Part shown: positions 1 through 64,000 of the stretch, piece after piece
Layout: the number at the start of each line of letters is the position of its first letter
How positions within the stretch are numbered: the stretch's first letter is position 1
Translations under genes and position numbers: made by a program
The notes under the pieces: generated by a model
Database searches by the model: none
Told to the model about the DNA's origin: nothing
Seen by the model: the letters and a program-made list of their open reading frames with translations, nothing else
Assembly: GCA_902793465.1 (NCBI GenBank)
Contig: CADBDT010000011.1
Coordinates: 1 to 64,000 of the forward strand
Length of the DNA stretch: 64,000 bases
Direction: 5' to 3'
Origin: an uncultured Coriobacteriaceae bacterium
GTDB lineage: Bacteria; Actinomycetota; Coriobacteriia; Coriobacteriales; Atopobiaceae

Positions 1-2
1 CC

Positions 3-1937
3 AGCAGCGCGTCCACGGCGGTCGACGCGGCCGCCAGCGCCGACGGCCAGGCACCGGCGGCCGAGGGCCAGCCGGCAGCCGAGGGCGAGGCTGCGACGCC
101 CGAGGAGTTCACGGTCCAGCCCGCCGACCAGGACCAGGTGGTAGCCGACGCCAAGGCCGGCTCCTTTGCCGCCGTCACCCGCGAGGGCGTGCGCGTGGTC
201 TACAACGCGCCGCTGGACGTGGCCGAGGGCGAAGAGCTTAAGACCGAGGAGCGCATCGCGCCCATCGCGTCCTTCTCCAACGACGGAACCACCATAACGG
301 TGTCGTTCGCCAACGCGGACGCGCAGCAGTTCGAGACCACCTACTACACCGTCGCCATCGACAGCCTGGCGTCCTGTGCCGTCGTACACGCGAGCCGTCC
401 TACGCAGGAGGTCGCCGCCGTAGACGAACAAGCCCAGCTGGCGGAGCTCGAGGAATACAAGCCGGACTTCTCGAAACCCGACATAAAGCCGCCCGAGGGC
501 GTGGAGATCTCCGGCGGCCAGATTACCATAACCGCCGACGCGCCGGAGCCGGTCGTGGCCGCGCTCGAGGGCGACCCGGCCCTCGCGGAGGGCGAGATGT
601 CGCGCGACGCCGCCAGCGACAAGGAGAAGAGCAAGTGGGACGACTACGACGCCGTGGCACAGTACACGCCGGAGTACCTCTCCTTCGTGAGCAGCGACGC
701 GGCCAAGGTGGCCGAGTACGGCAAGCCGTTCTACGACATCGTCAAGGGCTACTCCACGGGCGACCTGGCGTCGACGCTCGGAGGCACCCTGGGCGTGCTC
801 AAGATGTGCGGCATCGGCAAGGGCTCGTCCGGCGTCACCAACGAGCAGATTCTCGCTGAGGTCAAGGCCCTGCGCGCCGACGTCGACGACCTGCGCGGAC
901 TCACGGGCGCGATGTTCAAGAAGCTCGACGAGGCCGTGCAGGCCATCTACGCGGGCAACCTCAATACCTTTAACGACGCGGTAACGGCCCTGAGCACGTG
1001 CGGCAACGTGGCGGAGGACATGCTGCGAGCAGCTCACAAGATTGCCGTGGAGCAGGGAAAGGAGGTCCCTGGCGAGAACGCCACTCCGGAGGAGGAGCAC
1101 GCCTACTATGACACGCTGATAGAGATCGCCTTTAGCCAGGAGGACCAACACAAGAAGGCCTTCCGTAGCTTCAAGAGCAACTTCGAGAAGCTCGACACGA
1201 ACTTCACCCTGGTGGCGGGGGAGATGGCGAAGGCAGCCAACTTCAACCCGCTCACCACCTACAAGAAGTACTGGGACACCTACTTCAACTACGAGACGCA
1301 GTCGTGGTGGCTCTGCCAGGCCTACCGGTCCAACATCGAGTACCAGCTCAAGCGTGCGTACGCGCTGCTCACGGTGTACTACAACATCGGCGACCCCACC
1401 ATGTCCGAGGATGAGCGCACCCACGACTCGTACGCCGGCAACCTCGCCAGAGCCCTCAGCGGCATGCAGAACGTCCCCATGAGCAAGAGCCGCGACGACG
1501 TGATGGGGACCAAGAAGGATGTCAACGTGTACTCTGGCACGCTCCAGCGAACGATCCGAAGGATGAATTACACGGAAGGTGATTTCGCAGGAGGGCCGCA
1601 GATGTCCCAAAGCGTGGCCTTGAGGCTCGTTGAGAAGCTCCATGGCCGTACCTTGTTCGAAGACCTGGACCTTTCGGGCCTGAATTGCCAAGGAACCAAT
1701 GGCGGTTATATGGTGACGAACACCCCAACAACGAAGGACTATGGCGAACCTTGGGGGTATGCCTATCGCGCGGGTATTGGATTCAACGCCAACAGGAAGG
1801 GCACCGGCGACATTCACCACGACATTCTCGACTGGAACGGCCAGTGGCATTCGGACGTCAAGACCTACAAAAAGGTGAAGGACTGGTACGGCCATACGCA
1901 GCACGAGTACGATCTCGTCTTCTTCTGCTTCGAATAG
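3..1937 (+). CDS. Large unrecognised protein, 5' end outside window
   Basis: The reading frame is open from the left edge, so this is the C-terminal 644 residues of a longer protein; the GTG at 138 is only an internal codon. The first 50 visible residues are Ala/Glu/Pro-rich low complexity, followed by a probable beta-rich stretch. From about residue 270 there is a heptad-like helical segment (LRADVDDLRGLTGAMFKKLDEAV) and a mostly helical domain rich in Tyr, Trp and Phe. The low-complexity N-terminal side suggests an exported or surface protein, but no signal or anchor is visible here. I do not recognise the family. A hairpin follows the stop (1984-2011), and the last bases of the gene plus that hairpin are duplicated near 3094-3190. 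Confidence 0.85.
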   Translation, partial: SSASTAVDAAASADGQAPAAEGQPAAEGEAATPEEFTVQPADQDQVVADAKAGSFAAVTREGVRVVYNAPLDVAEGEELKTEERIAPIASFSNDGTTITVSFANADAQQFETTYYTVAIDSLASCAVVHASRPTQEVAAVDEQAQLAELEEYKPDFSKPDIKPPEGVEISGGQITITADAPEPVVAALEGDPALAEGEMSRDAASDKEKSKWDDYDAVAQYTPEYLSFVSSDAAKVAEYGKPFYDIVKGYSTGDLASTLGGTLGVLKMCGIGKGSSGVTNEQILAEVKALRADVDDLRGLTGAMFKKLDEAVQAIYAGNLNTFNDAVTALSTCGNVAEDMLRAAHKIAVEQGKEVPGENATPEEEHAYYDTLIEIAFSQEDQHKKAFRSFKSNFEKLDTNFTLVAGEMAKAANFNPLTTYKKYWDTYFNYETQSWWLCQAYRSNIEYQLKRAYALLTVYYNIGDPTMSEDERTHDSYAGNLARALSGMQNVPMSKSRDDVMGTKKDVNVYSGTLQRTIRRMNYTEGDFAGGPQMSQSVALRLVEKLHGRTLFEDLDLSGLNCQGTNGGYMVTNTPTTKDYGEPWGYAYRAGIGFNANRKGTGDIHHDILDWNGQWHSDVKTYKKVKDWYGHTQHEYDLVFFCFE

Positions 1938-1983
1938 CCACCGCCTTGACGTAGCCTAAGGCGTACGCATCGCCTTTCTCTGT

Positions 1984-2011
1984 GCCCTCCGGGAGATCAT
2001 CCCCGGAGGGC
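1984..2011 (+). terminator. Hairpin after the first gene
   Basis: A 10-bp GC-rich stem (GCCCTCCGGG / CCCGGAGGGC) lies 46 bases after the stop codon. There is no clear T-tract, so it may be a weak terminator. A near copy sits at 3151-3182. Confidence 0.45.
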
Positions 2012-2048
2012 GCATGTGTAGATTGCTAGATCGTGGCGCACGGCCTTG

Positions 2049-2066
2049 CTGGACATCTGTTGGACA
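2049..2066 (+). promoter_or_regulatory. Direct-repeat operator CTGGACA-N4-TTGGACA
   Basis: Two heptamers separated by 4 bases (11-base period) lie 74 bases before the ATG at 2140 and point toward it. The same arrangement occurs on the minus strand at 7106-7123 upstream of the kinase gene. SARP-type regulators are known to bind heptamer direct repeats with this period, and the window encodes a regulator with a SARP/BTAD-type C-terminus at 4961-5782. A TATGTCT sequence lies about 23-24 bases downstream of both sites. Confidence 0.55.
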
Positions 2067-2139
2067 GCGTGTACTACCATCAAAAACGTATATGTCTCCA
2101 CATTCCAACGGCAGACATGCTCAACAGAAGGGAGCAACA

Positions 2140-2826
2140 ATGGAGAACGTAGTAACCGCTATATTCGAGGTCGAGAGCGAGGCCTACAAGGCATTTGCCG
2201 AGCTTCGCAACAAGCCCTACGGCGAGGGCTACTCCGTGGCAGAGGCATCGCTGCTCAAGCGCGAGGGCGACGCCATTACCGTCGACGATGCGTTTGACGC
2301 AGCAGGCGTCACGTCCGACGACACCGCAGCCGGCATAATTGTCGGCTCGATTGTGGGCGTCCTGGGCGGACCTGTTGGCGTCGTACTCGGTGCCGGTGCC
2401 GGCGCCCTTGTGGGTGGCAGTTTTGACTCCGTAGACGCGGCAGGAAGCATCTCGATGCTCGAGGTAACGGCTGCCAAGCTCTACGACGGCGAAGTGGCCA
2501 TCGTGGCGCTCGTGCAGGAAGACGAGCCTGCGTTCGACGCCGCTTTCGCCGACTACAAGGCTACCATCATCCGCCGCTTTGCTGCGGACGTGGCCGAAGA
2601 GGTCGATCTTGCCCGCGAGGCAGCGGACGACATGGAGCGTCAGCTTCGCGGCCAGCTGCGTGCCGAGCGCAAGGCCGAGCGTGCCGAGAAGCGCGAGGAA
2701 CGCAAGGCCAAGATCGCGGCCCGCTTCGAAGGAATCAAGGCCCGCTTCCAGGAGGGCAAGCAGATTGCCCACGAATCCATGGCGCCCGTCGACAAGGGAG
2801 GCTCGGAGACCCTAAAGGCAGACTAG
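2140..2826 (+). CDS. DUF1269-like glycine-zipper protein
   Basis: A 228-residue protein. The ATG at 2140 is preferred over the upstream in-frame start because GAAGGGAGC precedes it. Residues about 1-60 form a compact alpha/beta segment. Next comes a hydrophobic Gly-rich segment (IIVGSIVGVLGGPVGVVLG) like the glycine zipper of DUF1269/general-stress membrane proteins. A second alpha/beta segment follows, then a strongly charged Arg/Lys/Glu coiled coil (about 165-210). The role in this family is unknown; a membrane-associated stress protein is an inference. Its leader carries one of the two direct-repeat operator sites, suggesting control by the nearby two-component system. A strong terminator follows. 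Confidence 0.7.
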   Translation: MENVVTAIFEVESEAYKAFAELRNKPYGEGYSVAEASLLKREGDAITVDDAFDAAGVTSDDTAAGIIVGSIVGVLGGPVGVVLGAGAGALVGGSFDSVDAAGSISMLEVTAAKLYDGEVAIVALVQEDEPAFDAAFADYKATIIRRFAADVAEEVDLAREAADDMERQLRGQLRAERKAERAEKREERKAKIAARFEGIKARFQEGKQIAHESMAPVDKGGSETLKAD

Positions 2827-2859
2827 GGAGCCAAGTAGGATAAAGGCACCTTGGTGTCC

Positions 2860-2923
2860 GCGTCCCCCGCAAGGACCAGCCATGTGATTTTGTGGCGCGC
2901 CCTTGCGGGGGACGCGCGTTTTT
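2860..2923 (+). terminator. Long-stem terminator
   Basis: A perfect 15-bp stem (GCGTCCCCCGCAAGG paired with CCTTGCGGGGGACGC), a loop of about 26 bases and a following T-run. It lies 33 bases after the DUF1269-like gene and is the clearest terminator in this part. Confidence 0.7.
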
Positions 2924-2960
2924 GTATAGCTTCCTCCGCTATGGGTGGTCTCGTAGGAGA

Positions 2961-3072
2961 AGTGTTGTGCCGGGCAACGGGACCACGGCGCCTATTGCGT
3001 GCGGTCGTGCTGCCACATGAGGTCCAGGCGCCCCTCGGACTCGCGTGCCCACTCGTACTGCTGCAGGTATTC
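2961..3072 (-). pseudogene. Duplicated 3' end of the response-regulator gene
   Basis: About 110 bases nearly identical to 4929-5042, which is the 3' end of the response-regulator gene and its downstream flank. Only the last 25-30 codons are represented (EYLQQYEWARE region) and there is no start, so it cannot be functional. It is joined directly to a copy of the first gene's tail. The AAA-ATPase gene at 3247-4842 lies between this copy and the intact regulator end. Confidence 0.7.
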
Positions 3073-3093
3073 CCAGACACCCTTCGTTTACTT

Positions 3094-3190
3094 CTTCTTC
3101 GAATAGCCACCACCTCAACGTGGCCTGAGGCGTACGCATCGCCTTTCTCTGTGCCCTCTGGGAGACCATTCCCGGAGGGCACGTGTGTAG
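3094..3190 (+). pseudogene. Duplicated 3' tail and hairpin of the first gene
   Basis: Closely matches 1921-2021: the final codons TTC GAA TAG, the post-stop stretch and the GCCCTC hairpin. It is the tail of a lost paralogue or a partial duplication and has no coding capacity. Confidence 0.65.
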
Positions 3191-3204
3191 GCAGGCAAAG
3201 GGGT

Positions 3205-3239
3205 GGGCAAAACCAAGGGACAGTCCCTTGGTTTTGCCC
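3205..3239. repeat. 16-bp perfect hairpin, GGGACAGTCCC type
   Basis: GGGCAAAACCAAGGGA, three bases, then its perfect complement. It lies immediately downstream of the minus-strand ATPase gene (stop at 3247) and could end its transcription. A GGGACTGTCCC core is also seen at about 9314. Confidence 0.6.
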
Positions 3240-3246
3240 CCAGGCC

Positions 3247-4842
3247 TCACGCCTCCTCGATGATGCAGGTGTGGTGCTTGGACTTGCGCTCGTAGGTGAT
3301 TCCCACCAAGAGGATCGGGCCACCCCAGCCGCGCAGGACGGCAGGGTAGTCGCGGTCGCGTACCTGGGCGATCGCGGCCTCCGGGGAGCGGTCCCACTTG
3401 AGCTCGACCACGAGCGCCGGGGCCGGGTCGCCGCGCCTCGGCAGGTACACCACGTCGGCCAGGCCGCGGCCGGAGGGCAGCTCCTCGATGGTCGCGTAGT
3501 GGTCGGCGGCAGCGATGTAGGCGGACTTGACGACCGCCCGCAGCGCCTGCTCGTCGTTGTAGTACACGGGCGCGCATCCGTCGTCGTGGGCGCGCGACAC
3601 CGCCTCGGCCACGGCCCCCTCGTCCATGTCCCACGTGGCCCGCAGCAGGGCGTCGCTCTCGCGCACGATGCGGGCCACCTCGGCGTGGCGGCTCTGCGCC
3701 ACGGCCTGGCGGAGCTCCGCCCGCACCTCCTCGTTGGGCACGCGGGCGGTGGAGGTCGCCGCGTCGTAGCAGAGGTATCCCAGGTGGCACAGCAGCGTGA
3801 GCGCGTCGTCGCGGCTTTCGACGTCGTGGATGCTGTTCTCGAAGCCGTACGTGCTCACCTGCACCCGCGCGCCGCCGAGGGCCTGCACTATCGACTGCTG
3901 CAGCCCGTCGAAGTCCAGGTCGATGTAGGTCCGCAGCGCGGAGAACGCCTCCGAGCTCGTCCAGTAGGGGCCGACCTCTCCGCGAGCACAGGCTCGCATC
4001 ACCGAGTAGGGCGCGTAGGCCCTCTCGACCCTGCGCTCGTGGGTGGCCTTGTCCACCCACGGCAGCTCGTATCCGTCGTACCAGCGGCGCAGCCCGGCCA
4101 TGTCCACGCCATTTCGCTCGGCCAGGGCCTCCACCTCTTCCTCCGTGAAGCCCACGTAGGGGGCGTATGCGCCCGGCGCCAGCACCGTGTACTCGTCGAA
4201 GTCGGAAAGCGCCGACTGCGTGCCGTAGCGCACGATGGGGAGTATCCCCGTCATGTAGCAGGCCGCGATGGCGTCGGCGGTGAAGGTGAAGTTCTTGAAG
4301 AGGGTCCTGAGCATGAACACCCAGTCCTCCTGCGACTCCTTCGATCGCCGCTCGCGCAGCGGCGCGTCCCACTCGTCGATAACGAAGACGAGCTTTCGGC
4401 CCGTGGCGGCGACGAAGTCCGCGAGGGAGGACTTGAGCTCGTTGAACCCGCCCTCGTTGCCGGCGCCGGCCGCGGGCACCTCCGCGCGCAGATCGGCCAG
4501 GATCGCGCGGGAGACCTCGGCGCAGACGTCCGCGGCGCCGCGGAACTCCGTCATGTCCAGCCGCACGACGTTGTAGGCGTTGAGGTGGCGCTCGAAGCTC
4601 GGGTCGCGCGATATGTCCAGACCCTCGAAGAGCCCCCGCGAGTCCGCGCCGCACGTGTAGTAGGCCACCAGCGACTCCGCGGCGAAGGTCTTGCCGAAGC
4701 GGCGCGGGCGCGTGGAGCACACCAGCTTGCTCGGCGTGCCGATCGCGGCGTTCACGAGGGCGATGAGCCCGGTCTTGTCCACGTACTCGCCCGAAAGTAT
4801 CCCAGCGAAACCCCCGTTGCCCGGGTTAACGTACATGCCCAT
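3247..4842 (-). CDS. AAA-ATPase-like protein with PD-(D/E)XK domain
   Basis: A 531-residue member of the family pairing an AAA-ATPase_like N-terminus with a C-terminal PD-(D/E)XK nuclease-like domain (Pfam AAA-ATPase_like plus PDDEXK_9). The start at 4842 is preceded by GGAGGGGAGG. Near the N-terminus come YVDKT and the P-loop-like RPRRFGKT; VFVIDEWDAPL is a Walker-B-like segment. Near the C-terminus, GLADVVYLPRR and ALVVELKWD give the D...ExK nuclease signature. These proteins occur in many copies in gut bacteria; their substrate is unknown and a mobile or defence role is only inferred. The GC-rich codon use and flanking duplicated gene ends suggest insertion here. A decayed relative of its C-terminus lies at 34198-34518. 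Confidence 0.85.
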   Translation of the reverse strand: MGMYVNPGNGGFAGILSGEYVDKTGLIALVNAAIGTPSKLVCSTRPRRFGKTFAAESLVAYYTCGADSRGLFEGLDISRDPSFERHLNAYNVVRLDMTEFRGAADVCAEVSRAILADLRAEVPAAGAGNEGGFNELKSSLADFVAATGRKLVFVIDEWDAPLRERRSKESQEDWVFMLRTLFKNFTFTADAIAACYMTGILPIVRYGTQSALSDFDEYTVLAPGAYAPYVGFTEEEVEALAERNGVDMAGLRRWYDGYELPWVDKATHERRVERAYAPYSVMRACARGEVGPYWTSSEAFSALRTYIDLDFDGLQQSIVQALGGARVQVSTYGFENSIHDVESRDDALTLLCHLGYLCYDAATSTARVPNEEVRAELRQAVAQSRHAEVARIVRESDALLRATWDMDEGAVAEAVSRAHDDGCAPVYYNDEQALRAVVKSAYIAAADHYATIEELPSGRGLADVVYLPRRGDPAPALVVELKWDRSPEAAIAQVRDRDYPAVLRGWGGPILLVGITYERKSKHHTCIIEEA

Positions 4843-4960
4843 GTAGGCCTCCCCTCCTTGCCACTCGCACCTACATGGTAGCACGGACGAGGTGGCTCGA
4901 GCCATGGGCCGAGCGTGTTAGGGGAACGGGGGAGCGTGCCGGGCAACGGGACTACGGCGC

Positions 4961-5782
4961 CTATTGCGTGCGGTCGTACTGCCACATGAGGTCCAGGCGC
5001 CCCTCGGACTCGCGTGCCCACTCGTACTGCTGCAGGTATTCCCCGCGGAAGCTCCGGACCGCACCTGGCTCGCCGGCGAGGAAGCGGTAGAGGTCGCAGT
5101 CCACGAGCTCCGTGCGCAAAGACAGCCGGCCAGCGTCCAGGGCAACTATGTTGCCGACCCCGTGGCTGTCGAGCGTCGCGCGCAGGCTGCGGATCATAAC
5201 GTCGAGCTGCTTCTGCTTGCCTCGGTCGTAGACACCGTCTCCCCACAGTATGGAGAACGCTTCCTTGCGTGTGACGCTGCCGCCCTGGCGGTCCACCAGG
5301 TACGCCAGCAGCTCCTTGGCCTTTGCCCTGCCAAACGTAACAATGTTCCCGTCGACCAGCAGGTCGAACGTGCCAAAGGTCCGTATCTTTGCGCGGGGCG
5401 GCAAGGTGTGTCCAACGGAGCTTGAATACGCACCGATCGCATGGTCGACCTCCGCCTGCAGGCGCTGCTGGCTCACCGGCTTGAGTAGATAGCCCGATAC
5501 ATGCTGCGCGAATGCCTCTACGGCAAAGGAGTCGTACGCCGTAAGGTAGATGATGCAGGCGTCGGGCTGAAGCTCCAGGACCTTGTTTGCGAGCGAAAGG
5601 CCGTCCATGTCCGGCATGTCGATGTCGAGCAGGCAGACGTCGGCCGCGTGGTCGCGCAGCCACCCAAGCGCCTCGCCCGACCGCGTAAAGCCGTGGACGG
5701 TAGGCGCCTGCGTGAGTGCCTTGCATTGCGACACAACTAGGTCCAGGACGAGTGGTTCGTCGTCCACGCATACGATGTTCAC
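4961..5782 (-). CDS. Response regulator with SARP/BTAD-type output domain
   Basis: A 273-residue receiver plus DNA-binding regulator. The GTG at 5782 overlaps the TGA of the kinase gene (GTGA) and has AAAGGAGAC in front, so the pair is translationally coupled. The receiver spans about 1-120: acidic pair D7-D8, phospho-acceptor D53 in LLDIDMPDMDG, and the conserved Lys in YLLKPV. From about 130 there is an OmpR/SARP-like winged helix (FGTFDLLVDG, AKELLAYLVD) and then a short BTAD-like segment ending with GEYLQQYEWA. LytS-type kinases more often partner LytTR regulators, so a SARP-like output is notable. Its likely targets are the 7+4+7 repeats at 2049-2066 and 7106-7123. Its 3' end is duplicated at 2961-3072. 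Confidence 0.88.
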   Translation of the reverse strand: MNIVCVDDEPLVLDLVVSQCKALTQAPTVHGFTRSGEALGWLRDHAADVCLLDIDMPDMDGLSLANKVLELQPDACIIYLTAYDSFAVEAFAQHVSGYLLKPVSQQRLQAEVDHAIGAYSSSVGHTLPPRAKIRTFGTFDLLVDGNIVTFGRAKAKELLAYLVDRQGGSVTRKEAFSILWGDGVYDRGKQKQLDVMIRSLRATLDSHGVGNIVALDAGRLSLRTELVDCDLYRFLAGEPGAVRSFRGEYLQQYEWARESEGRLDLMWQYDRTQ

Positions 5783-7047
5783 GGGGTGTCTCCTTTTATG
5801 GGGATGAGCAGGGTTGTGCAGGTGCCCTCTCCCACGACGCTTTTGATCCTTAAGTCGCCTCCGCACATGCCGCGCACGCGCTGACGCACGTTGTAGATGC
5901 CTATGTGCTCGTCGTTGTCCTGGCCTGCCAGGGTGCCGACGTCGAAGCCCTTGCCGTTGTCGCGCACCTCAACTACGTGGTACAGGCCCCTCTCGGTGTA
6001 CGATCGCACGCGGACTATCCCATGTTCGCGGATCCGCACGCCGTGGCGTATGGCGTTTTCCACCATGGGCTGCACCGATAGTACGGGCAGCATAAAGTCG
6101 GAGTCGTCAATCTGGTAGGTGACCTCGATGTGAGGAAAACGTGTCATCTCGATCTGGGCATAGGTGCACGTGTGCTCCAGTTCCTGGGAAAACGGTATGA
6201 GCCCAGACTGCGAAAGAACGTTTAGGTTCTGTCGTAGGTAGACGGCCAGCTCCTCGGTGGTGCGTGCGGCCGCCTCTGGGTCCGACAGGCAGAGGGACTG
6301 GATGGTGGAGAGGGTGTTGTACAGGAAGTGGGGCTGTATTTGCGAGACGGCCAGCTGGGTGCGCTGGTTTTCGAGCCGTGCCTGCTCGTACTCATAGGCG
6401 ATTTCCATGTGAAGCCACGTGAAAAAGCAGTCGGCTGCAAGGGGGGTTGTCATGGTTGCGATCTGGAGCCGCGAGGTATAGTCGAACCCCAAGACGGTGT
6501 CCACAACGCTGGAGACAACAAATATGAACACAGCCAACGCGGGAAGCAGGGTGTCGGGCTCGCGCCGCACGCGATGGATGCGTATGGCGAGTGCCACAAC
6601 TTGCGCGAGAAACAGGGCGGAGATCACGTAGGCAACGAGGCTCAAAGGCCCGGGAACGAACCGGTTGTCACTTGTCATATAAAAGGTGAGAGGGCAGAAG
6701 AAGGCTGTGCAATACAGCAGCGTGTTTCCCGTTGCGAGCGCCCATACCATGCGCATGTTGCCCTGCGTGTCCATGAGGGAGATAGCTATCGCAAGGATGA
6801 TGGGGTATGCGACGTACCTGTATGCGATAACTGCGGTCGATCCGAGCTGCATGCCCTCTTTGCCCGCAAAGGAAATGGCAAGGCAGTTTGCCACCATTAG
6901 GCCTGCCGTAAGCGCGTTGGCCATAAGGAGGCTTATGCGGTTCCTGCGACTGAGCGTTTTGTCCACGAGCTCGGCAACGGCACAGCCTGCTATGCGTATC
7001 AGGAGAACGGCCGCGATCACTATGTTGCTGGTAACGTTTGTGCCCAT
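5779..7047 (-). CDS. LytS/YehU-like sensor histidine kinase
   Basis: A 422-residue membrane kinase. AAAGGAGG lies a few bases before the ATG at 7047. Residues about 1-215 hold roughly six to seven hydrophobic segments. Then comes the His_kinase (PF06580) box IQPHFLYNTL with the phosphorylated His at residue 240. The HATPase domain shows QPMVENAIRHG (N box), DNGKGF (G1) and GIYNVRQRV. No cytoplasmic sensor domain is visible, so the membrane part probably senses the signal, which is unknown. It overlaps the regulator gene downstream. A direct-repeat site lies 59 bases upstream on the same strand, which suggests autoregulation. Confidence 0.88.
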   Translation of the reverse strand: MGTNVTSNIVIAAVLLIRIAGCAVAELVDKTLSRRNRISLLMANALTAGLMVANCLAISFAGKEGMQLGSTAVIAYRYVAYPIILAIAISLMDTQGNMRMVWALATGNTLLYCTAFFCPLTFYMTSDNRFVPGPLSLVAYVISALFLAQVVALAIRIHRVRREPDTLLPALAVFIFVVSSVVDTVLGFDYTSRLQIATMTTPLAADCFFTWLHMEIAYEYEQARLENQRTQLAVSQIQPHFLYNTLSTIQSLCLSDPEAAARTTEELAVYLRQNLNVLSQSGLIPFSQELEHTCTYAQIEMTRFPHIEVTYQIDDSDFMLPVLSVQPMVENAIRHGVRIREHGIVRVRSYTERGLYHVVEVRDNGKGFDVGTLAGQDNDEHIGIYNVRQRVRGMCGGDLRIKSVVGEGTCTTLLIPIKGDTP

Positions 7048-7105
7048 GTGTCGGCATCCTCCTTTGGCGATATAAAGACATAGCTTTTTTCACCCTATCA
7101 AGGGT

Positions 7106-7123
7106 TGTCCAACAAATGTCCAA
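7106..7123 (-). promoter_or_regulatory. Direct-repeat operator TTGGACA-TTTG-TTGGACA
   Basis: Two perfect heptamers with a 4-base spacer, read on the minus strand toward the kinase gene, matching the site at 2049-2066. The site sits in the 176-base divergent region between the kinase and the clostripain gene, so it could affect both. An A-run and TATGTCT follow downstream in the same order as at the other site. Confidence 0.6.
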
Positions 7124-7223
7124 CACACGTCAACGCATCCATGATACCGCGCCAACGTTTTTTGCCACTCGCATATGGCGTGATACCATGGGCATAGGAA
7201 TAAAGCGCGAGGAAGGTGAGCAC

Positions 7224-9101
7224 ATGCGGCGCAACGTACGGATTGGCCTGCTTTGCACGGTTGTTGCGGTGGCCTTGATTGCCACCGTTGCCTCTCTTTC
7301 GCTTGCGGGCTGCGCCGGATCGTCGGGCGGCGGCACCTGGACGGTGGCTCTGTACCTGTGCGGATCCAACCTGGAGTCAAAGCAGGGGTGGGCAACAAAG
7401 ACGCTGGAAGAAATAGCCGGAACCAAAATGCCGTCCAACGTACGGGTGGTCGCGCAGGCAGGCGGCGCAAAAAGGTGGAAGAACGACTCCGTTACGGCCT
7501 CGGGCACGCGCCTGGAGGTTAAGGACGGCGAGCTCGTAGAGGTCGGGCAGGCGGGCGAGGATTCCATGGGCAATGCCTCGACGCTTGCGGACTTCCTCAA
7601 GTTCGTGGAGCAGGAGTATGCCGCCGACCACACGGCGGTGGTGCTGTGGGACCACGGCGGCGGTCCCCTTAAGGGCGCCTGCTTTGACGAGGAGAACAGC
7701 CTCGAGGCGCTTACGTTGCCGGAGCTGGACGAGGCCTTTTCGCAGGGCGTTGGGGCGCGCGGGGGCAAGCCGTACGACATGGTGGGCTTTGACGCCTGTT
7801 TGATGGGGTCGCTGGAAACGGCCGCCATGCTGCAAGACGACGCCTCGTGGCTCGTTGCGTCGGAGGAGCTTGAGGCCGGGGCCGGCTGGAGCTACGTTGA
7901 GCTGCTGGAGACGCTTGGCAAGGGGGCCGACGCGCGTGAGGCCGGCGTTGCCCTCTGCGACGGCTACCAGGCAAAGAGCGCCAAGCGCAATAAGGACGCA
8001 ACGGCAACGCTGGCGGTTGTCGACCTCTCAAAGATCAAGGCGGTGGAGGACGCGTTCAACGTGCTCCTTGACGCCTTGCGCGCCGAAGATGACGGGACGC
8101 GAGTGCTGCGTCGGGTTGCCTACGGCGTGCGGGCTGCGGAGTCGTTTGGTGGCGCCTCCAAGGAAGAGGGGCACACCAATCTTACCGACCTTGTTGGGAT
8201 TCTGGAGGGAATGCTCCCACCACCCTCGTACGAGCAGCGGCAAGAGGCCTTTAAGGCTGCAGTGCAAGATGCTATTGCCTATTCCGTGTGCGGAACGGCG
8301 ACATCGGGCGCGCACGGCCTGTCGTTGTGGTACCCGATCTCGTCGTCGGCGGACGAGGTCGCAGATTACGTTGGCTTGTCTCCGCTCAAGGAGTACGGCA
8401 AGGCGCTCTCGAAGAACTTCTCCGAGAACCCCGTGCCCATAAAGTTTTTGAACGAGGTAAAGGTAAACGACAAGGGAGGCGTTACGATGACGGTGGACCC
8501 CACCTGCGCCGACGCGTTCTTTGACCTCTACGTGGAAAACCGCCGCACCGACGGAACGTATTACGACACCAACGTGGACTTTACGGACGACTGGGACAAC
8601 CTCTCGTTTACCTATACGCCCGCGGACGCGGTGGCCATAACGCTTGATGGCATGGTGCTCGACGCCAACGTGGTTGGCTACGGCATAGGGTACGAAACGT
8701 TTTCGTCTCCCGTGGAAGTAGACGGCAAAAAGACGAACCTGCGCACGACCTGGGTCGTTAACAAAGAGGAGAAAGATGGTGGCCACTACGAGCTGCTGGG
8801 CACGTGGGACGGCATTAACGACCTCAATGGCCTTGCGGATCGTTCCATGGCTGACCTCGAGCCGGGAAGCAAGGTAACGGCGGTGTCGCTCGAGGGCGGG
8901 GACGAGCGTGGAAGCATTACCGTGGGCAACCAGCCCAAGGTGGGCGAGGTGCCGTTTGCCCCCGGGACCTACGAGTTCCGCTTTATTGGGATCGACCTTA
9001 TGGGCAAGGAGTATCCGTCGCAGACAGTTGCCTACGAGGTGGCGGCAGACGGTACAACAAAAAATATTTCTGTGGATGGCAAGCCATATGTGGGACAGTA
9101 G
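7224..9101 (+). CDS. Clostripain-family (C11) cysteine protease lipoprotein
   Basis: A 625-residue exported protein. The ATG at 7224 follows GAGGAAGGTGAG. The N-terminus is a lipoprotein signal with lipobox LAGC, so the protein should be tethered to the outer face of the membrane. The C11 fold follows: VALYLCGSNLE near residue 35, catalytic His144 in VVLWDHGGGP and catalytic Cys192 in GFDACLMGS. Clostripain relatives cleave after basic residues. The C-terminal third (about 420-620) is an uncharacterised beta-rich region. It is divergent from the kinase gene, which suggests regulation by the two-component system, and is followed 62 bases later by a small peptide gene, which could be a substrate (inference). 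Confidence 0.87.
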   Translation: MRRNVRIGLLCTVVAVALIATVASLSLAGCAGSSGGGTWTVALYLCGSNLESKQGWATKTLEEIAGTKMPSNVRVVAQAGGAKRWKNDSVTASGTRLEVKDGELVEVGQAGEDSMGNASTLADFLKFVEQEYAADHTAVVLWDHGGGPLKGACFDEENSLEALTLPELDEAFSQGVGARGGKPYDMVGFDACLMGSLETAAMLQDDASWLVASEELEAGAGWSYVELLETLGKGADAREAGVALCDGYQAKSAKRNKDATATLAVVDLSKIKAVEDAFNVLLDALRAEDDGTRVLRRVAYGVRAAESFGGASKEEGHTNLTDLVGILEGMLPPPSYEQRQEAFKAAVQDAIAYSVCGTATSGAHGLSLWYPISSSADEVADYVGLSPLKEYGKALSKNFSENPVPIKFLNEVKVNDKGGVTMTVDPTCADAFFDLYVENRRTDGTYYDTNVDFTDDWDNLSFTYTPADAVAITLDGMVLDANVVGYGIGYETFSSPVEVDGKKTNLRTTWVVNKEEKDGGHYELLGTWDGINDLNGLADRSMADLEPGSKVTAVSLEGGDERGSITVGNQPKVGEVPFAPGTYEFRFIGIDLMGKEYPSQTVAYEVAADGTTKNISVDGKPYVGQ

Positions 9102-9163
9102 CGATTCTGGAGCGTAGTATACCGTAGCGAACGCTAACGACGTTAAAGCGAAAGGAGCTACGT

Positions 9164-9313
9164 ATGGACAACAAAGAGCGTAACGAGGCCGTAGAGGCCG
9201 CTAAGAACGAGGCCAGCGAGGCCAATCTGGATGCACCGCGCGAGGTTCCCAACGAGGTAATGGAGTACATTGCGGGAGGCCGTCCAGAAATCCACAAGCC
9301 ACCAATGGACTAA
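9164..9313 (+). CDS. 49-residue leader-like peptide with IAGG segment
   Basis: A short ORF with an excellent AAAGGAGC site a few bases before the ATG. The sequence is highly charged and helical (DNKERNEAVEAAKNEASEAN), then VPNEVMEYIAGG and a short tail RPEIHKPPMD. A helical acidic stretch ending in a hydrophobic residue plus GG resembles double-glycine leaders of exported peptides, but the 10-residue tail has no Cys, Ser or Thr to modify. It lies directly after the clostripain gene and may be co-transcribed. It could be a RiPP-like precursor, a protease substrate or a signalling peptide; I do not recognise a family. Confidence 0.55.
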   Translation: MDNKERNEAVEAAKNEASEANLDAPREVPNEVMEYIAGGRPEIHKPPMD

Positions 9314-9357
9314 GGGACTGTCCCCTATTTGTGGTCATGAGTACGTCCCGGGGTGTA

Positions 9358-9423
9358 ACCTATCAAGGGGGAGTACCCCTCTTGATTGGTACCTACCAAG
9401 AGGGATACTCCCCCTTGATAGGT
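9358..9423. repeat. REP-like double hairpin, copy 1
   Basis: A near-perfect 66-base palindrome made of two arms with the CTATCAAGGGGGAGTACCCC motif and its complement. Related copies lie at 16830, 45769 and 58930, with a half-size version at 53211. It lies after the peptide gene and in the tail of the decayed toxin locus. Confidence 0.8.
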
Positions 9424-9429
9424 TAACCG

Positions 9430-9693
9430 TTCTCGGCTATAGCATGTCCGCCAAAACCTGGCCGAAGTCGAACTCGAAACCGGGGAAAACGGCAGACGGC
9501 ACGGGCGTGGAAAACGCATAGATCTGCACAACGGCCTCTGAGTCAAACACGTTGGGACAATGGGCCGGAGGTTTTGTCCGCGCCGCCGGGGGTTGCCGAG
9601 GAGCCTGGCCTCGACCCGCTCGTAGGTGGTGTCGGGAAGCTCCGTTAGCTGCTCGGCGAACTGGCGCGCGTAGCGCACGTCCCAGACGCTCAC
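9430..9693 (-). pseudogene. Disrupted RelE/ParE-like toxin
   Basis: A GTG start at 9693 overlaps the antitoxin's TGA, the usual antitoxin-toxin arrangement. The first 35 codons (VWDVRYARQFAEQLTELPDT) resemble the first helices of a RelE/ParE toxin. After residue 35 the frame runs into a repeat-like sequence (9550-9605, similar to 10100-10140) and the rest is Arg/Ser/Cys-rich nonsense. The toxin core and catalytic C-terminus are missing, so I consider it broken by element insertion or recombination. Confidence 0.55.
9437..9553 (-). pseudogene. C-terminal remnant of another protein (Uma2-like?)
   Basis: In a different frame from the toxin, about 38 codons (NVFDSEAVVQIYAF ... FDFGQVLADML, then stop) read like a natural protein C-terminus. 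The pattern YxFxxPVP...xxFGxV faintly resembles the end of Uma2-family nuclease-like proteins, but this is a weak guess. It has no start and seems to be joined to the toxin fragment by a rearrangement. Confidence 0.3.
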
Positions 9694-9980
9694 AGCGTCG
9701 CCCTTGTGGCGCGCATCGCGCGAGCCTCCTCGCGGGTCACAACATCGCCAGCCGAAATGTCGGCCAAGCCGCGTCTGATTCCATCGGCCACCGAAAGCTC
9801 GTAAGCCTGCGCTGCACGTTCGGCCGAGCTCACGGCAGAGAGGGAAAAGGGAATGGCCCGCTCCCGAACGACCGCCCGGGCAAAGATACCGATGGCGGTT
9901 GAGGGCGGCAGCCCTATCTCGCGGCAGACCTCGGTGAAGTCGCGCTTAAGGTCGTCCTCCATACTAATGGTCATGGCCAT
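9690..9980 (-). CDS. RelB/DinJ-type antitoxin
   Basis: A 96-residue protein. The ATG at 9980 is chosen because GGAG lies about ten bases before it; an in-frame ATG at 9992 lacks a site. The N-terminus MTISMEDDLKRDFTEVCREIGLPPSTAIGIFARAVV is the ribbon-helix-helix fold of RelB/DinJ antitoxins, which binds its own operator and neutralises the toxin. The toxin gene overlapping its 3' end is truncated, so this may be an orphan antitoxin. Confidence 0.75.
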   Translation of the reverse strand: MAMTISMEDDLKRDFTEVCREIGLPPSTAIGIFARAVVRERAIPFSLSAVSSAERAAQAYELSVADGIRRGLADISAGDVVTREEARAMRATRATL

Positions 9981-10313
9981 TGTATGCTCCATTCATAAGT
10001 ATGTAATATGTATTCTATACGTAGTATACCTTTATTTTGGACTTTAATAAACATGCGTTTTTGTTGACCTTTGGCATTGCCGACCTGGGAGGAACATTGG
10101 GGACGGGGCACTTGTCCGCGCCGCCAGGGCTGCCAAGGGACTGGGCCTGGCCTGCCGCCGGCTAAGGGGGGGGCGTGGAACGCAAAACACGTCCCCTGTT
10201 CCATGCATTGGTTGACGTGGCAAAATGCGCCATACATAATTACCAAAAGGGTTATTACGTACGAGTGACACGCGCTGCAGACGCAGTCGACAGCCCAGAA
10301 AGGATTGGTGTTT
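9981..10313. other. Intergenic stretch with repeat-like sequence
   Basis: No gene seen. It holds an AT-rich stretch at 9993-10060, likely the antitoxin promoter, and two repeat-like sequences: GGGGACGGGGCACTTGTCCG (10095-10115) and a GGAACGCAAAACACGTCCCC motif (10178-10197). Related motifs recur at about 22150, 34755 and 51760. Confidence 0.45.
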
Positions 10314-10577
10314 ATGCGCTACGACGAGCTTTCGCCCGAGATGCAGGAAAAGATTAAGAAGTGCCAGACGCCCGAAGAGGTCCTGTTGCTTGCCAAGGAG
10401 GCGGGCCACGAGCTAACCGACGAGGAGCTCGAGCAGGTTGCCAACGGCGGCGGAGTCTGGAATAACGGATCGAACGGCCATTGCCCCAGTTGCGGGTCAA
10501 CCAGCTACCACACCACGCACACGGGCACGGTCAACCAGCAAAACGTCTGCAACAAATGCGGGTGCATCTGGGGCTAA
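10314..10577 (+). CDS. Nif11-leader peptide with zinc-ribbon-like core
   Basis: An 87-residue protein with ATG at 10314. Residues 1-44 fit the Nif11-like leader of exported or modified peptides: SPEMQEKIKKCQTPEEVLLLAKEAG, then LTDEELEQVANGG, ending at a double-glycine cleavage site. The putative core of about 40 residues is Asn/Gly/Thr-rich with CPSCGS, a 20-residue spacing, then CNKCGC. The CPxCGS...CxxCG pattern resembles a zinc ribbon, unusual for a Nif11 core. No modification enzyme is adjacent; the only matching exporter in the window is the NHLM-type system 30 kb away. It may be a RiPP precursor or a small zinc-binding exported peptide. Confidence 0.7.
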   Translation: MRYDELSPEMQEKIKKCQTPEEVLLLAKEAGHELTDEELEQVANGGGVWNNGSNGHCPSCGSTSYHTTHTGTVNQQNVCNKCGCIWG

Positions 10578-10783
10578 TCCGCTTTGTCTCACTCCGCCAA
10601 CGTATGCGCCACGTAATCCTTGAGCAGCAGCAGGCCCGCGCCGACCACTCCCCTGTTCCAGCTCAACTTCGTAGCACTGGATTACCTAGACCATGGCCAA
10701 ATAGTCCGCAAGAGAAGGCACGTCAAAAGCAGACCCAGCCCTTCCTAGGTGCCTTGATTACCCCGGCGTCGAGGAGACGCCTC

Positions 10784-10927
10784 CTATACTGCTGGCAACA
10801 CAACGGCTCGCTCCTTGCTCCCGGGACGCGCGTCTAGGCCGATGAGTATCAACGTGAGCTCATGATCTCTGCCCACGAGCCTCGAGGGGCGATTGCCAAA
10901 TGCAGGTGTGAACTCGTAACCGCTCAT
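10784..10927 (-). pseudogene. N-terminal fragment of an AAA ATPase gene
   Basis: An ATG at 10927 with AAAGGACC upstream starts 47 codons (MSGYEFTPAFGNRPSRLVGR, then DARPGSKERA), followed by a TAG at 10784-10786. The opening fits ATPases of the type FTPxFGNRPxxLVGR...GKT, but the frame stops just before the P-loop. A second unrelated frame (GAGLLLLKDYVAHTLAE, then stop) follows near 10585-10650, so this is a gene remnant. Confidence 0.55.
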
Positions 10928-11357
10928 GGAGGTCCTTTCTAGTTTTTCTATTGTTTTCTATTGGCTCTATTCTGGCAAGAAGCTTGGCGTCGGCGACGTG
11001 CGCGCATTGCTTGGAGCCAACAGCTATGCGGATTGCGATTTCGGTCGGATCCCTCTCACATATATTTCTTAATCTGTACACTAAACGTCCACTAGAAACG
11101 GCTCTGCGTCTCACAAAACGCAGAGGAGAGCAAACCTCCCAAATAATCGCAGGTAAACGGCTTGTCGAGAAATCCGCTGCGTTCCGCAGCCTGCAAACCG
11201 TACGTTTTGCAGGCCGCGGAATGCAGCGACTCCCGGCGGGACAAAGTGGACCTATCAGGACGGCACTCCTCCTGCAATAACCCAACATTAGACACTCCCC
11301 GCACATGTGGCTTATAATCAATTTGGATACACGCAGCTTAAACGAGGAGAGAATCCC
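10928..11357. other. Intergenic region with a hairpin element
   Basis: No gene seen. A small hairpin (CTCTGCGT / ACGCAGAG) lies at about 11100-11126 and a longer repeat element at 11147-11250. The subtilase Shine-Dalgarno sequence is at the right end. Confidence 0.5.
11147..11250. repeat. Hairpin element with CAAACCGTAC core, copy 1
   Basis: Contains GCTTGTCGAGAAATCCGCTG, then arms pairing around GCAAACCGTACGTTTTGC, then GAATGCAGC. An alignable copy lies at 15356-15445 and a partial one at 15280-15335. Confidence 0.6.
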
Positions 11358-14300
11358 ATGAAACCACGTCGCATGCCATCTAGCTGGCTTATCGTCTCGT
11401 TTGTCGTTGCGCTAATGTGCCTCGCGTTTCTCCCGTCGGTCGCTCGTGCGGACGAAATCGACGACATGCTGGCCGCCGGCAACTACGCCGAGGGCGAGGT
11501 CGTCGCGGCGTTCTTCTCGCGAGACGGCCAGCTCGTAACACAGTCGGAAGCTCCTTACGTGGTCACGCCGCTCATGAAGGTGGGCACGTCGGCAACCGAG
11601 CCCAGCGACGGCACGCTAAAGGTGCAATCCGAGAAAGGCCTAACGCTCTCGTCCGTTACCTCCCCCTCTCTTACGACCGAGGAGCTCCTGCGCGTGCTGT
11701 CCGAAGACGCAAACGTCGCGTTCGTCGAGCCCAACTACATCTTCTCTATCGAGGACTCGGATCCGGGCAGCGCTACGACAAGCGGCAGCGTGTCGCCACA
11801 GGCAGACATCGCCGATGTCGCCACCCTAAAGCCCGACCTGAAGCCGATGCAGTGGTCCAACTGGACGAACGACCATACGCTGCGCACGAATGCGTATACG
11901 GCCAACCCGTCCGTAAATGTGCCCAACTTCGGGTCGACCGAGCGCGGCGCGAACATGAGCAAGCCAATCGTGGTGGCACTTATCGACACGGCCGTCGACA
12001 AGCGCCACCCCGACCTGAAAGACGTCTTGTACCACTTCTCCCCCCAACAGCAGGATGCGCTTGGCTGCTACGAGACGGGCTACAAGGCGGGAAACAGGGG
12101 AGCCAAGGGAGACTACTACGATCCCGAATCCTTGGCGATGGGACACGGCACGCACACGGCGGGCATCATAGGGGCGGAGTGGAACGACTTCGGCACCAGC
12201 GGAGTCGCGTCAAACGTGCGCATCGTGTCGATCGACTTCGTGGGCGAGGACGGGTACATACCCATAACCGACGCCATCTGCGCCTTGGGCTTCGTCGACA
12301 GGTTCAACGCGCAGGCGCCCGAGGACGAACGCATTCGGATTACCAGCAACTCGTGGGGCCTCGCGCAGGCAAGTCGCGCCATCGATGCGGCCGTTCGCAA
12401 GCTGGGAGAAACGTGGGACATTGTCAGCGTCTTCTCCGCAGGCAACGACGGCAGGAACAACGACCACTACGAGCGGGCCAACTCGTACGTTGAGGACAAC
12501 CCCTATGCCGTTATCGTCGCAAACTCGAACGGAGCCGAAACCCTACACGACAGCAGCGAGTACGGCACAGCCAGCGTAGACCTGGCGGCACCCGGAACAA
12601 TCATCCTGTCTACGGACACGCGCTCGGGGTACCTTCCCGATGTGACCCGCACGATCGACCCTCTCTACGTGGGATTCGACGGAGGCTCCGAGCCCACAGT
12701 GACCGTCTCCCAGCTCTGCGAGGCCGGCACCAGCATCAGTGGCGACAACACCGTCGTGAAGTCAGACGTGGGGACACAGGCATACGACGCCCATGCCAAC
12801 GGAACGGGCAGCCTCAAGATTGACATCGACCAGCAGTATGCCGTTGGCGAGACCTTGAAGAACAACTTCTACGACCTGAAGTTCGACATCAACCTCGAGG
12901 GTACGGACATCGCCGGCAAGCTGGAGGGGCTCTCTGGCCTTCACCTCGGGTTTATGTTTGCAGGCAGCACCAATTCGGCCAACGCGATGGTCTGGTCGCT
13001 CACCACGAACCTCGCGAACATCGAGTTCAACCCTGGCACAAGTCCGACGGGACCCGCCGACTGGCTCGACTTCGACAAGGTGATTACCGAGCCGGGGGCA
13101 AACGACAAAGTGATCGAAGGAATGGATACCCCGACGGGAGCGGCCCTGCATCCCGCCAACGACCACCTTGTTATCAAACTTCGTGTTGCGCTTCCCAAGG
13201 ACAGCACCACGTTCTACATCGACTCACTAGGTCTGGGAACACAGCTCGCGCCGTACGGCTTCCGGGCGGGCACGTCCATGGCAGCTCCTGTCGTGTCGGG
13301 AGCCGGAGCCGTGCTCGCCTCGGAGGGACATGGGGGTACCGAACTCGCGTCGCTGATGCGCTCGAAGGTGCGCGTCCCCAATCCTGCACTTGCGGTGAAG
13401 ACCGGCGGCATCTTCGACTTCCTGGCCGACGGCTCGACCGAACCCGCAGACCCGCACGCCCTTGGCCCCGACATCACCGGCGTAAAAGTCGACGGCACGA
13501 CCGTGACCATAACGGGTGCCAACTTTGGCGCGAAGCCAGGGTCCGTGAAACTTGCCCGCTACGTGGTGGGCGCCGAGGACCAGCCAGTTGCCGCGACGGT
13601 TGCGTCGTGGTCGGACAACAAGGTGGCGCTCTCGCTTGGCACCCCGTTCGAGGGGATCCTGCGCGCTGTGCTTACCAACACGGCCGGCAAGTGGGACACG
13701 CAGTATCACTATGTGAGCAAGGGAGCGAGCGTCTATGAGCAGGACCTGCCCTTCGACGCCTCCGTTGGCAACGCCTTCGTCTACGGCGACGGCATGGGCG
13801 ACCTGGAGACCAGAGGACCGCTCGTGGGCCTAGGCTGCAAGCTGTACCATCTGCCCGCCTGCGCGGGTGCCGACGAGCTTTATCCGGGCTACAACAGGAT
13901 GTTCTGCTTCGACCTCAAGAAGCAGACGTGGTCGGAGCTTCCCGCGTTGCCCGAGTGGCTAAGCGATACTTCTGCGGTCATGCACGACGGAAAGATCGTC
14001 GTTGAGGGCGCCAGCATGTACACGCTGGAGAACGGCGAGCACGCGACAAAGTTCCCTGCGGGCCAGTCCGCCGAGGAGCGCGTGTACGTGTACGACCCTG
14101 CGGCCGGCTCGTGGACAAAGGCGTCCGCGGACGGGATGCACCTGGGCCAGACCATCGTTAACGACGACGGTAAGCTCAAGCTGGCGGGAGGCTCCATGCC
14201 CGACCCGGAGCATCCCGAGCTGCCGGGAAAGACGGTACCGGCGCCGGTGACGAGCTACGACCTCTCGTCGGGCGCGGGTGACGAGCTGTGCGCCCTGCCC

Positions 14301-15062
14301 TTTGCGCTGCCCAATCCTCAGGTGGCTGCGCACGACGGCACGCTGCTACTCTACAGCGACGGCACGAGCACCAAGGGCCTTGCCCCTACGGCCATACGCG
14401 TACAAGACGGGCAGGCGACCGAGCTCGAGGGGGCACTGCCGGCATTCGTGGCCGACTCGGAGAAGCTCACCTACATCATATTTACCGAGAAGATGAACCT
14501 ACCCCTGCACGGCGTGCTCGCACCCACAAGCGACGGCTTCGTGCTCGTGGGTCCGCCTGCGGCAGACGGGTCGTCGGACACCTATGTGCTGCGCGACGGT
14601 TCGGACAAGTTCGAGCCGTACGGCAAGCGCTCGTCCGAGGACTGCGTGTACTCTCAGGCGGCATGCACGTATCGCGGAAGGCTCTTCGCAATCGGGTCGG
14701 CCCTGCTCGAACCCAACAACCGGATCTTCCGCGCTACCGCCATGGAGGTGCCCGAGTACCCAGGCGACATACCGTGCGACCCCGATCCGGAGCCGACGCC
14801 GACGCCGGACCCCAAGCCCGAGCCAAAGCCAGACCCGCAGCCGACGCCGGACCCGCAACCCGACCCGACGCCAGACCCGCAGCCCAAGCCACAGCCGGCA
14901 TCAGCCTCCACTACAGCGCGTAGTGCAACCACAACGTCCACAGCCAAGACCCTCCCCCGCACCGGAGACCAGACGACTCCCCTGCTCGTCGTGCTTCTTG
15001 CGGGTTCTGCCACCGTAGCAGCGGGAATCGGGGCCCGCAAACGGGAACGTCGCCTTTCGTAA
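11358..15062 (+). CDS. Cell-wall-anchored subtilisin-like (S8) protease
   Basis: A 1234-residue exported serine protease. The ATG at 11358 follows ACGAGGAGAGA; residues 1-31 are a signal peptide ending ARA. A propeptide-like region (about 35-150) includes FVEPNYIF. The catalytic triad is Asp210 (LIDTAVDKRHPDL), His263 (GHGTHTAGI) and Ser640 (GTSMAAPVVSG), with SAGND as the oxyanion region. The roughly 375-residue gap before Ser suggests an inserted domain. After the protease comes an IPT/TIG-like segment and a Kelch-like region. The C-terminus is a long Pro-Asp/Pro-Glu wall-spanning repeat, then LPRTG, a hydrophobic segment and KRERR: a canonical sortase signal. No sortase gene is visible. 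The substrate is unknown. Confidence 0.92.
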   Translation: MKPRRMPSSWLIVSFVVALMCLAFLPSVARADEIDDMLAAGNYAEGEVVAAFFSRDGQLVTQSEAPYVVTPLMKVGTSATEPSDGTLKVQSEKGLTLSSVTSPSLTTEELLRVLSEDANVAFVEPNYIFSIEDSDPGSATTSGSVSPQADIADVATLKPDLKPMQWSNWTNDHTLRTNAYTANPSVNVPNFGSTERGANMSKPIVVALIDTAVDKRHPDLKDVLYHFSPQQQDALGCYETGYKAGNRGAKGDYYDPESLAMGHGTHTAGIIGAEWNDFGTSGVASNVRIVSIDFVGEDGYIPITDAICALGFVDRFNAQAPEDERIRITSNSWGLAQASRAIDAAVRKLGETWDIVSVFSAGNDGRNNDHYERANSYVEDNPYAVIVANSNGAETLHDSSEYGTASVDLAAPGTIILSTDTRSGYLPDVTRTIDPLYVGFDGGSEPTVTVSQLCEAGTSISGDNTVVKSDVGTQAYDAHANGTGSLKIDIDQQYAVGETLKNNFYDLKFDINLEGTDIAGKLEGLSGLHLGFMFAGSTNSANAMVWSLTTNLANIEFNPGTSPTGPADWLDFDKVITEPGANDKVIEGMDTPTGAALHPANDHLVIKLRVALPKDSTTFYIDSLGLGTQLAPYGFRAGTSMAAPVVSGAGAVLASEGHGGTELASLMRSKVRVPNPALAVKTGGIFDFLADGSTEPADPHALGPDITGVKVDGTTVTITGANFGAKPGSVKLARYVVGAEDQPVAATVASWSDNKVALSLGTPFEGILRAVLTNTAGKWDTQYHYVSKGASVYEQDLPFDASVGNAFVYGDGMGDLETRGPLVGLGCKLYHLPACAGADELYPGYNRMFCFDLKKQTWSELPALPEWLSDTSAVMHDGKIVVEGASMYTLENGEHATKFPAGQSAEERVYVYDPAAGSWTKASADGMHLGQTIVNDDGKLKLAGGSMPDPEHPELPGKTVPAPVTSYDLSSGAGDELCALPFALPNPQVAAHDGTLLLYSDGTSTKGLAPTAIRVQDGQATELEGALPAFVADSEKLTYIIFTEKMNLPLHGVLAPTSDGFVLVGPPAADGSSDTYVLRDGSDKFEPYGKRSSEDCVYSQAACTYRGRLFAIGSALLEPNNRIFRATAMEVPEYPGDIPCDPDPEPTPTPDPKPEPKPDPQPTPDPQPDPTPDPQPKPQPASASTTARSATTTSTAKTLPRTGDQTTPLLVVLLAGSATVAAGIGARKRERRLS

Positions 15063-15590
15063 CAAGGGCACCCCACTTTTCACAGGCACCTTGTCTCATA
15101 GCGCGGGCGTCGATAACGTCCGCGCGTGCTTTGTATACCCAGGAGACTGGAGTATGCTACCAAAGTAATATAGCAACTCGCTGCTAAGAGACTGTTGGAG
15201 AGGAGAAAACAGCTGTTGGGACAAAGGGGACGGAGACGTTTGTCCCGTTTTCGCGACGGACAAAGTGAGGATTATCCACGGAAGCTGCGTTCTGCGGGTC
15301 GCAAAATGTACATTTCGCGGTCCACGATATGTAGGGACGGGCCAACGTCTTGTATAACCGCAGATAGAGGGCTTGCTGAGAAAACCACTGCATTCTATGG
15401 CACACAAACCGTACATTCTGCGGGTCACAGAATGCAGCAGTCCCCAGAGACGAAGGGTGCGGGGAGATTGTCCCGCTTTGAGCGCGGCGCTGCCTGCCGT
15501 GACTGGGTCAGAAGTTGCTATAATCAACGTTCAAAGGCGTGCAAGGGTTCGCGTAGGCGGTGTGGTGCGTTGAGGCGCAAGGTTCATTCC
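15063..15590. repeat. Intergenic region with two CAAACCGTAC-family hairpins
   Basis: No convincing gene. It contains a GGGGACGGAGACGTTTGTCC motif at 15226-15245, a partial hairpin copy (about 15280-15335) and a full copy at 15356-15445 that aligns with 11147-11250. In-frame codons run through this stretch into the GGDEF gene but give a Cys/Arg-rich product typical of repeat DNA. Confidence 0.6.
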
Positions 15591-16748
15591 ATGACCATAG
15601 GACAGAGGGTCTTTTTGGCCCTTTTGCTTTGCATCGTCGTCGTTTTGGCAACCGTGGGCATAAGCAGCAGCAGGCTGTTTAGGGAATACGAGTTGGTGGA
15701 CTGTATAGAGTACGCTCACGGTATAAACGGCCTCGTTGCCGCGGAGATAGACCCGTCCAAGGTGGACGAGTATCTGAGCAAGGGGCACAGCGCTCCCGGC
15801 TACGACGAGGTTCTGGCGCGACTTTATCGCCTGCGGGACGCGTTTCCCGACGTGGAGTTTCTTTACGTATACAGAATCGAGCCAGACGGCTGCCACGTGG
15901 TGTTCGACCTGGATACGGACAAAGTTCCTGCCGGCAAGCCAGGCGACGTGGTGGAGTTCGACTCCTCGTTTAGCACGAACATAGACGACCTGCTAGCCGG
16001 CAAGGAGGTCGAGCCCGTTATCTCCGACGACAAGTTTGGCCATCTGCTTACCGTGTACGACCCAATATACGACAGGGACGGCAATTGCCAGTGCTACGTT
16101 GCGGTGGACTTCCTAATGGGCCAGATTGACGCATACGTACAGCAGGTGCTGCTTAGCGTGGCAGCAGCCTCTGCGTTCTCCATTATTGCGTTCATGGTGG
16201 TGGGCTACTTTATTACCAAGCAACGCATCGTGCGACCCATAGACCGCGTTGAGCACCAGGCGTATCGCGACGCGCTTACCGGCGTAAAGAACAAGGCCGC
16301 GTACGAGGAGCGTGCCAAGAGTCTTGACGCGGGGATTATTAGCGGCAACGCGGTGTTTGCCATATTTATGCTGGACGTCAACTTCCTCAAGCGCGTGAAC
16401 GACGAATACGGACACGAACGTGGCGACGAGTACCTGTGTGCGAGCTGTGCCCTTATGTGCAAGATCTTTGGGGAGGATCGCGTGTATAGGTTTGGGGGAG
16501 ACGAGTTTGTGGTGGTGCTGGAGGGCAACGAGCTCGTGGACGCTACCGACATGCTGTACGACCTAAAGAAGGCAGTGCGGCTGCAAACGGTCGACAAAAG
16601 CCTCGAGCCATGGGAGCGCGTCTCGGTTGCAGCGGGCATGGCCGTATACGATTCCAGCGTCGACAAGTCGTCCATGGACGTTCTAAAGCGGGCGGATCAG
16701 AAGATGTACGAGCACAAGAAGGCAATGAAGGCCGTCCGCCAAGACTAA
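15591..16748 (+). CDS. Membrane-bound GGDEF diguanylate cyclase
   Basis: A 385-residue protein. The ATG at 15591 is chosen since the sequence upstream is repeat DNA; the ribosome site is weak. One N-terminal membrane segment (about 7-25), an extracytoplasmic Cache-like sensor region (about 30-180, with FLYVYRIEPDG and YDPIYDRDGN), a second membrane segment near 190-212, then the GGDEF domain starting YRDALTGVKNKAAYEER. The signature RFGGDEFVVVLEG is intact, so it should make cyclic di-GMP from GTP. No RxxD inhibitory site is obvious. The EAL-like gene downstream is in the same direction, beyond a REP element. Confidence 0.88.
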   Translation: MTIGQRVFLALLLCIVVVLATVGISSSRLFREYELVDCIEYAHGINGLVAAEIDPSKVDEYLSKGHSAPGYDEVLARLYRLRDAFPDVEFLYVYRIEPDGCHVVFDLDTDKVPAGKPGDVVEFDSSFSTNIDDLLAGKEVEPVISDDKFGHLLTVYDPIYDRDGNCQCYVAVDFLMGQIDAYVQQVLLSVAAASAFSIIAFMVVGYFITKQRIVRPIDRVEHQAYRDALTGVKNKAAYEERAKSLDAGIISGNAVFAIFMLDVNFLKRVNDEYGHERGDEYLCASCALMCKIFGEDRVYRFGGDEFVVVLEGNELVDATDMLYDLKKAVRLQTVDKSLEPWERVSVAAGMAVYDSSVDKSSMDVLKRADQKMYEHKKAMKAVRQD

Positions 16749-16829
16749 TGGCTGTCTGAAAACGGGGCGCCGTAAGGGGATACTCGCGCTGCTCTCGGCG
16801 TTTTGAATCGTAATGATGTAGTCCTGCTA

Positions 16830-16895
16830 ACCTATCAAGGGGGAGTACCCCTCTTGATAGGCGCCAATCAAAAGGGGTACTCCCCCTTGATAGGT
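16830..16895. repeat. REP-like double hairpin, copy 2
   Basis: Same architecture as copy 1 at 9358: CTATCAAGGGGGAGTACCCC, an inner arm, then the complementary half. It sits between the GGDEF and EAL-like genes; a shorter GGGGATACTC piece lies at about 16777. Confidence 0.8.
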
Positions 16896-17010
16896 AACGA
16901 TGCTCATCGACCTTTAACCCTAATGGCAGAACGCGCAATCAAACTGGTGTAAGCTGGATAGGATACTTTATAACCAACAAGGAACAGGGCGTAAGAGAAG
17001 GGTTGCACAC

Positions 17011-17793
17011 ATGGATGCCATCGAGATCCAGCACGAAGACGACCTGCTCATTCTTGGCGATGTAGCGCGCGCTATAGAAGAGAACGAGTTTGAGCCCTAC
17101 GTGCAGCCCTGCTTCGACCTGGTGGCAAGGCGTCCCATGCTGGGCGAAACGCTCGCGCGGTGGACTTTTCCCGAGGACGGCACGGTAATCCCAGCCGCAG
17201 CCTTTATCCCCGCGCTCGAGCGCACGAACACCGTTTGCGGCCTGGACTGGTACATAATCGACTCCATGTGCGAGTACCTTGGGGAGCAGCTAAAGACGCT
17301 TATGGTGCCGCCGGTTGCCCTCAACATCTCGAACCAGCACGTAGACGATGCGAATTTTGTTAAAAGGCTTTCCGCAACGACCGAATGGCGTGGCGTGGAC
17401 CCCATATTCGTGAGCGTAGAGTTTGGCCAAGACCTGCTGGCAAGAGACGAGCGTCTGGCAAAAACACTCATTCCGTCTCTCATAAGCGCTGGCTTTAGCG
17501 TGGTTGCCGACAAGTTTAACGCGACCCCAGAAGCGCTTGTTCCGCTCATGCACATGGGAATCGTAACGGTTAAGGTGTCGCCCGTGCTCTGGCGCGACAG
17601 CCCCGTCGTAAACCGGCGCGCTCTTACGCGTGCGGCCGACGAGCTGGGCATAGCCTTAATTGCCGAAAGCGTAGAAACAGCCGACGAGATTAAAATGCTC
17701 AGACGCGAAGGATTCCTCTTTGCGCAGGGGTATTACTTGGCACGTCCTATGAATCTAGAGGATTACGCCAAGTTGTGTTCGGGACGAATTTAA
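17011..17793 (+). CDS. EAL-domain protein with altered active-site motifs
   Basis: A 260-residue stand-alone EAL fold with ATG at 17011 and AGAGAAGGG upstream. EAL phosphodiesterases hydrolyse cyclic di-GMP using EALxR, an Asn, a DDFGTG loop and a Lys/Glu pair. Here the first motif is ETLAR; NISNQ keeps the Asn; the DDFGTG region reads VADKFNAT, so the second metal Asp is Lys; VKVSP keeps the Lys; AESVET keeps a Glu. The loss at DDFG suggests weak or no catalysis and perhaps a binding or signalling role (inference). It has no membrane segment. It lies downstream of the GGDEF gene, which suggests a functional pair. Confidence 0.85.
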   Translation: MDAIEIQHEDDLLILGDVARAIEENEFEPYVQPCFDLVARRPMLGETLARWTFPEDGTVIPAAAFIPALERTNTVCGLDWYIIDSMCEYLGEQLKTLMVPPVALNISNQHVDDANFVKRLSATTEWRGVDPIFVSVEFGQDLLARDERLAKTLIPSLISAGFSVVADKFNATPEALVPLMHMGIVTVKVSPVLWRDSPVVNRRALTRAADELGIALIAESVETADEIKMLRREGFLFAQGYYLARPMNLEDYAKLCSGRI

Positions 17794-17862
17794 GCAACAT
17801 AGGATGCCGGTCGAAGTAATATTGTTGAGGAACACGGCCAGAAATAAAGTATGGAGGACACA

Positions 17863-18330
17863 ATGACCACAGAGCAAAACTTCACTCCCATAGTGCAAGG
17901 CCCGTTTACAAACATGATTATGGAGGCAGTGCGCACCGCTCTTCCCACCCTGCATACGCAGTTAAACCAAGCACGCCTTAACTCGCTCCAAATCCGCCAG
18001 GCCGCAATAAAGGCCATGGACCAGTCTATTAGGTCGGGCCTGGAGGCAGACAAGCAGTTCTTTGAGCTGGTGCAGGCCATGTTTCCCATTGTCTACAAGC
18101 AGTCCAGCCGCATGCGCCTGGGCATGCTCGAAATACACGAGGCAACAATTACAGCCATGAACCAGGCAATGGAGCAGAGTCTAAAGACCGACCAACAGCT
18201 TTATGATGCATGCGTGGAGCTGCTCAACAAAGACATCCAGCAAGAGGCTGCTGCCGAGGAAGTGGAGACCGAGGTAGAAGCCGAAGTAGAAATTGAGGTT
18301 GTTCCCGACGAGGATTTTTTAGAGGAATAG
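17863..18330 (+). CDS. Unrecognised helical protein with acidic tail
   Basis: A 155-residue protein. The ATG at 17863 has GGAGGACACA before it; the ATG at 17851 overlaps that site and is not preferred. The body is predicted all-helical with two related segments, LNSLQIRQAAIKAMDQSIRS and LGMLEIHEATITAMNQAMEQ, so it seems to be an internal duplication of about 55 residues. The last 30 residues are a Glu/Val run (EVETEVEAEVEIEVV). No signal or membrane segment. Function unknown. It lies between the EAL-like gene and the carboxylesterase, 20 bases before the latter, so co-transcription is likely. Confidence 0.75.
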   Translation: MTTEQNFTPIVQGPFTNMIMEAVRTALPTLHTQLNQARLNSLQIRQAAIKAMDQSIRSGLEADKQFFELVQAMFPIVYKQSSRMRLGMLEIHEATITAMNQAMEQSLKTDQQLYDACVELLNKDIQQEAAAEEVETEVEAEVEIEVVPDEDFLEE

Positions 18331-18350
18331 GCCGCTAAGGAGAGCTTATT

Positions 18351-19634
18351 GTGGAACGCGTTTGCGATACGGCCTACGGCAAGGTCACAGGCATACACCA
18401 CGGTGGCTGCACGGCGTATTTGGGCATTCCCTATGCCAAGCCGCCCGTGGGAGAGCTCGCCTTTCGCCATCCGGTTTGCCCGGATCCTTGGGAAGGCGTC
18501 TACGAAGCCGTAAGCGGAAAGGCTAACCCCCTACAATCGCCTGGACAGGACGCGTTTACCGCAAGATACACGGACCAGGACTGCCTGTACCTAAACGTCT
18601 ACGTGCCCGACGGCATTCCCACGCCTGCGCCCGTTATGGTATGGATCTACGGCGGCGCCTTTAGCGTGGGCGGCACGGGCCTGCAAGACGACGGCAGCCT
18701 AATGTACGACCTGAGCCAGTTTGCCGTCGATGCTCAGGCAATTGTCGTTAACTTTAACTACCGGCTCAACGTTTACGGGTTCCTTGACCTGCATTCCCTC
18801 TCCGATCGCTTTGACCAAAACTGCGGGCTGCACGACCAGGTGCTGGCGCTGGAATTTGTTAGAGACAACATTGCCGCCTTTGGAGGAGACCCCCAGCAAG
18901 TAACGGCTTTTGGGGAGTCGGCAGGGGCCGCGAGCGTCCTTGCCCTTAGCTGCATGCCAGCCGCAAAGGGCCTGTTCCAGCGATGCATAGTACAGTCAGC
19001 CGTAATTGAGCACTTTTTTACTCCAGACGAGGGCCACACGAACGCAGAGCTGTTTATGGACCTTCTGGGCGCAACGGACCCCGAGGAGATTCTTACCATG
19101 CCCGAGGAGGACATTGAGCGGGCGGGCAAGACGTTTGAAGGAAACATCCTCCTTCAAGGCGACATCCGATGCGCGTACTCGCCAATTATCGACGGTGAGT
19201 TTTTGCCCGTTGCACCTGTTGAGGGCGCAAAAAAGAGCCCGATTCCTATGCTTATTGGAAACAACCTGCGCGAGGGCGACACCTTTGTTAAGCAGATTCC
19301 GTTCTTCCTGCTCCCCCTTATTACCACGTACATTAACGTGGACGTTCCCAGCGGCGGAGGCAGCATAAGGGACAAGGCAAGCGCCGGCATTACGCAGCAT
19401 GTGTTTGTTAACCCCATGAAATCCATGCTTCGCGACCGCGTTGGTCCCGTTTGGAAGTACGAGTATCGTCACGGAGAAAACCTGGGGCACATAGACGAGC
19501 TTCCCGTCCTCTTTGGCATGGAGGATGACTCTACGGGCTTGATGATGAGAAAAATCTGGGGACGGTTTGCGAGCACCGGCGAGCTTAACTGGCAACAGTA
19601 CGGCGAGCAGCCCTGCAAGTACGTTATTGAGTAG
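18351..19634 (+). CDS. Type-B carboxylesterase
   Basis: A 427-residue alpha/beta hydrolase starting at GTG 18351 with TAAGGAGAG upstream. It has the family hallmarks in order: YLGIPYAKPPVGELAFR near the N-terminus, QDCLYLNVYVPD, the oxyanion segment WIYGGAFSVGG, nucleophile Ser190 in FGESAGAAS, and the catalytic His380 in GHIDELPVLFG. The acid is probably the Glu in NLREGDTF. It is shorter than typical family members (about 500 residues), with a reduced central region. It should hydrolyse carboxylic esters; the natural substrate is unknown. There is no signal peptide, so it is cytoplasmic. Confidence 0.9.
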   Translation: MERVCDTAYGKVTGIHHGGCTAYLGIPYAKPPVGELAFRHPVCPDPWEGVYEAVSGKANPLQSPGQDAFTARYTDQDCLYLNVYVPDGIPTPAPVMVWIYGGAFSVGGTGLQDDGSLMYDLSQFAVDAQAIVVNFNYRLNVYGFLDLHSLSDRFDQNCGLHDQVLALEFVRDNIAAFGGDPQQVTAFGESAGAASVLALSCMPAAKGLFQRCIVQSAVIEHFFTPDEGHTNAELFMDLLGATDPEEILTMPEEDIERAGKTFEGNILLQGDIRCAYSPIIDGEFLPVAPVEGAKKSPIPMLIGNNLREGDTFVKQIPFFLLPLITTYINVDVPSGGGSIRDKASAGITQHVFVNPMKSMLRDRVGPVWKYEYRHGENLGHIDELPVLFGMEDDSTGLMMRKIWGRFASTGELNWQQYGEQPCKYVIE

Positions 19635-19760
19635 GGGCTACGACATACCGTCACTTGTCACGTTTTATAAAATCTGCGTCATTACTTACTTTGATATTCG
19701 CACAATTTGACTTATGTTGTTGAGGGACAAGCCCTGACCGAGCATAAGGAGAAAAGACTC

Positions 19761-20132
19761 ATGAAGATCACGTCATTCAACCCCCTAATTGTCTCAAAGA
19801 ATGCCGACGATATTGTTGCGCTCTTTGAGGAGCTAGGCTTCGAGAAGCGCCATGCACCGACCATGGACGACCAGACCGCAGCCGATCAGGACTTCCGCCT
19901 TAAGGACGCAAACGGCTTTGACTTAGACGTTGCGCAGCATCCACTCGTCCCGCAGGACCTTACCTTTATTCGCATGAACGTGCGCGACTTCGACGAGGCC
20001 TACGAGATCCTGACCAAGCACGGCTTCAAGAACACGCGCGGCAACGATACCCTGGAGACCGGCAGCGCTAAGGCAGCCACAATGGTGGCCGAGTCTGGCC
20101 TTACGATTGCCCTCGTAGAGCACCTTAGGTAG
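19761..20132 (+). CDS. VOC-superfamily (glyoxalase-like) protein
   Basis: A 123-residue protein; the ATG at 19761 follows AAGGAGAAAAG. The pattern of two beta-alpha-beta-beta-beta modules fits the vicinal oxygen chelate fold: ITSFNPLIVSKNADDIVALFEELGFE opens module one and DLTFIRMNVRDFDEAYEILTKHGFK opens module two. Family members bind a metal and act on small molecules, or bind drugs. Its ligand cannot be told from the sequence. It is separated from the esterase by about 125 bases and may have its own promoter. Confidence 0.75.
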   Translation: MKITSFNPLIVSKNADDIVALFEELGFEKRHAPTMDDQTAADQDFRLKDANGFDLDVAQHPLVPQDLTFIRMNVRDFDEAYEILTKHGFKNTRGNDTLETGSAKAATMVAESGLTIALVEHLR

Positions 20133-20242
20133 TCGAACTGTGCCGTAGGGGGTACTCCCTGGGTGCAAAGCCCACGGCAAAGGGTTTTCGGGCAGTCTCA
20201 AGGAGGCACCCCTCCGTTGCAAACCCATGTACCCACGACCTG

Positions 20243-21790
20243 CTAGCAAGTCACACAAAACGGTACGGCGGGAATCTGGGCAGCGTTGTAGAGGTTAACG
20301 CGATACCAGTTGTTCTGCGCAAAGCGCACTTCGAGCGGACCGGCAACGGGCTCGCTGGGCGCGAGCACCAGGCGGTCTCCCCTAGCACCGGCCTGAAACG
20401 CCACAGGCGTGCCGTCGCTTAGCAGCTCAAGCGCGTTGACCTCGGCACCAGCAATAACCAACCCGCCCTCGGCGTGTTCAAAGTGCAGGATAACCCACGG
20501 TCCCTTGCGCTCCGCACCAACGCAGCGCGGCGCATCGGCGGGGACGCCCATTCCCAACAAATGCCTGAGCACAAGCAAAGAGAGTCGTTCGCCCACAGGC
20601 TTCTTCTCTTTGGGATGGATGTCGTACTTGTTGCCCAAGTCGCTTATTGAGCAGAGCCACACGTGCTCGTCCTCGTCTACCACCTGCTCCTGCCCAGCCC
20701 GGATGGTGGGCCAGTCATGCGCAGGCATGCCCATTCCTGCCCACGTGCCAAAGCCTGGCAGCTGAACGACCATAAAGGGCAGATCGTCGCGCTGCCAGGC
20801 TTCGCGCCAGTCCGCAATTATGGTGCGCAGCGCCTCGGCGTAACGTGCCTGCGCGCCGGCGTTTTCGTCGTCGCTTTCGCCCTGGTACCACAGCACACCA
20901 CGCGTGGAAAAGCCCGCAAGGGGAAGCACCATGTAGGTAAACAGGGCCCCTGGAGCATCCTTGGTGGGCGTTAGGATACCAGGCTTGAGGTTTGCGTCCT
21001 CCTCCGCACCCTCCATGGCGGCAGCCATAAAGGCCGCCCCTTCCTTCTCCGTCCGAGTTTGCGGCAAAAAGAACTCGTTCCATGCCGGCCACGTGGCGTA
21101 GCCCTTGTCGTTGTGCATTTTGTTAAGCCGCCCATTGGCAAGCAGCTCCTCGTACGAAAGCCCCTGTAGTTGCTCATTGAAGGCAGCCACCTGCTCCGGC
21201 TGCACAGCGCGCGCATGTTCTGGCGTCATCCAGGAAGAGGACTTTGTGCCGCCGTAGTTGCAGCCCACGATGCCAACGGGAACGTCGAGCACCATCTCGA
21301 GGCCACGCGCAAAGTAGTAACCGACGGCCGAAAAATAGTCGAGGTCCTCCGGTGTTGCCTTGCGCCAGATTCCTACCTTGGAATAGTCGAAATCCTCCAT
21401 CTGCCCAGGATAAGAGCATTTGGGCTGGTCGTAAAAGCGGATTCGCGGGTTGTCGCACGTAGGACGGAACTCCTCCACGTCCTGATCGTAGCGCATCCAA
21501 AACTCCATGTTAGACTGGCCGGCGGCAACAAAGACCTCGCCCACCGCCACGTCTTCAAGCGTAACGCACTTGCTGCCGGCGCAAACCTCGAGCGTCTGGG
21601 CGTCGGACACCTGCAGTGGCGCAAGCGTACACGACCAGTTGCCCCGCTCGTCTGCAACGGCGGAGGCGTCCTGTTCCTGAATGCGCACGTTAACGGTGGC
21701 GCCGGGCTCTGCCGTGCCCCAAACGCGCACGGGAAGTTCGCGCTGAAGTACCATGCCATTAGCAAAGATAGGTGCAAGAACAAGACTCAT
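20243..21790 (-). CDS. Sialate O-acetylesterase-like SGNH hydrolase
   Basis: A 515-residue protein with ATG at 21790 and AAAGGAACC upstream. The N-terminus has a beta-sandwich (LAPIFANGMVLQRELPVRVWGTAEPG), then the SGNH hydrolase core with the nucleophile motif VFVAAGQSNMEF, a Gly-containing block near GGTKSSSWMTPEHA and GVLWYQGESD, and the DxxH block as YDIHPKEK. This is the arrangement of sialate 9-O-acetylesterases, which remove acetyl groups from sialic acids so sialidases can act, as expected for a mucosal organism. There is no signal peptide, so an intracellular role on imported sugars is likely. No sialidase or sialic-acid catabolic genes are nearby. Confidence 0.88.
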   Translation of the reverse strand: MSLVLAPIFANGMVLQRELPVRVWGTAEPGATVNVRIQEQDASAVADERGNWSCTLAPLQVSDAQTLEVCAGSKCVTLEDVAVGEVFVAAGQSNMEFWMRYDQDVEEFRPTCDNPRIRFYDQPKCSYPGQMEDFDYSKVGIWRKATPEDLDYFSAVGYYFARGLEMVLDVPVGIVGCNYGGTKSSSWMTPEHARAVQPEQVAAFNEQLQGLSYEELLANGRLNKMHNDKGYATWPAWNEFFLPQTRTEKEGAAFMAAAMEGAEEDANLKPGILTPTKDAPGALFTYMVLPLAGFSTRGVLWYQGESDDENAGAQARYAEALRTIIADWREAWQRDDLPFMVVQLPGFGTWAGMGMPAHDWPTIRAGQEQVVDEDEHVWLCSISDLGNKYDIHPKEKKPVGERLSLLVLRHLLGMGVPADAPRCVGAERKGPWVILHFEHAEGGLVIAGAEVNALELLSDGTPVAFQAGARGDRLVLAPSEPVAGPLEVRFAQNNWYRVNLYNAAQIPAVPFCVTC

Positions 21791-21926
21791 GGGGGTTCCT
21801 TTCGATGCGCATGCAAACGCCCCTATCCTAGCAGACGAGGTGTTGTGTGGAGCACTGGGCACAATCCCGAAAGGCACCCGATGTCGGTCGTCCGAAGACC
21901 CATGGCAGCGAGCCTTTATGCCAGGC

Positions 21927-22123
21927 GGGGATGATGAGGGGCCCTTTCACTTCGAAATCCCACCCAAGTGTTTGAAATTTTGGTGTCCGAATTTACGGGG
22001 TCTCATTCTCGGGCCTCTGAGCTGCGACTTTGCGGGGTGCCATACCGTCCGTACGGGAAATTGGCACTGAATTTTCAAACACTTGACCACAGTTTCGAAG
22101 TGAAAGGGCCCCTCGTTATCCCC
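21927..22123. mobile_element. MITE-like element with long terminal inverted repeats
   Basis: The left end reads GGGGATGATGAGGGGCCCTT and continues TTCACTTCGAAA...AAGTGTTTGAAA. The right end is its complement over about 55 bases with few mismatches. The roughly 85-base centre has no coding capacity. It could be a non-autonomous transposable element or a large stable hairpin. Target-site duplication is not evident by eye. Confidence 0.6.
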
Positions 22124-22212
22124 GTCGGGTCGTCCGTGGAGTAGCGTTCCTGGAACTGGGGACGGGTTTTGCGTTCCACCTTGCCGTGGCGAGAGCCCCG
22201 TCGTGTAATTGT

Positions 22213-22275
22213 GGACAATGGGGACGGAGGCGTTTGTCCGACGGTCCCGGTCGGCACCCTCCGTCCCCATTGTCC
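22213..22275. repeat. Inverted repeat GGACAATGGGGACGGAGG
   Basis: An 18-bp arm and its complement flank about 26 bases. It lies downstream of the minus-strand STAS gene (stop at 22301) and may act as its terminator. Related GGGGACGGAGG...TTGTCC sequences lie at about 15226, 40757 and 51757. A GGACGGGTTTTGCGTTCC motif precedes it at 22160. Confidence 0.65.
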
Positions 22276-22300
22276 TGCGTTAGTCCCGCACGCCCTAGCG

Positions 22301-22597
22301 TTAGCGCTTGTGTGCGTCCAGCATCTCGGCAAAGCCAGTTATATCAAAGATCTCGTAGATATCGGGCGATACGTTAATTGCCTTTACCGTCTTGCTCGAG
22401 CGCCTAATAACCTTCATGAGCACGCGCAGGCCGGCCGACGACATGTACTCGAGCTTGTCAATATCAAACGTAACCGCCGCATCGGGCGCGGCGTCCAGCG
22501 CCTCCATTACATCGCGCTCAAATTCCGCCGCGTTCTTTGAGTCCACGTGTCCCTCGGGAAACAGCGTAATGGTGTTCCCATCCAGCTTTGTTTTCAT
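22301..22597 (-). CDS. STAS-domain anti-sigma factor antagonist
   Basis: A 98-residue STAS domain: ITLFPEGHVDSKNAAEFE, then FDIDKLEYMSSAGLRVLMKV, in which a Ser of the MSSAG motif is the usual phosphorylation site in SpoIIAA/RsbV proteins. Such proteins release sigma factors by binding anti-sigma kinases. No kinase or sigma factor lies beside it, so its partner is elsewhere; some gut bacteria use STAS proteins with HATPase proteins in other pathways. The start at 22597 has a weak AGAGTGAG site. Confidence 0.85.
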   Translation of the reverse strand: MKTKLDGNTITLFPEGHVDSKNAAEFERDVMEALDAAPDAAVTFDIDKLEYMSSAGLRVLMKVIRRSSKTVKAINVSPDIYEIFDITGFAEMLDAHKR

Positions 22598-22716
22598 GTG
22601 CGTCTCACTCTCTTTGGTTTACGGCTCAGCAGCCGCTTTAATATAGCACGGCTGATCTTATCTACAGCAATTTGCGACGACGGCACGTTGCGAGCGGACG
22701 CAGCCGAGACAAGCAA

Positions 22717-23688
22717 TCAAACTACTTGTTCCGTAGCGGCGCTACTCGTGCTCTTTGCGCGAATCCGCACCATAACCAGCGGAAACAAAAACACGATGTA
22801 GAACATCTGCAGGAAGCATGTTGCTATGGTTCCCGCAAAACCAACCAATGTCGTCTTAATAAGCGGATTGATTATTAGGCTAAGGACGTAGTATCCCAGC
22901 AGTCCACCGGTCAGACGAAGAAAGCGCTCCTGCATGCCAACCTCGGTCGTAAATTTTACGAAGCGGCGCTCCAATATCCAGCCCACCATAAACGCGGCTA
23001 TCCATCCTACCGCCTTAAAGGTGTCGTTTGCCATCTTTAGGCCGTCTACCAGGACATTTCCGTTGGCGTCGTAGTCCACAGGATACGGCTTGAACGCCGC
23101 ATATATGGCCACTGCAATCGCAACAGCAATTCCAATGAGCGCAATTGGCACATCTTTGTTTGGATTCAATTCCAACCATCCCATAAGCTTGCCCGTTAGA
23201 AACATAACCAACACGCCCACGGCCGCCCCCACCAAAATGTCTTGCGGAGTGTGAACGCCCAAGAAACACCTGCTAAACGCCACAAGAAAGAGCATGATCC
23301 ACATTACGACCCTAATGCCACGCTGTATGTTGCGTCGGATGGCCAAGCCGCCATACAGCGAGGCCGCGTTCATTGAGTGACCGCTGGGAAACGAGTAGCC
23401 AGTAGCCGCCTCCATGGCCTTCGCCTCTGGAACAATCCGCGAGTCGCGTATCCACGGGCGATACGTGCATGCCGTTACCTTTAGAAAGCCGTTTACGATG
23501 CGGTTTCCGGACCAACCCATTAGGAGGTAGGTGCCAGTTTGCTTGCTCACGCACCAGTAGAACAGTCCCATAAATATAAGGACCACTTCCATCTCGCCAA
23601 ACCAGGTCATCTTGGACAAAAACGAAGTTAGGCAACCGCCTACGCCTTCGCGAAACGCCTGTAGCACAAGCAGGATATCAATATCCAT
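22717..23688 (-). CDS. PAP2-superfamily membrane phosphatase
   Basis: A 323-residue polytopic protein. The ATG at 23688 follows AAGGTGG; an in-frame GTG at 23697 would overlap that site. The PAP2 motifs are in order: KVTACTYRPW (KxxxxxxRP), SFPSGHSMNA (PSGH) and SRCFLGVHTPQD (SRxxxxxHxxxD), with membrane segments around and after them. The C-terminal half has four to five further membrane helices. Family members dephosphorylate lipid pyrophosphates such as undecaprenyl-PP or phosphatidic acid on the outer membrane face. The substrate is not determined. The long C-terminal membrane domain is larger than in simple PAP2 enzymes. Confidence 0.87.
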   Translation of the reverse strand: MDIDILLVLQAFREGVGGCLTSFLSKMTWFGEMEVVLIFMGLFYWCVSKQTGTYLLMGWSGNRIVNGFLKVTACTYRPWIRDSRIVPEAKAMEAATGYSFPSGHSMNAASLYGGLAIRRNIQRGIRVVMWIMLFLVAFSRCFLGVHTPQDILVGAAVGVLVMFLTGKLMGWLELNPNKDVPIALIGIAVAIAVAIYAAFKPYPVDYDANGNVLVDGLKMANDTFKAVGWIAAFMVGWILERRFVKFTTEVGMQERFLRLTGGLLGYYVLSLIINPLIKTTLVGFAGTIATCFLQMFYIVFLFPLVMVRIRAKSTSSAATEQVV

Positions 23689-24198
23689 AACAGCCACCTT
23701 ACAACGGTCGATCGTAGGAAAACACCCTTATAACAATACTGCAGGCTCGGCTGTACGGGACACCAAATTGGCAACAGCTCTCTATGCAATCGATGCGGGC
23801 CATGCGCGCCAGTTGGAAAAATGGGCACTGGCGATGGTGAGCTTGCTGGGCTAGGTCCTGGCCAGTTCGCCTAAAGGGCAACAACGTAAAGGGTGACAAT
23901 CGCATACATGCTGGTAGAGGGACCGCTAAAGGGTAACAATCCATGTCTGGGAGGTGGGTTTTGTCACCCTTTAGTCGGAACGGGCGTCCCTAGGCGCACT
24001 ATTTGGATGGTCTCAGAATCGCTACCCAACAACTAAGAGCTCGCTCCTTGGTTTTCTATTTACAATGGGTTGTCTTTTCTACAAGAGAGGCTATAAAATA
24101 GATTACATTCGTTGTAATAGACAACTTTAATCTAAATTAGAGTGGTAATTGTGCAATAAATGGTATCTAGTTAGATTCTAGGAGGACTGGAGTCCATT
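23689..24198. other. Intergenic region with TAAAGGGTRACAA repeats
   Basis: No gene seen. Three direct copies of TAAAGGG(Y)(R)ACAA (about 23872, 23888 and 23929) and one inverted copy (about 23960-23972) form a cluster. From 24050 on the DNA is AT-rich, with an inverted GTTGTCT / AGACAAC pair around 24069-24125, then GGAGGACTGGAG before the ATPase start. Confidence 0.5.
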
Positions 24199-25620
24199 AT
24201 GGGGACGCTAATTGGAAGAAGGCGCGAGCAGGATAACCTTGACGAGTGGTGCAGGTCGTCCAAGGCGGAGCTTGTATGTGTATATGGAAGGCGCCGTGTA
24301 GGCAAGACCTATCTAGTGGAAAACACCTTCCGATACAAGCTGGCCTTTTCTGTTACCGGCTCGGAAGATTGCCGAACAGCTACCCAACTCAGAGTATTCC
24401 AACGCGCGCTCAAGCGCTTCGGAGCAAACACTGGCCCGTCTTTAAACGACTGGTTTGATGCTTTCGACCGCCTTCGAGATCTGCTCGAGCAGCCGGATGT
24501 AAGAAGGGCAGAGCACGGCCGACGCGTTGTGTTTTTGGACGAGTTTCCTTGGCTTGCTGGCAAGCGGTCGAACTTTCTTGTCGCGTTTGCAGACTTTTGG
24601 AACTCTTGGGCCTCAAAACAGGATGACATAATGGTTATCGTATGTGGATCCGCCACATCTTGGATTGTTAAAAATGTCTTTGAGAATACGGGGAGCATGT
24701 ACAACCGTATAACGAGACGGCAGTACGTTGCACCGTTTAACTTGCACGAGACCGAGCGGATGATCCAGTCGATGGATCTGGGTTGGAGTAGGAGCGCGAT
24801 CTTGCATGCGTATCTTGTGTTTGGCGGTCTGCCTTACTACCTAGCTATGCTCGACCGTCGGCTGAGTCTCGCTCAGAACATAGACGAGCTATGCTTGGAC
24901 ACACACGCCCCGCTTCGCAACGAGATGCCCCACCTCATGGAATCTACTCTCTCAAAGCTTCCCCTGTACAGCGAGGTGCTTCTATTATTGTCAAAAAGAA
25001 AAACAGGCATGCACCGCACGGAAATTGCCAAGAAGGCGAGCACGAACGGCAGCAGTCTTAAGCGAGTCCTCGACGACCTAGAGAAGTGCGGTTACATTCG
25101 AAAGTACGTTAATCCCTACGAACGATACCGTCCGTTAATATACCAGCTTATCGATCCGTTCCTGCTCTTTTCGTTTACCTTTATGTCCGAAAAGGCCTTT
25201 GACCGCTGGATGGATTTCGAGGGCTCGCCCGCATACTATGCATGGAGGGGCAATGCCTTCGAGATAGCAGTCCTTGGTCATATCCCTCAAATTAAACAGG
25301 CGCTTGGTATAGCGGGCGTGCAAACGACCTGTTTCCCCTGGACAAGCACCACCTCAACACCTGGTGCCCAGATCGATTTGGTTATCGAGCGCAAAGACGG
25401 CGTAACTGACCTATGCGAAATGAAATGCACCGATGGCCCCTTTGTGGCTACAGGGGAAGTGCTGGACTCAATGCGTCGCAAGCGAAGCATCTTTTGCACT
25501 GAAAGCGGTACAAGCAATGCTATACACCTTGCGCTTGTGTGCGCGCCAGGGATCAAGGGCACCGTAAGACCAGAGGATATAGCGGCTTCAGTCGGTTTAG
25601 ATGACCTCTTTGCACCATAA
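24199..25620 (+). CDS. AAA+ ATPase of the DUF234 family
   Basis: A 473-residue protein with ATG at 24199, and GGAGGACTGGAG upstream. Residues 1-200 are the ATPase domain: LIGRRREQDNL, P-loop VYGRRRVGKTYL, Walker B VVFLDEFPWL. A winged-helix region follows (RKTGMHRTEIAKKASTNGSSLKRVL). The C-terminal DUF234 nuclease-like domain has PGAQIDLVIERKDGVTDLCEMK, a D...ExK-type pattern. These ATPases are widespread in archaea and gut bacteria with unknown function. The upstream DNA is clearly AT-richer than the neighbourhood, which suggests transfer. Confidence 0.87.
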   Translation: MGTLIGRRREQDNLDEWCRSSKAELVCVYGRRRVGKTYLVENTFRYKLAFSVTGSEDCRTATQLRVFQRALKRFGANTGPSLNDWFDAFDRLRDLLEQPDVRRAEHGRRVVFLDEFPWLAGKRSNFLVAFADFWNSWASKQDDIMVIVCGSATSWIVKNVFENTGSMYNRITRRQYVAPFNLHETERMIQSMDLGWSRSAILHAYLVFGGLPYYLAMLDRRLSLAQNIDELCLDTHAPLRNEMPHLMESTLSKLPLYSEVLLLLSKRKTGMHRTEIAKKASTNGSSLKRVLDDLEKCGYIRKYVNPYERYRPLIYQLIDPFLLFSFTFMSEKAFDRWMDFEGSPAYYAWRGNAFEIAVLGHIPQIKQALGIAGVQTTCFPWTSTTSTPGAQIDLVIERKDGVTDLCEMKCTDGPFVATGEVLDSMRRKRSIFCTESGTSNAIHLALVCAPGIKGTVRPEDIAASVGLDDLFAP

Positions 25621-25770
25621 CCCGAGATCAGCATTTTGAGGATAAGGGAGGCAGCCACGGGGACTGCAGCTGCATAGCTAGCAAGTCGCTGGAGGAATGC
25701 TTCCGGTAGGTCGAGCACACAGAGGGGATACTCCCAGCGCCATTTAGATAAGGATCTGGCAACCTATGGC

Positions 25771-25888
25771 GGGGGCTGTGCGCATCGGGGATCTTCCCCA
25801 TCGGGTACATCGCGAGCAGCCCATTCCCTGATGGGAGGGCTATCCGCGATGTACCCGTAGGGGAATATCCCCGATGCGCACAGCCCCC
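25771..25888. repeat. Large palindrome with TACATCGCG arms
   Basis: GGGGGCTGTGCGCATCGGGG and the GGGTACATCGCG arm pair with the complementary half (CGCGATGTACCC...CCCCGATGCGCACAGCC). A relative lies at 35013-35122 and a core-only form at 48903-48940. It sits between convergent genes and may terminate both. Confidence 0.75.
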
Positions 25889-25960
25889 TTCCAACAAGCA
25901 GACGACCGGAGGAGCTAACCCCTCCGGCCGTCGACAAGACCTATGCCTTATGCTGACCCG

Positions 25961-28900
25961 CTACCTTCTGCGCCTAAGGCCAAAGGCGGTGGCAATGGCG
26001 CCGCACGCTGCGACGGCTACGGTGGCCATCGACGTTGGGTCGGACGTCCTCGCGAGCGTGGTGCCAGACGTCTTGCTTGTGGTACCGCCGGTAATTACGG
26101 TGCCTGACGTTCCGCCCGTGCTCGTAGTGCCCGCAGTGCCACCAGGGTTCTGTGTGCCAGCGGTGCCGCCTTGGACCGTGGTGCCGGCGCTACCGCCAGG
26201 GTTCTTCGTTTCTGCAGAATCAGCCACCCACACGGCAGTAAAGGTTTGGTTGCCCGTTACCGAGTATTCGTGGCCGGCCGGATACTCCACGCCACCGGAG
26301 TCCTTCCAGGACTTAAAGGTGTAGCCATCCCTCGTGGGCGCAGCAAGTAGCTTGAAGGTATCTCCGACCTTTGTCTCTTGGGTTTTGACGTCGGTCTTCC
26401 CATCAATCGTTCCGCCAGCGGGATCGAACGTGAGCGTGGCGTTCGTGGATTCGGGACCTGGGCTGGGGTTAGTCTCCTCCCAGACGGCCTTAAATTTGTG
26501 GTCACCCTCGACTTTGTACTCTTCGCCAGCGTGATACTCAGAACCCTGCCAGATTCTAAACTTATAGCCGTCCTTCGTGGGTGCGTCAGGCAGTTTGATG
26601 GTGTCGCCACAGTTAGCGGTAATGGTATAAGTGCCCGTATAGGAGCCCGTTTTATCGACTAACGTTCCACCGTCAAGATCGAAGGTAAGCGTACCCTTAA
26701 CCGGGGTTACATTGAACTCCGCCATGGCAAGCCCGTCGTAGTAGTTGGGCGACTCGTCCACATAGGCAAGCAAAGTGTACTTACCATAGGCGGTCGGGGG
26801 ATCATCCGTCCAGTTCCAGTTTTCCTGGTTAACGTACCCATACGTTACCTTGCCATTGCCGGGGTTTGACTCTTCGGTAAGCTCAGGCGCGTTGGGCTTC
26901 TGGCCCCACTTCCAGTCTTTTATGGTTACCTCAGGTGTAATGGGCGCCTTTTCCACCACAACGTCCTTGGAGCCGGTTACAACATCGCTACCACTGGTTA
27001 CCTGGTAGTACACCGTAAGGGAACCAGCGTTGGTTTGGGTTGGGCTCTCGGAGTAATTGTACGTGCCCTCGGTTGTGCCGTAAGCCACGGTATATTCGGT
27101 ACCTGCGGGCACTGCTACGTTCACTTCGATGCCGTGGGCCTTGCCATCATAGACGCCAGTCCAACCCTTTGCGGTAACGGATATGTCCGTGCTGGTTACG
27201 GTAAACTTGCCGGACTTCGTTGTAATGTCGTAGTTATAGTTGGGTACGTCGTTCGGGTTAACGGTAACCTGTATCGGGTACGTGCCGACCTGGGCAGATT
27301 GTCCAAAGTCACAGGTGAGCCCATATGCCAGCGTGTCCCCGGTCCTGGCCCCGCTTACCGTAGCCGTAAGCGTAACGGTACTCAGATTCAATTCGTTTAT
27401 CCACTTGGTCTGATCGTCGGCCTGTATGGTGGCCTTCCTCTTTGCGACTGTTACCCTTACGTCCTTGGTGGCCTGCGCGTAGAGGTCGGTCTCAGCTGCC
27501 GTTACGGTAACGACCGCCTCGCCGGCCCGCTTGATTGTTAGCTCGCCGGTAGCACCGTTGATGTCAACGAACTCGTTGCCTTCCTTGACCGCGTAGCTCA
27601 GCTGGCCGTCACCGTTGGTTGTTGCCCTAACAAACTTGCCAGTATCGCCGTAGGTGGCGCTAACGTCGGATGCGGTGATGGTCTGGTCTGCCCTTATCGA
27701 CAGCTTGCCCTTTACATAGCTGATCGAGTAGTTGCCGCCCGAGTCGGCATCGGAGGGAACGATGTCGTACTTGCCCGCCGGGGCGGTCTTGGGATCTACC
27801 GCCTTGCCGTCCTTTTGGTAGGTGATGGTCGGGTTGGTTGTGAGCGTGTCCTCTCCTATGAGCCCTTCCACATCGTAGAGACCCTTGGGAGTTTCGCCTG
27901 CGTAAATCTGCTCGTCCTTGGCCTTTATGGTGAGCTGCGCCCTGTTGACCGTAACCATGATTTCCTTGGTTGCCGTCGCGTGAGCGCTGTCCTCCGCGGC
28001 CGTTATGGTTACATAGGCGGTTCCAGCCTTATGGGTTGTTATATCGCCGCTTTCGTCAACGCTAATGGCATCGCCGTTAACCTCGTAGCTCAGCGCGCCC
28101 TCTCCGTTGGTAACAGCGCCTATGTTCCTGCCGGTCTCGCCGTAGGCCATTGTTATGTTGGATGCGGCAATGTTCTGGCTTCCCTTTTCTCCGACCGTAA
28201 ACACGCCGTTTTGGTATTCAATTGCGTAGTTACCGCCCGCATTCGCGCCCGAGGGCACGATGTCGTAGCTACCTACCATGGTGGTAGCCGGAACAGCAGG
28301 TTCGCCGTTTAGCATGTAGGCCAGCGTCGGAGGAGTGGTTAGGACGCTCCGGTCCTCACCGTTCACGAAGCCATCGACTGTGTAATGCGTGTTAATCTGG
28401 GGATTGTCCAGGCTGGGCACGGCGCCGCCAATGTATCTCTGCTGGTCGATCGCTTTAATGATAAGCGGCGCACGGTTAATGTGAACCATTACGTCGACGG
28501 TTGCCGGCCCGTACTCTGCCGTCTTCGCTGCTGTTGCGGTAACGTAGGCGATGTTGTCCGCCGGCACGCTGTCGATTGTTAGAGCGCCCGTATTGGGGTC
28601 AACTCTAATGTAGCTCTGGCTGCCTTCCTTAACGGCGTACGTAATGCCGCCAGCGCCTTCTATGGGAGAGACCACACTGGCACTCACAGCTGCATCTGTG
28701 TCGCCATAGGTAACGTTTATGTCGGGTGCAACAATGGTTTGCGCCTGCTTGGGAACGATGTCTACGGTTATGGTCTTCGTCGTTAAGGCCTCGTAGTTGT
28801 CGTCCGCTGCAACAGTAACGTTTACGGTAACAGAGCCAGTCGTGTTGCCAGAGGTCAGGATGCTCCTGTTGTTCTCGCCTCCGCCCATCACGCAGCCTAG

Positions 28901-31900
28901 ATTTGGCTTATCTGTTGTGTTGACTATTTCGTAAGTTACGGCGCCCTTTGCACCGTTCATTTGGACGTAGTTCGACAGATCAACCGTGGCGCCGCCCACC
29001 GCAACGGTCGCCGGGGACGTAGTCGTTACGGGGCTGTCTTGCTTGATTGACAGCTTGCCGTTTTTGTAGGTGAAGTTGTAGTTGCCGCTCGTGTCGGAGC
29101 AGGACGGAACGATGTCGTAGACGCCGCCAGGAGCCGTTTCGGGATATATCGTCGCACCGTACTTCTTGTAGGCCGGGGAGATCTTTGACCGTATCCCGTT
29201 TGCCCCCTCCAAGTCGCCTTCCAGCACTCCCGTTACCTCGTAGGTGGGAGTGGGCGTCCCGCCTTGGCTTATGGAGACATCCCTGGCCTTAATGGTGGCA
29301 TCCTTCGGGTTGACCTTAACCTCTATGACCGTGTATCCGTAGGTTTCGTGCCCCTCGTTCCCCCAGTAAGTGATGAGAACATAAGCGGTACCGGCTCTCT
29401 TAATCTCTGTTATCTCACCTGTTTCCGAATTCACTGTGATGCAGGGCTTATTTTTATTGGTGTCAATTATATCTTCGTAACTGGTTACCTGATCGGAGAC
29501 GGCGTAGTAGTTGAGCGCGCCATCACCTGGAGCAGGCGACTGGTTCGTGTCGGGATCAAACACGCTGGCAACGACCTTCTTGCCCGTATCGCCATAGGTG
29601 GCGGTCACATTGGATGCGGCAACGGTCATCGCCTTCCTGTTGATGACCTCCACGGTTATGGTCTTTGTGGCAAGCGCCTCGTAGTTGGCGTCCCCTGCGA
29701 CGGCAACGTTCACTTTAACGGGTTTCAGTTCACTGGTATTCGTTTCGCTGTAGTTCGCATAGACCCTCAGATTCCCGTTGGTATCCAGCTCAATGCTAGG
29801 ATCTGTACCTTGGCTCGCGGCCTGCGAGTCCTCGTGGAGCGTATAGGTAACCGCACCCTGTGCGCCGTTCAAATTGACGTAGTCTGTCAGCTCGATATAG
29901 CCGGGCTTGCTTACGCCGGCCTTGGTCACGACCGTTGCGGGGTTGGGAGCCTTGGCAATGGTATAGACCACGTGGGCGGTTACCCTGTTGTTATCTGGAC
30001 CAAGCGTAATCTCGGCCCAGTACTTGCCTGCCCCTTCAGGTGCTCCCTCCAACGCATTGCCAGTCTTGTTGTTGTTTTCGTCCGCCTTGTAGTACACCAC
30101 CTGCGCGTTGCCCTGCAGATTGTTCTCGTCGGTAATTACCGCGTTGGCATCCTTGCCGTCGCCGTACATCTCGTGCAGCGGCTTCGCTATGGTCAAGGTA
30201 GCCTTATGGTCAGGCAATGTGCAGTCGCTCTTGGAGCATGTAGCCGTAATAATCGGGCCATTAGCAGTATACGTAAGGTTGTGCTGGTGCCCTGGCTCTA
30301 CCACCACCAGGTCGTAGTTGGTGTCTTTGCCACTGGCATCATACTTTTGGAGTGCCGGCGTTCTTTGCTCGCTGCTGGTGGTGTCGTGCCTTACGGTTTG
30401 GTGCTGGTACCAAACATGCTGGTATTCTTTCGTGTCGTCGTCATACTTAATGCTAGTTCCCCTGACCGCTTGGGAGTATATGCCCGAGAACCAAGTGGAG
30501 CTTGGGTACATGTATACGGTTGCGCCACTGAATTCGACCTCGGCGTGTTGCGTCCCGCCTTGCAGGCTTTCTTCCTTGGACGTTCCAATAACGACCATCG
30601 CACCGTTAAGCTCATCGGAGATCGCCTCCGCCACATTTGCGGCGTGCGCCTCCACGCGACCGCCCTCAAACTTGATGCTTCCCCTAAAGATAGAGTGGAC
30701 GTCGATGTCATCGTCATCCAGGCTATTATCCTTCGCAAAGAGGGCCTCCAGGTCGTTCTTATAGTAACGACCGCCTGTTCCTATTGCGGCGCCACAGTCG
30801 TACTTATCGTTCTTTTCCATGGGGCCACCGTTTGCGATCACCTTTCCGCCACTGATGGTGACGTCAATGGTGTTTATGTCGTGCTTGGGATCGCCGGACG
30901 CAGCACCCGTACCAATACCCGCGCCACCATCCTTGCCACCTGTGGCGGAAATAATGCCGCTGCTAATCGTTATTACCCCGGATATGGTTGGGTTATCTTT
31001 GTCTCCCTTTCCGCCACCGATGCCGGCACCATGCATGCCGCCCTTGGCCTCAACCTCGCAGTTTTCGTCAACACCTATGTTAATGCCCGCAACGTAGCCG
31101 CCTACTCCGCCGCCGATGCCGGCTGCCGACGCACCGCCCTTAGCGTTCACTTTGCTGTTGCCCGTAATGCTAATTACGTCTTCACCGACGCCCGCACCCG
31201 TGGGGGCTCCCTTATCGTCTGCTGCCTCTTGAGGGGTCTCCTCAATGTTGCATCCGCCGCCGATGCCAGCGCCACCGTTCTGCTCGGTAACATGGCTGCC
31301 ACCGGTCGCGATGATGTCTCCTCCGGTAATGGTTATCTTGCCGCCGCCGCGCTTGTGCCCGCCGCCGATGCCGGCGCCGTACCTGCCGCCATAGGCCTTA
31401 ACTGTGCCGCCATCGATCTTTACCTCGTCAACCGAGCCAAAGTCGCCGCCGCCGATACCCGCGCCGTCGGGACCGCCCGTGGCGGTAACGGTACCACCGT
31501 GAATCTCTATCTTTCCGCCAGTAACATGCCGCGCGCCGCTACTGCCGCCTACCTCGCCGTATGCGTCATCGCCGCCGCCGATGCCCGCGCCGCCATCGCC
31601 GTAGGATGCCCCCTGGCCGCCAGTGGCAACAACCGTACCACCGTATATCTTTGTGGTCTTGTTGCTGCAACCCTCGCCGCCGCCAATGCCGGCGCCGTCT
31701 TCACCACCAGTCGCGGTAACCGTACCACTATAGATGGTAACGTCCGCGGCCTTTGGCTCAATATAATAGCTGTGGTTTCCAGTAGCCTTGTATGCGTCGC
31801 CGCCGCCGATTCCCGCGGCAAACTTGCCGCCGGTCGCGGTAACTGTGGGACCTTCGTCCGAGTCCTTAACGCCAATAACAACGGTACCGCCGTCGATGCC

Positions 31901-33661
31901 TTCCTCACTGGAACCTATGCCTGCAGCGTATTCGCCACCCGTGGCGGTAACGATGCCGCCCGTTATGGTTACGGTGCCGCCCTTGCCGCGATATACGTCC
32001 TTATGACGATCTGCGTCGCCTCCGCCTATACCCGCGGCGCATTCGCCACCCGTTGCGGTAACGGTACCGCCAGCTATGTTGACTTCACCGCCGTTGCCTT
32101 GGTCACCGCCGCCGATACCCGCAGCGTCTATGCCGCCCTTGGCAATTACGGTACCGCCAGAGATGTTGACCTTGCGTGCGTCTCCGTTCTGTCCGCCGCC
32201 GATGCCGGCGCCGCCCTCGTATGCTGTGTTGTTGGGACTTCCGATAGCCGTAACCTTGCCACCCGAAATAGTGACTTCGGCACCATGGCCACGCTCGCCG
32301 CCACCGATGCCCGCAGAGTCAGAGCCTCCGGTAGCCGTAACGTCTCCACCGGATATCTGGACGGTTCCGCCACTACCGTTCTGGCCGCCGCCGATGCCAG
32401 AGGCATATTTACCGCCAGTTGCCTTAACGGTACCGTTGGCGATTTCGACCTTGCCGCCATCTACTTCGTTGCCGCCACCGATACCCGCGCCATCGGGACC
32501 ACCCTGAGCCGTAACGGTACCGCCTCTGATCCAGCATTCCCCAGAGCCGATGTTCCTGCCGTCTTTGTCACCAGAGCCGATGCCAGCGCCGCCGTCTAAG
32601 CTGCTCGATCCGCCCGTGGCGGTTACCTTGCCACCTCTAATGTCAACCACGCCTCCAGCGCAGCCCTCGCCGCCGCCGATGCCCGCAGAGTCAGAGCCGC
32701 CCACGGCCGTAACGTCACCGCCACCGATGTATACGTAACCGCCGTTCTTCCCCTCGCCGTCTGCGTCGCCGCCGCCTATGCCGGCTCCGAAGTTGGCTCC
32801 GTACGCCTTGACCACGCCACCATAGATCTCCACGTGGCCTCCGCTGCCATGGTCGGCACCGCCGATTCCCGCAGAGTCGGTGCCGCCCGTTGCCGTAACG
32901 TTGCCACCATGGATATTAACGTTGCCGCCATTTGCGTACTCGCCGCCACCGATACCTGCACCGGCCCAGCCCGTCGCGTTGACCGTGCCGCCGTATATTT
33001 CAACAGTGCCGCCGTCGCCGTCGTCACCGCCACCGATGCCGGCGCCGTCGTGGCCACCTTTTGCCGTCACGGAGCCACCGTATATCTTTACGATTCCGCC
33101 ATTGCCGCCATCGCCGCCGCCGATGCCCGCGCCACCGTCGTAGCTATGTGAGCCACCTTCAACTTCGATGGTGCCGCCATAGATGTTTATGGTGCCGCCG
33201 TTCTCTCCGTCGTTACCGCCAATGGCTGCGGTGTCTGCCTCTGACTTGCCTACCTTCAGCTTGCCCGTGCCCTGTGTTCCGCCGTAGATGTTAAGCGTGC
33301 TGTTGGACGGGACGTGGAGGCCGTCCTCGAACTCCATCACCTTATCGTCCCACAGAATGAGGTTGACCGTTGCCCCAGGGTCAACCTCGACCCTGTCACT
33401 GGCTTTTACGTCGATGTTGCGCGTGTACCACCAGCCGTCGTGCAGCTTCATGTGGCTTGTTGTCCACCACGCGCATTCTTTCGGATTCCTGGTAATGGTT
33501 TTCGAGACCACTTTGGAGCCATCCCAGCTCCTCTCTATATATGTGCATGCGACATCGCTGTCCCAGTCCCCAGCCCACGCCTTCGCGGGCGCAACAATAG
33601 TTACCAGCAACAGGGTCGCGAACACCGCGAACGCCGCTTCCCACCGGACTCGAGTTCTCAT
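25961..33661 (-). CDS. Giant surface protein with glycine-repeat, MBG-like and InlB repeats
   Basis: A 2566-residue protein. The ATG at 33661 follows AAGGAGAA and starts a signal peptide ending KAWAG; the frame continues upstream only through repeat DNA. Residues about 110-850 hold roughly 24 imperfect units built on GAGIGGG...GGxVxIxGGxVTATGG, probably a beta-solenoid. Next is a bridging region, then tandem MBG/Ig-like domains marked by four YGDTG- or YGETG-type motifs. Two InlB B-repeats (DGYxFxxW...FxAVW) precede a Gly/Thr-rich stretch. The C-terminus LARTSDP, hydrophobic segment and RRRR looks like a sortase signal with a non-canonical motif. It is probably an adhesin or cell-surface fibre; ligand unknown. 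The whole gene lacks frameshifts. Confidence 0.9.
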   Translation of the reverse strand: MRTRVRWEAAFAVFATLLLVTIVAPAKAWAGDWDSDVACTYIERSWDGSKVVSKTITRNPKECAWWTTSHMKLHDGWWYTRNIDVKASDRVEVDPGATVNLILWDDKVMEFEDGLHVPSNSTLNIYGGTQGTGKLKVGKSEADTAAIGGNDGENGGTINIYGGTIEVEGGSHSYDGGAGIGGGDGGNGGIVKIYGGSVTAKGGHDGAGIGGGDDGDGGTVEIYGGTVNATGWAGAGIGGGEYANGGNVNIHGGNVTATGGTDSAGIGGADHGSGGHVEIYGGVVKAYGANFGAGIGGGDADGEGKNGGYVYIGGGDVTAVGGSDSAGIGGGEGCAGGVVDIRGGKVTATGGSSSLDGGAGIGSGDKDGRNIGSGECWIRGGTVTAQGGPDGAGIGGGNEVDGGKVEIANGTVKATGGKYASGIGGGQNGSGGTVQISGGDVTATGGSDSAGIGGGERGHGAEVTISGGKVTAIGSPNNTAYEGGAGIGGGQNGDARKVNISGGTVIAKGGIDAAGIGGGDQGNGGEVNIAGGTVTATGGECAAGIGGGDADRHKDVYRGKGGTVTITGGIVTATGGEYAAGIGSSEEGIDGGTVVIGVKDSDEGPTVTATGGKFAAGIGGGDAYKATGNHSYYIEPKAADVTIYSGTVTATGGEDGAGIGGGEGCSNKTTKIYGGTVVATGGQGASYGDGGAGIGGGDDAYGEVGGSSGARHVTGGKIEIHGGTVTATGGPDGAGIGGGDFGSVDEVKIDGGTVKAYGGRYGAGIGGGHKRGGGKITITGGDIIATGGSHVTEQNGGAGIGGGCNIEETPQEAADDKGAPTGAGVGEDVISITGNSKVNAKGGASAAGIGGGVGGYVAGINIGVDENCEVEAKGGMHGAGIGGGKGDKDNPTISGVITISSGIISATGGKDGGAGIGTGAASGDPKHDINTIDVTISGGKVIANGGPMEKNDKYDCGAAIGTGGRYYKNDLEALFAKDNSLDDDDIDVHSIFRGSIKFEGGRVEAHAANVAEAISDELNGAMVVIGTSKEESLQGGTQHAEVEFSGATVYMYPSSTWFSGIYSQAVRGTSIKYDDDTKEYQHVWYQHQTVRHDTTSSEQRTPALQKYDASGKDTNYDLVVVEPGHQHNLTYTANGPIITATCSKSDCTLPDHKATLTIAKPLHEMYGDGKDANAVITDENNLQGNAQVVYYKADENNNKTGNALEGAPEGAGKYWAEITLGPDNNRVTAHVVYTIAKAPNPATVVTKAGVSKPGYIELTDYVNLNGAQGAVTYTLHEDSQAASQGTDPSIELDTNGNLRVYANYSETNTSELKPVKVNVAVAGDANYEALATKTITVEVINRKAMTVAASNVTATYGDTGKKVVASVFDPDTNQSPAPGDGALNYYAVSDQVTSYEDIIDTNKNKPCITVNSETGEITEIKRAGTAYVLITYWGNEGHETYGYTVIEVKVNPKDATIKARDVSISQGGTPTPTYEVTGVLEGDLEGANGIRSKISPAYKKYGATIYPETAPGGVYDIVPSCSDTSGNYNFTYKNGKLSIKQDSPVTTTSPATVAVGGATVDLSNYVQMNGAKGAVTYEIVNTTDKPNLGCVMGGGENNRSILTSGNTTGSVTVNVTVAADDNYEALTTKTITVDIVPKQAQTIVAPDINVTYGDTDAAVSASVVSPIEGAGGITYAVKEGSQSYIRVDPNTGALTIDSVPADNIAYVTATAAKTAEYGPATVDVMVHINRAPLIIKAIDQQRYIGGAVPSLDNPQINTHYTVDGFVNGEDRSVLTTPPTLAYMLNGEPAVPATTMVGSYDIVPSGANAGGNYAIEYQNGVFTVGEKGSQNIAASNITMAYGETGRNIGAVTNGEGALSYEVNGDAISVDESGDITTHKAGTAYVTITAAEDSAHATATKEIMVTVNRAQLTIKAKDEQIYAGETPKGLYDVEGLIGEDTLTTNPTITYQKDGKAVDPKTAPAGKYDIVPSDADSGGNYSISYVKGKLSIRADQTITASDVSATYGDTGKFVRATTNGDGQLSYAVKEGNEFVDINGATGELTIKRAGEAVVTVTAAETDLYAQATKDVRVTVAKRKATIQADDQTKWINELNLSTVTLTATVSGARTGDTLAYGLTCDFGQSAQVGTYPIQVTVNPNDVPNYNYDITTKSGKFTVTSTDISVTAKGWTGVYDGKAHGIEVNVAVPAGTEYTVAYGTTEGTYNYSESPTQTNAGSLTVYYQVTSGSDVVTGSKDVVVEKAPITPEVTIKDWKWGQKPNAPELTEESNPGNGKVTYGYVNQENWNWTDDPPTAYGKYTLLAYVDESPNYYDGLAMAEFNVTPVKGTLTFDLDGGTLVDKTGSYTGTYTITANCGDTIKLPDAPTKDGYKFRIWQGSEYHAGEEYKVEGDHKFKAVWEETNPSPGPESTNATLTFDPAGGTIDGKTDVKTQETKVGDTFKLLAAPTRDGYTFKSWKDSGGVEYPAGHEYSVTGNQTFTAVWVADSAETKNPGGSAGTTVQGGTAGTQNPGGTAGTTSTGGTSGTVITGGTTSKTSGTTLARTSDPTSMATVAVAACGAIATAFGLRRRR

Positions 33662-34197
33662 AGGACTTCTCCTTCGCGTAGCGACGAGGGCACACCCCAC
33701 GCGAGTGCGCGCAACCTTGCCAGTAGTTCCATATATTTTTGAAGCCGAAAAGTGCAGATAGATATACCAATTTACCGTTGTTAGCGCCTTAAATGGAAGG
33801 GGACATTCCAGATTGTCATGAGTCCCAGCAGCCCTCGAATCGCGAACGGTAGTTTTTTTGGGGTGAACGGTAGCTATAGGCAGAGGGTAACCCTCAAAAA
33901 CGCTGTGCCGTAAGAGGGTATTCCCAAGCGACACCCTAGCCCAAGGACGGCTGTATGCGGCGGAAACGCACGCGTTTGCGTACAGTCGGGCACGACGCCA
34001 CGCACCGGCGTGCATTTGGACGGGCGGACGAGCTCGAAACGCACGCGTTTGCGTACAGTCGCACGCACCGGCGTGCATTTGGACGGGCGGACGAGCTCGA
34101 AACGCACGCGTTTGCGTACAGTCGGGCGCGATGCCACGCACCGGCGTGCATTTGGATGACCATATGCCCTCGAAACGCACGTTCCTGCGTGTAGTCA
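33662..34197. other. Upstream region with tandem repeat array
   Basis: No independent gene. 33662-33960 is the presumed promoter region of the giant surface gene, with a GTGCCGTAAGAGGGTATTCCC piece near 33905. 33963-34197 holds the tandem array described separately. Confidence 0.5.
33963..34197. repeat. Tandem repeat array (63- and 73-base units)
   Basis: Units begin with GAAACGCACGCGTTTGCGTA at 33963, 34036 and 34099, with a diverged partial unit at 34172. Units 1 and 3 are 73 bases, unit 2 is 63 bases and lacks a short internal piece. Each contains the small palindromes ACGCACGCGTTTGCGT and CACCGGCGTG. Too few units and too variable for CRISPR. Confidence 0.8.
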
Positions 34198-34518
34198 GCC
34201 GAGCGCTTCTACCGCGGGCTGGTGCTGGGCCTGCTCGTGAGGCTGAGGGGCCGCTGGAGCGTGGAGTCAAACCGCGAGAGCGGCTTCGGCCGCTACGATG
34301 TCGCGCTCGTGCCCACCGATGGCGCTGGCGGCATCGACCCCGCTGTCGTCATGGAGTTCAAGGTGTTCGAGCAGACGCTGAAGGATACCGTTGCGCGCGC
34401 CCGGCAGCAGATAGAGGACAAGGCCTACGTGGCCGTCCTCGTGGAGCGCGGCATCGACGAGTCGCGCATACGCACCTACGGCATCGCCTTCCGCGGCAAG
34501 GAGGTGCTGGTGGGGTAA
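34198..34518 (+). pseudogene. C-terminal fragment of a PD-(D/E)XK AAA-ATPase-like gene
   Basis: About 105 codons beginning AERFYRGLVLGLLVRL with no proper start. RGRWSVESNRESGFGRYDVALVP and VVMEFKV form the PD-(D/E)XK nuclease signature of the AAA-ATPase_like/PDDEXK_9 family, the same family as the intact gene at 3247-4842. The ATPase part is absent and the frame is joined to the tandem array. GC-rich like the intact relative. Confidence 0.75.
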
Positions 34519-35175
34519 GGTGCACAACTGCTGGCGTCTCAGCAAAACCGCAGGTCGCGGAGACCCGCGGGAGGCTGTTTTGGTAGTTGTGTTCTCCGCG
34601 GGCGCTTCCTGAGAACACAACTACCAAACGGGGACATAAATATCGGTAAAACCCCAGTTCGCACTCGTCCGTAAACGTGTTCTCCCGCAATTGTGAACTC
34701 TGCGGTTTTCGGCGCGAGTTCACAATTGCGCGACACGGCGCCCGTCGCGGCAAAATGGAACGCAAAACCCGTCCCCTGTTCCACAAAAGGGGAGAGGACA
34801 TCAGCTCGACAAAGCAAATGCTCCGTCTAACGACGGTTTCAGACGCGAAACCGTCGTTAGAGAAGCACAACGTGCTCTAATGACAACAACTCGTCGTTAG
34901 AGAGACGATGCAGCAGGCCTAAAAGGAGGAGTGGTTTGACAGCCAAGAGTTACGCTTCACACGCTTGAGCCCAAACTGGACTCGTCCAAGAAAACGTCCG
35001 CACCCCCGGGGAGCTGTGCACATAGGGGATACTCCCCATCGGGTACATCGCGAGCAGGGCTTACGTTGGAGGTCGGCTCATCCGCGATGTACCCGTAGGG
35101 GAATATCCCCTATGTGCACAGCGCTAACTTGATGTACCCAATGGGGAGTATCCCCAAGCGGCACGCCGGGACGTC
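34519..35175. repeat. Region of stacked palindromes
   Basis: No gene seen. Hairpins in order: TTTGGTAGTTGTGTTCTC with its complement (34578-34629); CGCAATTGTGAACTC with GAGTTCACAATTGCG (34686-34733); TCTAACGACGGTTTC with GAAACCGTCGTTAGA (34826-34861); and the large TACATCGCG palindrome at 35013-35122 followed by a third partial arm to 35163. A GGAACGCAAAACCCGTCCCC motif lies at about 34756. Confidence 0.7.
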
Positions 35176-35952
35176 CTACTCCACGTTCTCCGGGTACCAC
35201 TCGGCAATCTTGCTGTCGGGCATCTCGAAGTGCTGGTAGTCCTTACGGTCCGTCCACTCTCCGCCCCACTCGAAGCCGTGCTCGGTAAACAGCCTGTAGC
35301 AGAGGTCGCCCTTCTCTATCTTGTAGTCAAAAGAGGCGTCGCGGTCCAGATACGCCTCTGCCGTAACTGGCTCTAAAATCCTCTTCCCGTCGACTACCTT
35401 GGTGTAGGGGTTGTACAAGGTGTTGATGTCGACCGCGAGCCCGAGGCCGTGCTTGGAGATGCGATTGGTATGGGATATAAGGCGGAAGTTGAAGCTGGAG
35501 GAGTTGTTGTCCTCCATCGAACGCTCGTCGTCGGCGTCGTATTCGTCCACAAGCCGGATCTTCTCTATGGGGTAGCCGTTTTCGTACAGCTCCCGCAGGA
35601 TGTCGAGCACGTCTTGGGCAATGTGCTTGTTTACGATCATCTCGCCCTCGTGGGTTTTGCCGTCCTTGTCCTTGTGCAGCACGTGGAGGTAACGCAAGTC
35701 CTCCCTCGGGAGGGTGCAGTCGTCCTTAAAAGACTTGCCCTTTATGCGAGCGAATATTTCGTCGGTAATCTCCGATACGTAGAAGGCCTCCTGATCGGCG
35801 GTGCTAAGCGTGACGCTGCCTGCCTCCTGCACGACGGACGAACTGGCGCTGTTTGTCGACGCGCTCGTGCTATTTGCCTGACCGCATGCAACAAGGCCTA
35901 ACGACATACTTACTGTGAGCAGTCCTGCAAGGAGAAGTGCCTTTACCTTCAT
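35176..35952 (-). CDS. M15-family peptidase lipoprotein (D,D-carboxypeptidase-like)
   Basis: A 258-residue exported protein; the ATG at 35952 follows AAAGGGAGAC. A signal peptide with lipobox LVACG is followed by a Ser/Thr/Ala-rich linker. The peptidase domain carries the zinc ligands in SKHGLGLAVDINTLYNPY (HxxGxAxD) and QHFE near the C-terminus, the layout of M15 enzymes (VanY/VanX, L-alanyl-D-glutamate peptidase). These enzymes cut peptidoglycan stem peptides or crosslinks. It is monocistronic and divergent from the MATE gene. Confidence 0.85.
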   Translation of the reverse strand: MKVKALLLAGLLTVSMSLGLVACGQANSTSASTNSASSSVVQEAGSVTLSTADQEAFYVSEITDEIFARIKGKSFKDDCTLPREDLRYLHVLHKDKDGKTHEGEMIVNKHIAQDVLDILRELYENGYPIEKIRLVDEYDADDERSMEDNNSSSFNFRLISHTNRISKHGLGLAVDINTLYNPYTKVVDGKRILEPVTAEAYLDRDASFDYKIEKGDLCYRLFTEHGFEWGGEWTDRKDYQHFEMPDSKIAEWYPENVE

Positions 35953-36128
35953 GGTGTCTCCCTTTCTTTTTTGATTGGCACGGAGTCGCGCATATCCATA
36001 ATAGCGCCTAATGCCCACAACGAAATCATAGTCGCTATCTGCATTCGCCCCATATTCCTATTCGACGCGCTCTTGTGGTTACGCTACTCTGTACTCGTCC
36101 AAAGCAATACGGAAGGACGGTCGTTTTA

Positions 36129-37847
36129 ATGGAGCTCATAAGAGGCAGAATAAACTACGTCTACGGAGACAAGCTCATAAAAAAGAGTAGCTTTCACTAC
36201 ATAATTCCGGCCATTATTGGCCTGGTGTTCGGGCAGCTCTCGCCCGTAATAGGCGGCATTTGCATTTCGTCGAGCCTAGGCGAGGTGCCCTTCTCGGCAC
36301 TCAGCACCGTGGAGCCCATTAACCTCGTGTTTAGTGCCATTGGCTGCCTGGGGGGCGTGGGCTGCGGCATTACCATTTCCAAATGCTCAGGCTCGGGTGA
36401 CAAAAACGTTGCGGCACGCATATTTACCCGCACGGTTATTGCCTTGGTGGTGGCCTGTGCCCTCATGAGCGTTGTGATGTTTGCCTTTGCCGACCCGCTC
36501 CTGCGGTTTTTGCATGCCACGCCCGAAAACCTTCCGTATTCGCGAGAATACCTGTATGTAATCCTCTTGGGCTCCATTCCCACCGTGCTCTTTTTTTCTG
36601 GTGACTACATTCTTACCGACGACAACGACCCTGGCCTTGTGCTTGTTGGCAACATTGTGGCGGCGCTCATAAACGTGGCGGGAAACTACGTGTTTTTGGA
36701 GATAATGCACCTTAGCGTTGGCGCCAGCGCCTTTGCCATGGTGTTTGGCAACCTATGCGCTTGCTTCGTATTTATTAGGCACTTTAAAAAGAAGGATGCG
36801 CTGTGCCGCTTTGTAAAGCCCGAACGCAAGGAAGGCGATCCCGGCATTTTTTCTGCGCTCAAACCCGGCACCCCCATGGCCATAATGTATGTAATGTTCT
36901 GCATCCAAATGATCGTGCAAAACCTCGTGCTAAGCAACCAAATTGGCACCAGCGGCCTGGGCAACTCCGCGGTCGTAGACAACCTGGTGCTCTTCCTTAC
37001 CATATTTACGGCGTCTACCAGCGAGCCGGTAATGCCACTTGCCTCGTCCTACTTTGGCGAGGGAAACCGCTGCGGCATGCTGTTGGTAAAGCGCTCCATG
37101 TACCACATGGGACTGCGCATCCTCGTGCCCATTGTGTTGGTGCTCGTGGCGTTTCCCCAACTGTTTATTGCCATGTTTTCTGTAGATGACCCCGTAATGC
37201 TCGAGTCGCTACCCTTTGCCATACGCATCGTGTGTATAAACGCACTGTTTACCTTTACCAACGACTCCATGGTCAACTTTCTTTCGGCCACAGAGCGCGA
37301 GAAGCTTGCAAACATCTCGTACGCTATCCAAATTGTGGTAAACGTAGGCGCCACGCTGGGACTTGCGCGCGTTGTGGGCATGGACGCCCCGTGGTATGGC
37401 GCCATGATCGCAAACCTGTGCTCCTGCGCATTCCTGCTCTTTGCGGGGCATTTGTCCAAGGGCTTTGTTAAGCGATACCCAGAAAACGCGCTCGTGCTCA
37501 CCGGTGGCCAGACGGATGCCAGTGTGGTTGAGGAATGGCGCCAAGACACCGTTAAGGTCCTTGGCGAAGACAAGACCGCTACGATATGGGAGAAGCTTAT
37601 CGAACCCTTCCTTGCGTCGGACAACAACACGCCAGAGCAGCTCTGCACGTACAGCGTTATTCAGCGCGATAACGGCGATACCGCGGCAATCCTGCGCTAC
37701 GGCGGCAAAACGGACCTAAAGCACCTCATAATTGGCGAAGAGGCAGAGGATGAGGAAGACGAGGAGGAGTTGTCGCACGTATACGGCCAGTGCGTAAGCT
37801 CCGAGTTCAACACCCTACGCAGAATGATGATCAACTTTAAGGCGTAG
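36129..37847 (+). CDS. MATE-family transporter with cytoplasmic C-terminal extension
   Basis: A 572-residue protein with ATG at 36129 and GGAAGGACGG upstream. About twelve hydrophobic segments in two halves match MATE antiporters, which export drugs or metabolites using H+ or Na+. Typical MATE proteins end near 450 residues; here about 110 extra residues follow the last helix: a soluble segment (KLIEPFLASDNNTPEQLC, then YSVIQRDNGDTAAILRYGG) and an acidic stretch EEAEDEEDEEE. The soluble part may be a degenerate ATP-binding-like domain, but this is uncertain. Substrate unknown. Confidence 0.85.
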   Translation: MELIRGRINYVYGDKLIKKSSFHYIIPAIIGLVFGQLSPVIGGICISSSLGEVPFSALSTVEPINLVFSAIGCLGGVGCGITISKCSGSGDKNVAARIFTRTVIALVVACALMSVVMFAFADPLLRFLHATPENLPYSREYLYVILLGSIPTVLFFSGDYILTDDNDPGLVLVGNIVAALINVAGNYVFLEIMHLSVGASAFAMVFGNLCACFVFIRHFKKKDALCRFVKPERKEGDPGIFSALKPGTPMAIMYVMFCIQMIVQNLVLSNQIGTSGLGNSAVVDNLVLFLTIFTASTSEPVMPLASSYFGEGNRCGMLLVKRSMYHMGLRILVPIVLVLVAFPQLFIAMFSVDDPVMLESLPFAIRIVCINALFTFTNDSMVNFLSATEREKLANISYAIQIVVNVGATLGLARVVGMDAPWYGAMIANLCSCAFLLFAGHLSKGFVKRYPENALVLTGGQTDASVVEEWRQDTVKVLGEDKTATIWEKLIEPFLASDNNTPEQLCTYSVIQRDNGDTAAILRYGGKTDLKHLIIGEEAEDEEDEEELSHVYGQCVSSEFNTLRRMMINFKA

Positions 37848-38146
37848 GGCACCTGCTGAGCAGCCACTCCCGGGTACACCTTCTCAACTCGGCGTACGTC
37901 TTGGGGTGCAACTTACTGGATGGGCGTCCGTACTCAAATTTGACGGCGAAATCAGGTTTATTTTGTAATCTGGCACTAGCGTCATCAGTTCTTCATCCAC
38001 AGGAGTGTTCTGGTACTTTTGAAAGGGTTGTATGCACTAGGAATGCTGCAGCCCCCAGCTGTGTTCAATCACAGCTGGGGGCTGCAGCATCTGTGGCTCT
38101 TTGTACTGTTCAGGCAGTTGGCAAGCTACCTGTTTTGTAAGCCTAC
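37848..38146. other. Intergenic region with a 21-bp perfect hairpin
   Basis: No gene seen. ATGCTGCAGCCCCCAGCTGTG at 38043-38063 pairs perfectly with its complement at 38070-38090 across a 6-base loop. It lies between convergent genes (MATE on plus, DUF308 on minus). No T-run follows, so it may be a repeat element or a bidirectional stop. Confidence 0.6.
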
Positions 38147-38683
38147 CTACGAGTTAATGCCTGCCACTACAAGGGCGACGCCCGTGGTAACAATGGAAAG
38201 ACCCAGAAGGAAGCCGACGCTAATCATTACCGCGGTGGGGTTAAAGATGCAAAGAACACCCAGGATGGTAATAATTGCGCCAATTGCCAGGATGGAAGCC
38301 CAGCTGCCCGACCCAGCAAACGGGCCAGACGTTTTTTGAAGGTTACGAAGTTCAAACGCGGCAATAATACGCGTAATACCGCCAATAACCAGCCATGCGG
38401 CAATGAGGTATGCAATAAAGAGGTCGACCGCAAACTGTGCAACAAAGCTTCCCAGCAGAAAGATGCCCAGCAGCAACGACACAATGGCGCCCGCAAGGGT
38501 CCAGCCGCTTGCATTTCCAGTCTTGCGCAGCTCGCTCCACATAACGATTCGAGCCACACCGTCTATGACCATGGATGCTCCAATAAGCCAGCCGATTGTC
38601 GCATACGTTGCAATGGGTGCAAACATGCAGTACACGCCGCCAATGGCGAGCAGCACACCCAAAATGATAGTAATTACTTTCAT
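38147..38683 (-). CDS. HdeD/DUF308-family membrane protein
   Basis: A 178-residue protein with ATG at 38683 and TAGGAGCAC upstream. Six hydrophobic segments in pairs and small Gly-rich turns (GVLLAIGGVYCMFAP, WLIGASMVIDGVARI, GGITRIIAAFELR) fit the DUF308/HdeD family, linked to acid resistance in enterobacteria. The role here is unknown. A distant relative is at 46610-47140. Confidence 0.82.
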   Translation of the reverse strand: MKVITIILGVLLAIGGVYCMFAPIATYATIGWLIGASMVIDGVARIVMWSELRKTGNASGWTLAGAIVSLLLGIFLLGSFVAQFAVDLFIAYLIAAWLVIGGITRIIAAFELRNLQKTSGPFAGSGSWASILAIGAIITILGVLCIFNPTAVMISVGFLLGLSIVTTGVALVVAGINS

Positions 38684-38795
38684 AGTGCTCCTATCTGTCT
38701 CCATAACAGGGTTGGTAAATACCAGATGGATATAATAGCGCATCTGGGGGATTGCACCCCACAAATAGTGGGCTGTTCCAAGGTGACAGCCTACC

Positions 38796-40217
38796 CTAAC
38801 CAGTCGAAGCGGACGAGGCCGCCGGAGCTGACGACGCTGCTGATGCGGACGTCGAAGCTGCTGGAGCGGACGCCGACGAAGACCCGCTTACCGCCGCAAT
38901 GTCTTCCTCCGAAACGCCCATCTCCTTAAGAAACTGCTTTACCTCTGCGTTGTTTGCCGCGCTTGCGTATTCCTTCTCGGCCTCCTCGAGCATTTGCGTA
39001 ATTGCAGGCGTTACCTGCTCCGAAATAACGTAAGGCAGCTCGTCTCGCACATAGCGTGCCACCTCGCCCATTACAAAGAGGGCGCCTTCCAAATACAGAA
39101 TCAAAAGAACCGTAACGGCAGCAACGGGAATTGCGAGCTCTACAATCGTGTTCTTGTAGGTCTTCCTGTAATTAAAGAGCAGCATAATAGGCGCAAAGAG
39201 CACAAGTTCCATCGATCCGCCAAAGCCGGCGTTAAAGTACCTGTTAATCACGCCCTGGAACACGTTCCAATCTTGCCCGCTAAATATTGTAACAACAGCG
39301 TCCATGCCGCCATTGGGATCGCTTGCCAACGCGCTGTATCCAATAATTGCATCCAACACCCCGCCCACAAGGCAGGCAATGGCGGCAAACTTGGCAAACT
39401 CCCATCTGTTGCGCCTCGTGTCTAGATATGCCACATACTCCTCGTGCGTGCGCCCGTCTTTGCAAAAGCGCCTCTCGAGCACCGTTTGGTACACAATCAT
39501 GGCGCAAAGCACAAAGAACATCATGGGCGGCTTGGTGGGAAGAACAGGGAAGAACGAAATTGGTATGTGGAAGTTGCCTACATTTGCCTGCAGTTTAATA
39601 AATAGGCAGACAACCTCAAAAACTGCAGGCAGAGCAGCGCAGTAGCGGAACCACTTGAGCTTTTGGCCCGTAAAATACTTGGTGGGAGTGTAGTTAAGAA
39701 AGAACATTACGCAAACGCACATAAAGAGGTCTATAAACACGTTAAAGGCCAGAAATCCCGTGGCACTTAAGGACGAAAACACCGCGTCGCAAAGAGCAAG
39801 GGTCTCGTCGCGGTTTCCCACAAAGGCGTCAACGGCACTCACGATGTAGCGATGGTACAAAAGATTAAAGACCGCGATTATTGCAAGAGCCGCGAGGCCA
39901 TAGGTAAGCATCTGCTTTTTGTAATCTTCCCTTACGAGTAGCTGAGAAAAGCTCGCGACCAGCAGGAAGAAGACCGAAAGGGGCGTAACCAGATCCGCGA
40001 TGCCCAGAGGCAAGGCCAACGCATCCGCAATGCCGGCATCCAACTTGGTAGCCAACGTTAGGGGCGGAATTATGAGCTTAATAACAAGCAGCGCCCAACC
40101 GATAACCTTTAGGTGTCGGTAGCTTAATGGACCCACGTACTCAATGTCATCTTCGATGGCATGCTGGTTCCACTTAAGCTTTGGCGTCTCCTCCGTCGTG
40201 GGCTCTTCTTCTGCCAT
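38796..40217 (-). CDS. Unrecognised polytopic membrane protein
   Basis: A 473-residue protein starting at 40217 behind GGGGGAGAC. The N-terminal 35 residues are polar and acidic. About nine to ten hydrophobic segments follow (residues 40-390), with a DGRTHEEYVAYLDTRRNRWEF loop. The C-terminal 80 residues are a soluble helix then an Ala/Ser-rich low-complexity tail. I do not recognise the family. It lies between the DUF308 gene and a divergent small membrane protein gene. Confidence 0.78.
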   Translation of the reverse strand: MAEEEPTTEETPKLKWNQHAIEDDIEYVGPLSYRHLKVIGWALLVIKLIIPPLTLATKLDAGIADALALPLGIADLVTPLSVFFLLVASFSQLLVREDYKKQMLTYGLAALAIIAVFNLLYHRYIVSAVDAFVGNRDETLALCDAVFSSLSATGFLAFNVFIDLFMCVCVMFFLNYTPTKYFTGQKLKWFRYCAALPAVFEVVCLFIKLQANVGNFHIPISFFPVLPTKPPMMFFVLCAMIVYQTVLERRFCKDGRTHEEYVAYLDTRRNRWEFAKFAAIACLVGGVLDAIIGYSALASDPNGGMDAVVTIFSGQDWNVFQGVINRYFNAGFGGSMELVLFAPIMLLFNYRKTYKNTIVELAIPVAAVTVLLILYLEGALFVMGEVARYVRDELPYVISEQVTPAITQMLEEAEKEYASAANNAEVKQFLKEMGVSEEDIAAVSGSSSASAPAASTSASAASSAPAASSASTG

Positions 40218-40406
40218 GTCTCCCCCAACTCATTGTGCCTAACTGCTTTATTAGGCTAACATGAAGCGCACTCTTAGGTGCTCTTTTTCGGCCTTTTTTG
40301 CACCCGCAATTGCCAGCACGCACACATTTGTTGTGGCAATGCGTATAATCTACGCACATAGTATAAATGTGCTTATACCGCAGTCCTCAAAAGAAAGGAA
40401 CTAACA

Positions 40407-40604
40407 ATGCCATACCCCGAGAATTTTGTGGTTCGCCTTATCGTGTGCATCGTTGGCATGCTTGTCATCTGGATTGGCGTGCGCTTTATTATGGATGTGC
40501 TTATCTTCCACGATCCATTTGAAATCAAGATAACCACCCTCATTATTCCCATAGCCTTGGGCGTGGTGGAGGCCTTTGTCTGGAAGCCCAAAGACCAGAA
40601 GTAG
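40407..40604 (+). CDS. Small two-helix membrane protein
   Basis: A 65-residue ORF with a good AAAGAAAGGAAC site and ATG at 40407. Two hydrophobic helices (VVRLIVCIVGMLVIWIGVRF and IKITTLIIPIALGVVEAFVW) and a Lys-rich end. No family recognised. A small hairpin (AGCGTCCTGGGGACGCT, 40621-40637) follows. Confidence 0.7.
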   Translation: MPYPENFVVRLIVCIVGMLVIWIGVRFIMDVLIFHDPFEIKITTLIIPIALGVVEAFVWKPKDQK

Positions 40605-40638
40605 CGAGGTCTCAAGCGTGAGCGTCCTGGGGACGCTT

Positions 40639-40739
40639 AGGAGTGCGACTGAGGGGATACTCCCCACAGTTCCGCAGTGCTCGTAGCTGCAACGGGCACG
40701 CATGGAACTGGAGGGAGCAACCCCTCAGTCGCACTCCTA
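40639..40739. repeat. Palindrome with GGGGATACTCCCC core
   Basis: TAGGAGTGCGACTGAGGGG and its complement flank about 60 bases, with GGGGATACTCCCC inside the left arm. A GGGGCGGAGG motif follows at 40760. It lies between the small membrane gene and the exporter operon. Confidence 0.7.
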
Positions 40740-40841
40740 CGGTTTAGCTTAAGGACAAAGGGGGGCGGAGGCGCTTTCGGACAGCCCTCCGCTTTATGTA
40801 TAATTCCAGCATCGGTTTACGGCCACCGCAGGGAGGAAGCA

Positions 40842-41402
40842 GTGCAGCAGGACGGACGCAAGACGTCGCAGGACGGCCTGGACGAGTACATCCGGGTTAG
40901 CAGCCCGGGGCTGCTCGTGATAATAGGGGCGCTGCTGCTGGTGCTCGTGGCCACCGTGGCGTGGGGCTTCACGGGCAGGATACCGGTGACCCTCGAGGTC
41001 ACGGGGTGCGTGGTGGACTCAAAGGTCGCCACGCTGGCGCTGGGAAAGCAGGCGGACGCCGCCGGCGGCCAGGAGAGGGCGTGGGTCGTGTGCTACGTGG
41101 ACTCCTCCCGGTACAGCGCGGACCAGATTGCCGGCTTCAAGGAGGGCGTGACGCTTGCCATGCCCGACCGCACGAGCTTTAAGGGCACCATCGCCTACGT
41201 TACCCCCTACCCCCTCAGCCGCGACGAGGCGCGCGGCTACCTCGAGGGCAGCCAGTGGGTAGCCGAGAAGTGCGCGAGCAGCGACTACAGCTGGGGCGTG
41301 TTGGTGCGCGTGGAGGACGACATATCCCAGCACATGTTCACCACGCCCGAGGTCACCATGACCACCGAGGAAGTACCCCCGATCCGGTTCCTGGCGAGGT
41401 AG
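40842..41402 (+). CDS. HlyD-like accessory protein of the exporter
   Basis: A 186-residue protein starting at GTG 40842 after GGGAGGAAG. One membrane segment (VIIGALLLVLVATVAWGFTG) precedes an extracytoplasmic beta-rich region with a lipoyl/barrel-like end (VTLAMPDRTSFKGTIAYV). It resembles NHLM-system secretion proteins (HlyD-like) but is much shorter than the roughly 420 residues of many members and lacks the long coiled coil. It starts a three-gene operon with two NHLM-type ABC proteins; the next start is only 5 bases after its stop. It should support peptide export across the membrane. Confidence 0.75.
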   Translation: MQQDGRKTSQDGLDEYIRVSSPGLLVIIGALLLVLVATVAWGFTGRIPVTLEVTGCVVDSKVATLALGKQADAAGGQERAWVVCYVDSSRYSADQIAGFKEGVTLAMPDRTSFKGTIAYVTPYPLSRDEARGYLEGSQWVAEKCASSDYSWGVLVRVEDDISQHMFTTPEVTMTTEEVPPIRFLAR

Positions 41403-41407
41403 CGGCC

Positions 41408-43564
41408 ATGGGCGGCGGAGTGGCCAAGGTGCCCGTGGTGCTCCAGATGGAGGAGCTCGAGGGGGGCGCGGCGTGCCTGGGGATGGTCCTGGGCTACCAC
41501 GGCAGGTGGGTCGGCCTCGACAGGCTCCGCGAGGCCTGCGGGCTCTCGCGCGACGGCATCCAGCCGGAGGCCATCGCGCGCGCGGCGGCGGATTACGGTC
41601 TGGACTGCAGGACGCAGTCCCTCGCCTACGACGACCTGCGCCGGGAGGCAGAGCCGCCGGCCATCGTGACCTGGGGCGAGGACCAGTACGTCGTCTACTG
41701 CGGCGTCGAGGGCGGCGAGGTGTGCGTCAACCACCCCGGCAAGGGCAGCATGCGCCTCTCCGAGGACGAGTTCCGGCGCGCGTACTCTGGCACGTGCCTC
41801 ACCCTTGCCCCGGGCAAGGACTTTGAGCCGGGCGGCAGGAAGCCGGGCCTCTTGGACATTCTGCGCACCGTCTTAAAGGATTACAAGAAAACAATGGTCC
41901 TGGTAATGGTTACGAGCATCCTTGCAACCGCTGCCACCGTTCTTACCCCGGTCTTTACCCGTATATTTACCGACAACGTTTTAGGTGTCGAAAACGCGTC
42001 TTGGTATCCAGGCGTGCTCTACGCCTTTGCTGCCGCAATTGCGTTCCAGCTCGTTACGTCGGTTATAAACCAGACCCTTATTATCCGTTCCAAGGGCAAG
42101 GTGGCCGCAACGTCGAGCTCTCGCTTTATGGAGCATGTACTCCGCCTGCCCATAGAGTTCTTTTATCAGCACAAGGCCGGCGACCTTGCCGACAGGCAGA
42201 ACTCCAACGACGATATTGCCGAGACGCTTGTTGGCGAGCTTGCCCCGCTCCTTATGAACCTCATAATGCTGGTGTTCTACTTGGTGGTAATGGCTCAATA
42301 CAGCCTCCTGCTAACCGGTATTGGCGTGGCAACCGTTATTATTAACCTTCTTGTTGTGCACAAGGTTGGAACCATGAGGCGCGAGATAATTTCTGTGGGC
42401 GCCCGAAACCGCGCGAACCTTGCCGCCACAACCGTATCGGGCATCGACATGATAGAGTCCATAAAGGCCACCGGCTCGGAAAACGGCTTTTTGGCACGGT
42501 GGAGCGGGTATCATGCCAGCCTCGCAAACACAAAGATCATCTTTACAAAAAAGACCATGTACCTGGGCAACATTCCTGCGTTCGTGCAGGAGGTATCGGA
42601 TTACGTGGTTATGTTTATGGGATTTATGCTCATAGTCCAGGGTCAGTTTACGGCAGGTCTGCTGCTAACGTTTTTGCAGTTCCTCAAGGCAATGATGGAT
42701 CCCGTAAACAAGCTGCTGTTGGCGGGAGAAAACCTACAGACCATGATTGCCAACGTAGAGCGGGTAAACGACGTAATGGGGTGTCCCGAAGAGCCGGAAC
42801 CGCACGTAGAAGGCGCCGATGCGACTCTTGGTAACGCGCGCAAGCTCAGTGGTGCCGTAGAGATCAAGGACATAACCTTTGGGTACTCCCGCTTTGCCGA
42901 GCCGCTCATCGAGAACTTTAGCCTCTCCCTCACGCCGGGAAAGCGAGTGGCGCTCGTGGGAGGGTCCGGCTCGGGCAAGTCGACCATTGCCAAGATGCTG
43001 GTGGGCATCCACAAGCCCTGGAGCGGCGAGATCCTGTTTGACGGGAAGGAAATCGATCAGATTCCACGCGCGGTGTTTAAGGGTTCCCTCACCATGGTGG
43101 ACCAGCAGGTCGTTTTGTTCCACGACACCATAGAAAGCAACATAAAGATGTGGGACGACACAATAGAGGACTTCGAGATGGTCCTCTCTGCCCGAGATGC
43201 GGGCATCCACGAGCAGATTGTTTCGCGCAAGGACGGATACCAAACAATAGTGGACGAAGGTGGCCGAAACCTCTCTGGCGGCGAGCGACAGCGAATAGAG
43301 ATAGCTCGCGTTCTTTCCAGGGACCCCTCGATCCTCATTATGGACGAGGCAACCTCGGCGCTGGACGCACGAACCGAGTACGATATCTCCGAATACGTTC
43401 ACGATAGGGGCATTACCTGCGTAATTGTTGCGCATCGCCTCTCCACCATACGCGACTGCGACGAGATCATAGTGCTCGACCACGGCAAGGTGGTGCAGCG
43501 CGGCACGCACGACGAGCTAATGGCCCAAGGAGGCCTGTACGAGCAGCTCATTATGACGGCGTAG
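41408..43564 (+). CDS. NHLM-type ABC transporter with catalytically altered C39 domain
   Basis: A 718-residue peptidase-ABC protein. The N-terminal C39-like domain (1-140) aligns clearly with NHLM exporters: VVLQMEELEGGAACLGMVLG, LREACGLSRDG, AIVTWGEDQYVVY, VNHPGKG. In active members these are ECGAA, NHFVV and NDPA, so the catalytic Cys, His and Asp correspond here to Gly19, Gln93 and His109: all three are lost, as in C39-like binding domains such as that of HlyB. The membrane domain (about 155-450) and ATPase (LVGGSGSGKST, NLSGGERQR, LIMDEATSALD) look intact. GC content drops sharply at about 41870, so the first domain and the rest may have different histories. Confidence 0.88.
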   Translation: MGGGVAKVPVVLQMEELEGGAACLGMVLGYHGRWVGLDRLREACGLSRDGIQPEAIARAAADYGLDCRTQSLAYDDLRREAEPPAIVTWGEDQYVVYCGVEGGEVCVNHPGKGSMRLSEDEFRRAYSGTCLTLAPGKDFEPGGRKPGLLDILRTVLKDYKKTMVLVMVTSILATAATVLTPVFTRIFTDNVLGVENASWYPGVLYAFAAAIAFQLVTSVINQTLIIRSKGKVAATSSSRFMEHVLRLPIEFFYQHKAGDLADRQNSNDDIAETLVGELAPLLMNLIMLVFYLVVMAQYSLLLTGIGVATVIINLLVVHKVGTMRREIISVGARNRANLAATTVSGIDMIESIKATGSENGFLARWSGYHASLANTKIIFTKKTMYLGNIPAFVQEVSDYVVMFMGFMLIVQGQFTAGLLLTFLQFLKAMMDPVNKLLLAGENLQTMIANVERVNDVMGCPEEPEPHVEGADATLGNARKLSGAVEIKDITFGYSRFAEPLIENFSLSLTPGKRVALVGGSGSGKSTIAKMLVGIHKPWSGEILFDGKEIDQIPRAVFKGSLTMVDQQVVLFHDTIESNIKMWDDTIEDFEMVLSARDAGIHEQIVSRKDGYQTIVDEGGRNLSGGERQRIEIARVLSRDPSILIMDEATSALDARTEYDISEYVHDRGITCVIVAHRLSTIRDCDEIIVLDHGKVVQRGTHDELMAQGGLYEQLIMTA

Positions 43565-43581
43565 GCAAGGGACGGACGACC

Positions 43582-45768
43582 ATGACCCTGTTTGGACAAC
43601 AGCTCGAAGCGCGGTTGGAAAACGACAAGGCCGCAGTAACCGCAAACAAGAAGCGTCTTGGTGCCGTGCTAAGCGTGCAAGATGGTACCGTTGCCGATGC
43701 CAAAGAGTCGTACGTAAGCGTGGCACGGCAGATGGAGCTTATCGTACGTTATTTTGACCTCAAGCAGCCAATTGAAGTTGCACCCAACTTAAGCGACGAC
43801 CAAGTTATTGATGAGGTTCTTAGAATTACCAACATGATAATGAGGGACGTGCGCCTAACAGACAAGTGGTGGAAAGACAGCGACGGACCGCTGCTTGTTA
43901 CCCTTCGGGATGGCAGCGGTGCAGTTGCCCTGTTTCCTGGATCGTATTACGGCCTGTATTACCACGAGCCTGCAACGGGGAAAAAGGTGCGCGTTACAAA
44001 AAAGAACGCCCAGCTCTTTAACGAGGAAGCGCGGTGCTTCTACTCTCCCCTACCCGCCCGTCCCCTAACCGGAAAAGAGTATCTTAAGCTCTTGGTTTAC
44101 CACATAAAGCCTGGTGACCTTACGCTGTATTTCCTCTCGGCCATTCTTATGTCCGTTGCCGGAATCGTTTCTACGATGTCCGTAAAGCTTGCCTTCGATC
44201 GAATTATTCCCACGGGAGCCGTACCGCTGCTTCTTTCGCTCTTTGTGTTCCTCGTGTCTTTGGCGCTCGCAAACTTTCTTATGCGTTCGGCACAGCTCTC
44301 TCTTAGCACGCGCATTCAAAACCGACTGGACGTAGTGGTGGAAAACGGCGTGTTTGCCCGCGTGCTCAACCTTCCCGTTACGTTTTTTAGGGACAACACA
44401 GCAGGTGGTCTCTCGCAAAGGATCTCGTCGTTTAACAACGTGTCCAAAACGATTACGGACATCCTGTTTGTAATTACCAACACGCTAATCTCCGTTGTAA
44501 TGTCGCTGCCCATACTCTACGTTGCACCAGAACTGCTACCCGCAGCGCTCGTGGCCATTGGCTTGGTAATTGTGGTGTACGTTGTTACAACGATCCAGGA
44601 GCAGCGGCTAACCATGTGGCGGTTTTTGAGCAGCGAGCGTAACGGCGGCGTAGTGTTCGACCTCTTTTCTGGCGCGCAGCGTCTTAAGCTGAGCGGCAGC
44701 GAGGATCGGGCAGACGCAAGGTGGCTGGATGGATATGCCAGTCAGGCTGCGGCAACCTACAGCACAAGGTTCCCCCTGTGCGCGAGGGCCCAGCTCGTTG
44801 CGGTGTGCCGTTTGCTCGGGCTGCTCTTGGCCTTTTATCTGGCTTACGAGGGCCATGTGTCGGTGGCCAGCTTTGCGGCCTTTTCCACAGCATACGGCAC
44901 GGCAATGGGCTGCCTCGATGCGGCGGCCCCGCGACTTAGGTGGATTGCAGAGCTTGGTCCCTGTCTCAGAATGATAGAGCCAGTTCTTCAGGCCGTGCCG
45001 GAGTACGGTAACGACAAGACCATGGTGACCGAGCTCACCGGCAAAATTGAGCTCAACCACGTTACCTTCCGCTACGACCAAAACAGCCCTGCGGTGGTCG
45101 ACGACCTCTCGCTTACCATAAAGCCGGGCGAGTACGTGGGCATCGTAGGCAGAAGCGGATGCGGCAAGTCCACACTTGTAAAAATCCTGCTTGGATTCCA
45201 AGCCCCGCAGGAGGGCACCGTCTATTACGACGAGCACAACATGAGCAATACCAACCTGCGCAGCTTGCGCCGCTGCATTGGCACGGTGCTGCAGGACGGG
45301 AAGCTGTTTGCGGGAGACATCTACTCCAACATAACCATTACCGCGCCCCACCTGAGCGTGGAGGACGCCTGGGACGCCGCCGAGAAGGTGGGCATGGCGG
45401 AGGACATAAGGCTCATGCCAATGGGCATGCACACCCGCATCTCCGAGGGAAGCGGCGGGATCTCCGGCGGCCAGAAGCAGCGGCTCATGATAGCGCGCGC
45501 CATCGTGGGCAGGCCGCGCATCCTCATAATGGACGAGGCCACCAGCGCCCTGGACAACCTCACGCAGAAGAAGGTCACCGACTCGCTCGACGCCCTGGAC
45601 TGCACTAGGATCGTTATTGCCCACCGCCTCTCCACCATCCGCTCGTGCGACCGCATAATAGCGCTGGACAAGGGCAAGATCGTGGAGAGCGGCAGCTACG
45701 ACGAGCTCATGGAGAGGGACGGCTTCTTCGCGGACCTGGTAAAGCGCCAGCAGATCGACGAAGCCTAG
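43582..45768 (+). CDS. NHLM-type ABC transporter, second subunit
   Basis: A 728-residue ABC protein, ATG at 43582, 17 bases after the first ABC gene. An N-terminal domain of about 150 residues without C39 motifs is typical of the second NHLM ABC protein (RLTDKWWKDSDGPLLVTLRDG). Then comes a six-helix membrane domain and an ATPase with GRSGCGKSTL, ISGGQKQRL and LIMDEATSALD. It should work with the first subunit to export leader-bearing peptides. The last 140 codons are markedly GC-richer than the middle. The stop codon abuts a REP-like double hairpin. Confidence 0.87.
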   Translation: MTLFGQQLEARLENDKAAVTANKKRLGAVLSVQDGTVADAKESYVSVARQMELIVRYFDLKQPIEVAPNLSDDQVIDEVLRITNMIMRDVRLTDKWWKDSDGPLLVTLRDGSGAVALFPGSYYGLYYHEPATGKKVRVTKKNAQLFNEEARCFYSPLPARPLTGKEYLKLLVYHIKPGDLTLYFLSAILMSVAGIVSTMSVKLAFDRIIPTGAVPLLLSLFVFLVSLALANFLMRSAQLSLSTRIQNRLDVVVENGVFARVLNLPVTFFRDNTAGGLSQRISSFNNVSKTITDILFVITNTLISVVMSLPILYVAPELLPAALVAIGLVIVVYVVTTIQEQRLTMWRFLSSERNGGVVFDLFSGAQRLKLSGSEDRADARWLDGYASQAAATYSTRFPLCARAQLVAVCRLLGLLLAFYLAYEGHVSVASFAAFSTAYGTAMGCLDAAAPRLRWIAELGPCLRMIEPVLQAVPEYGNDKTMVTELTGKIELNHVTFRYDQNSPAVVDDLSLTIKPGEYVGIVGRSGCGKSTLVKILLGFQAPQEGTVYYDEHNMSNTNLRSLRRCIGTVLQDGKLFAGDIYSNITITAPHLSVEDAWDAAEKVGMAEDIRLMPMGMHTRISEGSGGISGGQKQRLMIARAIVGRPRILIMDEATSALDNLTQKKVTDSLDALDCTRIVIAHRLSTIRSCDRIIALDKGKIVESGSYDELMERDGFFADLVKRQQIDEA

Positions 45769-45834
45769 ACCGATCAAGGGGGAGTACCCCTCTTGATTGG
45801 TACCGATCAAGAGGGGTACTCCCCCTTGATCGGT
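45769..45834. repeat. REP-like double hairpin, copy 3
   Basis: ACCGATCAAGGGGGAGTACC, an inner arm and the complementary half, starting at the base after the ABC2 stop codon. It probably serves as the operon's transcription stop or mRNA 3' stabiliser. Confidence 0.8.
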
Positions 45835-45986
45835 CATACCACTCGTGGTTTATAAAATCTTGCAGGTCTCACCTAACAGAGACTGGGATATAATCTACTC
45901 TAAGTCTGGAAACTAGCCATAATGCTCATGATACTCGGCTTGGCTTCCGCAAATGTGTGCACCCATCACGAAGGGAGAAAAGAAAG

Positions 45987-46487
45987 ATGGGAAAGAAGAA
46001 GAATAACGCCGCGAAGATGCCCCCGTTCCCCCCTATGGTACTCCCCATTCCGGCGCCTTTCTTTAACGGCGACCAGGAGGAAGCTAAGGCTAAGGCAAAG
46101 GAGTTCAAAGCCAGCGCAAAGGATGCCTGGGAGAAGTCCTTCGATATGCGTAAGTCCTCTGCAGACGGTGCCAAGGAGCAGTTTGACCAGTTCTTTGCCT
46201 ACATCCTGGACATGCAGGATGGCTTTATAGGCACCCTTCCCGAGCAGCTGCCCGCAATTCCTGGTCTGCCCGAGTGCCCCGTCTCCCCCAAGGGCATTGC
46301 AAAGGCCGCCAAGGAGTTCGAGATCATGTTTAACGACTACATGGTCAAACAGGTGGAGGCCTGCGTAGCATTTGCCTTTGACGCCGAGCAGAAGGCCGTC
46401 GAGATGGTTCCCGCCGCTCCTGCCGAGGAGCAGGCAGAGGCTGCCGAGGATCAGGCAGACGAGGCCGCCGAGGAGAACGCCGAGTAG
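45987..46487 (+). CDS. Unrecognised soluble protein with acidic Ala/Glu tail
   Basis: A 166-residue protein with ATG at 45987 after GGGAGAAAAG. Residues 12-30 are Pro-rich (MPPFPPMVLPIPAPF), then helical, with KAKAKEFKASAKDAWEKSFD, and a C-terminal Glu/Ala-rich run (EEQAEAAEDQADEAAEENAE). The general look, helical and amphipathic, resembles granule- or surface-associated proteins, but I recognise no family. A TATAAT hexamer lies about 100 bases upstream. A clear terminator follows. Confidence 0.75.
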   Translation: MGKKKNNAAKMPPFPPMVLPIPAPFFNGDQEEAKAKAKEFKASAKDAWEKSFDMRKSSADGAKEQFDQFFAYILDMQDGFIGTLPEQLPAIPGLPECPVSPKGIAKAAKEFEIMFNDYMVKQVEACVAFAFDAEQKAVEMVPAAPAEEQAEAAEDQADEAAEENAE

Positions 46488-46507
46488 TTTTTTCCCTTTT
46501 TACTATG

Positions 46508-46541
46508 TGAGCCCCATCACAACGTGGTGGGGCTCTTTTTA
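46508..46541 (+). terminator. Rho-independent terminator
   Basis: A 12-bp stem (GAGCCCCATCAC / GTGGTGGGGCTC), a 3-base loop and TTTTT, 20 bases after the stop at 46487. Confidence 0.85.
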
Positions 46542-46609
46542 CGGAAAGTAGTGCGATTGAGGGGATACTCCCACGGCTAAATTATTGGCGGTGAGTCTAT
46601 CCCCTTTGA

Positions 46610-47140
46610 CTACTGTATGTAAATTATCTCCGTTGGCTTAAACGCCGATATCAAGCGGACTCCCGCGCTAAAGAACAAGCTTATGCAGAACACCCATATA
46701 ATGGTTTCGTTCGAGTTTATAAACGTAACGCAGAGCGAGGCCAGCGACAGGCATATTAAGGCCTGCACAATGCCCGGAATCCACGACGATCCAAACAGCC
46801 TGGACTCTATGCCACGCGCAATGGAAAGAACGCCGGTAACTGCGTAATAGCAAATGAGGTACAGTGCGAGCGCGAACTTGGGATCATCAATAGCCGAAAT
46901 TGCAAACACCGCAACGTCCAGTGCAATTATGGCTATAAACAGCACCGTTAGGCCACCAACCATATGGCGCGCCATCCTTATGTAGTACAGAAGCTTTCCC
47001 AAGCCATAGAGCAGCAGTGCAGCGCTCATAATAATTGCCACTATAAGGAGGGCGCACTCCGGATCCATAAGCATATAAATGCCGCCGGCAATTAGCAGAA
47101 TGCTAAGGATTAGGTTTGCAATGCGATGCAGCTTAGTCAT
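46610..47140 (-). CDS. DUF308-like membrane protein
   Basis: A 176-residue protein with about six hydrophobic segments and the paired-helix pattern of DUF308/HdeD proteins (ANLILSILLIAGGIYMLMDPE). ATG at 47140 with GGAAGGGG upstream. It overlaps the end of the DUF6765 gene by 8 bases, so the two are coupled. Its 3' end lies beside a GGGGATACTCCC palindrome (46547-46613). Confidence 0.75.
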   Translation of the reverse strand: MTKLHRIANLILSILLIAGGIYMLMDPECALLIVAIIMSAALLLYGLGKLLYYIRMARHMVGGLTVLFIAIIALDVAVFAISAIDDPKFALALYLICYYAVTGVLSIARGIESRLFGSSWIPGIVQALICLSLASLCVTFINSNETIIWVFCISLFFSAGVRLISAFKPTEIIYIQ

Positions 47141-48311
47141 TCTTGCCACCCCTTCCCAAATATCCAATAAGGGGCAGAAAGTCCTTTATGCCCGCAAATC
47201 CCTTGCCGGTATATTCTATCGAGCGCCCGGCCAGCGGGTTTCCAGAGTTCCAAATGCGGTTAACCACCATGCCCTTTTGAGCCAGCGCCGCCAGAATAAA
47301 CTTGCCCAAATAGGTGTTGTCCTTGCTGCTTGGGTCGGCGTCCTGGTACTCCTGCACGTAGGCATCCAGGTCAAAGTGGTCTACGGCACAGCCGCAAAGC
47401 CGCTCCCCAAACGCACGCCAGTCCTCAATTGCGTCTTCGGCAGGCTGGCGCTTGTTCAGAATCGCGCGTATGTCCTGCTCGTAAGGCGCAACCGTTTCTG
47501 TGGCGTAGGTATCTACCTTAAACGGGCCTTCGTCGCCTCGCAGGCATTTCATAGCGTAGACCATCTGGCAAAACGCCTGGTAGTATTCGTTGGGATTGTC
47601 TTTAAATACTTCTTCGTAGTTGTTCCACGCGGGTACGTAGCGATACCGCATAAAGCTGTAGTCGGGAAGATGGCCGCAGCGCCCATGACCCAGATTCATA
47701 ATGGTGTTTTCGCTGGGCTGGAACACGGTGTTCGTGTAAATGCTGTTGTCAAAGTCGTCGCCTACCGCGGGGTTATGCCCAAACTTAACATCCCGTTCAA
47801 TAAAAGAGCCATCTTCGGTAGGAATCAGCTCCACAAAAAAGCGGTTGGTGTTGTTTATAACGAGCGACGGCGTACCAGCAAAGTAGCGATGCGCCCAGGT
47901 ATCTGCCAAAACGTGCATGGCCAGGCCCACCGCCTGCACGTCTTTTCCCTGCGCAAGGTTTACCGTGTCTGCCACAAGGTCCCCGTTTGGACCACAGATA
48001 AGCCTAAACTTGTTGCGGTAGTTCCTGCTTCCTCTGTTTACCTCCGCATGCAGGTTGGCAGGCAAAAAGTGGAACGACGACCAAATGCGCGTAATGTCTG
48101 CAAGGCCTATAGGGTCGGTTCGCGCGGACGCCATCTCTACCGGAAGCTGCGTGGTTGCCGCAGACAAGGGACCACCAATGCGCTCGAGGTACGTTGTAGA
48201 GCACTTGTCTACAAGAAACGCGCTATGGCAGAGCTTCTTGCTTTCCTCAATCGAGTAGCCCGCAATAAGCGCTGCACAGTATGTGCCGTAGTAATGAAAA
48301 GACCTCTCCAT
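47133..48311 (-). CDS. DUF6765-family protein
   Basis: A 392-residue protein. The start MERSFHYYGTYCAALIAGYS at 48311 matches the usual N-terminus of DUF6765 proteins; AGGTGGCC precedes it and the frame upstream overlaps another gene. Conserved His residues (FHYY, SSFHFLP, MHVLADTWAHRYFAG) suggest a metal site like that of phospholipase C/HD hydrolases, an inference. The middle gene of a three-gene minus-strand operon, 8 bases after the previous stop and overlapping the next. Confidence 0.8.
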   Translation of the reverse strand: MERSFHYYGTYCAALIAGYSIEESKKLCHSAFLVDKCSTTYLERIGGPLSAATTQLPVEMASARTDPIGLADITRIWSSFHFLPANLHAEVNRGSRNYRNKFRLICGPNGDLVADTVNLAQGKDVQAVGLAMHVLADTWAHRYFAGTPSLVINNTNRFFVELIPTEDGSFIERDVKFGHNPAVGDDFDNSIYTNTVFQPSENTIMNLGHGRCGHLPDYSFMRYRYVPAWNNYEEVFKDNPNEYYQAFCQMVYAMKCLRGDEGPFKVDTYATETVAPYEQDIRAILNKRQPAEDAIEDWRAFGERLCGCAVDHFDLDAYVQEYQDADPSSKDNTYLGKFILAALAQKGMVVNRIWNSGNPLAGRSIEYTGKGFAGIKDFLPLIGYLGRGGKND

Positions 48312-48319
48312 ATGGCCAC

Positions 48320-48793
48320 CTATCCCAATACCTTGCTCATGCGTCGCAGGCGTATGGAAGAAATAACCACCAACGCCAGCGCGGCTATGCCAGTCAATTC
48401 GATAACGATTGAAATTATTACGCTTATAGGAGACGACACGAACGACGTAACGAGCGCAATTGCGCCAAGGGAGCAGGCGTTTGCTATTGCGGCAACCGCA
48501 GCAACAACCAGGTAGGTGGGACCTTTTTTCTTTCCGTGTCCCTCGGCGCGTGCAGACAAGCCCACGTATGCGCGCAAGCACATGTCAACAACAATTATGC
48601 CCGCCAGCAATGCGTAAACCATAACCGTTAGGGTAATGCCGTTGGCACCAAGTATCGCTTTAAGCGTATTCTGGTCGACGAGCGTAATAAACAGACCGGT
48701 CTTAGCAAGGGACCAAATACCAAACGCGATTACAGCACTGCCGGCGATGGTCAGTGTATCTTGAACACGTCTTATTTTTGCCTGCTCTGTCAT
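48320..48793 (-). CDS. Small membrane protein
   Basis: A 157-residue protein, ATG at 48793 with AGGAAGAAGAG before it. Four hydrophobic segments, a charged loop ARAEGHGKKKG and a basic C-terminus (SSIRLRRMSKVLG). No family recognised. It is the first gene of the operon with the DUF6765 and DUF308-like genes. Confidence 0.72.
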   Translation of the reverse strand: MTEQAKIRRVQDTLTIAGSAVIAFGIWSLAKTGLFITLVDQNTLKAILGANGITLTVMVYALLAGIIVVDMCLRAYVGLSARAEGHGKKKGPTYLVVAAVAAIANACSLGAIALVTSFVSSPISVIISIVIELTGIAALALVVISSIRLRRMSKVLG

Positions 48794-48902
48794 CTCTTCT
48801 TCCTTGAAAAGTGCGTACATAGTTGCATTAAAAAAGGATACCACAGAGGGTCGACCCTATTCGTACCTATCAAGGAGTACTCCCCACCGCCATTAAGTTA
48901 GA

Positions 48903-48940
48903 GCTGTGCACATAGGGGGATATTCCCCTATGTGCACAGC
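48903..48940. repeat. Compact palindrome with core of the TACATCGCG elements
   Basis: GCTGTGCACATAGGGGGATA and its near-perfect complement, the outer arms of the 35013-35122 element without its centre. A partial CTATCAAGGAGTACTCCCC piece lies at 48867-48885. Between divergent-ended minus-strand genes. Confidence 0.75.
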
Positions 48941-48972
48941 GCGAGGAACCCTTTCCGAAATCGATGTGCCCC

Positions 48973-51693
48973 TTACCTGCGCTCACCATTCCGGCGAACG
49001 AGCACCCCAGCGCACAAAGCCAAGAGCGCCCCACCCAACACCGCGCCTATGGGCAGCGACGCATCTCTCGTCTTGGGAGTGGCGGTGCTGCCGGTTGTCT
49101 TTGTGTTATTGGTCTCCTTCGCCGGAGTGCCTCCGCCTCCAGCGCTGGTCTCATATTTGTTTAGGAATGCCGCCCCGTCTACCTTGTTGCCATCGAGCGT
49201 ATAGGTTATGGAGCTAACCACAAGCTCCCCGTTGGATCCTTCCTCAACTTTCGCGGTCGCATCGAAAACGCGCTTGTCGTAGGTCATGCCCTTCTCGCTT
49301 CCGGCCACTTCGCGGATAACCCACACGTACGTACCTGGCTTGTCTACGTTCAGTGCGTCAAAGCTCACGCTGCCTTTTGCGTTGTTGGTCGCGGTTTGAA
49401 TGGCCTCGCCATGCGCGTCGTCGAGCTGGAAGCTAAACTCATCGTTCTTCAGGGTACGCCCCTCGAGCGTCTTGGTTGCCTCGAGCGCTACCGTTACCGG
49501 TTCGTGCTCGGATACCCCGTCTACAACGTTGTCGAAGGCAAGGGCATCAACGTGCTTATCGTTGAGTTCTATGGTCTTCTGTACCTCGAGCTTTCCGTCA
49601 CCCGCGTCGTGCACGTGGAAGGTTACCACGTGATACGCAGAGTCGTAGGTAATCGCGGGGTTGCCTTCGTCCTCTCGCACGTGGTAGACGTAGGTTCCTG
49701 GAGCCTCAAAAGTAAGAGCGTCAAACTTAACAATGCCGTTGGCGTCGTTGGCCTTACTCTGTCTGGACTCGCCGTGGGCGTCATCCAGGTGGAAGGTAAA
49801 CTCCCCCGCCTCAAGCGGACGCCCCTCGAGCGTCTTGGTTGCCACGACGTTGGCCGATACCGGCTCGTAGGTCTTCGCGACCTCAACCTCGTTTTGGAAG
49901 GCAATCGTACCCACGTCCTTGCCGTCGCGCCTGTTGGCAACGTGCGTGGCAAAGCTGCCGTCCTCCTCCTGCGTAACCGTAACAATTGTCTCGTGCTTAG
50001 ATGTGTCGTAGGTCATGCCGGACTCGTTGCCGGGAACTTCTTCCACCGCATACGAATAGGTACCGGGAGCTGGGAGGTTAATGGGATCGAACGCCACAAG
50101 CCCGTCGGCGTCGTTGGTCTTCTGTTGCAGGACCTCGTTGTTGGCCCCAAGCAGACGGAAGGTAAAGTCGCCACCGGCAAGCTCGCGCCCAACCAAGGTC
50201 TTGGTTGCCTCAAGCGAAACGCTTGTGAATTTGAGGGTGTTGGTAACGTCGAGCGTCAACTCGCCGTCCTTGGTTGCAGTGTGTGGCTCCGCATACGTTA
50301 CCATGTACTCTGTCCCACTTATAAGAGCAATCGAACCAGACATCACTTCCTCGCTGTTGTCGTCAAGCTCGCGGATGGTATAGACCGCTGGCACCTGTTC
50401 GTTATTGTTCCAGTACGTGGGCCACTCGCCAAAGTCGGCCGTCCAGCCGTGGCTGGCATCGACCCAAGCGGTTGCACCGGTAAACTCCTGTTCCGTAGCG
50501 CTTGGCCCGCTGTACAGGCGCACGGCAACAGAGGCGTTCGACGACGGCTGTGAGTCCTCAAGATCCCAGTGCTTGTGGGCGTACAGGTGCGTTGCAGCAG
50601 GACTGACGCTACCTTGCCTGTTAATCTGGAACGTGGCTCCGTTTTTGACCTCAAGCACGCCGCCCTTCTCCACCGTAACGGGAATGCGCGAACCGGCAGC
50701 CACGATGGTCGAGCCGTCAAGCTCCAGCTTGCCGCCACTCTTAACTACGATGCCTTGGTTATCCTGCATCGTAATGGTGCCCTTGTATATGGTAAGGGTC
50801 GCGCCCGACTCTACGGTTAGCGGTGTACCGGTACCCTTGAGCGAAATTGTGTTCAAAGGAAAATGAGCTTCCGATCCTTCCGAAACCACAAACGTACCGT
50901 CGTTTTGTATGGACGCATCCTTAAAGTAGTTTATGCGTGCGGCGTGGCCTCCCAGCGTTACCTGGGCGTTTTGGTCGATTTGGATAATGTTTGCGCCATT
51001 GAAGCTCGACGGCACGCCGCCGTTAATGCTCACGGTTGATAGCGTGGCGCTCGTGCCCGATCTAGCATGCACGATGCCCTTGGCAGCTTCTGAAGGATAC
51101 TGAAAGATGCCACCCTCCATGGTAAAGCTGCCGCTTTGCACATCGATGGCGTAGTCGTAGCTAGTCATGTTGCTGTTGATGGTGCAGTTCTTTAGCGCAA
51201 ACACCTTATCGATTACAATCTGACCGTTAGGCGTAAGGGCTATGGTATCTCTGGTCCATTCCGACTCACTCGGGTGTGTTGGCCCTTCGATTGCCTTATT
51301 AGCCTGCGGTTGGAGCACAGACTCGGCTTGTACGGGTTGGGGTGCAGACAACAGCTTTGGCTGGTTGTCGTTTGTGGGGCTGTTTGTTTGCGACGGATCG
51401 CCCGTTGCTGTGGGTACGTCCTCGTTCTCCTTACCTGCAGGCGACGGGTTATCCGTCTTTGTGGGTGTGTCCCCGCTGTTCGCAGGCCCGCCGTCGGACG
51501 GCTGACCGTTGTCAGGCACCTGTTGGTTGTTGGTTATGGTTGCAGTAGTCCCCCCATGCGTTGTTTGGTCTTCTGGCTCGGCAAACACATGGCTCGGCAA
51601 GAGGCCCACAATTAGGACAAGTGTTACGAACGCCACAAACATCTTGCGCGCAATAGAGGCGTTGGAGGTACGGTCCCGGAATTGATGGATCAT
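48973..51693 (-). CDS. Pilin-like surface protein with Spy0128 isopeptide domains
   Basis: A 906-residue protein with ATG at 51693 after AGGAGTGAG. The signal peptide ends VFA. Residues 40-130 are Thr/Pro/Asn-rich; the next roughly 220 residues are a beta-helix-like part (GGKLELDGSTIV). A Cna-B-like domain (YTIRELDDNSEEV) is followed by three Spy0128-type domains, each with EATKTLxGR, FxxxLxxAxGE and PGTYxYxxRE, which form Lys-Asn isopeptide bonds in streptococcal pili. The C-terminus PKTRDAS, membrane segment and RRNGERR is a sortase-like signal with a non-LPXTG motif. It is probably an adhesin or pilus component; no pilus sortase is nearby. Confidence 0.88.
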   Translation of the reverse strand: MIHQFRDRTSNASIARKMFVAFVTLVLIVGLLPSHVFAEPEDQTTHGGTTATITNNQQVPDNGQPSDGGPANSGDTPTKTDNPSPAGKENEDVPTATGDPSQTNSPTNDNQPKLLSAPQPVQAESVLQPQANKAIEGPTHPSESEWTRDTIALTPNGQIVIDKVFALKNCTINSNMTSYDYAIDVQSGSFTMEGGIFQYPSEAAKGIVHARSGTSATLSTVSINGGVPSSFNGANIIQIDQNAQVTLGGHAARINYFKDASIQNDGTFVVSEGSEAHFPLNTISLKGTGTPLTVESGATLTIYKGTITMQDNQGIVVKSGGKLELDGSTIVAAGSRIPVTVEKGGVLEVKNGATFQINRQGSVSPAATHLYAHKHWDLEDSQPSSNASVAVRLYSGPSATEQEFTGATAWVDASHGWTADFGEWPTYWNNNEQVPAVYTIRELDDNSEEVMSGSIALISGTEYMVTYAEPHTATKDGELTLDVTNTLKFTSVSLEATKTLVGRELAGGDFTFRLLGANNEVLQQKTNDADGLVAFDPINLPAPGTYSYAVEEVPGNESGMTYDTSKHETIVTVTQEEDGSFATHVANRRDGKDVGTIAFQNEVEVAKTYEPVSANVVATKTLEGRPLEAGEFTFHLDDAHGESRQSKANDANGIVKFDALTFEAPGTYVYHVREDEGNPAITYDSAYHVVTFHVHDAGDGKLEVQKTIELNDKHVDALAFDNVVDGVSEHEPVTVALEATKTLEGRTLKNDEFSFQLDDAHGEAIQTATNNAKGSVSFDALNVDKPGTYVWVIREVAGSEKGMTYDKRVFDATAKVEEGSNGELVVSSITYTLDGNKVDGAAFLNKYETSAGGGGTPAKETNNTKTTGSTATPKTRDASLPIGAVLGGALLALCAGVLVRRNGERR

Positions 51694-51787
51694 ATCTCAC
51701 TCCTATAAATTAGCCAACTTTTACATGCATCTTATCAAATAGGCACGGACACGGACAAAGGGGACGGAGGAGTTTGTCCGAACACCT

Positions 51788-53149
51788 TCACTCCGCAAGC
51801 GCCTGAAGCACCTCGTACGAGCGGTTGTTTATGTGCGAAAGCTCCTTGCGTACCTCCTGCAACTCATCCGTGCGACGACCCAGCGCAGCGCACGACGCAA
51901 GATACGGCTCGGCGACCGCTGCGGCAACCCAGCGCTCCTGGAGCTCACCCGTCGCGCGGACGAACTGCTCATAGAACTTCTCCGCATCCGAGCTCATGGC
52001 CTCGAAGCCCGCCCTACGTACGCCCTGGCGCGCCAGCTCGCAACCATCAAACACAATGAGCCTGCTCACGGCGGCCTGATGCGTGTACAAACCCAGTCGC
52101 CGCAGCTCTTTGGCTTCTGCCATCGCGCCGGCTACCGTCTGCGTGCGGTGCCACATTATGTAGCCCGTCTGCAGTGCTATTCCCGCGTTGCGAACAACCG
52201 TAACAACTTCTTCCAGCCGCCCGACGTCGTATGGCTTGCGCCACGCCTTGAGCGTCTGCGGATTTAGCGACTCCACCCCCACAAAGAGCCGTGACAACCT
52301 CGCCTCCCTAAGACGCACCATGCGATGCGCCAAATCGGGCTGGCCCACCATCGCGGCTAGGCGCATCTCGCAGGCAAAGGCAATCTTTAGCTCGCGCCTG
52401 CGCAGCTCGAGCGCCAGCTCCTCCAAACGTTTAAGCGGACCAAAGTCGTCGTCCACCAGGTTGAACACGGGCGGAAGACCAGCGCGCTCCAGGCGTGCGC
52501 ACTCGTATTCGAGCTCGTCTGCCACAAGCGCAATCGAACGCGATCGCCACCGCCCGAGCCCGTGTGGTAGCTGCGGTGTCGCGCAAAACGTGCACGCGCC
52601 AGCACATCCGCGCGACGTTTGCACGCTAACGGCACAGCCAAGCGCGGCATATCGCTCGATGTGCGGACGGAAGGCTGGCGCCCAGTCGTCGGGATCCACG
52701 GTCAACGCGTCCGCGCTGCCATCCAACGCTTTCAAAAGCGGTGCCTCGCCCTCCCCACGCACAAGCGCGATGCTCCTGGGCAGCCGGCGCCTTGCCTCGA
52801 CGTTCGCCGTCGTAACGTACACGCCGCCTGCCAAAAAGCGTGCCTTTGGATACCAGGCCCTCAGCCTGCTATGCAGACGCAGCGCGTCCGCAACGTCCTG
52901 CGCCGTCATAAGCGAGAAGCCCACGACATCGGGTGGGGTTTTGTCGCATGCGGCACGCACATCCTCCCAAAACGTGGAAGCAAGCGATCCCGCCTGGCGC
53001 TCGCGCTCGTAGAGGCGTCGGTCCAGTACCGTAACGCTAGCCGCATCTCGCGCACGCACGTACCCTGCCAGCCGCTCTATGCCAAGCGGCTCGGAAAACT
53101 CGAGCTCATTGCCCTCGCATAGGGGACGTATGAGCAACACGTGCACCAT
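51788..53149 (-). CDS. B12-type radical SAM enzyme
   Basis: A 453-residue protein, ATG at 53149 behind AGGAAGGACGAGA. Residues 1-150 form a cobalamin-binding-like domain (IRPLCEGNELEFSEPLG, VVGFSLM, LAGGVYVT), though a canonical DxHxxG is not evident. The radical SAM core follows with SRGCAGACTFCATP, the CxxxCxxC cluster motif. The N-terminal EPLGIERLAGYVR is typical of this family, which makes methyl transfers or C-C bond rearrangements. Last gene of the minus-strand array with the Cys-rich peptide; whether it acts on that peptide is unknown. A REP hairpin lies between it and the U32-like gene. Confidence 0.83.
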   Translation of the reverse strand: MVHVLLIRPLCEGNELEFSEPLGIERLAGYVRARDAASVTVLDRRLYERERQAGSLASTFWEDVRAACDKTPPDVVGFSLMTAQDVADALRLHSRLRAWYPKARFLAGGVYVTTANVEARRRLPRSIALVRGEGEAPLLKALDGSADALTVDPDDWAPAFRPHIERYAALGCAVSVQTSRGCAGACTFCATPQLPHGLGRWRSRSIALVADELEYECARLERAGLPPVFNLVDDDFGPLKRLEELALELRRRELKIAFACEMRLAAMVGQPDLAHRMVRLREARLSRLFVGVESLNPQTLKAWRKPYDVGRLEEVVTVVRNAGIALQTGYIMWHRTQTVAGAMAEAKELRRLGLYTHQAAVSRLIVFDGCELARQGVRRAGFEAMSSDAEKFYEQFVRATGELQERWVAAAVAEPYLASCAALGRRTDELQEVRKELSHINNRSYEVLQALAE

Positions 53150-53210
53150 TCTCGTCCTTCCTGCAAAGTGGTTCGGTGGCCCGTCCGATCGATGGGCCTC
53201 TTAGTATAGG

Positions 53211-53241
53211 CCTATCAAGAGGGAGTACCCCTCTTGATAGG
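53211..53241. repeat. Single REP hairpin providing a stop codon
   Basis: CCTATCAAGAGGGAGTACCC and its complement, a half-size version of the REP family. The last codons and the TGA (53215-53217) of the U32-like gene lie within it. Confidence 0.75.
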
Positions 53242-54711
53242 TTCAAACTCCGCGGTAACGGAGCTGCCACCTGTGACGAAGGCCAGCGCTGCCTGCAGGC
53301 TGGGACGAGCGTCGAGCTTAAGACCATGCATCCAGTGGTCCTGCAGCTTGCGTGGGGGCTCGCGATACGTAAGCACCCGCGGCTTGCCGTCCGCATCCCA
53401 CACCGTACGCGGCGGGTTGGCCTCGGGCGACAGGAATTGTTCCAGCTCAACGGGCACACCACCACCAACAAGCAGGCTTCCTGCCGTAAGCGCAACTCCT
53501 TGCTTGGGGTCTGCGAGGTCGGATAGCGCAGCGAGCGTACCAACGTCGTTGGCGCAAAGGCGAACGCCCGCGGCTCCCATGTTGGCCTGGCGACGCTGCA
53601 ACCACACGTGCAGTTCTTCAAGCTCCTCGCTCGCAAGACCCTCCCCCTGTTGGGGACAAAAGAGCAGTGTAACCGGCCGTGTGGCATCTTCCGCGCCGGC
53701 AGCCGCAAGCACATCGGAAAGCAAGCTGTCCTTTATCTGGCTCCCCGCATACACGCGCTCTGGATCGCGCACCTCCACAGGCGCCTCGATGGCGCTAGCA
53801 TGCTGCCTCGCGGCACCGTAATAGCATGAGCACCCGTGGCCGAAGGTCTGCTCGTACAGAGCGGCGCGCTCGTCGCTGTCCACACGCGCCTCGGCCTCGC
53901 GCAAGAACGTTAGTGCCCGCACGCGCTCGGGCAACGGGCGCCCGCGACCGCCAAGCTTGCCGTAGCGCACACCAGCGCGTTGAAAGGCCTCCACCTCGCA
54001 GGCGCCGCAGGGGTCCGGATTCACGTACGTACGGCTCGAACCCAGGCAGGCATGCGTGGTATAGGTGGTGCAAAACGTGTACAGGGGCTCACCTACCAGG
54101 CTGGCATCCGAACCCGTGCGTGGCGCATAGCCCACACCGTGGTAGTGCTCGCAGTAGCCGTCCACCAGCGGACACTTGTCGAAGAAGACCATGCTTTCGG
54201 CTTCCATGCCCGGAACCGCACGCAGCACCTTTCCCGCCAAAGCGGCATCCATAAAGCGCGGAAGCACGATGCGAGAGACTCCCAACTTGGCAAACGCACG
54301 CGCGCTCTGCGTGCTGGCACACACGGACAGGAGCGAGAGTACGCGCACGAGCTTGCTCCCCGTCTCGCGCAAACGCCACAGGAGTCCCAGGTCACGCACG
54401 ATAACACCCGTGCCGCCCATGCTTTCGAATGCCTCGCACAGCTCCACAAGGTAGTCCAGCTGTTCCTCGTCGTAGTGGCCGTTGAGTGCAAGGTATAGCG
54501 GGATGTCGTGCGCGGCGGCCTTTGCGGCAAGTCGTGCGAGCTCGTCGCGCGTTTCCAAGTTGGCACGACCTTGTCGGCGGCTTATGGAATCGTGATCGCC
54601 GTAGCGCTCCCGCCACCACGCCTCCTGGATGCTGCAGTACAGCTCCCCTGCTCCCGCCTTCGCAAGCGGTGCTACTTCGTTTGCCGCATGCGCCGGAGCA
54701 CAGTAGATCAT
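53215..54711 (-). CDS. U32-like peptidase-family protein
   Basis: A 498-residue protein with ATG at 54711 after TAGGGAGTGATC. It opens MIYCAPAHAANEVAPLAKAG and continues with a TIM-barrel-like series (PLYLALNGHYDEEQLDYLVE, GGTGVIVRDLGLLWRL), as in U32 family proteins. A cysteine-rich middle (about residues 185-260: KCPLVDGYCEHYHG, CTTYTTHACLGS, DPCGACEVE) is in the place where U32 proteins bind an iron-sulfur cluster. Some U32 proteins are collagenase-like, others work in RNA or quinone hydroxylation or in peptide maturation. The end EPIKRGTPS is encoded by the REP hairpin, so the native C-terminus was probably different. Confidence 0.78.
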   Translation of the reverse strand: MIYCAPAHAANEVAPLAKAGAGELYCSIQEAWWRERYGDHDSISRRQGRANLETRDELARLAAKAAAHDIPLYLALNGHYDEEQLDYLVELCEAFESMGGTGVIVRDLGLLWRLRETGSKLVRVLSLLSVCASTQSARAFAKLGVSRIVLPRFMDAALAGKVLRAVPGMEAESMVFFDKCPLVDGYCEHYHGVGYAPRTGSDASLVGEPLYTFCTTYTTHACLGSSRTYVNPDPCGACEVEAFQRAGVRYGKLGGRGRPLPERVRALTFLREAEARVDSDERAALYEQTFGHGCSCYYGAARQHASAIEAPVEVRDPERVYAGSQIKDSLLSDVLAAAGAEDATRPVTLLFCPQQGEGLASEELEELHVWLQRRQANMGAAGVRLCANDVGTLAALSDLADPKQGVALTAGSLLVGGGVPVELEQFLSPEANPPRTVWDADGKPRVLTYREPPRKLQDHWMHGLKLDARPSLQAALAFVTGGSSVTAEFEPIKRGTPS

Positions 54712-54747
54712 TGGATCACTCCCTACGCCACTTCCCCGAGTACGTTC

Positions 54748-54785
54748 GGGTGTGCTGCGAGGAATACTCCCCTCGCGGCACACCG
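54748..54785. repeat. GGAATACTCCCC-core palindrome
   Basis: GTGTGCTGCGAGG and its complement around AATACT, between the TPR lipoprotein and U32-like genes. Same core family as the REP elements. Confidence 0.65.
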
Positions 54786-54786
54786 T

Positions 54787-56541
54787 CTATATCTCGAGCT
54801 TGCCCGACGCAATCTCCTTGCCGTCCGCATCCTTAACAACAATCGTGCCCGAAACCGACTCCACCGCGGCGCTCTTTAGCGCGCCGGCGTTCTTTGCCTT
54901 TAGCAGAAGATAGTGATGCGATCCGTTGCCGTTCTTGTATAGCAGGCCGGCATTAAGGAGCTGCACATCCACTCCGTTAACCTTCCAGTCGTCCTTGGTG
55001 TCAAACGACACTTTTCCTTTGCCTTTATATCCGCTCGAGTACTCGACTGCCACAAAGTCGTCGTTTGCACCACGAATGCCGGTTACGGAAAGCGAGAACA
55101 CATCCTTCTGGTCGATGACCTTCTTCTTTTCTATCTTCTTAAAATCCTTGTCGCTCTCGCCGGCCTTCCACGAAAGGGGAAGCGTTGCCAAGTCCACTGT
55201 TTTGTTGCCGGTCATGTCCGAAACGGTAACCGCGCAGGTCATCTCCTTAAGCTCGCCCTTAACAAGCGATACCGTCTTGTCGTCTTCCTTACCATAGAAC
55301 GAGCCCCAGCCACTCCCCTGCTCACCTGCGTTGGCGAGAGCGGAGGCACCCGAGAAGTTCTGAATCTCAATCCCGTTTGCAATAGCGTTCTTTGCCTGCA
55401 CACGCAACTTTTTGTCACCCGTCTTGTTGAGCATCAAGAACTCGGCTATGGGCTTGTCGCTCGACATGTGGTAGCCCGTAAGCACAACGGTACAGTTGTC
55501 GTCGTCTGTAATCACGTAGGGCAGTCCCACATGGGGCTCCACCTTGGAAAAGTCGATATTGGCTTCCTTGGTCGTTTTTGACGACGAGGTCGACGAGCTG
55601 GAGGATGAGCTCTTGGAAGAGCTTGAAGAGGAACTCTTAGACGAGCTCGACGAACTCGAGGACGAACTGGATGAGGAGCTCGAGGAAGACGAACTCGAAG
55701 ACGAGCTGCTGCTGTTGTCTACCTGCTCGGAAAGCCCCAGCTGCTTGTCGATTGCCTCCAGGTAGGCAAGCAGCGCCTTGGCATCTGCATCTTTGGAAAA
55801 CTTGTTTTTGAGCGCCTTGGTTAGCTCCGTGTGCAACGATTCGTAGACTTCGCCACTGCTCTTGCTGCCTTCCTTGTTGTTCATGGCTTCCCACAGCTTG
55901 GTTTCTATGCGGTCCCACAGGCTGTTGTAAGAGATCTCGGTCGAGCGCTTTTTGGAAACCTTGGAACCCTTTTTTGCTTCGCCAACAACCTCGTCGCCCG
56001 TCTTTAGGGCATCGTCGGCCGCAAAGCCGCTGGCCACAGCGGCCGTCTGTACGTTTAGCGGAATGCCTGCATCGGTGGGGAACAAATAGAGGCTCGTGAG
56101 GGCCTGAACGAGCGCCAGCTCGTTCTTCTCTTGATGCAGCATTGCGAGCGTAAGGTTTACGTTGGCGCCATAGTGCCGCGGATACGTTTTGAGTACGCCC
56201 TCGTAACCCTCTTGCGCCTTTTCGTAGTCGCCCTTCTTGTACTGCTCGTTGGCCGCCTGGAAGTCCTTGTTTACCTCGTCCGTGAGCGTTGCCTCGTCCT
56301 TGTCGCTTTTGGCATCGCTGCGCTGCTTGCCGGTTTCGAGCGCCTTTTTCTTAAACTGCTCCATCTCGCTTATGTCGCGCGGCTCGCGACCCTTAAACGC
56401 GCCCTCCTGCACGGCAGCAGATCCCTGCGCTGCAGACCCCTGAGCGGACGTGCCTGCCCCCTTGCCGCCACACCCGGGCAGCACCAAAACCAGAAGCGCA
56501 AACAAGGAAACGAGAAACACTCGTACAAGCTGCTTCTTCAT
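54787..56541 (-). CDS. Lipoprotein with TPR-like region and poly-serine linker
   Basis: A 584-residue exported protein. ATG at 56541 behind GGAGAAGAAC; lipobox VLPGC. Residues about 85-150 hold TPR-like helices (ANEQYKKGDYEKAQEGYEGV). Two further helical segments are followed by a serine run of about 50 residues broken by a few Lys/Thr, which acts as a flexible linker. The C-terminal 220 residues are beta-rich (VEPHVGLPYVITDDDNCTVVLTGY). No known domain recognised there. It lies 22 bases after the Cys-rich peptide gene and so is probably in the same operon, which suggests that the peptide or its product acts at the cell surface (inference). Confidence 0.8.
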   Translation of the reverse strand: MKKQLVRVFLVSLFALLVLVLPGCGGKGAGTSAQGSAAQGSAAVQEGAFKGREPRDISEMEQFKKKALETGKQRSDAKSDKDEATLTDEVNKDFQAANEQYKKGDYEKAQEGYEGVLKTYPRHYGANVNLTLAMLHQEKNELALVQALTSLYLFPTDAGIPLNVQTAAVASGFAADDALKTGDEVVGEAKKGSKVSKKRSTEISYNSLWDRIETKLWEAMNNKEGSKSSGEVYESLHTELTKALKNKFSKDADAKALLAYLEAIDKQLGLSEQVDNSSSSSSSSSSSSSSSSSSSSSSSSSKSSSSSSSKSSSSSSSTSSSKTTKEANIDFSKVEPHVGLPYVITDDDNCTVVLTGYHMSSDKPIAEFLMLNKTGDKKLRVQAKNAIANGIEIQNFSGASALANAGEQGSGWGSFYGKEDDKTVSLVKGELKEMTCAVTVSDMTGNKTVDLATLPLSWKAGESDKDFKKIEKKKVIDQKDVFSLSVTGIRGANDDFVAVEYSSGYKGKGKVSFDTKDDWKVNGVDVQLLNAGLLYKNGNGSHHYLLLKAKNAGALKSAAVESVSGTIVVKDADGKEIASGKLEI

Positions 56542-56563
56542 GTTCTTCTCCCAACTCGCTCGC

Positions 56564-57031
56564 TTAGTGGACGGGCACGCATGCGCACGGAGCGCCGCAG
56601 GAAACCCAGCCGCCTCCCCCTCCCGACGAGACGCTCTCGCAGCTGCAGCTCTGGTAGCCGTCGCAGCTGCATACATCTTCGCAGGTGCATTCGGCGTCAC
56701 AGGTGCAAACCGTCTCGGTGGGCGCTGGGGTGGCCACGGCATCGCACGTGCACACGGTTTCGGTGGAACCGCTTGGCGCAGGTGTTGCCACGGTGTCGCA
56801 GGTGCACACGGTGTGCGTGCTTATTACCGTGTCGCAGCTGCAGTACGTTCCCATAACCTGGGCATCAAACTTGTTCTTTGCTTTGTTGTAGTCGTCTACA
56901 AAGTACGTCTTCATGGATGGCTTAAACACGCTGTTGCCGTCCACGATAATCTCGATTTGAGGCTTGGGTAGCACCTCGTCGGAACCCTTTGCAAGGGCGC
57001 GGTCATCGTAGCTTTTACTGGAATTAGACAT
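56564..57031 (-). CDS. 155-residue CxC-rich peptide, candidate radical SAM substrate
   Basis: ATG at 57031 overlaps the end of the maturase frame and has AGGAAGGGAG upstream. The first 60 residues are polar, without Cys (IEIIVDGNSVFKPSMKTYFV), and suit a leader. The rest has 17 Cys, mostly as CxC: CSCD, CTCD (three times), ECTCED, CSCDG, CSCES, then a Gly run and SCGAPCAC. The TVCTCD(T/A)VATPAP units are repeated. Clustered Cys followed by Asp recall thioether-forming (sactipeptide/ranthipeptide) precursors, but the CxCD spacing is unlike the common ones. It follows a PqqD-like gene and a radical SAM/SPASM gene, the usual order of such clusters. A metal-binding protein is the main alternative. 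Confidence 0.75.
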   Translation of the reverse strand: MSNSSKSYDDRALAKGSDEVLPKPQIEIIVDGNSVFKPSMKTYFVDDYNKAKNKFDAQVMGTYCSCDTVISTHTVCTCDTVATPAPSGSTETVCTCDAVATPAPTETVCTCDAECTCEDVCSCDGYQSCSCESVSSGGGGGWVSCGAPCACVPVH

Positions 57032-58420
57032 CCTGTGTGCTCCCTTCCTCCTGGGGCTTCCACTCCAGCTTGCGCTGAATTTGGTTTAGGGTAAGCGCGC
57101 GGCTAATCTCGCAGCGCATGCTGCCACGATGCTCCTCTATCTGAATGCCGTCGAGCACCTTGGCCGCGCAGTCGCCCGCGCAGTGCCAGCGACAAAAACA
57201 GTCGTCGCAATAGCGAATGTTGTGCACATTGAGCGCCGAGAGCGCCTCGAGCTTGGCATCGTCGAACACAAACTCGTCGCGTTCTGGGTCAAAGCGACCG
57301 AAGAAGAAGCGCTTGCTGCGCGGGTCGGAGGCGCCGTAACGTCTCCTGTGGGAGTTACGGTAAAGCTGCCGCTGCTCACCTTGCAAAACGTGTCGGAGAT
57401 AACGTCCTGCCGCGCGCCACTAAACACGAGGCGCAGCTTGTGTTCCTTTGCCACGGCCAACGACTCCAAGTAGCGCTTTACAAAGGTGGCGGAGTCCGGC
57501 ATTGCGTTGGTCGACGTTTTGCAGCGACCGCATTCCCACACGGGCTCGAAGTGCAGCTGCTCCAGCCCCGGATAATTCTGTGCCACAAACTCCACGATGT
57601 CCGGCATGGCATCTACCATGGCCTCCGTAACCGTGGTCCGAATGCCAAAGCCCACGCCCGCCTCGCAGAGCCGCCTCATGGTGCGGTCTGCGGCTTGGAA
57701 GGAGCCCTTGCCACCGGCTGTGGGACGGTTTGCGTCTTGGAACGCGGGCAGACCATCGAACGACACGTTTACGGAGTTGAAGTTGGCCACCACAAAGTCC
57801 AGCTGCTCCTCGGTAAGAACCCCGTTGGTCGCGGCGTTAAAGATGGCGGGCACGCCAAGCTCCTCTGCCACGTCCTGCGCGTACCACACGATCTGTTGTA
57901 TAAGGTCGTACGCGCAAAACGGCTCGCCGTTGCCGTGGATGGACACCAAAAAGTTGTGGGTACCGTCTCCCTCGTCGCGGCGCTCCCGCGCGTTCTTGGC
58001 AATAAGGTCAACCGCACGCTGGGCGCACCTAAGGTCCATTGTGGTTATGGGCTCGCCGTTGCCGCCGCCCTCTCCGCCAAAGGCATAGCAGTACGTGCAG
58101 CGCAGGTTGCAGTTGTTTGTGGGAAAGAGCGTAACCTGCGTTGGCCTAAACGTACGCTCGTGGTGCGGGAGGACGCGATTCTCAAAGAAACCGCGCTCGG
58201 CAAACGCACGCACCACCGCCTGCTCGTCGGCACTCATGACATCGTACGCGGTGTGATCTTGCGCATAGGCAAGGGCTGCCGCAATGGCCGGCTCGTTGGC
58301 GCGCGCCATCAGGCGACCGAGAGGCGCATACAGAATGGGACCCTTGTTGTCTTGCAGCACAAAGAGCTCGGGAGCCGACGGCTCATACAAGGAGCCCTTT
58401 TGCGGGGCGTTGCCGCTCAT
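57024..58420 (-). pseudogene. Frameshifted radical SAM/SPASM peptide maturase
   Basis: From ATG 58420 the frame encodes about 360 residues of a radical SAM peptide maturase: TLFPTNNCNLRCTYCYAFGG (CxxxCxxC cluster), GNGEP, ATNGVL, SFDGLPAFQDANRP. At about 57335-57350, after FTVTPTGDVTA, it leaves frame; the other frame resumes ASDPRSKRFFFGRF and then the SPASM cluster (YCDDCFCRWHCAGDC ... RCEIS), ending at 57024. The junction falls where SPASM proteins have the auxiliary-cluster Cys (VTxCYE), so a short deletion seems to have removed it. If real, the enzyme is dead; a sequencing error cannot be excluded. TGA/ATG overlap with the PqqD-like gene upstream. Confidence 0.75.
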
Positions 58421-58821
58421 GCCTGTGTCTCCGTAAGGTTTACGAGCACGGTGTTGGCGAGGTATCCCGCCTGGCCCAGCTCCACAAAGAACGACGCCAC
58501 GTCGGCAGGTTTCAGCTGGCCATTAGCACTGGCAAGCTCGTCTATGGTACGGCTGCCGTCGGCCAAGCGCACGAGCTCGGCACCGGTGGCGTCCACTTTA
58601 AAGAGGTGGGTGTTGCCGTACATGCCGTGTACCACGTTGCCAGCGGGCACAAGCTCAATGCCTGCGACCATTACGGGACCTAGGGCTGACTCCGCATTTG
58701 GTACCGAGGCCGTCACAAAGTTTGCGCTCTGCACGTTTGTGCCAACAACAGCTCCCGCCACTCCAAGCGTCGCGAGCGCCACGAACCCAAACGCCCCTTT
58801 TACGAACGCCCTTCTCTCCAT
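58417..58821 (-). CDS. PqqD-like protein with Tat-like N-terminus
   Basis: A 134-residue protein, ATG at 58821 after AAGGGGG. Residues 1-27 look like a twin-arginine signal (MERRAFVKG then a hydrophobic stretch). The C-terminal part, HLFKVDATGAELVRLADGSRTIDEL, fits PqqD-like domains (LxxTGAxIxxLxDGxxTxxEL), which bind leader peptides for radical SAM enzymes. A PqqD domain is normally cytoplasmic, so the Tat-like signal is odd: it may be a membrane anchor instead. It overlaps the maturase gene by 4 bases (ATGA) and is the first gene of the array. Confidence 0.75.
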   Translation of the reverse strand: MERRAFVKGAFGFVALATLGVAGAVVGTNVQSANFVTASVPNAESALGPVMVAGIELVPAGNVVHGMYGNTHLFKVDATGAELVRLADGSRTIDELASANGQLKPADVASFFVELGQAGYLANTVLVNLTETQA

Positions 58822-59306
58822 CGCAACCCCCTTAGCATGCCCTTTGTGTAATTTAGTATATGCCAACGGGGATATGGTCGTTCGTCAAACTAGTGGACGG
58901 TATATCCCAAGGTGGTGCCCCAGGTGTTTACCAATCAAGGGGGAGTACCCCTCTTGATAGGTACCAATCAAGAGGGGTACTCCCCCTTGATTGGTACACT
59001 CCTCCACAGACGTGTGGAGCCGCCCGAGTGCGGCTCCCTGTTACTTAGCAACATCCAAGAACGTTGCACTAATTAAATTATACCCGACCAGAAGTATCTT
59101 AATCCGTCTTTTGCTCCATCCTAGATGCACCCCGGATACAACATTCCATATTTGTGGTTCTGCGCTATTCTGTTTGTTGCTAAGATACGAGATAGAGGGT
59201 TTATGGCTCTGTTAATATAATCTACGAACTTCTTCGCGTTTATACTGTTGGTCACGTTAAACCATTTTGTATTTTGATATTATAGGCCAGAACGTTGGGG
59301 GATACC
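58822..59306. other. Intergenic region with AT-rich promoter zone
   Basis: No gene seen. It contains the divergent promoters of the minus-strand array and the subtilase, a REP double hairpin (58930-58995) and, at 59060-59290, AT-rich DNA likely to hold the subtilase promoter. Confidence 0.5.
58930..58995. repeat. REP-like double hairpin, copy 4
   Basis: ACCAATCAAGGGGGAGTACC, inner arm and complementary half, 66 bases long like copies 1-3. Here it lies in a divergent promoter region rather than after a gene. Confidence 0.8.
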
Positions 59307-62300
59307 ATGCACCTGCACAAACGCACCCGAACGATCGTCGCAATTCTTTTGGTCCTTTGCGTTGTTGCCGTAGCGCTTTTTACGCGAATTCCTGCGCAAA
59401 CGCCATCGCAGCCAGCAGGGCAACCCATGCCGTCTGGAAGCGCTCAGAAGTCAGACGAGCCTCCTGTACCCAACGACTCCGCTTCCGTTCCCGCACAAAC
59501 CGATGCCACGGACGTGCAAGCAGACGGAAGCACAAGCGCGCCCTCAGCTTCCAGCGTCTCCGATAACGCCTCCGAAGCCGCTGTTCACGAAGGCACAGCC
59601 TCTGCGGAGGCCAACTCCGTAAGCGAGGACCTCCAGCGCCAGGTAAACGCCGCAATCCCGCGCGCCGAGCGTACGACAGTTGCCAAGAATGCGGCGTATG
59701 AGCCAGGCGTGGTGCTCGCTTCGGTAAGCAAGGGCACAACACCCGCGCAATTCTCGCAAGCCATAGCAGAGGCAGGCATTAAGACTGTGCAGCAAAACGG
59801 CGTCGAGGCCGTAACGGACGACCTTGTGTTGGCAAAGCTGGCTGCAGATGCCTCGCTCGACGATGCAATCTACGAGCTGGAGAGCACCGGCGTAGCTAAA
59901 GGTGCGCAACCGAACTATATCTACGAAATCGCGGAAGAGCTCGTGCCTGAGAATCCGCAAGCGGCAAGCGATACCAAGACCACCAACGACATCAGCACCC
60001 TTAAGCCATCCGACGAATCCAACCTGGCAACCGAAGTCGGCCCAGTAGAGCCCACCGCGGTGGAAGAGCAGTCCGATGCCCAGCCCACGACCAGCGTTCA
60101 GTCCACGTCGTTCACAGCGGCAAGAGACGCACTCAACGACACGCATGCAAGAGAACAGTGGGGCCTAGACAGCATAGACGCGCTTGATGCCTGGGAATAC
60201 CCACCCCTAAAGAACGCCACAACAACAGTTGGGGTGGGCGTTATAGACAACGGCTTCAACGATTCCCACGAAGACCTTGTAGACAATATTCGGAGCACGT
60301 ACAACGCCACAACCAAGGTCGAAAACGTGCCCGTTCCCTGTCCCCCTGGCACGCCAAACGCGGACCATGGCATCCATGTTGCCGGCATTGTTGCAGCCAC
60401 ATCAAACAACAACAAGGGCATAAGCGGCGTTGGGTTTAACCACCTCAAGCTCTCCCTGGTACGCCTCACGGACGAAAACAATCCCGAGAGGATCTCCACT
60501 GATGTTGTAGCACAGGGTTTCGAGTACCTTATTAAACATAAAGATCAGTACAACATTCGCGTAGCGAGCATGAGCATTGGCGGCAAGGTCAGCAGCCTTC
60601 CCCCTAATGACGACGCCATCCTTGCAAAGATTGACAAAGCGTACGAGCAGGGAATCGTAACGGTTGCATCGGCTGGCAACGAGACCGGAACGGCCATACC
60701 ACCCTACATCAACTATCCCAGCGACTACGAGACCGTGGTAAGCGTAATAAACCTGCGCAACACCAATAGCAACGACCCCAAGAGCGTGGAGAAAAGCAGC
60801 ACTTCCAACTACAACGCTCTTGGCGAGAAGAGCAAGAACATCTCGGCCCCCGGTACTGACATATACAGCACCTATCCGAGCGGCTATGGAAACATGTCGG
60901 GTACGTCCATGGCGGCCCCGCACGTTTCGGGCGTTGTGGGTCTTATGTTTGCAGTCAACCCAAAGTTGAGCGCAGCTCAGGCAAAGAACCTGCTGTATAG
61001 CAGCGCTCGCGATATAGGCACCGAAGACTGGGACGAAACGTACGGATATGGCGAGGTTAACGCCGCGGCTGCGGTTCGCGCCGCCGCAGCTGGCACCATT
61101 GCGGGGCCTGAATACCTTGCCACTGGCTCGCAGGCAACGTATACCCTTGGACCAGACTTCGAGGGATGGAGGTTCTCGTCATCCAACCCAGACGTGCTTA
61201 CAATCAGCACAAACGGGGCAGCCACTGCGGTTTCGGCTGGCATCGTTACCGTAAGCGCCAGCAACGGAAGCTCCTCCGTTACGCAGCAGGTAACGGTCCT
61301 TGGCCCCATAACGGGCACGAACTTTGTGGCAAAGGATGGATCCGCATCGTTGTCCATAACCACGCCCGACGGATGCAGCGACCTCGCGTGGGAGTGGAGT
61401 TCCAGCAACGAGCCCGCTGCAACCGTCACCAACAACGGAGAGGTTAACGGCCATAGCGTGGGCACCACGACCATTACCGCAACGCTCAGGGCAAACCCGA
61501 ACGTTTCGCTGAGCCACACCGTTACGGTATACGACACGCTTCAGGGCGACGTGTACGTGCCCGTAGAACGCACAGCCAACCTAACGCCTGTTATCCCATC
61601 TGGCTTCGAAAACCCAACGGTAAGCTGGTCCAGCGCAAACGAGCAGGTCGCAACCGTTACCGCATCCGACAATAAAGGCGAGGTAACGGCCAAAAAAGCT
61701 GGCGGCGCAGCCATTGTTTGCACCATTACATCGGACAAACAGTCCGTAACCAATATATGGCCCGTCTACGTGTACGGGCCCATTGAGGGCAACACCCGCG
61801 TGGGAATCGGGCAGAGCACGCAGCTCAAGGTCGCAGGCGTCAGTGGCGTGGAAGATCTCCAAACAGGTTGGACGTGGTCACTGTACGAGGGTTCAAGCAA
61901 CGAGGTGGCAACCGTAAGTGACAGCGGTGTTGTGACCGGCAGACAGCCAGGTACGGTTACGGTTACGGCAACTAGGGGAACCGAGCCAAATACGGCAAGC
62001 TTCTCGCATACCATGGAGGTAACCACGCTGTCGCTCGCCAACGCAAAGGTAACCATCCCCAAGCAGACCTATACTGGCAGCAAACTCACGCCAGCTCCTG
62101 CGGTAACGCTCAACGGAACCACGCTTGTGGCTGGCACCGACCACGAGGTGGTCGACCAGAACATCGTAAACGTTGGCTCGTACAACGTTGTTATTCAGGG
62201 CAAAGGCGTCTATGCAGGCACAGCAACCGGCAATTTTGTGGTTGAGCCCAAGCGTCTTACACCGCCAAAGCCCAAAACCGGCCTCGTGTACAACGGATCG

Positions 62301-63797
62301 GAACAAACGGCAGTTGCCGCAGGCGACTACGAAACCATTAGGGGTACGACCTCGGCAACTGATGCCGATGAGTACTACGCCGTTCTAGAGGTTAAGGACA
62401 CGACCAACACATGCTGGGAGGGTAGCAACAGTACGACACATCGCATCGAATGGTCTATCGAGGAGTGTCCCATCTCGGAGGCGAGCGTTTCCGGCCTGGG
62501 TTCTTATGTGTACAACGGCGCAGCGCAAACACCAAAGCCAACGCTTACGTTTAACGGCAAGGCGCTTAAGGAGGGAACTGACTACGGGCTATCCTATGCA
62601 AACAACGTTAATGTGGGCGCCGCCACGGTTACCATCTCGACCAAAGATAGCGAAAACTTTAAAGGCACCAACAAGGCAACGTTTAATATTTTGCCAGCGT
62701 CGTTGAGCAACGCTACCGTCTCGGGTCCCTCCACGCAACTGTATTCGGACAAGTTCCTTACGCCCAGGCCTACGGTAACTCTCGCAGGCAAAACTTTGCG
62801 CGAGGGGATCGACTACACGCTTGCCTACTCCAATAACCGCAACGTGGGCATAGCCACAGTAACCATAACGGGCAAGGGCAACTACACTGGCACCAAGGTG
62901 TCCACGTTCAAGATAGAGAGACAGCCTTGCACCGTGGCATATCGCTCGCACGTGCAGAAGGTCGGTTGGCAGGACTGGGTACGCAACGGCTCCACAAGCG
63001 GGACGGTCGGACAGGCCTTGCGTCTCGAGAGCGTAAACCTCAAGCTAGAGGGACAACCCTGCGCCGGGGGCATCGAGTACCGCAGCCACGTGCAGGGCAT
63101 CGGCTGGGAGGGCTCGTGGAAGCGCGACGGCGCCACCAGCGGGACGGTGGGCCAGGCGCGCCGCCTCGAGGCCGTACAGGTTCGGCTTACCGGGCAGATG
63201 GCCGAACACTACGACGTGTGGTACCGCGCCCACGTCCAGCAGGTGGGTTGGATGGGCTGGGCCAAGAACGGCCAGATTGCGGGTACTACGGGCCAGGCGC
63301 GCCGTCTCGAGGCACTCGAGGTATTGGTGCTGCAAAAGGGTTCCGCAGCACCTGGCCCCACGATAGACGAATTAAGGAAGCAGCTTGTTGGCTACAGCAC
63401 GCATGTCCAGCGCATTGGCTGGCAAGGCCAGGTTTATGACGGTGCCGTAGGCGGGACGGTTGGCCAGGCCCTACGTCTTGAAGGCATACAGATAGGATTG
63501 CAGCTACAGCCCTATACGGGAAGCATCGAGTACCGCAGCCACGTGCAGGGCATCGGCTGGGAGGGCTCGTGGCAGCGCGACGGCGCCACCAGCGGGACGG
63601 TGGGCCAGGCACGCCGCCTCGAGGCCGTACAGGTTCGGCTTACGGGGCAGATGGCCGAGCACTACGACGTGTGGTACCGCGCCCACGTGCAGCGCGAGGG
63701 CTGGATGGACTGGGTGCGCAACGGACAGATCGCGGGTACCGCGGGCCAGGCACTCCGCCTCGAGGCGATTCAGATCAAGCTGACTCCCAAAAGCTGA
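59307..63797 (+). CDS. Subtilisin-like (S8) protease with Big2 and ChW repeats
   Basis: A 1496-residue exported protease. ATG at 59307 after TTGGGGGAT; a hydrophobic signal-like N-terminus, then a Ser/Ala/Pro-rich segment and a propeptide-like part (about 105-240). The catalytic triad: Asp314 (VIDNGFNDSHEDL), His354 (HGIHVAG), Ser534 (SGTSMAAPHVSG), with SAGNE. Next come about four Big2-type Ig domains (SSNxxVxTVxxxGxVTAxxxG), three repeats with YTGxxLTPxPxVTLxG, then six ChW repeats (YRSHVQGIGW...GTVGQARRLEAV) that in clostridia bind the cell surface. No sortase signal, so attachment is likely through ChW. Two ChW blocks are nearly identical in DNA (63069-63237 and 63522-63690). Confidence 0.9.
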   Translation: MHLHKRTRTIVAILLVLCVVAVALFTRIPAQTPSQPAGQPMPSGSAQKSDEPPVPNDSASVPAQTDATDVQADGSTSAPSASSVSDNASEAAVHEGTASAEANSVSEDLQRQVNAAIPRAERTTVAKNAAYEPGVVLASVSKGTTPAQFSQAIAEAGIKTVQQNGVEAVTDDLVLAKLAADASLDDAIYELESTGVAKGAQPNYIYEIAEELVPENPQAASDTKTTNDISTLKPSDESNLATEVGPVEPTAVEEQSDAQPTTSVQSTSFTAARDALNDTHAREQWGLDSIDALDAWEYPPLKNATTTVGVGVIDNGFNDSHEDLVDNIRSTYNATTKVENVPVPCPPGTPNADHGIHVAGIVAATSNNNKGISGVGFNHLKLSLVRLTDENNPERISTDVVAQGFEYLIKHKDQYNIRVASMSIGGKVSSLPPNDDAILAKIDKAYEQGIVTVASAGNETGTAIPPYINYPSDYETVVSVINLRNTNSNDPKSVEKSSTSNYNALGEKSKNISAPGTDIYSTYPSGYGNMSGTSMAAPHVSGVVGLMFAVNPKLSAAQAKNLLYSSARDIGTEDWDETYGYGEVNAAAAVRAAAAGTIAGPEYLATGSQATYTLGPDFEGWRFSSSNPDVLTISTNGAATAVSAGIVTVSASNGSSSVTQQVTVLGPITGTNFVAKDGSASLSITTPDGCSDLAWEWSSSNEPAATVTNNGEVNGHSVGTTTITATLRANPNVSLSHTVTVYDTLQGDVYVPVERTANLTPVIPSGFENPTVSWSSANEQVATVTASDNKGEVTAKKAGGAAIVCTITSDKQSVTNIWPVYVYGPIEGNTRVGIGQSTQLKVAGVSGVEDLQTGWTWSLYEGSSNEVATVSDSGVVTGRQPGTVTVTATRGTEPNTASFSHTMEVTTLSLANAKVTIPKQTYTGSKLTPAPAVTLNGTTLVAGTDHEVVDQNIVNVGSYNVVIQGKGVYAGTATGNFVVEPKRLTPPKPKTGLVYNGSEQTAVAAGDYETIRGTTSATDADEYYAVLEVKDTTNTCWEGSNSTTHRIEWSIEECPISEASVSGLGSYVYNGAAQTPKPTLTFNGKALKEGTDYGLSYANNVNVGAATVTISTKDSENFKGTNKATFNILPASLSNATVSGPSTQLYSDKFLTPRPTVTLAGKTLREGIDYTLAYSNNRNVGIATVTITGKGNYTGTKVSTFKIERQPCTVAYRSHVQKVGWQDWVRNGSTSGTVGQALRLESVNLKLEGQPCAGGIEYRSHVQGIGWEGSWKRDGATSGTVGQARRLEAVQVRLTGQMAEHYDVWYRAHVQQVGWMGWAKNGQIAGTTGQARRLEALEVLVLQKGSAAPGPTIDELRKQLVGYSTHVQRIGWQGQVYDGAVGGTVGQALRLEGIQIGLQLQPYTGSIEYRSHVQGIGWEGSWQRDGATSGTVGQARRLEAVQVRLTGQMAEHYDVWYRAHVQREGWMDWVRNGQIAGTAGQALRLEAIQIKLTPKS

Positions 63798-63827
63798 CAG
63801 GGGGTCAGACGCCCTGTCAGCTTTTTC
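63792..63827 (+). terminator. Rho-independent terminator overlapping the stop codon
   Basis: AGCTGACAGGG pairs with CCCTGTCAGCT, followed by TTTTT. The TGA stop of the subtilase lies inside the left arm. Confidence 0.85.
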
Positions 63828-63928
63828 CATGTGAGGATTGTGGTTACGCCGCCACGAGCTTGTTGCGCCCAGGCAATTGGCGGAAAATAGTGCGTTAGTG
63901 ATAGTCAACTTATATAGAGGACTTGCCT

Positions 63929-64000
63929 TTGGACTTCTTACGTGCGCATCAGCTCGACATAATGCTGTTTCTTAGCGGAAGCTGCGGCATTCTGGCCATA
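63929..64000 (+). CDS. Start of a membrane protein gene, cut by window edge
   Basis: A TTG at 63929 with AGAGGAC upstream begins LDFLRAHQLDIMLFLSGSCG, a sequence resembling the N-terminus of membrane GGDEF-type sensor proteins of Coriobacteriia. Only 24 codons are visible and no stop appears, so both the start choice and identity are tentative. Confidence 0.4.
   Translation, partial: MDFLRAHQLDIMLFLSGSCGILAI

Follow-up and report, generated by a model that had tools for sequence, protein, structure and literature searches.

A predicted operon for a CxC-repeat RiPP with a Tat-signal RRE protein in gut Coriobacteriia

Introduction

The usual way out of the cell for RiPPs is an ABC transporter, and RREs are described as components of the modifying enzymes. 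A six-gene locus of an uncultured Coriobacteriaceae bacterium, found in the window (the whole stretch of 64,000 nucleotides that was analysed), may depart from both patterns. It places a small Cys-rich peptide beside a radical SAM/SPASM enzyme and a PqqD-like protein, and raises the question of how the peptide would be modified and by which route, if any, it would reach the cell surface. The operon very probably belongs to a genuine RiPP family that has not been described, and whose maturase resembles CteB and PapB. Taken as a whole, the locus is best explained by thioether cross-linking in the cytoplasm followed by Tat export, in which the peptide hitchhikes on an RRE carrier, an explanation that may as easily prove wrong as right.

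Organization of the locus

All six open reading frames lie on the minus strand of 51788-58821, exactly where the original prediction had placed them (Table 1). The order of their products is PqqD-like protein, radical SAM/SPASM enzyme, 155-aa peptide, TPR lipoprotein, U32 family protein and B12-binding radical SAM protein. The first gene, for the PqqD-like protein, begins at 58821 (MERR...). Its stop codon overlaps the start of the radical SAM gene at 58420, and that gene in turn overlaps at its stop (57024) the peptide start (57031).

Table 1. Features of the CxC-repeat peptide locus, with positions in the window and supporting evidence
Feature	Position	Strand	Evidence
PqqD-like protein with Tat signal, 134 aa; discrete RRE and proposed Tat carrier that would bind the leader	58417..58821	-	Pfam, AF2 fold, alignment
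Twin-arginine signal-like N-terminus, M-[ED]-R-R-x-F and hydrophobic stretch	58732..58821	-	Alignment, hydrophobicity scan, diverged homologues
Radical SAM/SPASM maturase, N-terminal part (RRE-like and radical SAM domains)	57332..58420	-	Pfam, NCBIfam, AF2
C-terminal SPASM part of maturase, out of frame	57024..57332	-	Continuous frame in relatives
CxC-repeat precursor peptide, 155 aa, 17 Cys	56564..57031	-	Sequence, alignment, dN/dS
Cys-free leader, 63 aa, conserved PKPQIxIIVDGxxxFKPxMKxYFV	56843..57031	-	Alignment
Core: eight CxC units, conserved C-terminus SCGxPCACVPVH	56564..56842	-	Alignment
Lipoprotein: lipobox LVLPGC, TPR region, Ser-rich linker, further C-terminal part	54787..56541	-	Pfam, homologues
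U32 family protein (UbiU/TrhP-like), seven invariant Cys	53215..54711	-	Pfam, NCBIfam, alignment
B12-binding-domain radical SAM protein, CxxxCxxC invariant	51788..53149	-	Pfam, alignment

The precursor peptide

The peptide is as first described, with 155 aa, 17 Cys and a leader-like part that is Cys-free, the first Cys being residue 64. Its eight CxC units compare with a mean of 2.9 in shuffled cores, in which eight or more were reached in 24 of 20,000 shuffles. The TVCTCDxVATPAP blocks that had been singled out as its repeat are present but lineage-specific, the family-wide unit being V-C-[ST]-C-[DE]-x-V. The residue that follows CxC is D or E in 95 of 131 units and otherwise V, L, Q or N, so that an acidic acceptor is not universal. 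Across the family each peptide carries 10-19 Cys, mostly within CxC units; the leader and the C-terminus are nearly invariant across families, and the number of repeats varies. The locus thus combines a conserved leader and a distinct core with an adjoining modifying enzyme, the arrangement by which a RiPP locus is recognized.

The peptide has no match in Pfam or NCBIfam at E-values up to 1, metallothionein models included, among which some metallothionein types may have no family model. Searches of plasmids and phages also returned no peptide match. The SCIFF definition of six Cys in forty-five residues does not fit the peptide family.

The maturase

A radical SAM/SPASM gene is present as predicted, but in this assembly it is broken: the frame shifts at a 19-nt deletion near 57332, which also takes out the first SPASM Cys (the CYEV Cys of A-CYEVSY-A), at a site where the frame is intact in all 17 relatives of the alignment. 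The downstream fragment still bears signs of selection. It differs from the orthologue of locus L024 at 6, 3 and 25 sites in codon positions 1, 2 and 3, respectively, and because these differences lie mostly at third positions, the loss is either recent or an assembly error.

The enzyme matches Pfam Radical_SAM (2.5e-11), and NCBIfam groups it with peptide-modifying SPASM enzymes, under every cut-off. Comparison with the ranthipeptide HMMs points both ways. PapB is the best NCBIfam match (2e-30 for the window maturase, 2e-30 to 5e-36 for family members), which indicates a relationship, yet these matches are far under the cut-off: the two members shown score 106-118 of 340 bits against PapB (NF047865) and 82-104 of 425 bits against SCIFF (TIGR03974), so that neither curated ranthipeptide maturase model is reached. 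The QhpD-type model TIGR03906 is matched at 2e-25.

CteB, a thioether-forming enzyme, is the sole PDB sequence match at E 1e-10 (2.7e-23). It is also the best structural match, along the full length, to the AlphaFold model (pLDDT 78.7) of the L024 orthologue, in which the enzyme is intact, with Z 26.8 and rmsd 4.8 over 391 residues (5WHY; residues 16..459). The enzymes anSME and ChlB reach Z of about 24 and match only from residue 88 or later, whereas the alignments of CteB and TigE start at residue 16. Residues 20-75 of the model follow the b-b-b-a-a-a order of an RRE. In the predicted structure an RRE is fused to the maturase, which appears to have a leader-binding domain of its own.

The PqqD-like protein

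The Pfam PqqD model matches the window protein at E 6e-4 (20.4 bits, cut-off 23.4), which is suggestive only. Its AF2 fold is b-b-b-a-a-a, fairly confident over residues 45-126, and the top structural matches are the RREs of PbtF, TbiB1, a lasso B1 protein, TruD/LynD-type cyanobactin heterocyclases and TigE. The Foldseek E-values of the model are weak (best 4e-3) and its VIA Z of about 8 is borderline taken alone; most of the top matches are nevertheless RREs.

The N-terminus carries the motif M-[ED]-R-R-x-F, in which R3, R4 and F6 are invariant in all 18 aligned homologues. Five more loci retain the motif, among them L073 and L074 (with maturases only about 50% identical), so that it is present in all 23 distinct orthologues whose N-terminus is complete. 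Behind the twin arginines the hydrophobicity scan finds the hydrophobic stretch expected after RRxF in a Tat signal. The Pfam TAT_signal model does not match the window protein. Co-occurrence with TatC was considered as a test and set aside as uninformative, TatC being found in 134 of the 140 genomes of the GTDB family.

The model gives the operon a second RRE fold, that of the PqqD-like protein, preceded by an invariant Tat motif (the protein is hereafter called Tat-RRE). With one RRE apparently already fused to the maturase, the Tat-RRE needs another role, and it may carry the leader-bound peptide through Tat.

The lipoprotein, U32 and B12 proteins

The lipoprotein matches Pfam TPR_16 at 3e-5, under the cut-off, and nearly all of its homologues contain a lipobox-like sequence. 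It is encoded at 19 of 20 loci, and the remaining contig ends before the lipoprotein position. It is a possible surface anchor or receptor.

The U32 protein is recognized by Pfam Peptidase_U32 (3e-14) and NCBIfam UbiU (7e-9), and its invariant Cys are C180, C187, C222, C235, C238, C294 and C296. The B12 protein matches Pfam Radical_SAM (3e-15) and B12-binding (6e-9). No DxHxxG motif was found, and CxxxCxxC is invariant; a B12-binding domain together with CxxxCxxC is the signature of cobalamin-dependent radical SAM methyltransferases, for which methyl transfer would here be a putative activity. Neither the U32 nor the B12 protein has a close named relative. Among U32 proteins, UbiU and TrhP serve in oxygen-independent hydroxylation, and methylases are common among B12 radical SAM enzymes, so that extra modifications of the peptide by the two proteins are plausible. 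Both genes may be dispensable, because locus L040 contains neither within about 7.5 kb downstream.

Conservation of the operon

A scan of 84,980 species genomes returned 20 true relatives, all of them in Coriobacteriia-type assemblies. The titles of several name sheep or goat gut, and RUG assembly names occur among them, which we take to be rumen assemblies. When the flanks of the 20 loci were compared all against all, six families were common and little else recurred besides antisense ORFs and histidine kinases, the latter being a loose group. The neighbouring histidine kinases, an FctA surface protein and an S8 protease were rejected as members of the locus, due to inconsistent conservation. 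No transporter, ABC exporters included, and no immunity gene is conserved across the 20 loci.

The peptide and the maturase occur together, as the original prediction would have it. Of 140 genomes from the GTDB family, 21 encode the maturase and the same 21 the peptide (one extra peptide match, at E 9.5e-4, was taken as chance), and in a class sample of 398 genomes the 21 with the close maturase are likewise the 21 with the peptide. The B12 protein (20 genomes) and the U32 protein (19 genomes) fall entirely inside this set; in genome G073 their genes are rearranged, about 10 kb away on either side, within about 21 kb. Peptide relatives with no radical SAM neighbour were looked for and none was found, and the PqqD-like gene is present at every locus whose contig reaches its position. 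In a phylum sample of 296 genomes no maturase was found at E 1e-45 outside the window's own genome.

All six genes are under purifying selection. Against L024, dN/dS is about 0.07 for the maturase, 0.11 for the peptide and 0.13 for the U32 and B12 genes, and about 0.23 for the PqqD-like gene and 0.34 for the lipoprotein gene.

A sister system

A profile search of the class found five genomes of another GTDB family (f12) with a more distant maturase (r1; 203-243 bits). Upstream of each r1 gene lies a precursor in which PKV[FY]RIAQ is followed by RR-x-F-VKAT, a hydrophobic stretch and a lipobox-like [LMV]-[STG]-G-C, and then by CxC units, in the same hexads as in the window family, and an HYWYP C-terminus. 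This precursor occurs in exactly the five genomes with r1, out of 27 in the family. Two of the precursors, L075 and L077, have only a few CxC units. Against Pfam TAT_signal the sister precursor scores 21.8 of 22.7 bits.

The r1 enzyme is 32% identical to the maturase of the window family and aligns with it at an hhalign score of 434, against 205-217 with r2 or r3 of its own operon, and is thus closer to the window maturase family than to r2 or r3. No homology between the U32-like proteins of the two systems was detected by hhalign or BLASTP, and their shared U32 label was dropped as evidence of a link. Both CxC systems are Tat-linked, but on different proteins, since the Tat signal of f12 sits on the precursor. 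The Tat motif and the sister system are features that the original prediction missed, and they are more unusual than those it described.

Relation to known systems

The nearest known systems are the ranthipeptides (SCIFF/CteA-CteB, PapA-PapB freyrasin), which share with the window operon a SPASM maturase with an N-terminal RRE and a Cys-rich core, often with Asp/Glu near Cys. They differ in core pattern, which is CX3D or six Cys in 45 residues against the CxC hexads of the window peptide, and in that the window operon adds the Tat-RRE, lipoprotein, U32 and B12 radical SAM genes. Cys spacing, from which a separate class had been proposed, is insufficient on its own, because PapB joins Cys to Asp/Glu with 0-6 residues between them (Cys-Xn-Asp, n = 0-6; PMC9413430). 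In SCIFF maturation Cys is joined to Thr (PMC8326336). Given these two precedents, either Asp/Glu or Thr/Ser is possible as the acceptor in the window peptide. The relationship to CteB and PapB suggests that the thioethers would be of the non-alpha-carbon kind.

The QhpC polypeptide of quinohemoprotein amine dehydrogenase is exported by an ABC-type transporter and is not known to use Tat. The SPASM enzyme of this QhpC/QhpD maturation system is related to that of the window and forms Cys-Asp/Glu thioethers on the polypeptide (PMC8326336). By contrast, the window operon contains no dehydrogenase subunit genes.

With the MelC1 caddie protein, the Tat signal is carried by the partner and the cargo has none. 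Tat hitchhiking of this kind is established for other proteins, e.g., PaoABC (PMC4273604). The signal would likewise sit on a partner here, with an RRE proposed as the carrier and a RiPP as the cargo. Nisin has been displayed on phage by engineered Tat export, in which a modified RiPP passes through Tat in the folded state (PMC11048544); this is a laboratory construct, whereas the window holds a natural operon for which Tat export is proposed. It was the only precedent in the literature covered, mostly non-subscription papers, on radical SAM enzymes or RiPPs together with Tat, PqqD, Coriobacteria or Atopobiaceae. The RRE-Finder paper does not mention Tat or signal peptides.

Proposed pathway and alternatives

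In the pathway proposed, the maturase would bind the PKPQIxIIVDG leader and join Cys thiols to neighbouring residues via non-alpha-carbon thioethers, the acceptors being Asp/Glu after CxC or Thr/Ser inside CxC. The Tat-RRE protein would then bind the same leader, and TatABC would let the folded, cross-linked peptide through as its hitchhiking cargo. On the cell surface the peptide may be received or anchored by the TPR lipoprotein, and one or two additional oxygen-independent modifications may come from the U32 and B12 radical SAM proteins. As to function, a structural, redox or metal-binding role at the surface is favoured over a bacteriocin by the uniform leader and C-terminus, the varying number of repeats and the lack of a conserved immunity gene or ABC transporter. 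The chances that the modified peptide is exported by Tat at all are about evenly balanced.

The strongest alternative keeps a ranthipeptide-like RiPP but has the Tat-RRE exported or membrane-anchored to serve some other function, for instance in processing or as a chaperone outside the cell, with the peptide leaving otherwise or staying inside. It draws on the fact that the RRE fold and the maturase are well supported by the models while hitchhiking is a proposal. It is nonetheless rather unlikely, as no other transporter is conserved and the sister system carries its Tat signal on the precursor itself.

Less probable again is a metallothionein-like metal store, in which the CxC units bind metal directly and radical SAM modification is minor or regulatory. 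The CxC spacing and the 10-19 Cys per peptide agree with such a store. However, this alternative, already raised with the original prediction, loses ground because no metallothionein or other Pfam or NCBIfam model matches the peptide, which is strictly paired with a CteB-like maturase and an RRE and has a conserved leader and C-terminus.

An antimicrobial, bacteriocin-type RiPP of gut Coriobacteriia is very improbable: many radical SAM RiPPs are antimicrobial and the distribution within the family is patchy, but the leader and C-terminus are nearly invariant across families, no immunity gene or ABC exporter is conserved, and the peptide has no match on plasmids or phages.

Implications

The prediction of an undescribed Cys-rich peptide maturation locus is borne out by the co-occurrence of peptide and maturase, the RRE fold, the CteB-like maturase and a peptide outside the curated families. 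Under the pathway of cross-linking and Tat hitchhiking, the CxC hexads would give thioether-forming radical SAM enzymes a substrate pattern that is new. The second RRE with its invariant Tat motif and the sister precursor point to the export of a pre-folded, cross-linked peptide, and the Tat-RRE offers for RREs a function outside catalysis that can be tested directly. More tentatively, and with somewhat less confidence than the pathway itself, the two systems may together represent a natural class of thioether RiPPs in Coriobacteriia, exported by Tat and displayed on the surface. Its two branches would carry the Tat signal in the leader (f12) or on an RRE that serves as a dedicated Tat carrier (the window's family), and in the f12 branch leader and signal would come off together through signal peptidase II.

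Genomic neighborhood of the operon

The B12 radical SAM gene is followed immediately, on its own strand, by the gene for a surface protein with FctA domains, and the subtilase gene found upstream of the operon was not a common feature of the related loci. One copy of a near-palindromic repeat, ATCAAGAGGGGTACTCCCYCTTGAT, codes for the C-terminal residues of the U32 protein; the repeat occurs 155 times in the whole genome at ≤2 mismatches (control, 0), frequently as inverted pairs with a 33 bp spacing.

Features at the operon and at related loci
Feature	Coordinates	Remarks
Surface protein, three Spy0128-like isopeptide (FctA) domains, C-terminal anchor-like segment	48973-51693	Strand of B12 radical SAM gene
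Large subtilase (S8), Big_2 domains, six ChW repeats	59295-63797	Divergent, upstream of operon
Sensor histidine kinases	L026:6065-8542, L028:5596-8538, L029:5975-8500	Strand of PqqD-like gene
Sister operon	L078:6095-15000	Also L075-L077, L079
Near-palindromic repeat ATCAAGAGGGGTACTCCCYCTTGAT	53214-53238, 58934-58991, 45773-45830, 16834-16891, 9362-9419	

Related and sister loci

A second U32-B12 pair, at C126 in the same-family genome G067, is closer to the window's pair than the main copy of that genome is, and may represent contamination (8% for this assembly). The sister operon, from another family of the class, combines a Tat-lipobox CxC precursor with as many as four radical SAM enzymes, and also encodes one U32-like protein plus a HemN-like radical SAM; at L078 an ornithine-racemase-like gene lies upstream. 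At three related loci (L026, L028, L029) the PqqD-like gene is preceded, at a distance of ~40-80 bp, by a sensor histidine kinase gene (domain check covering L026 alone of these), and the kinase is a possible regulator in their lineage.
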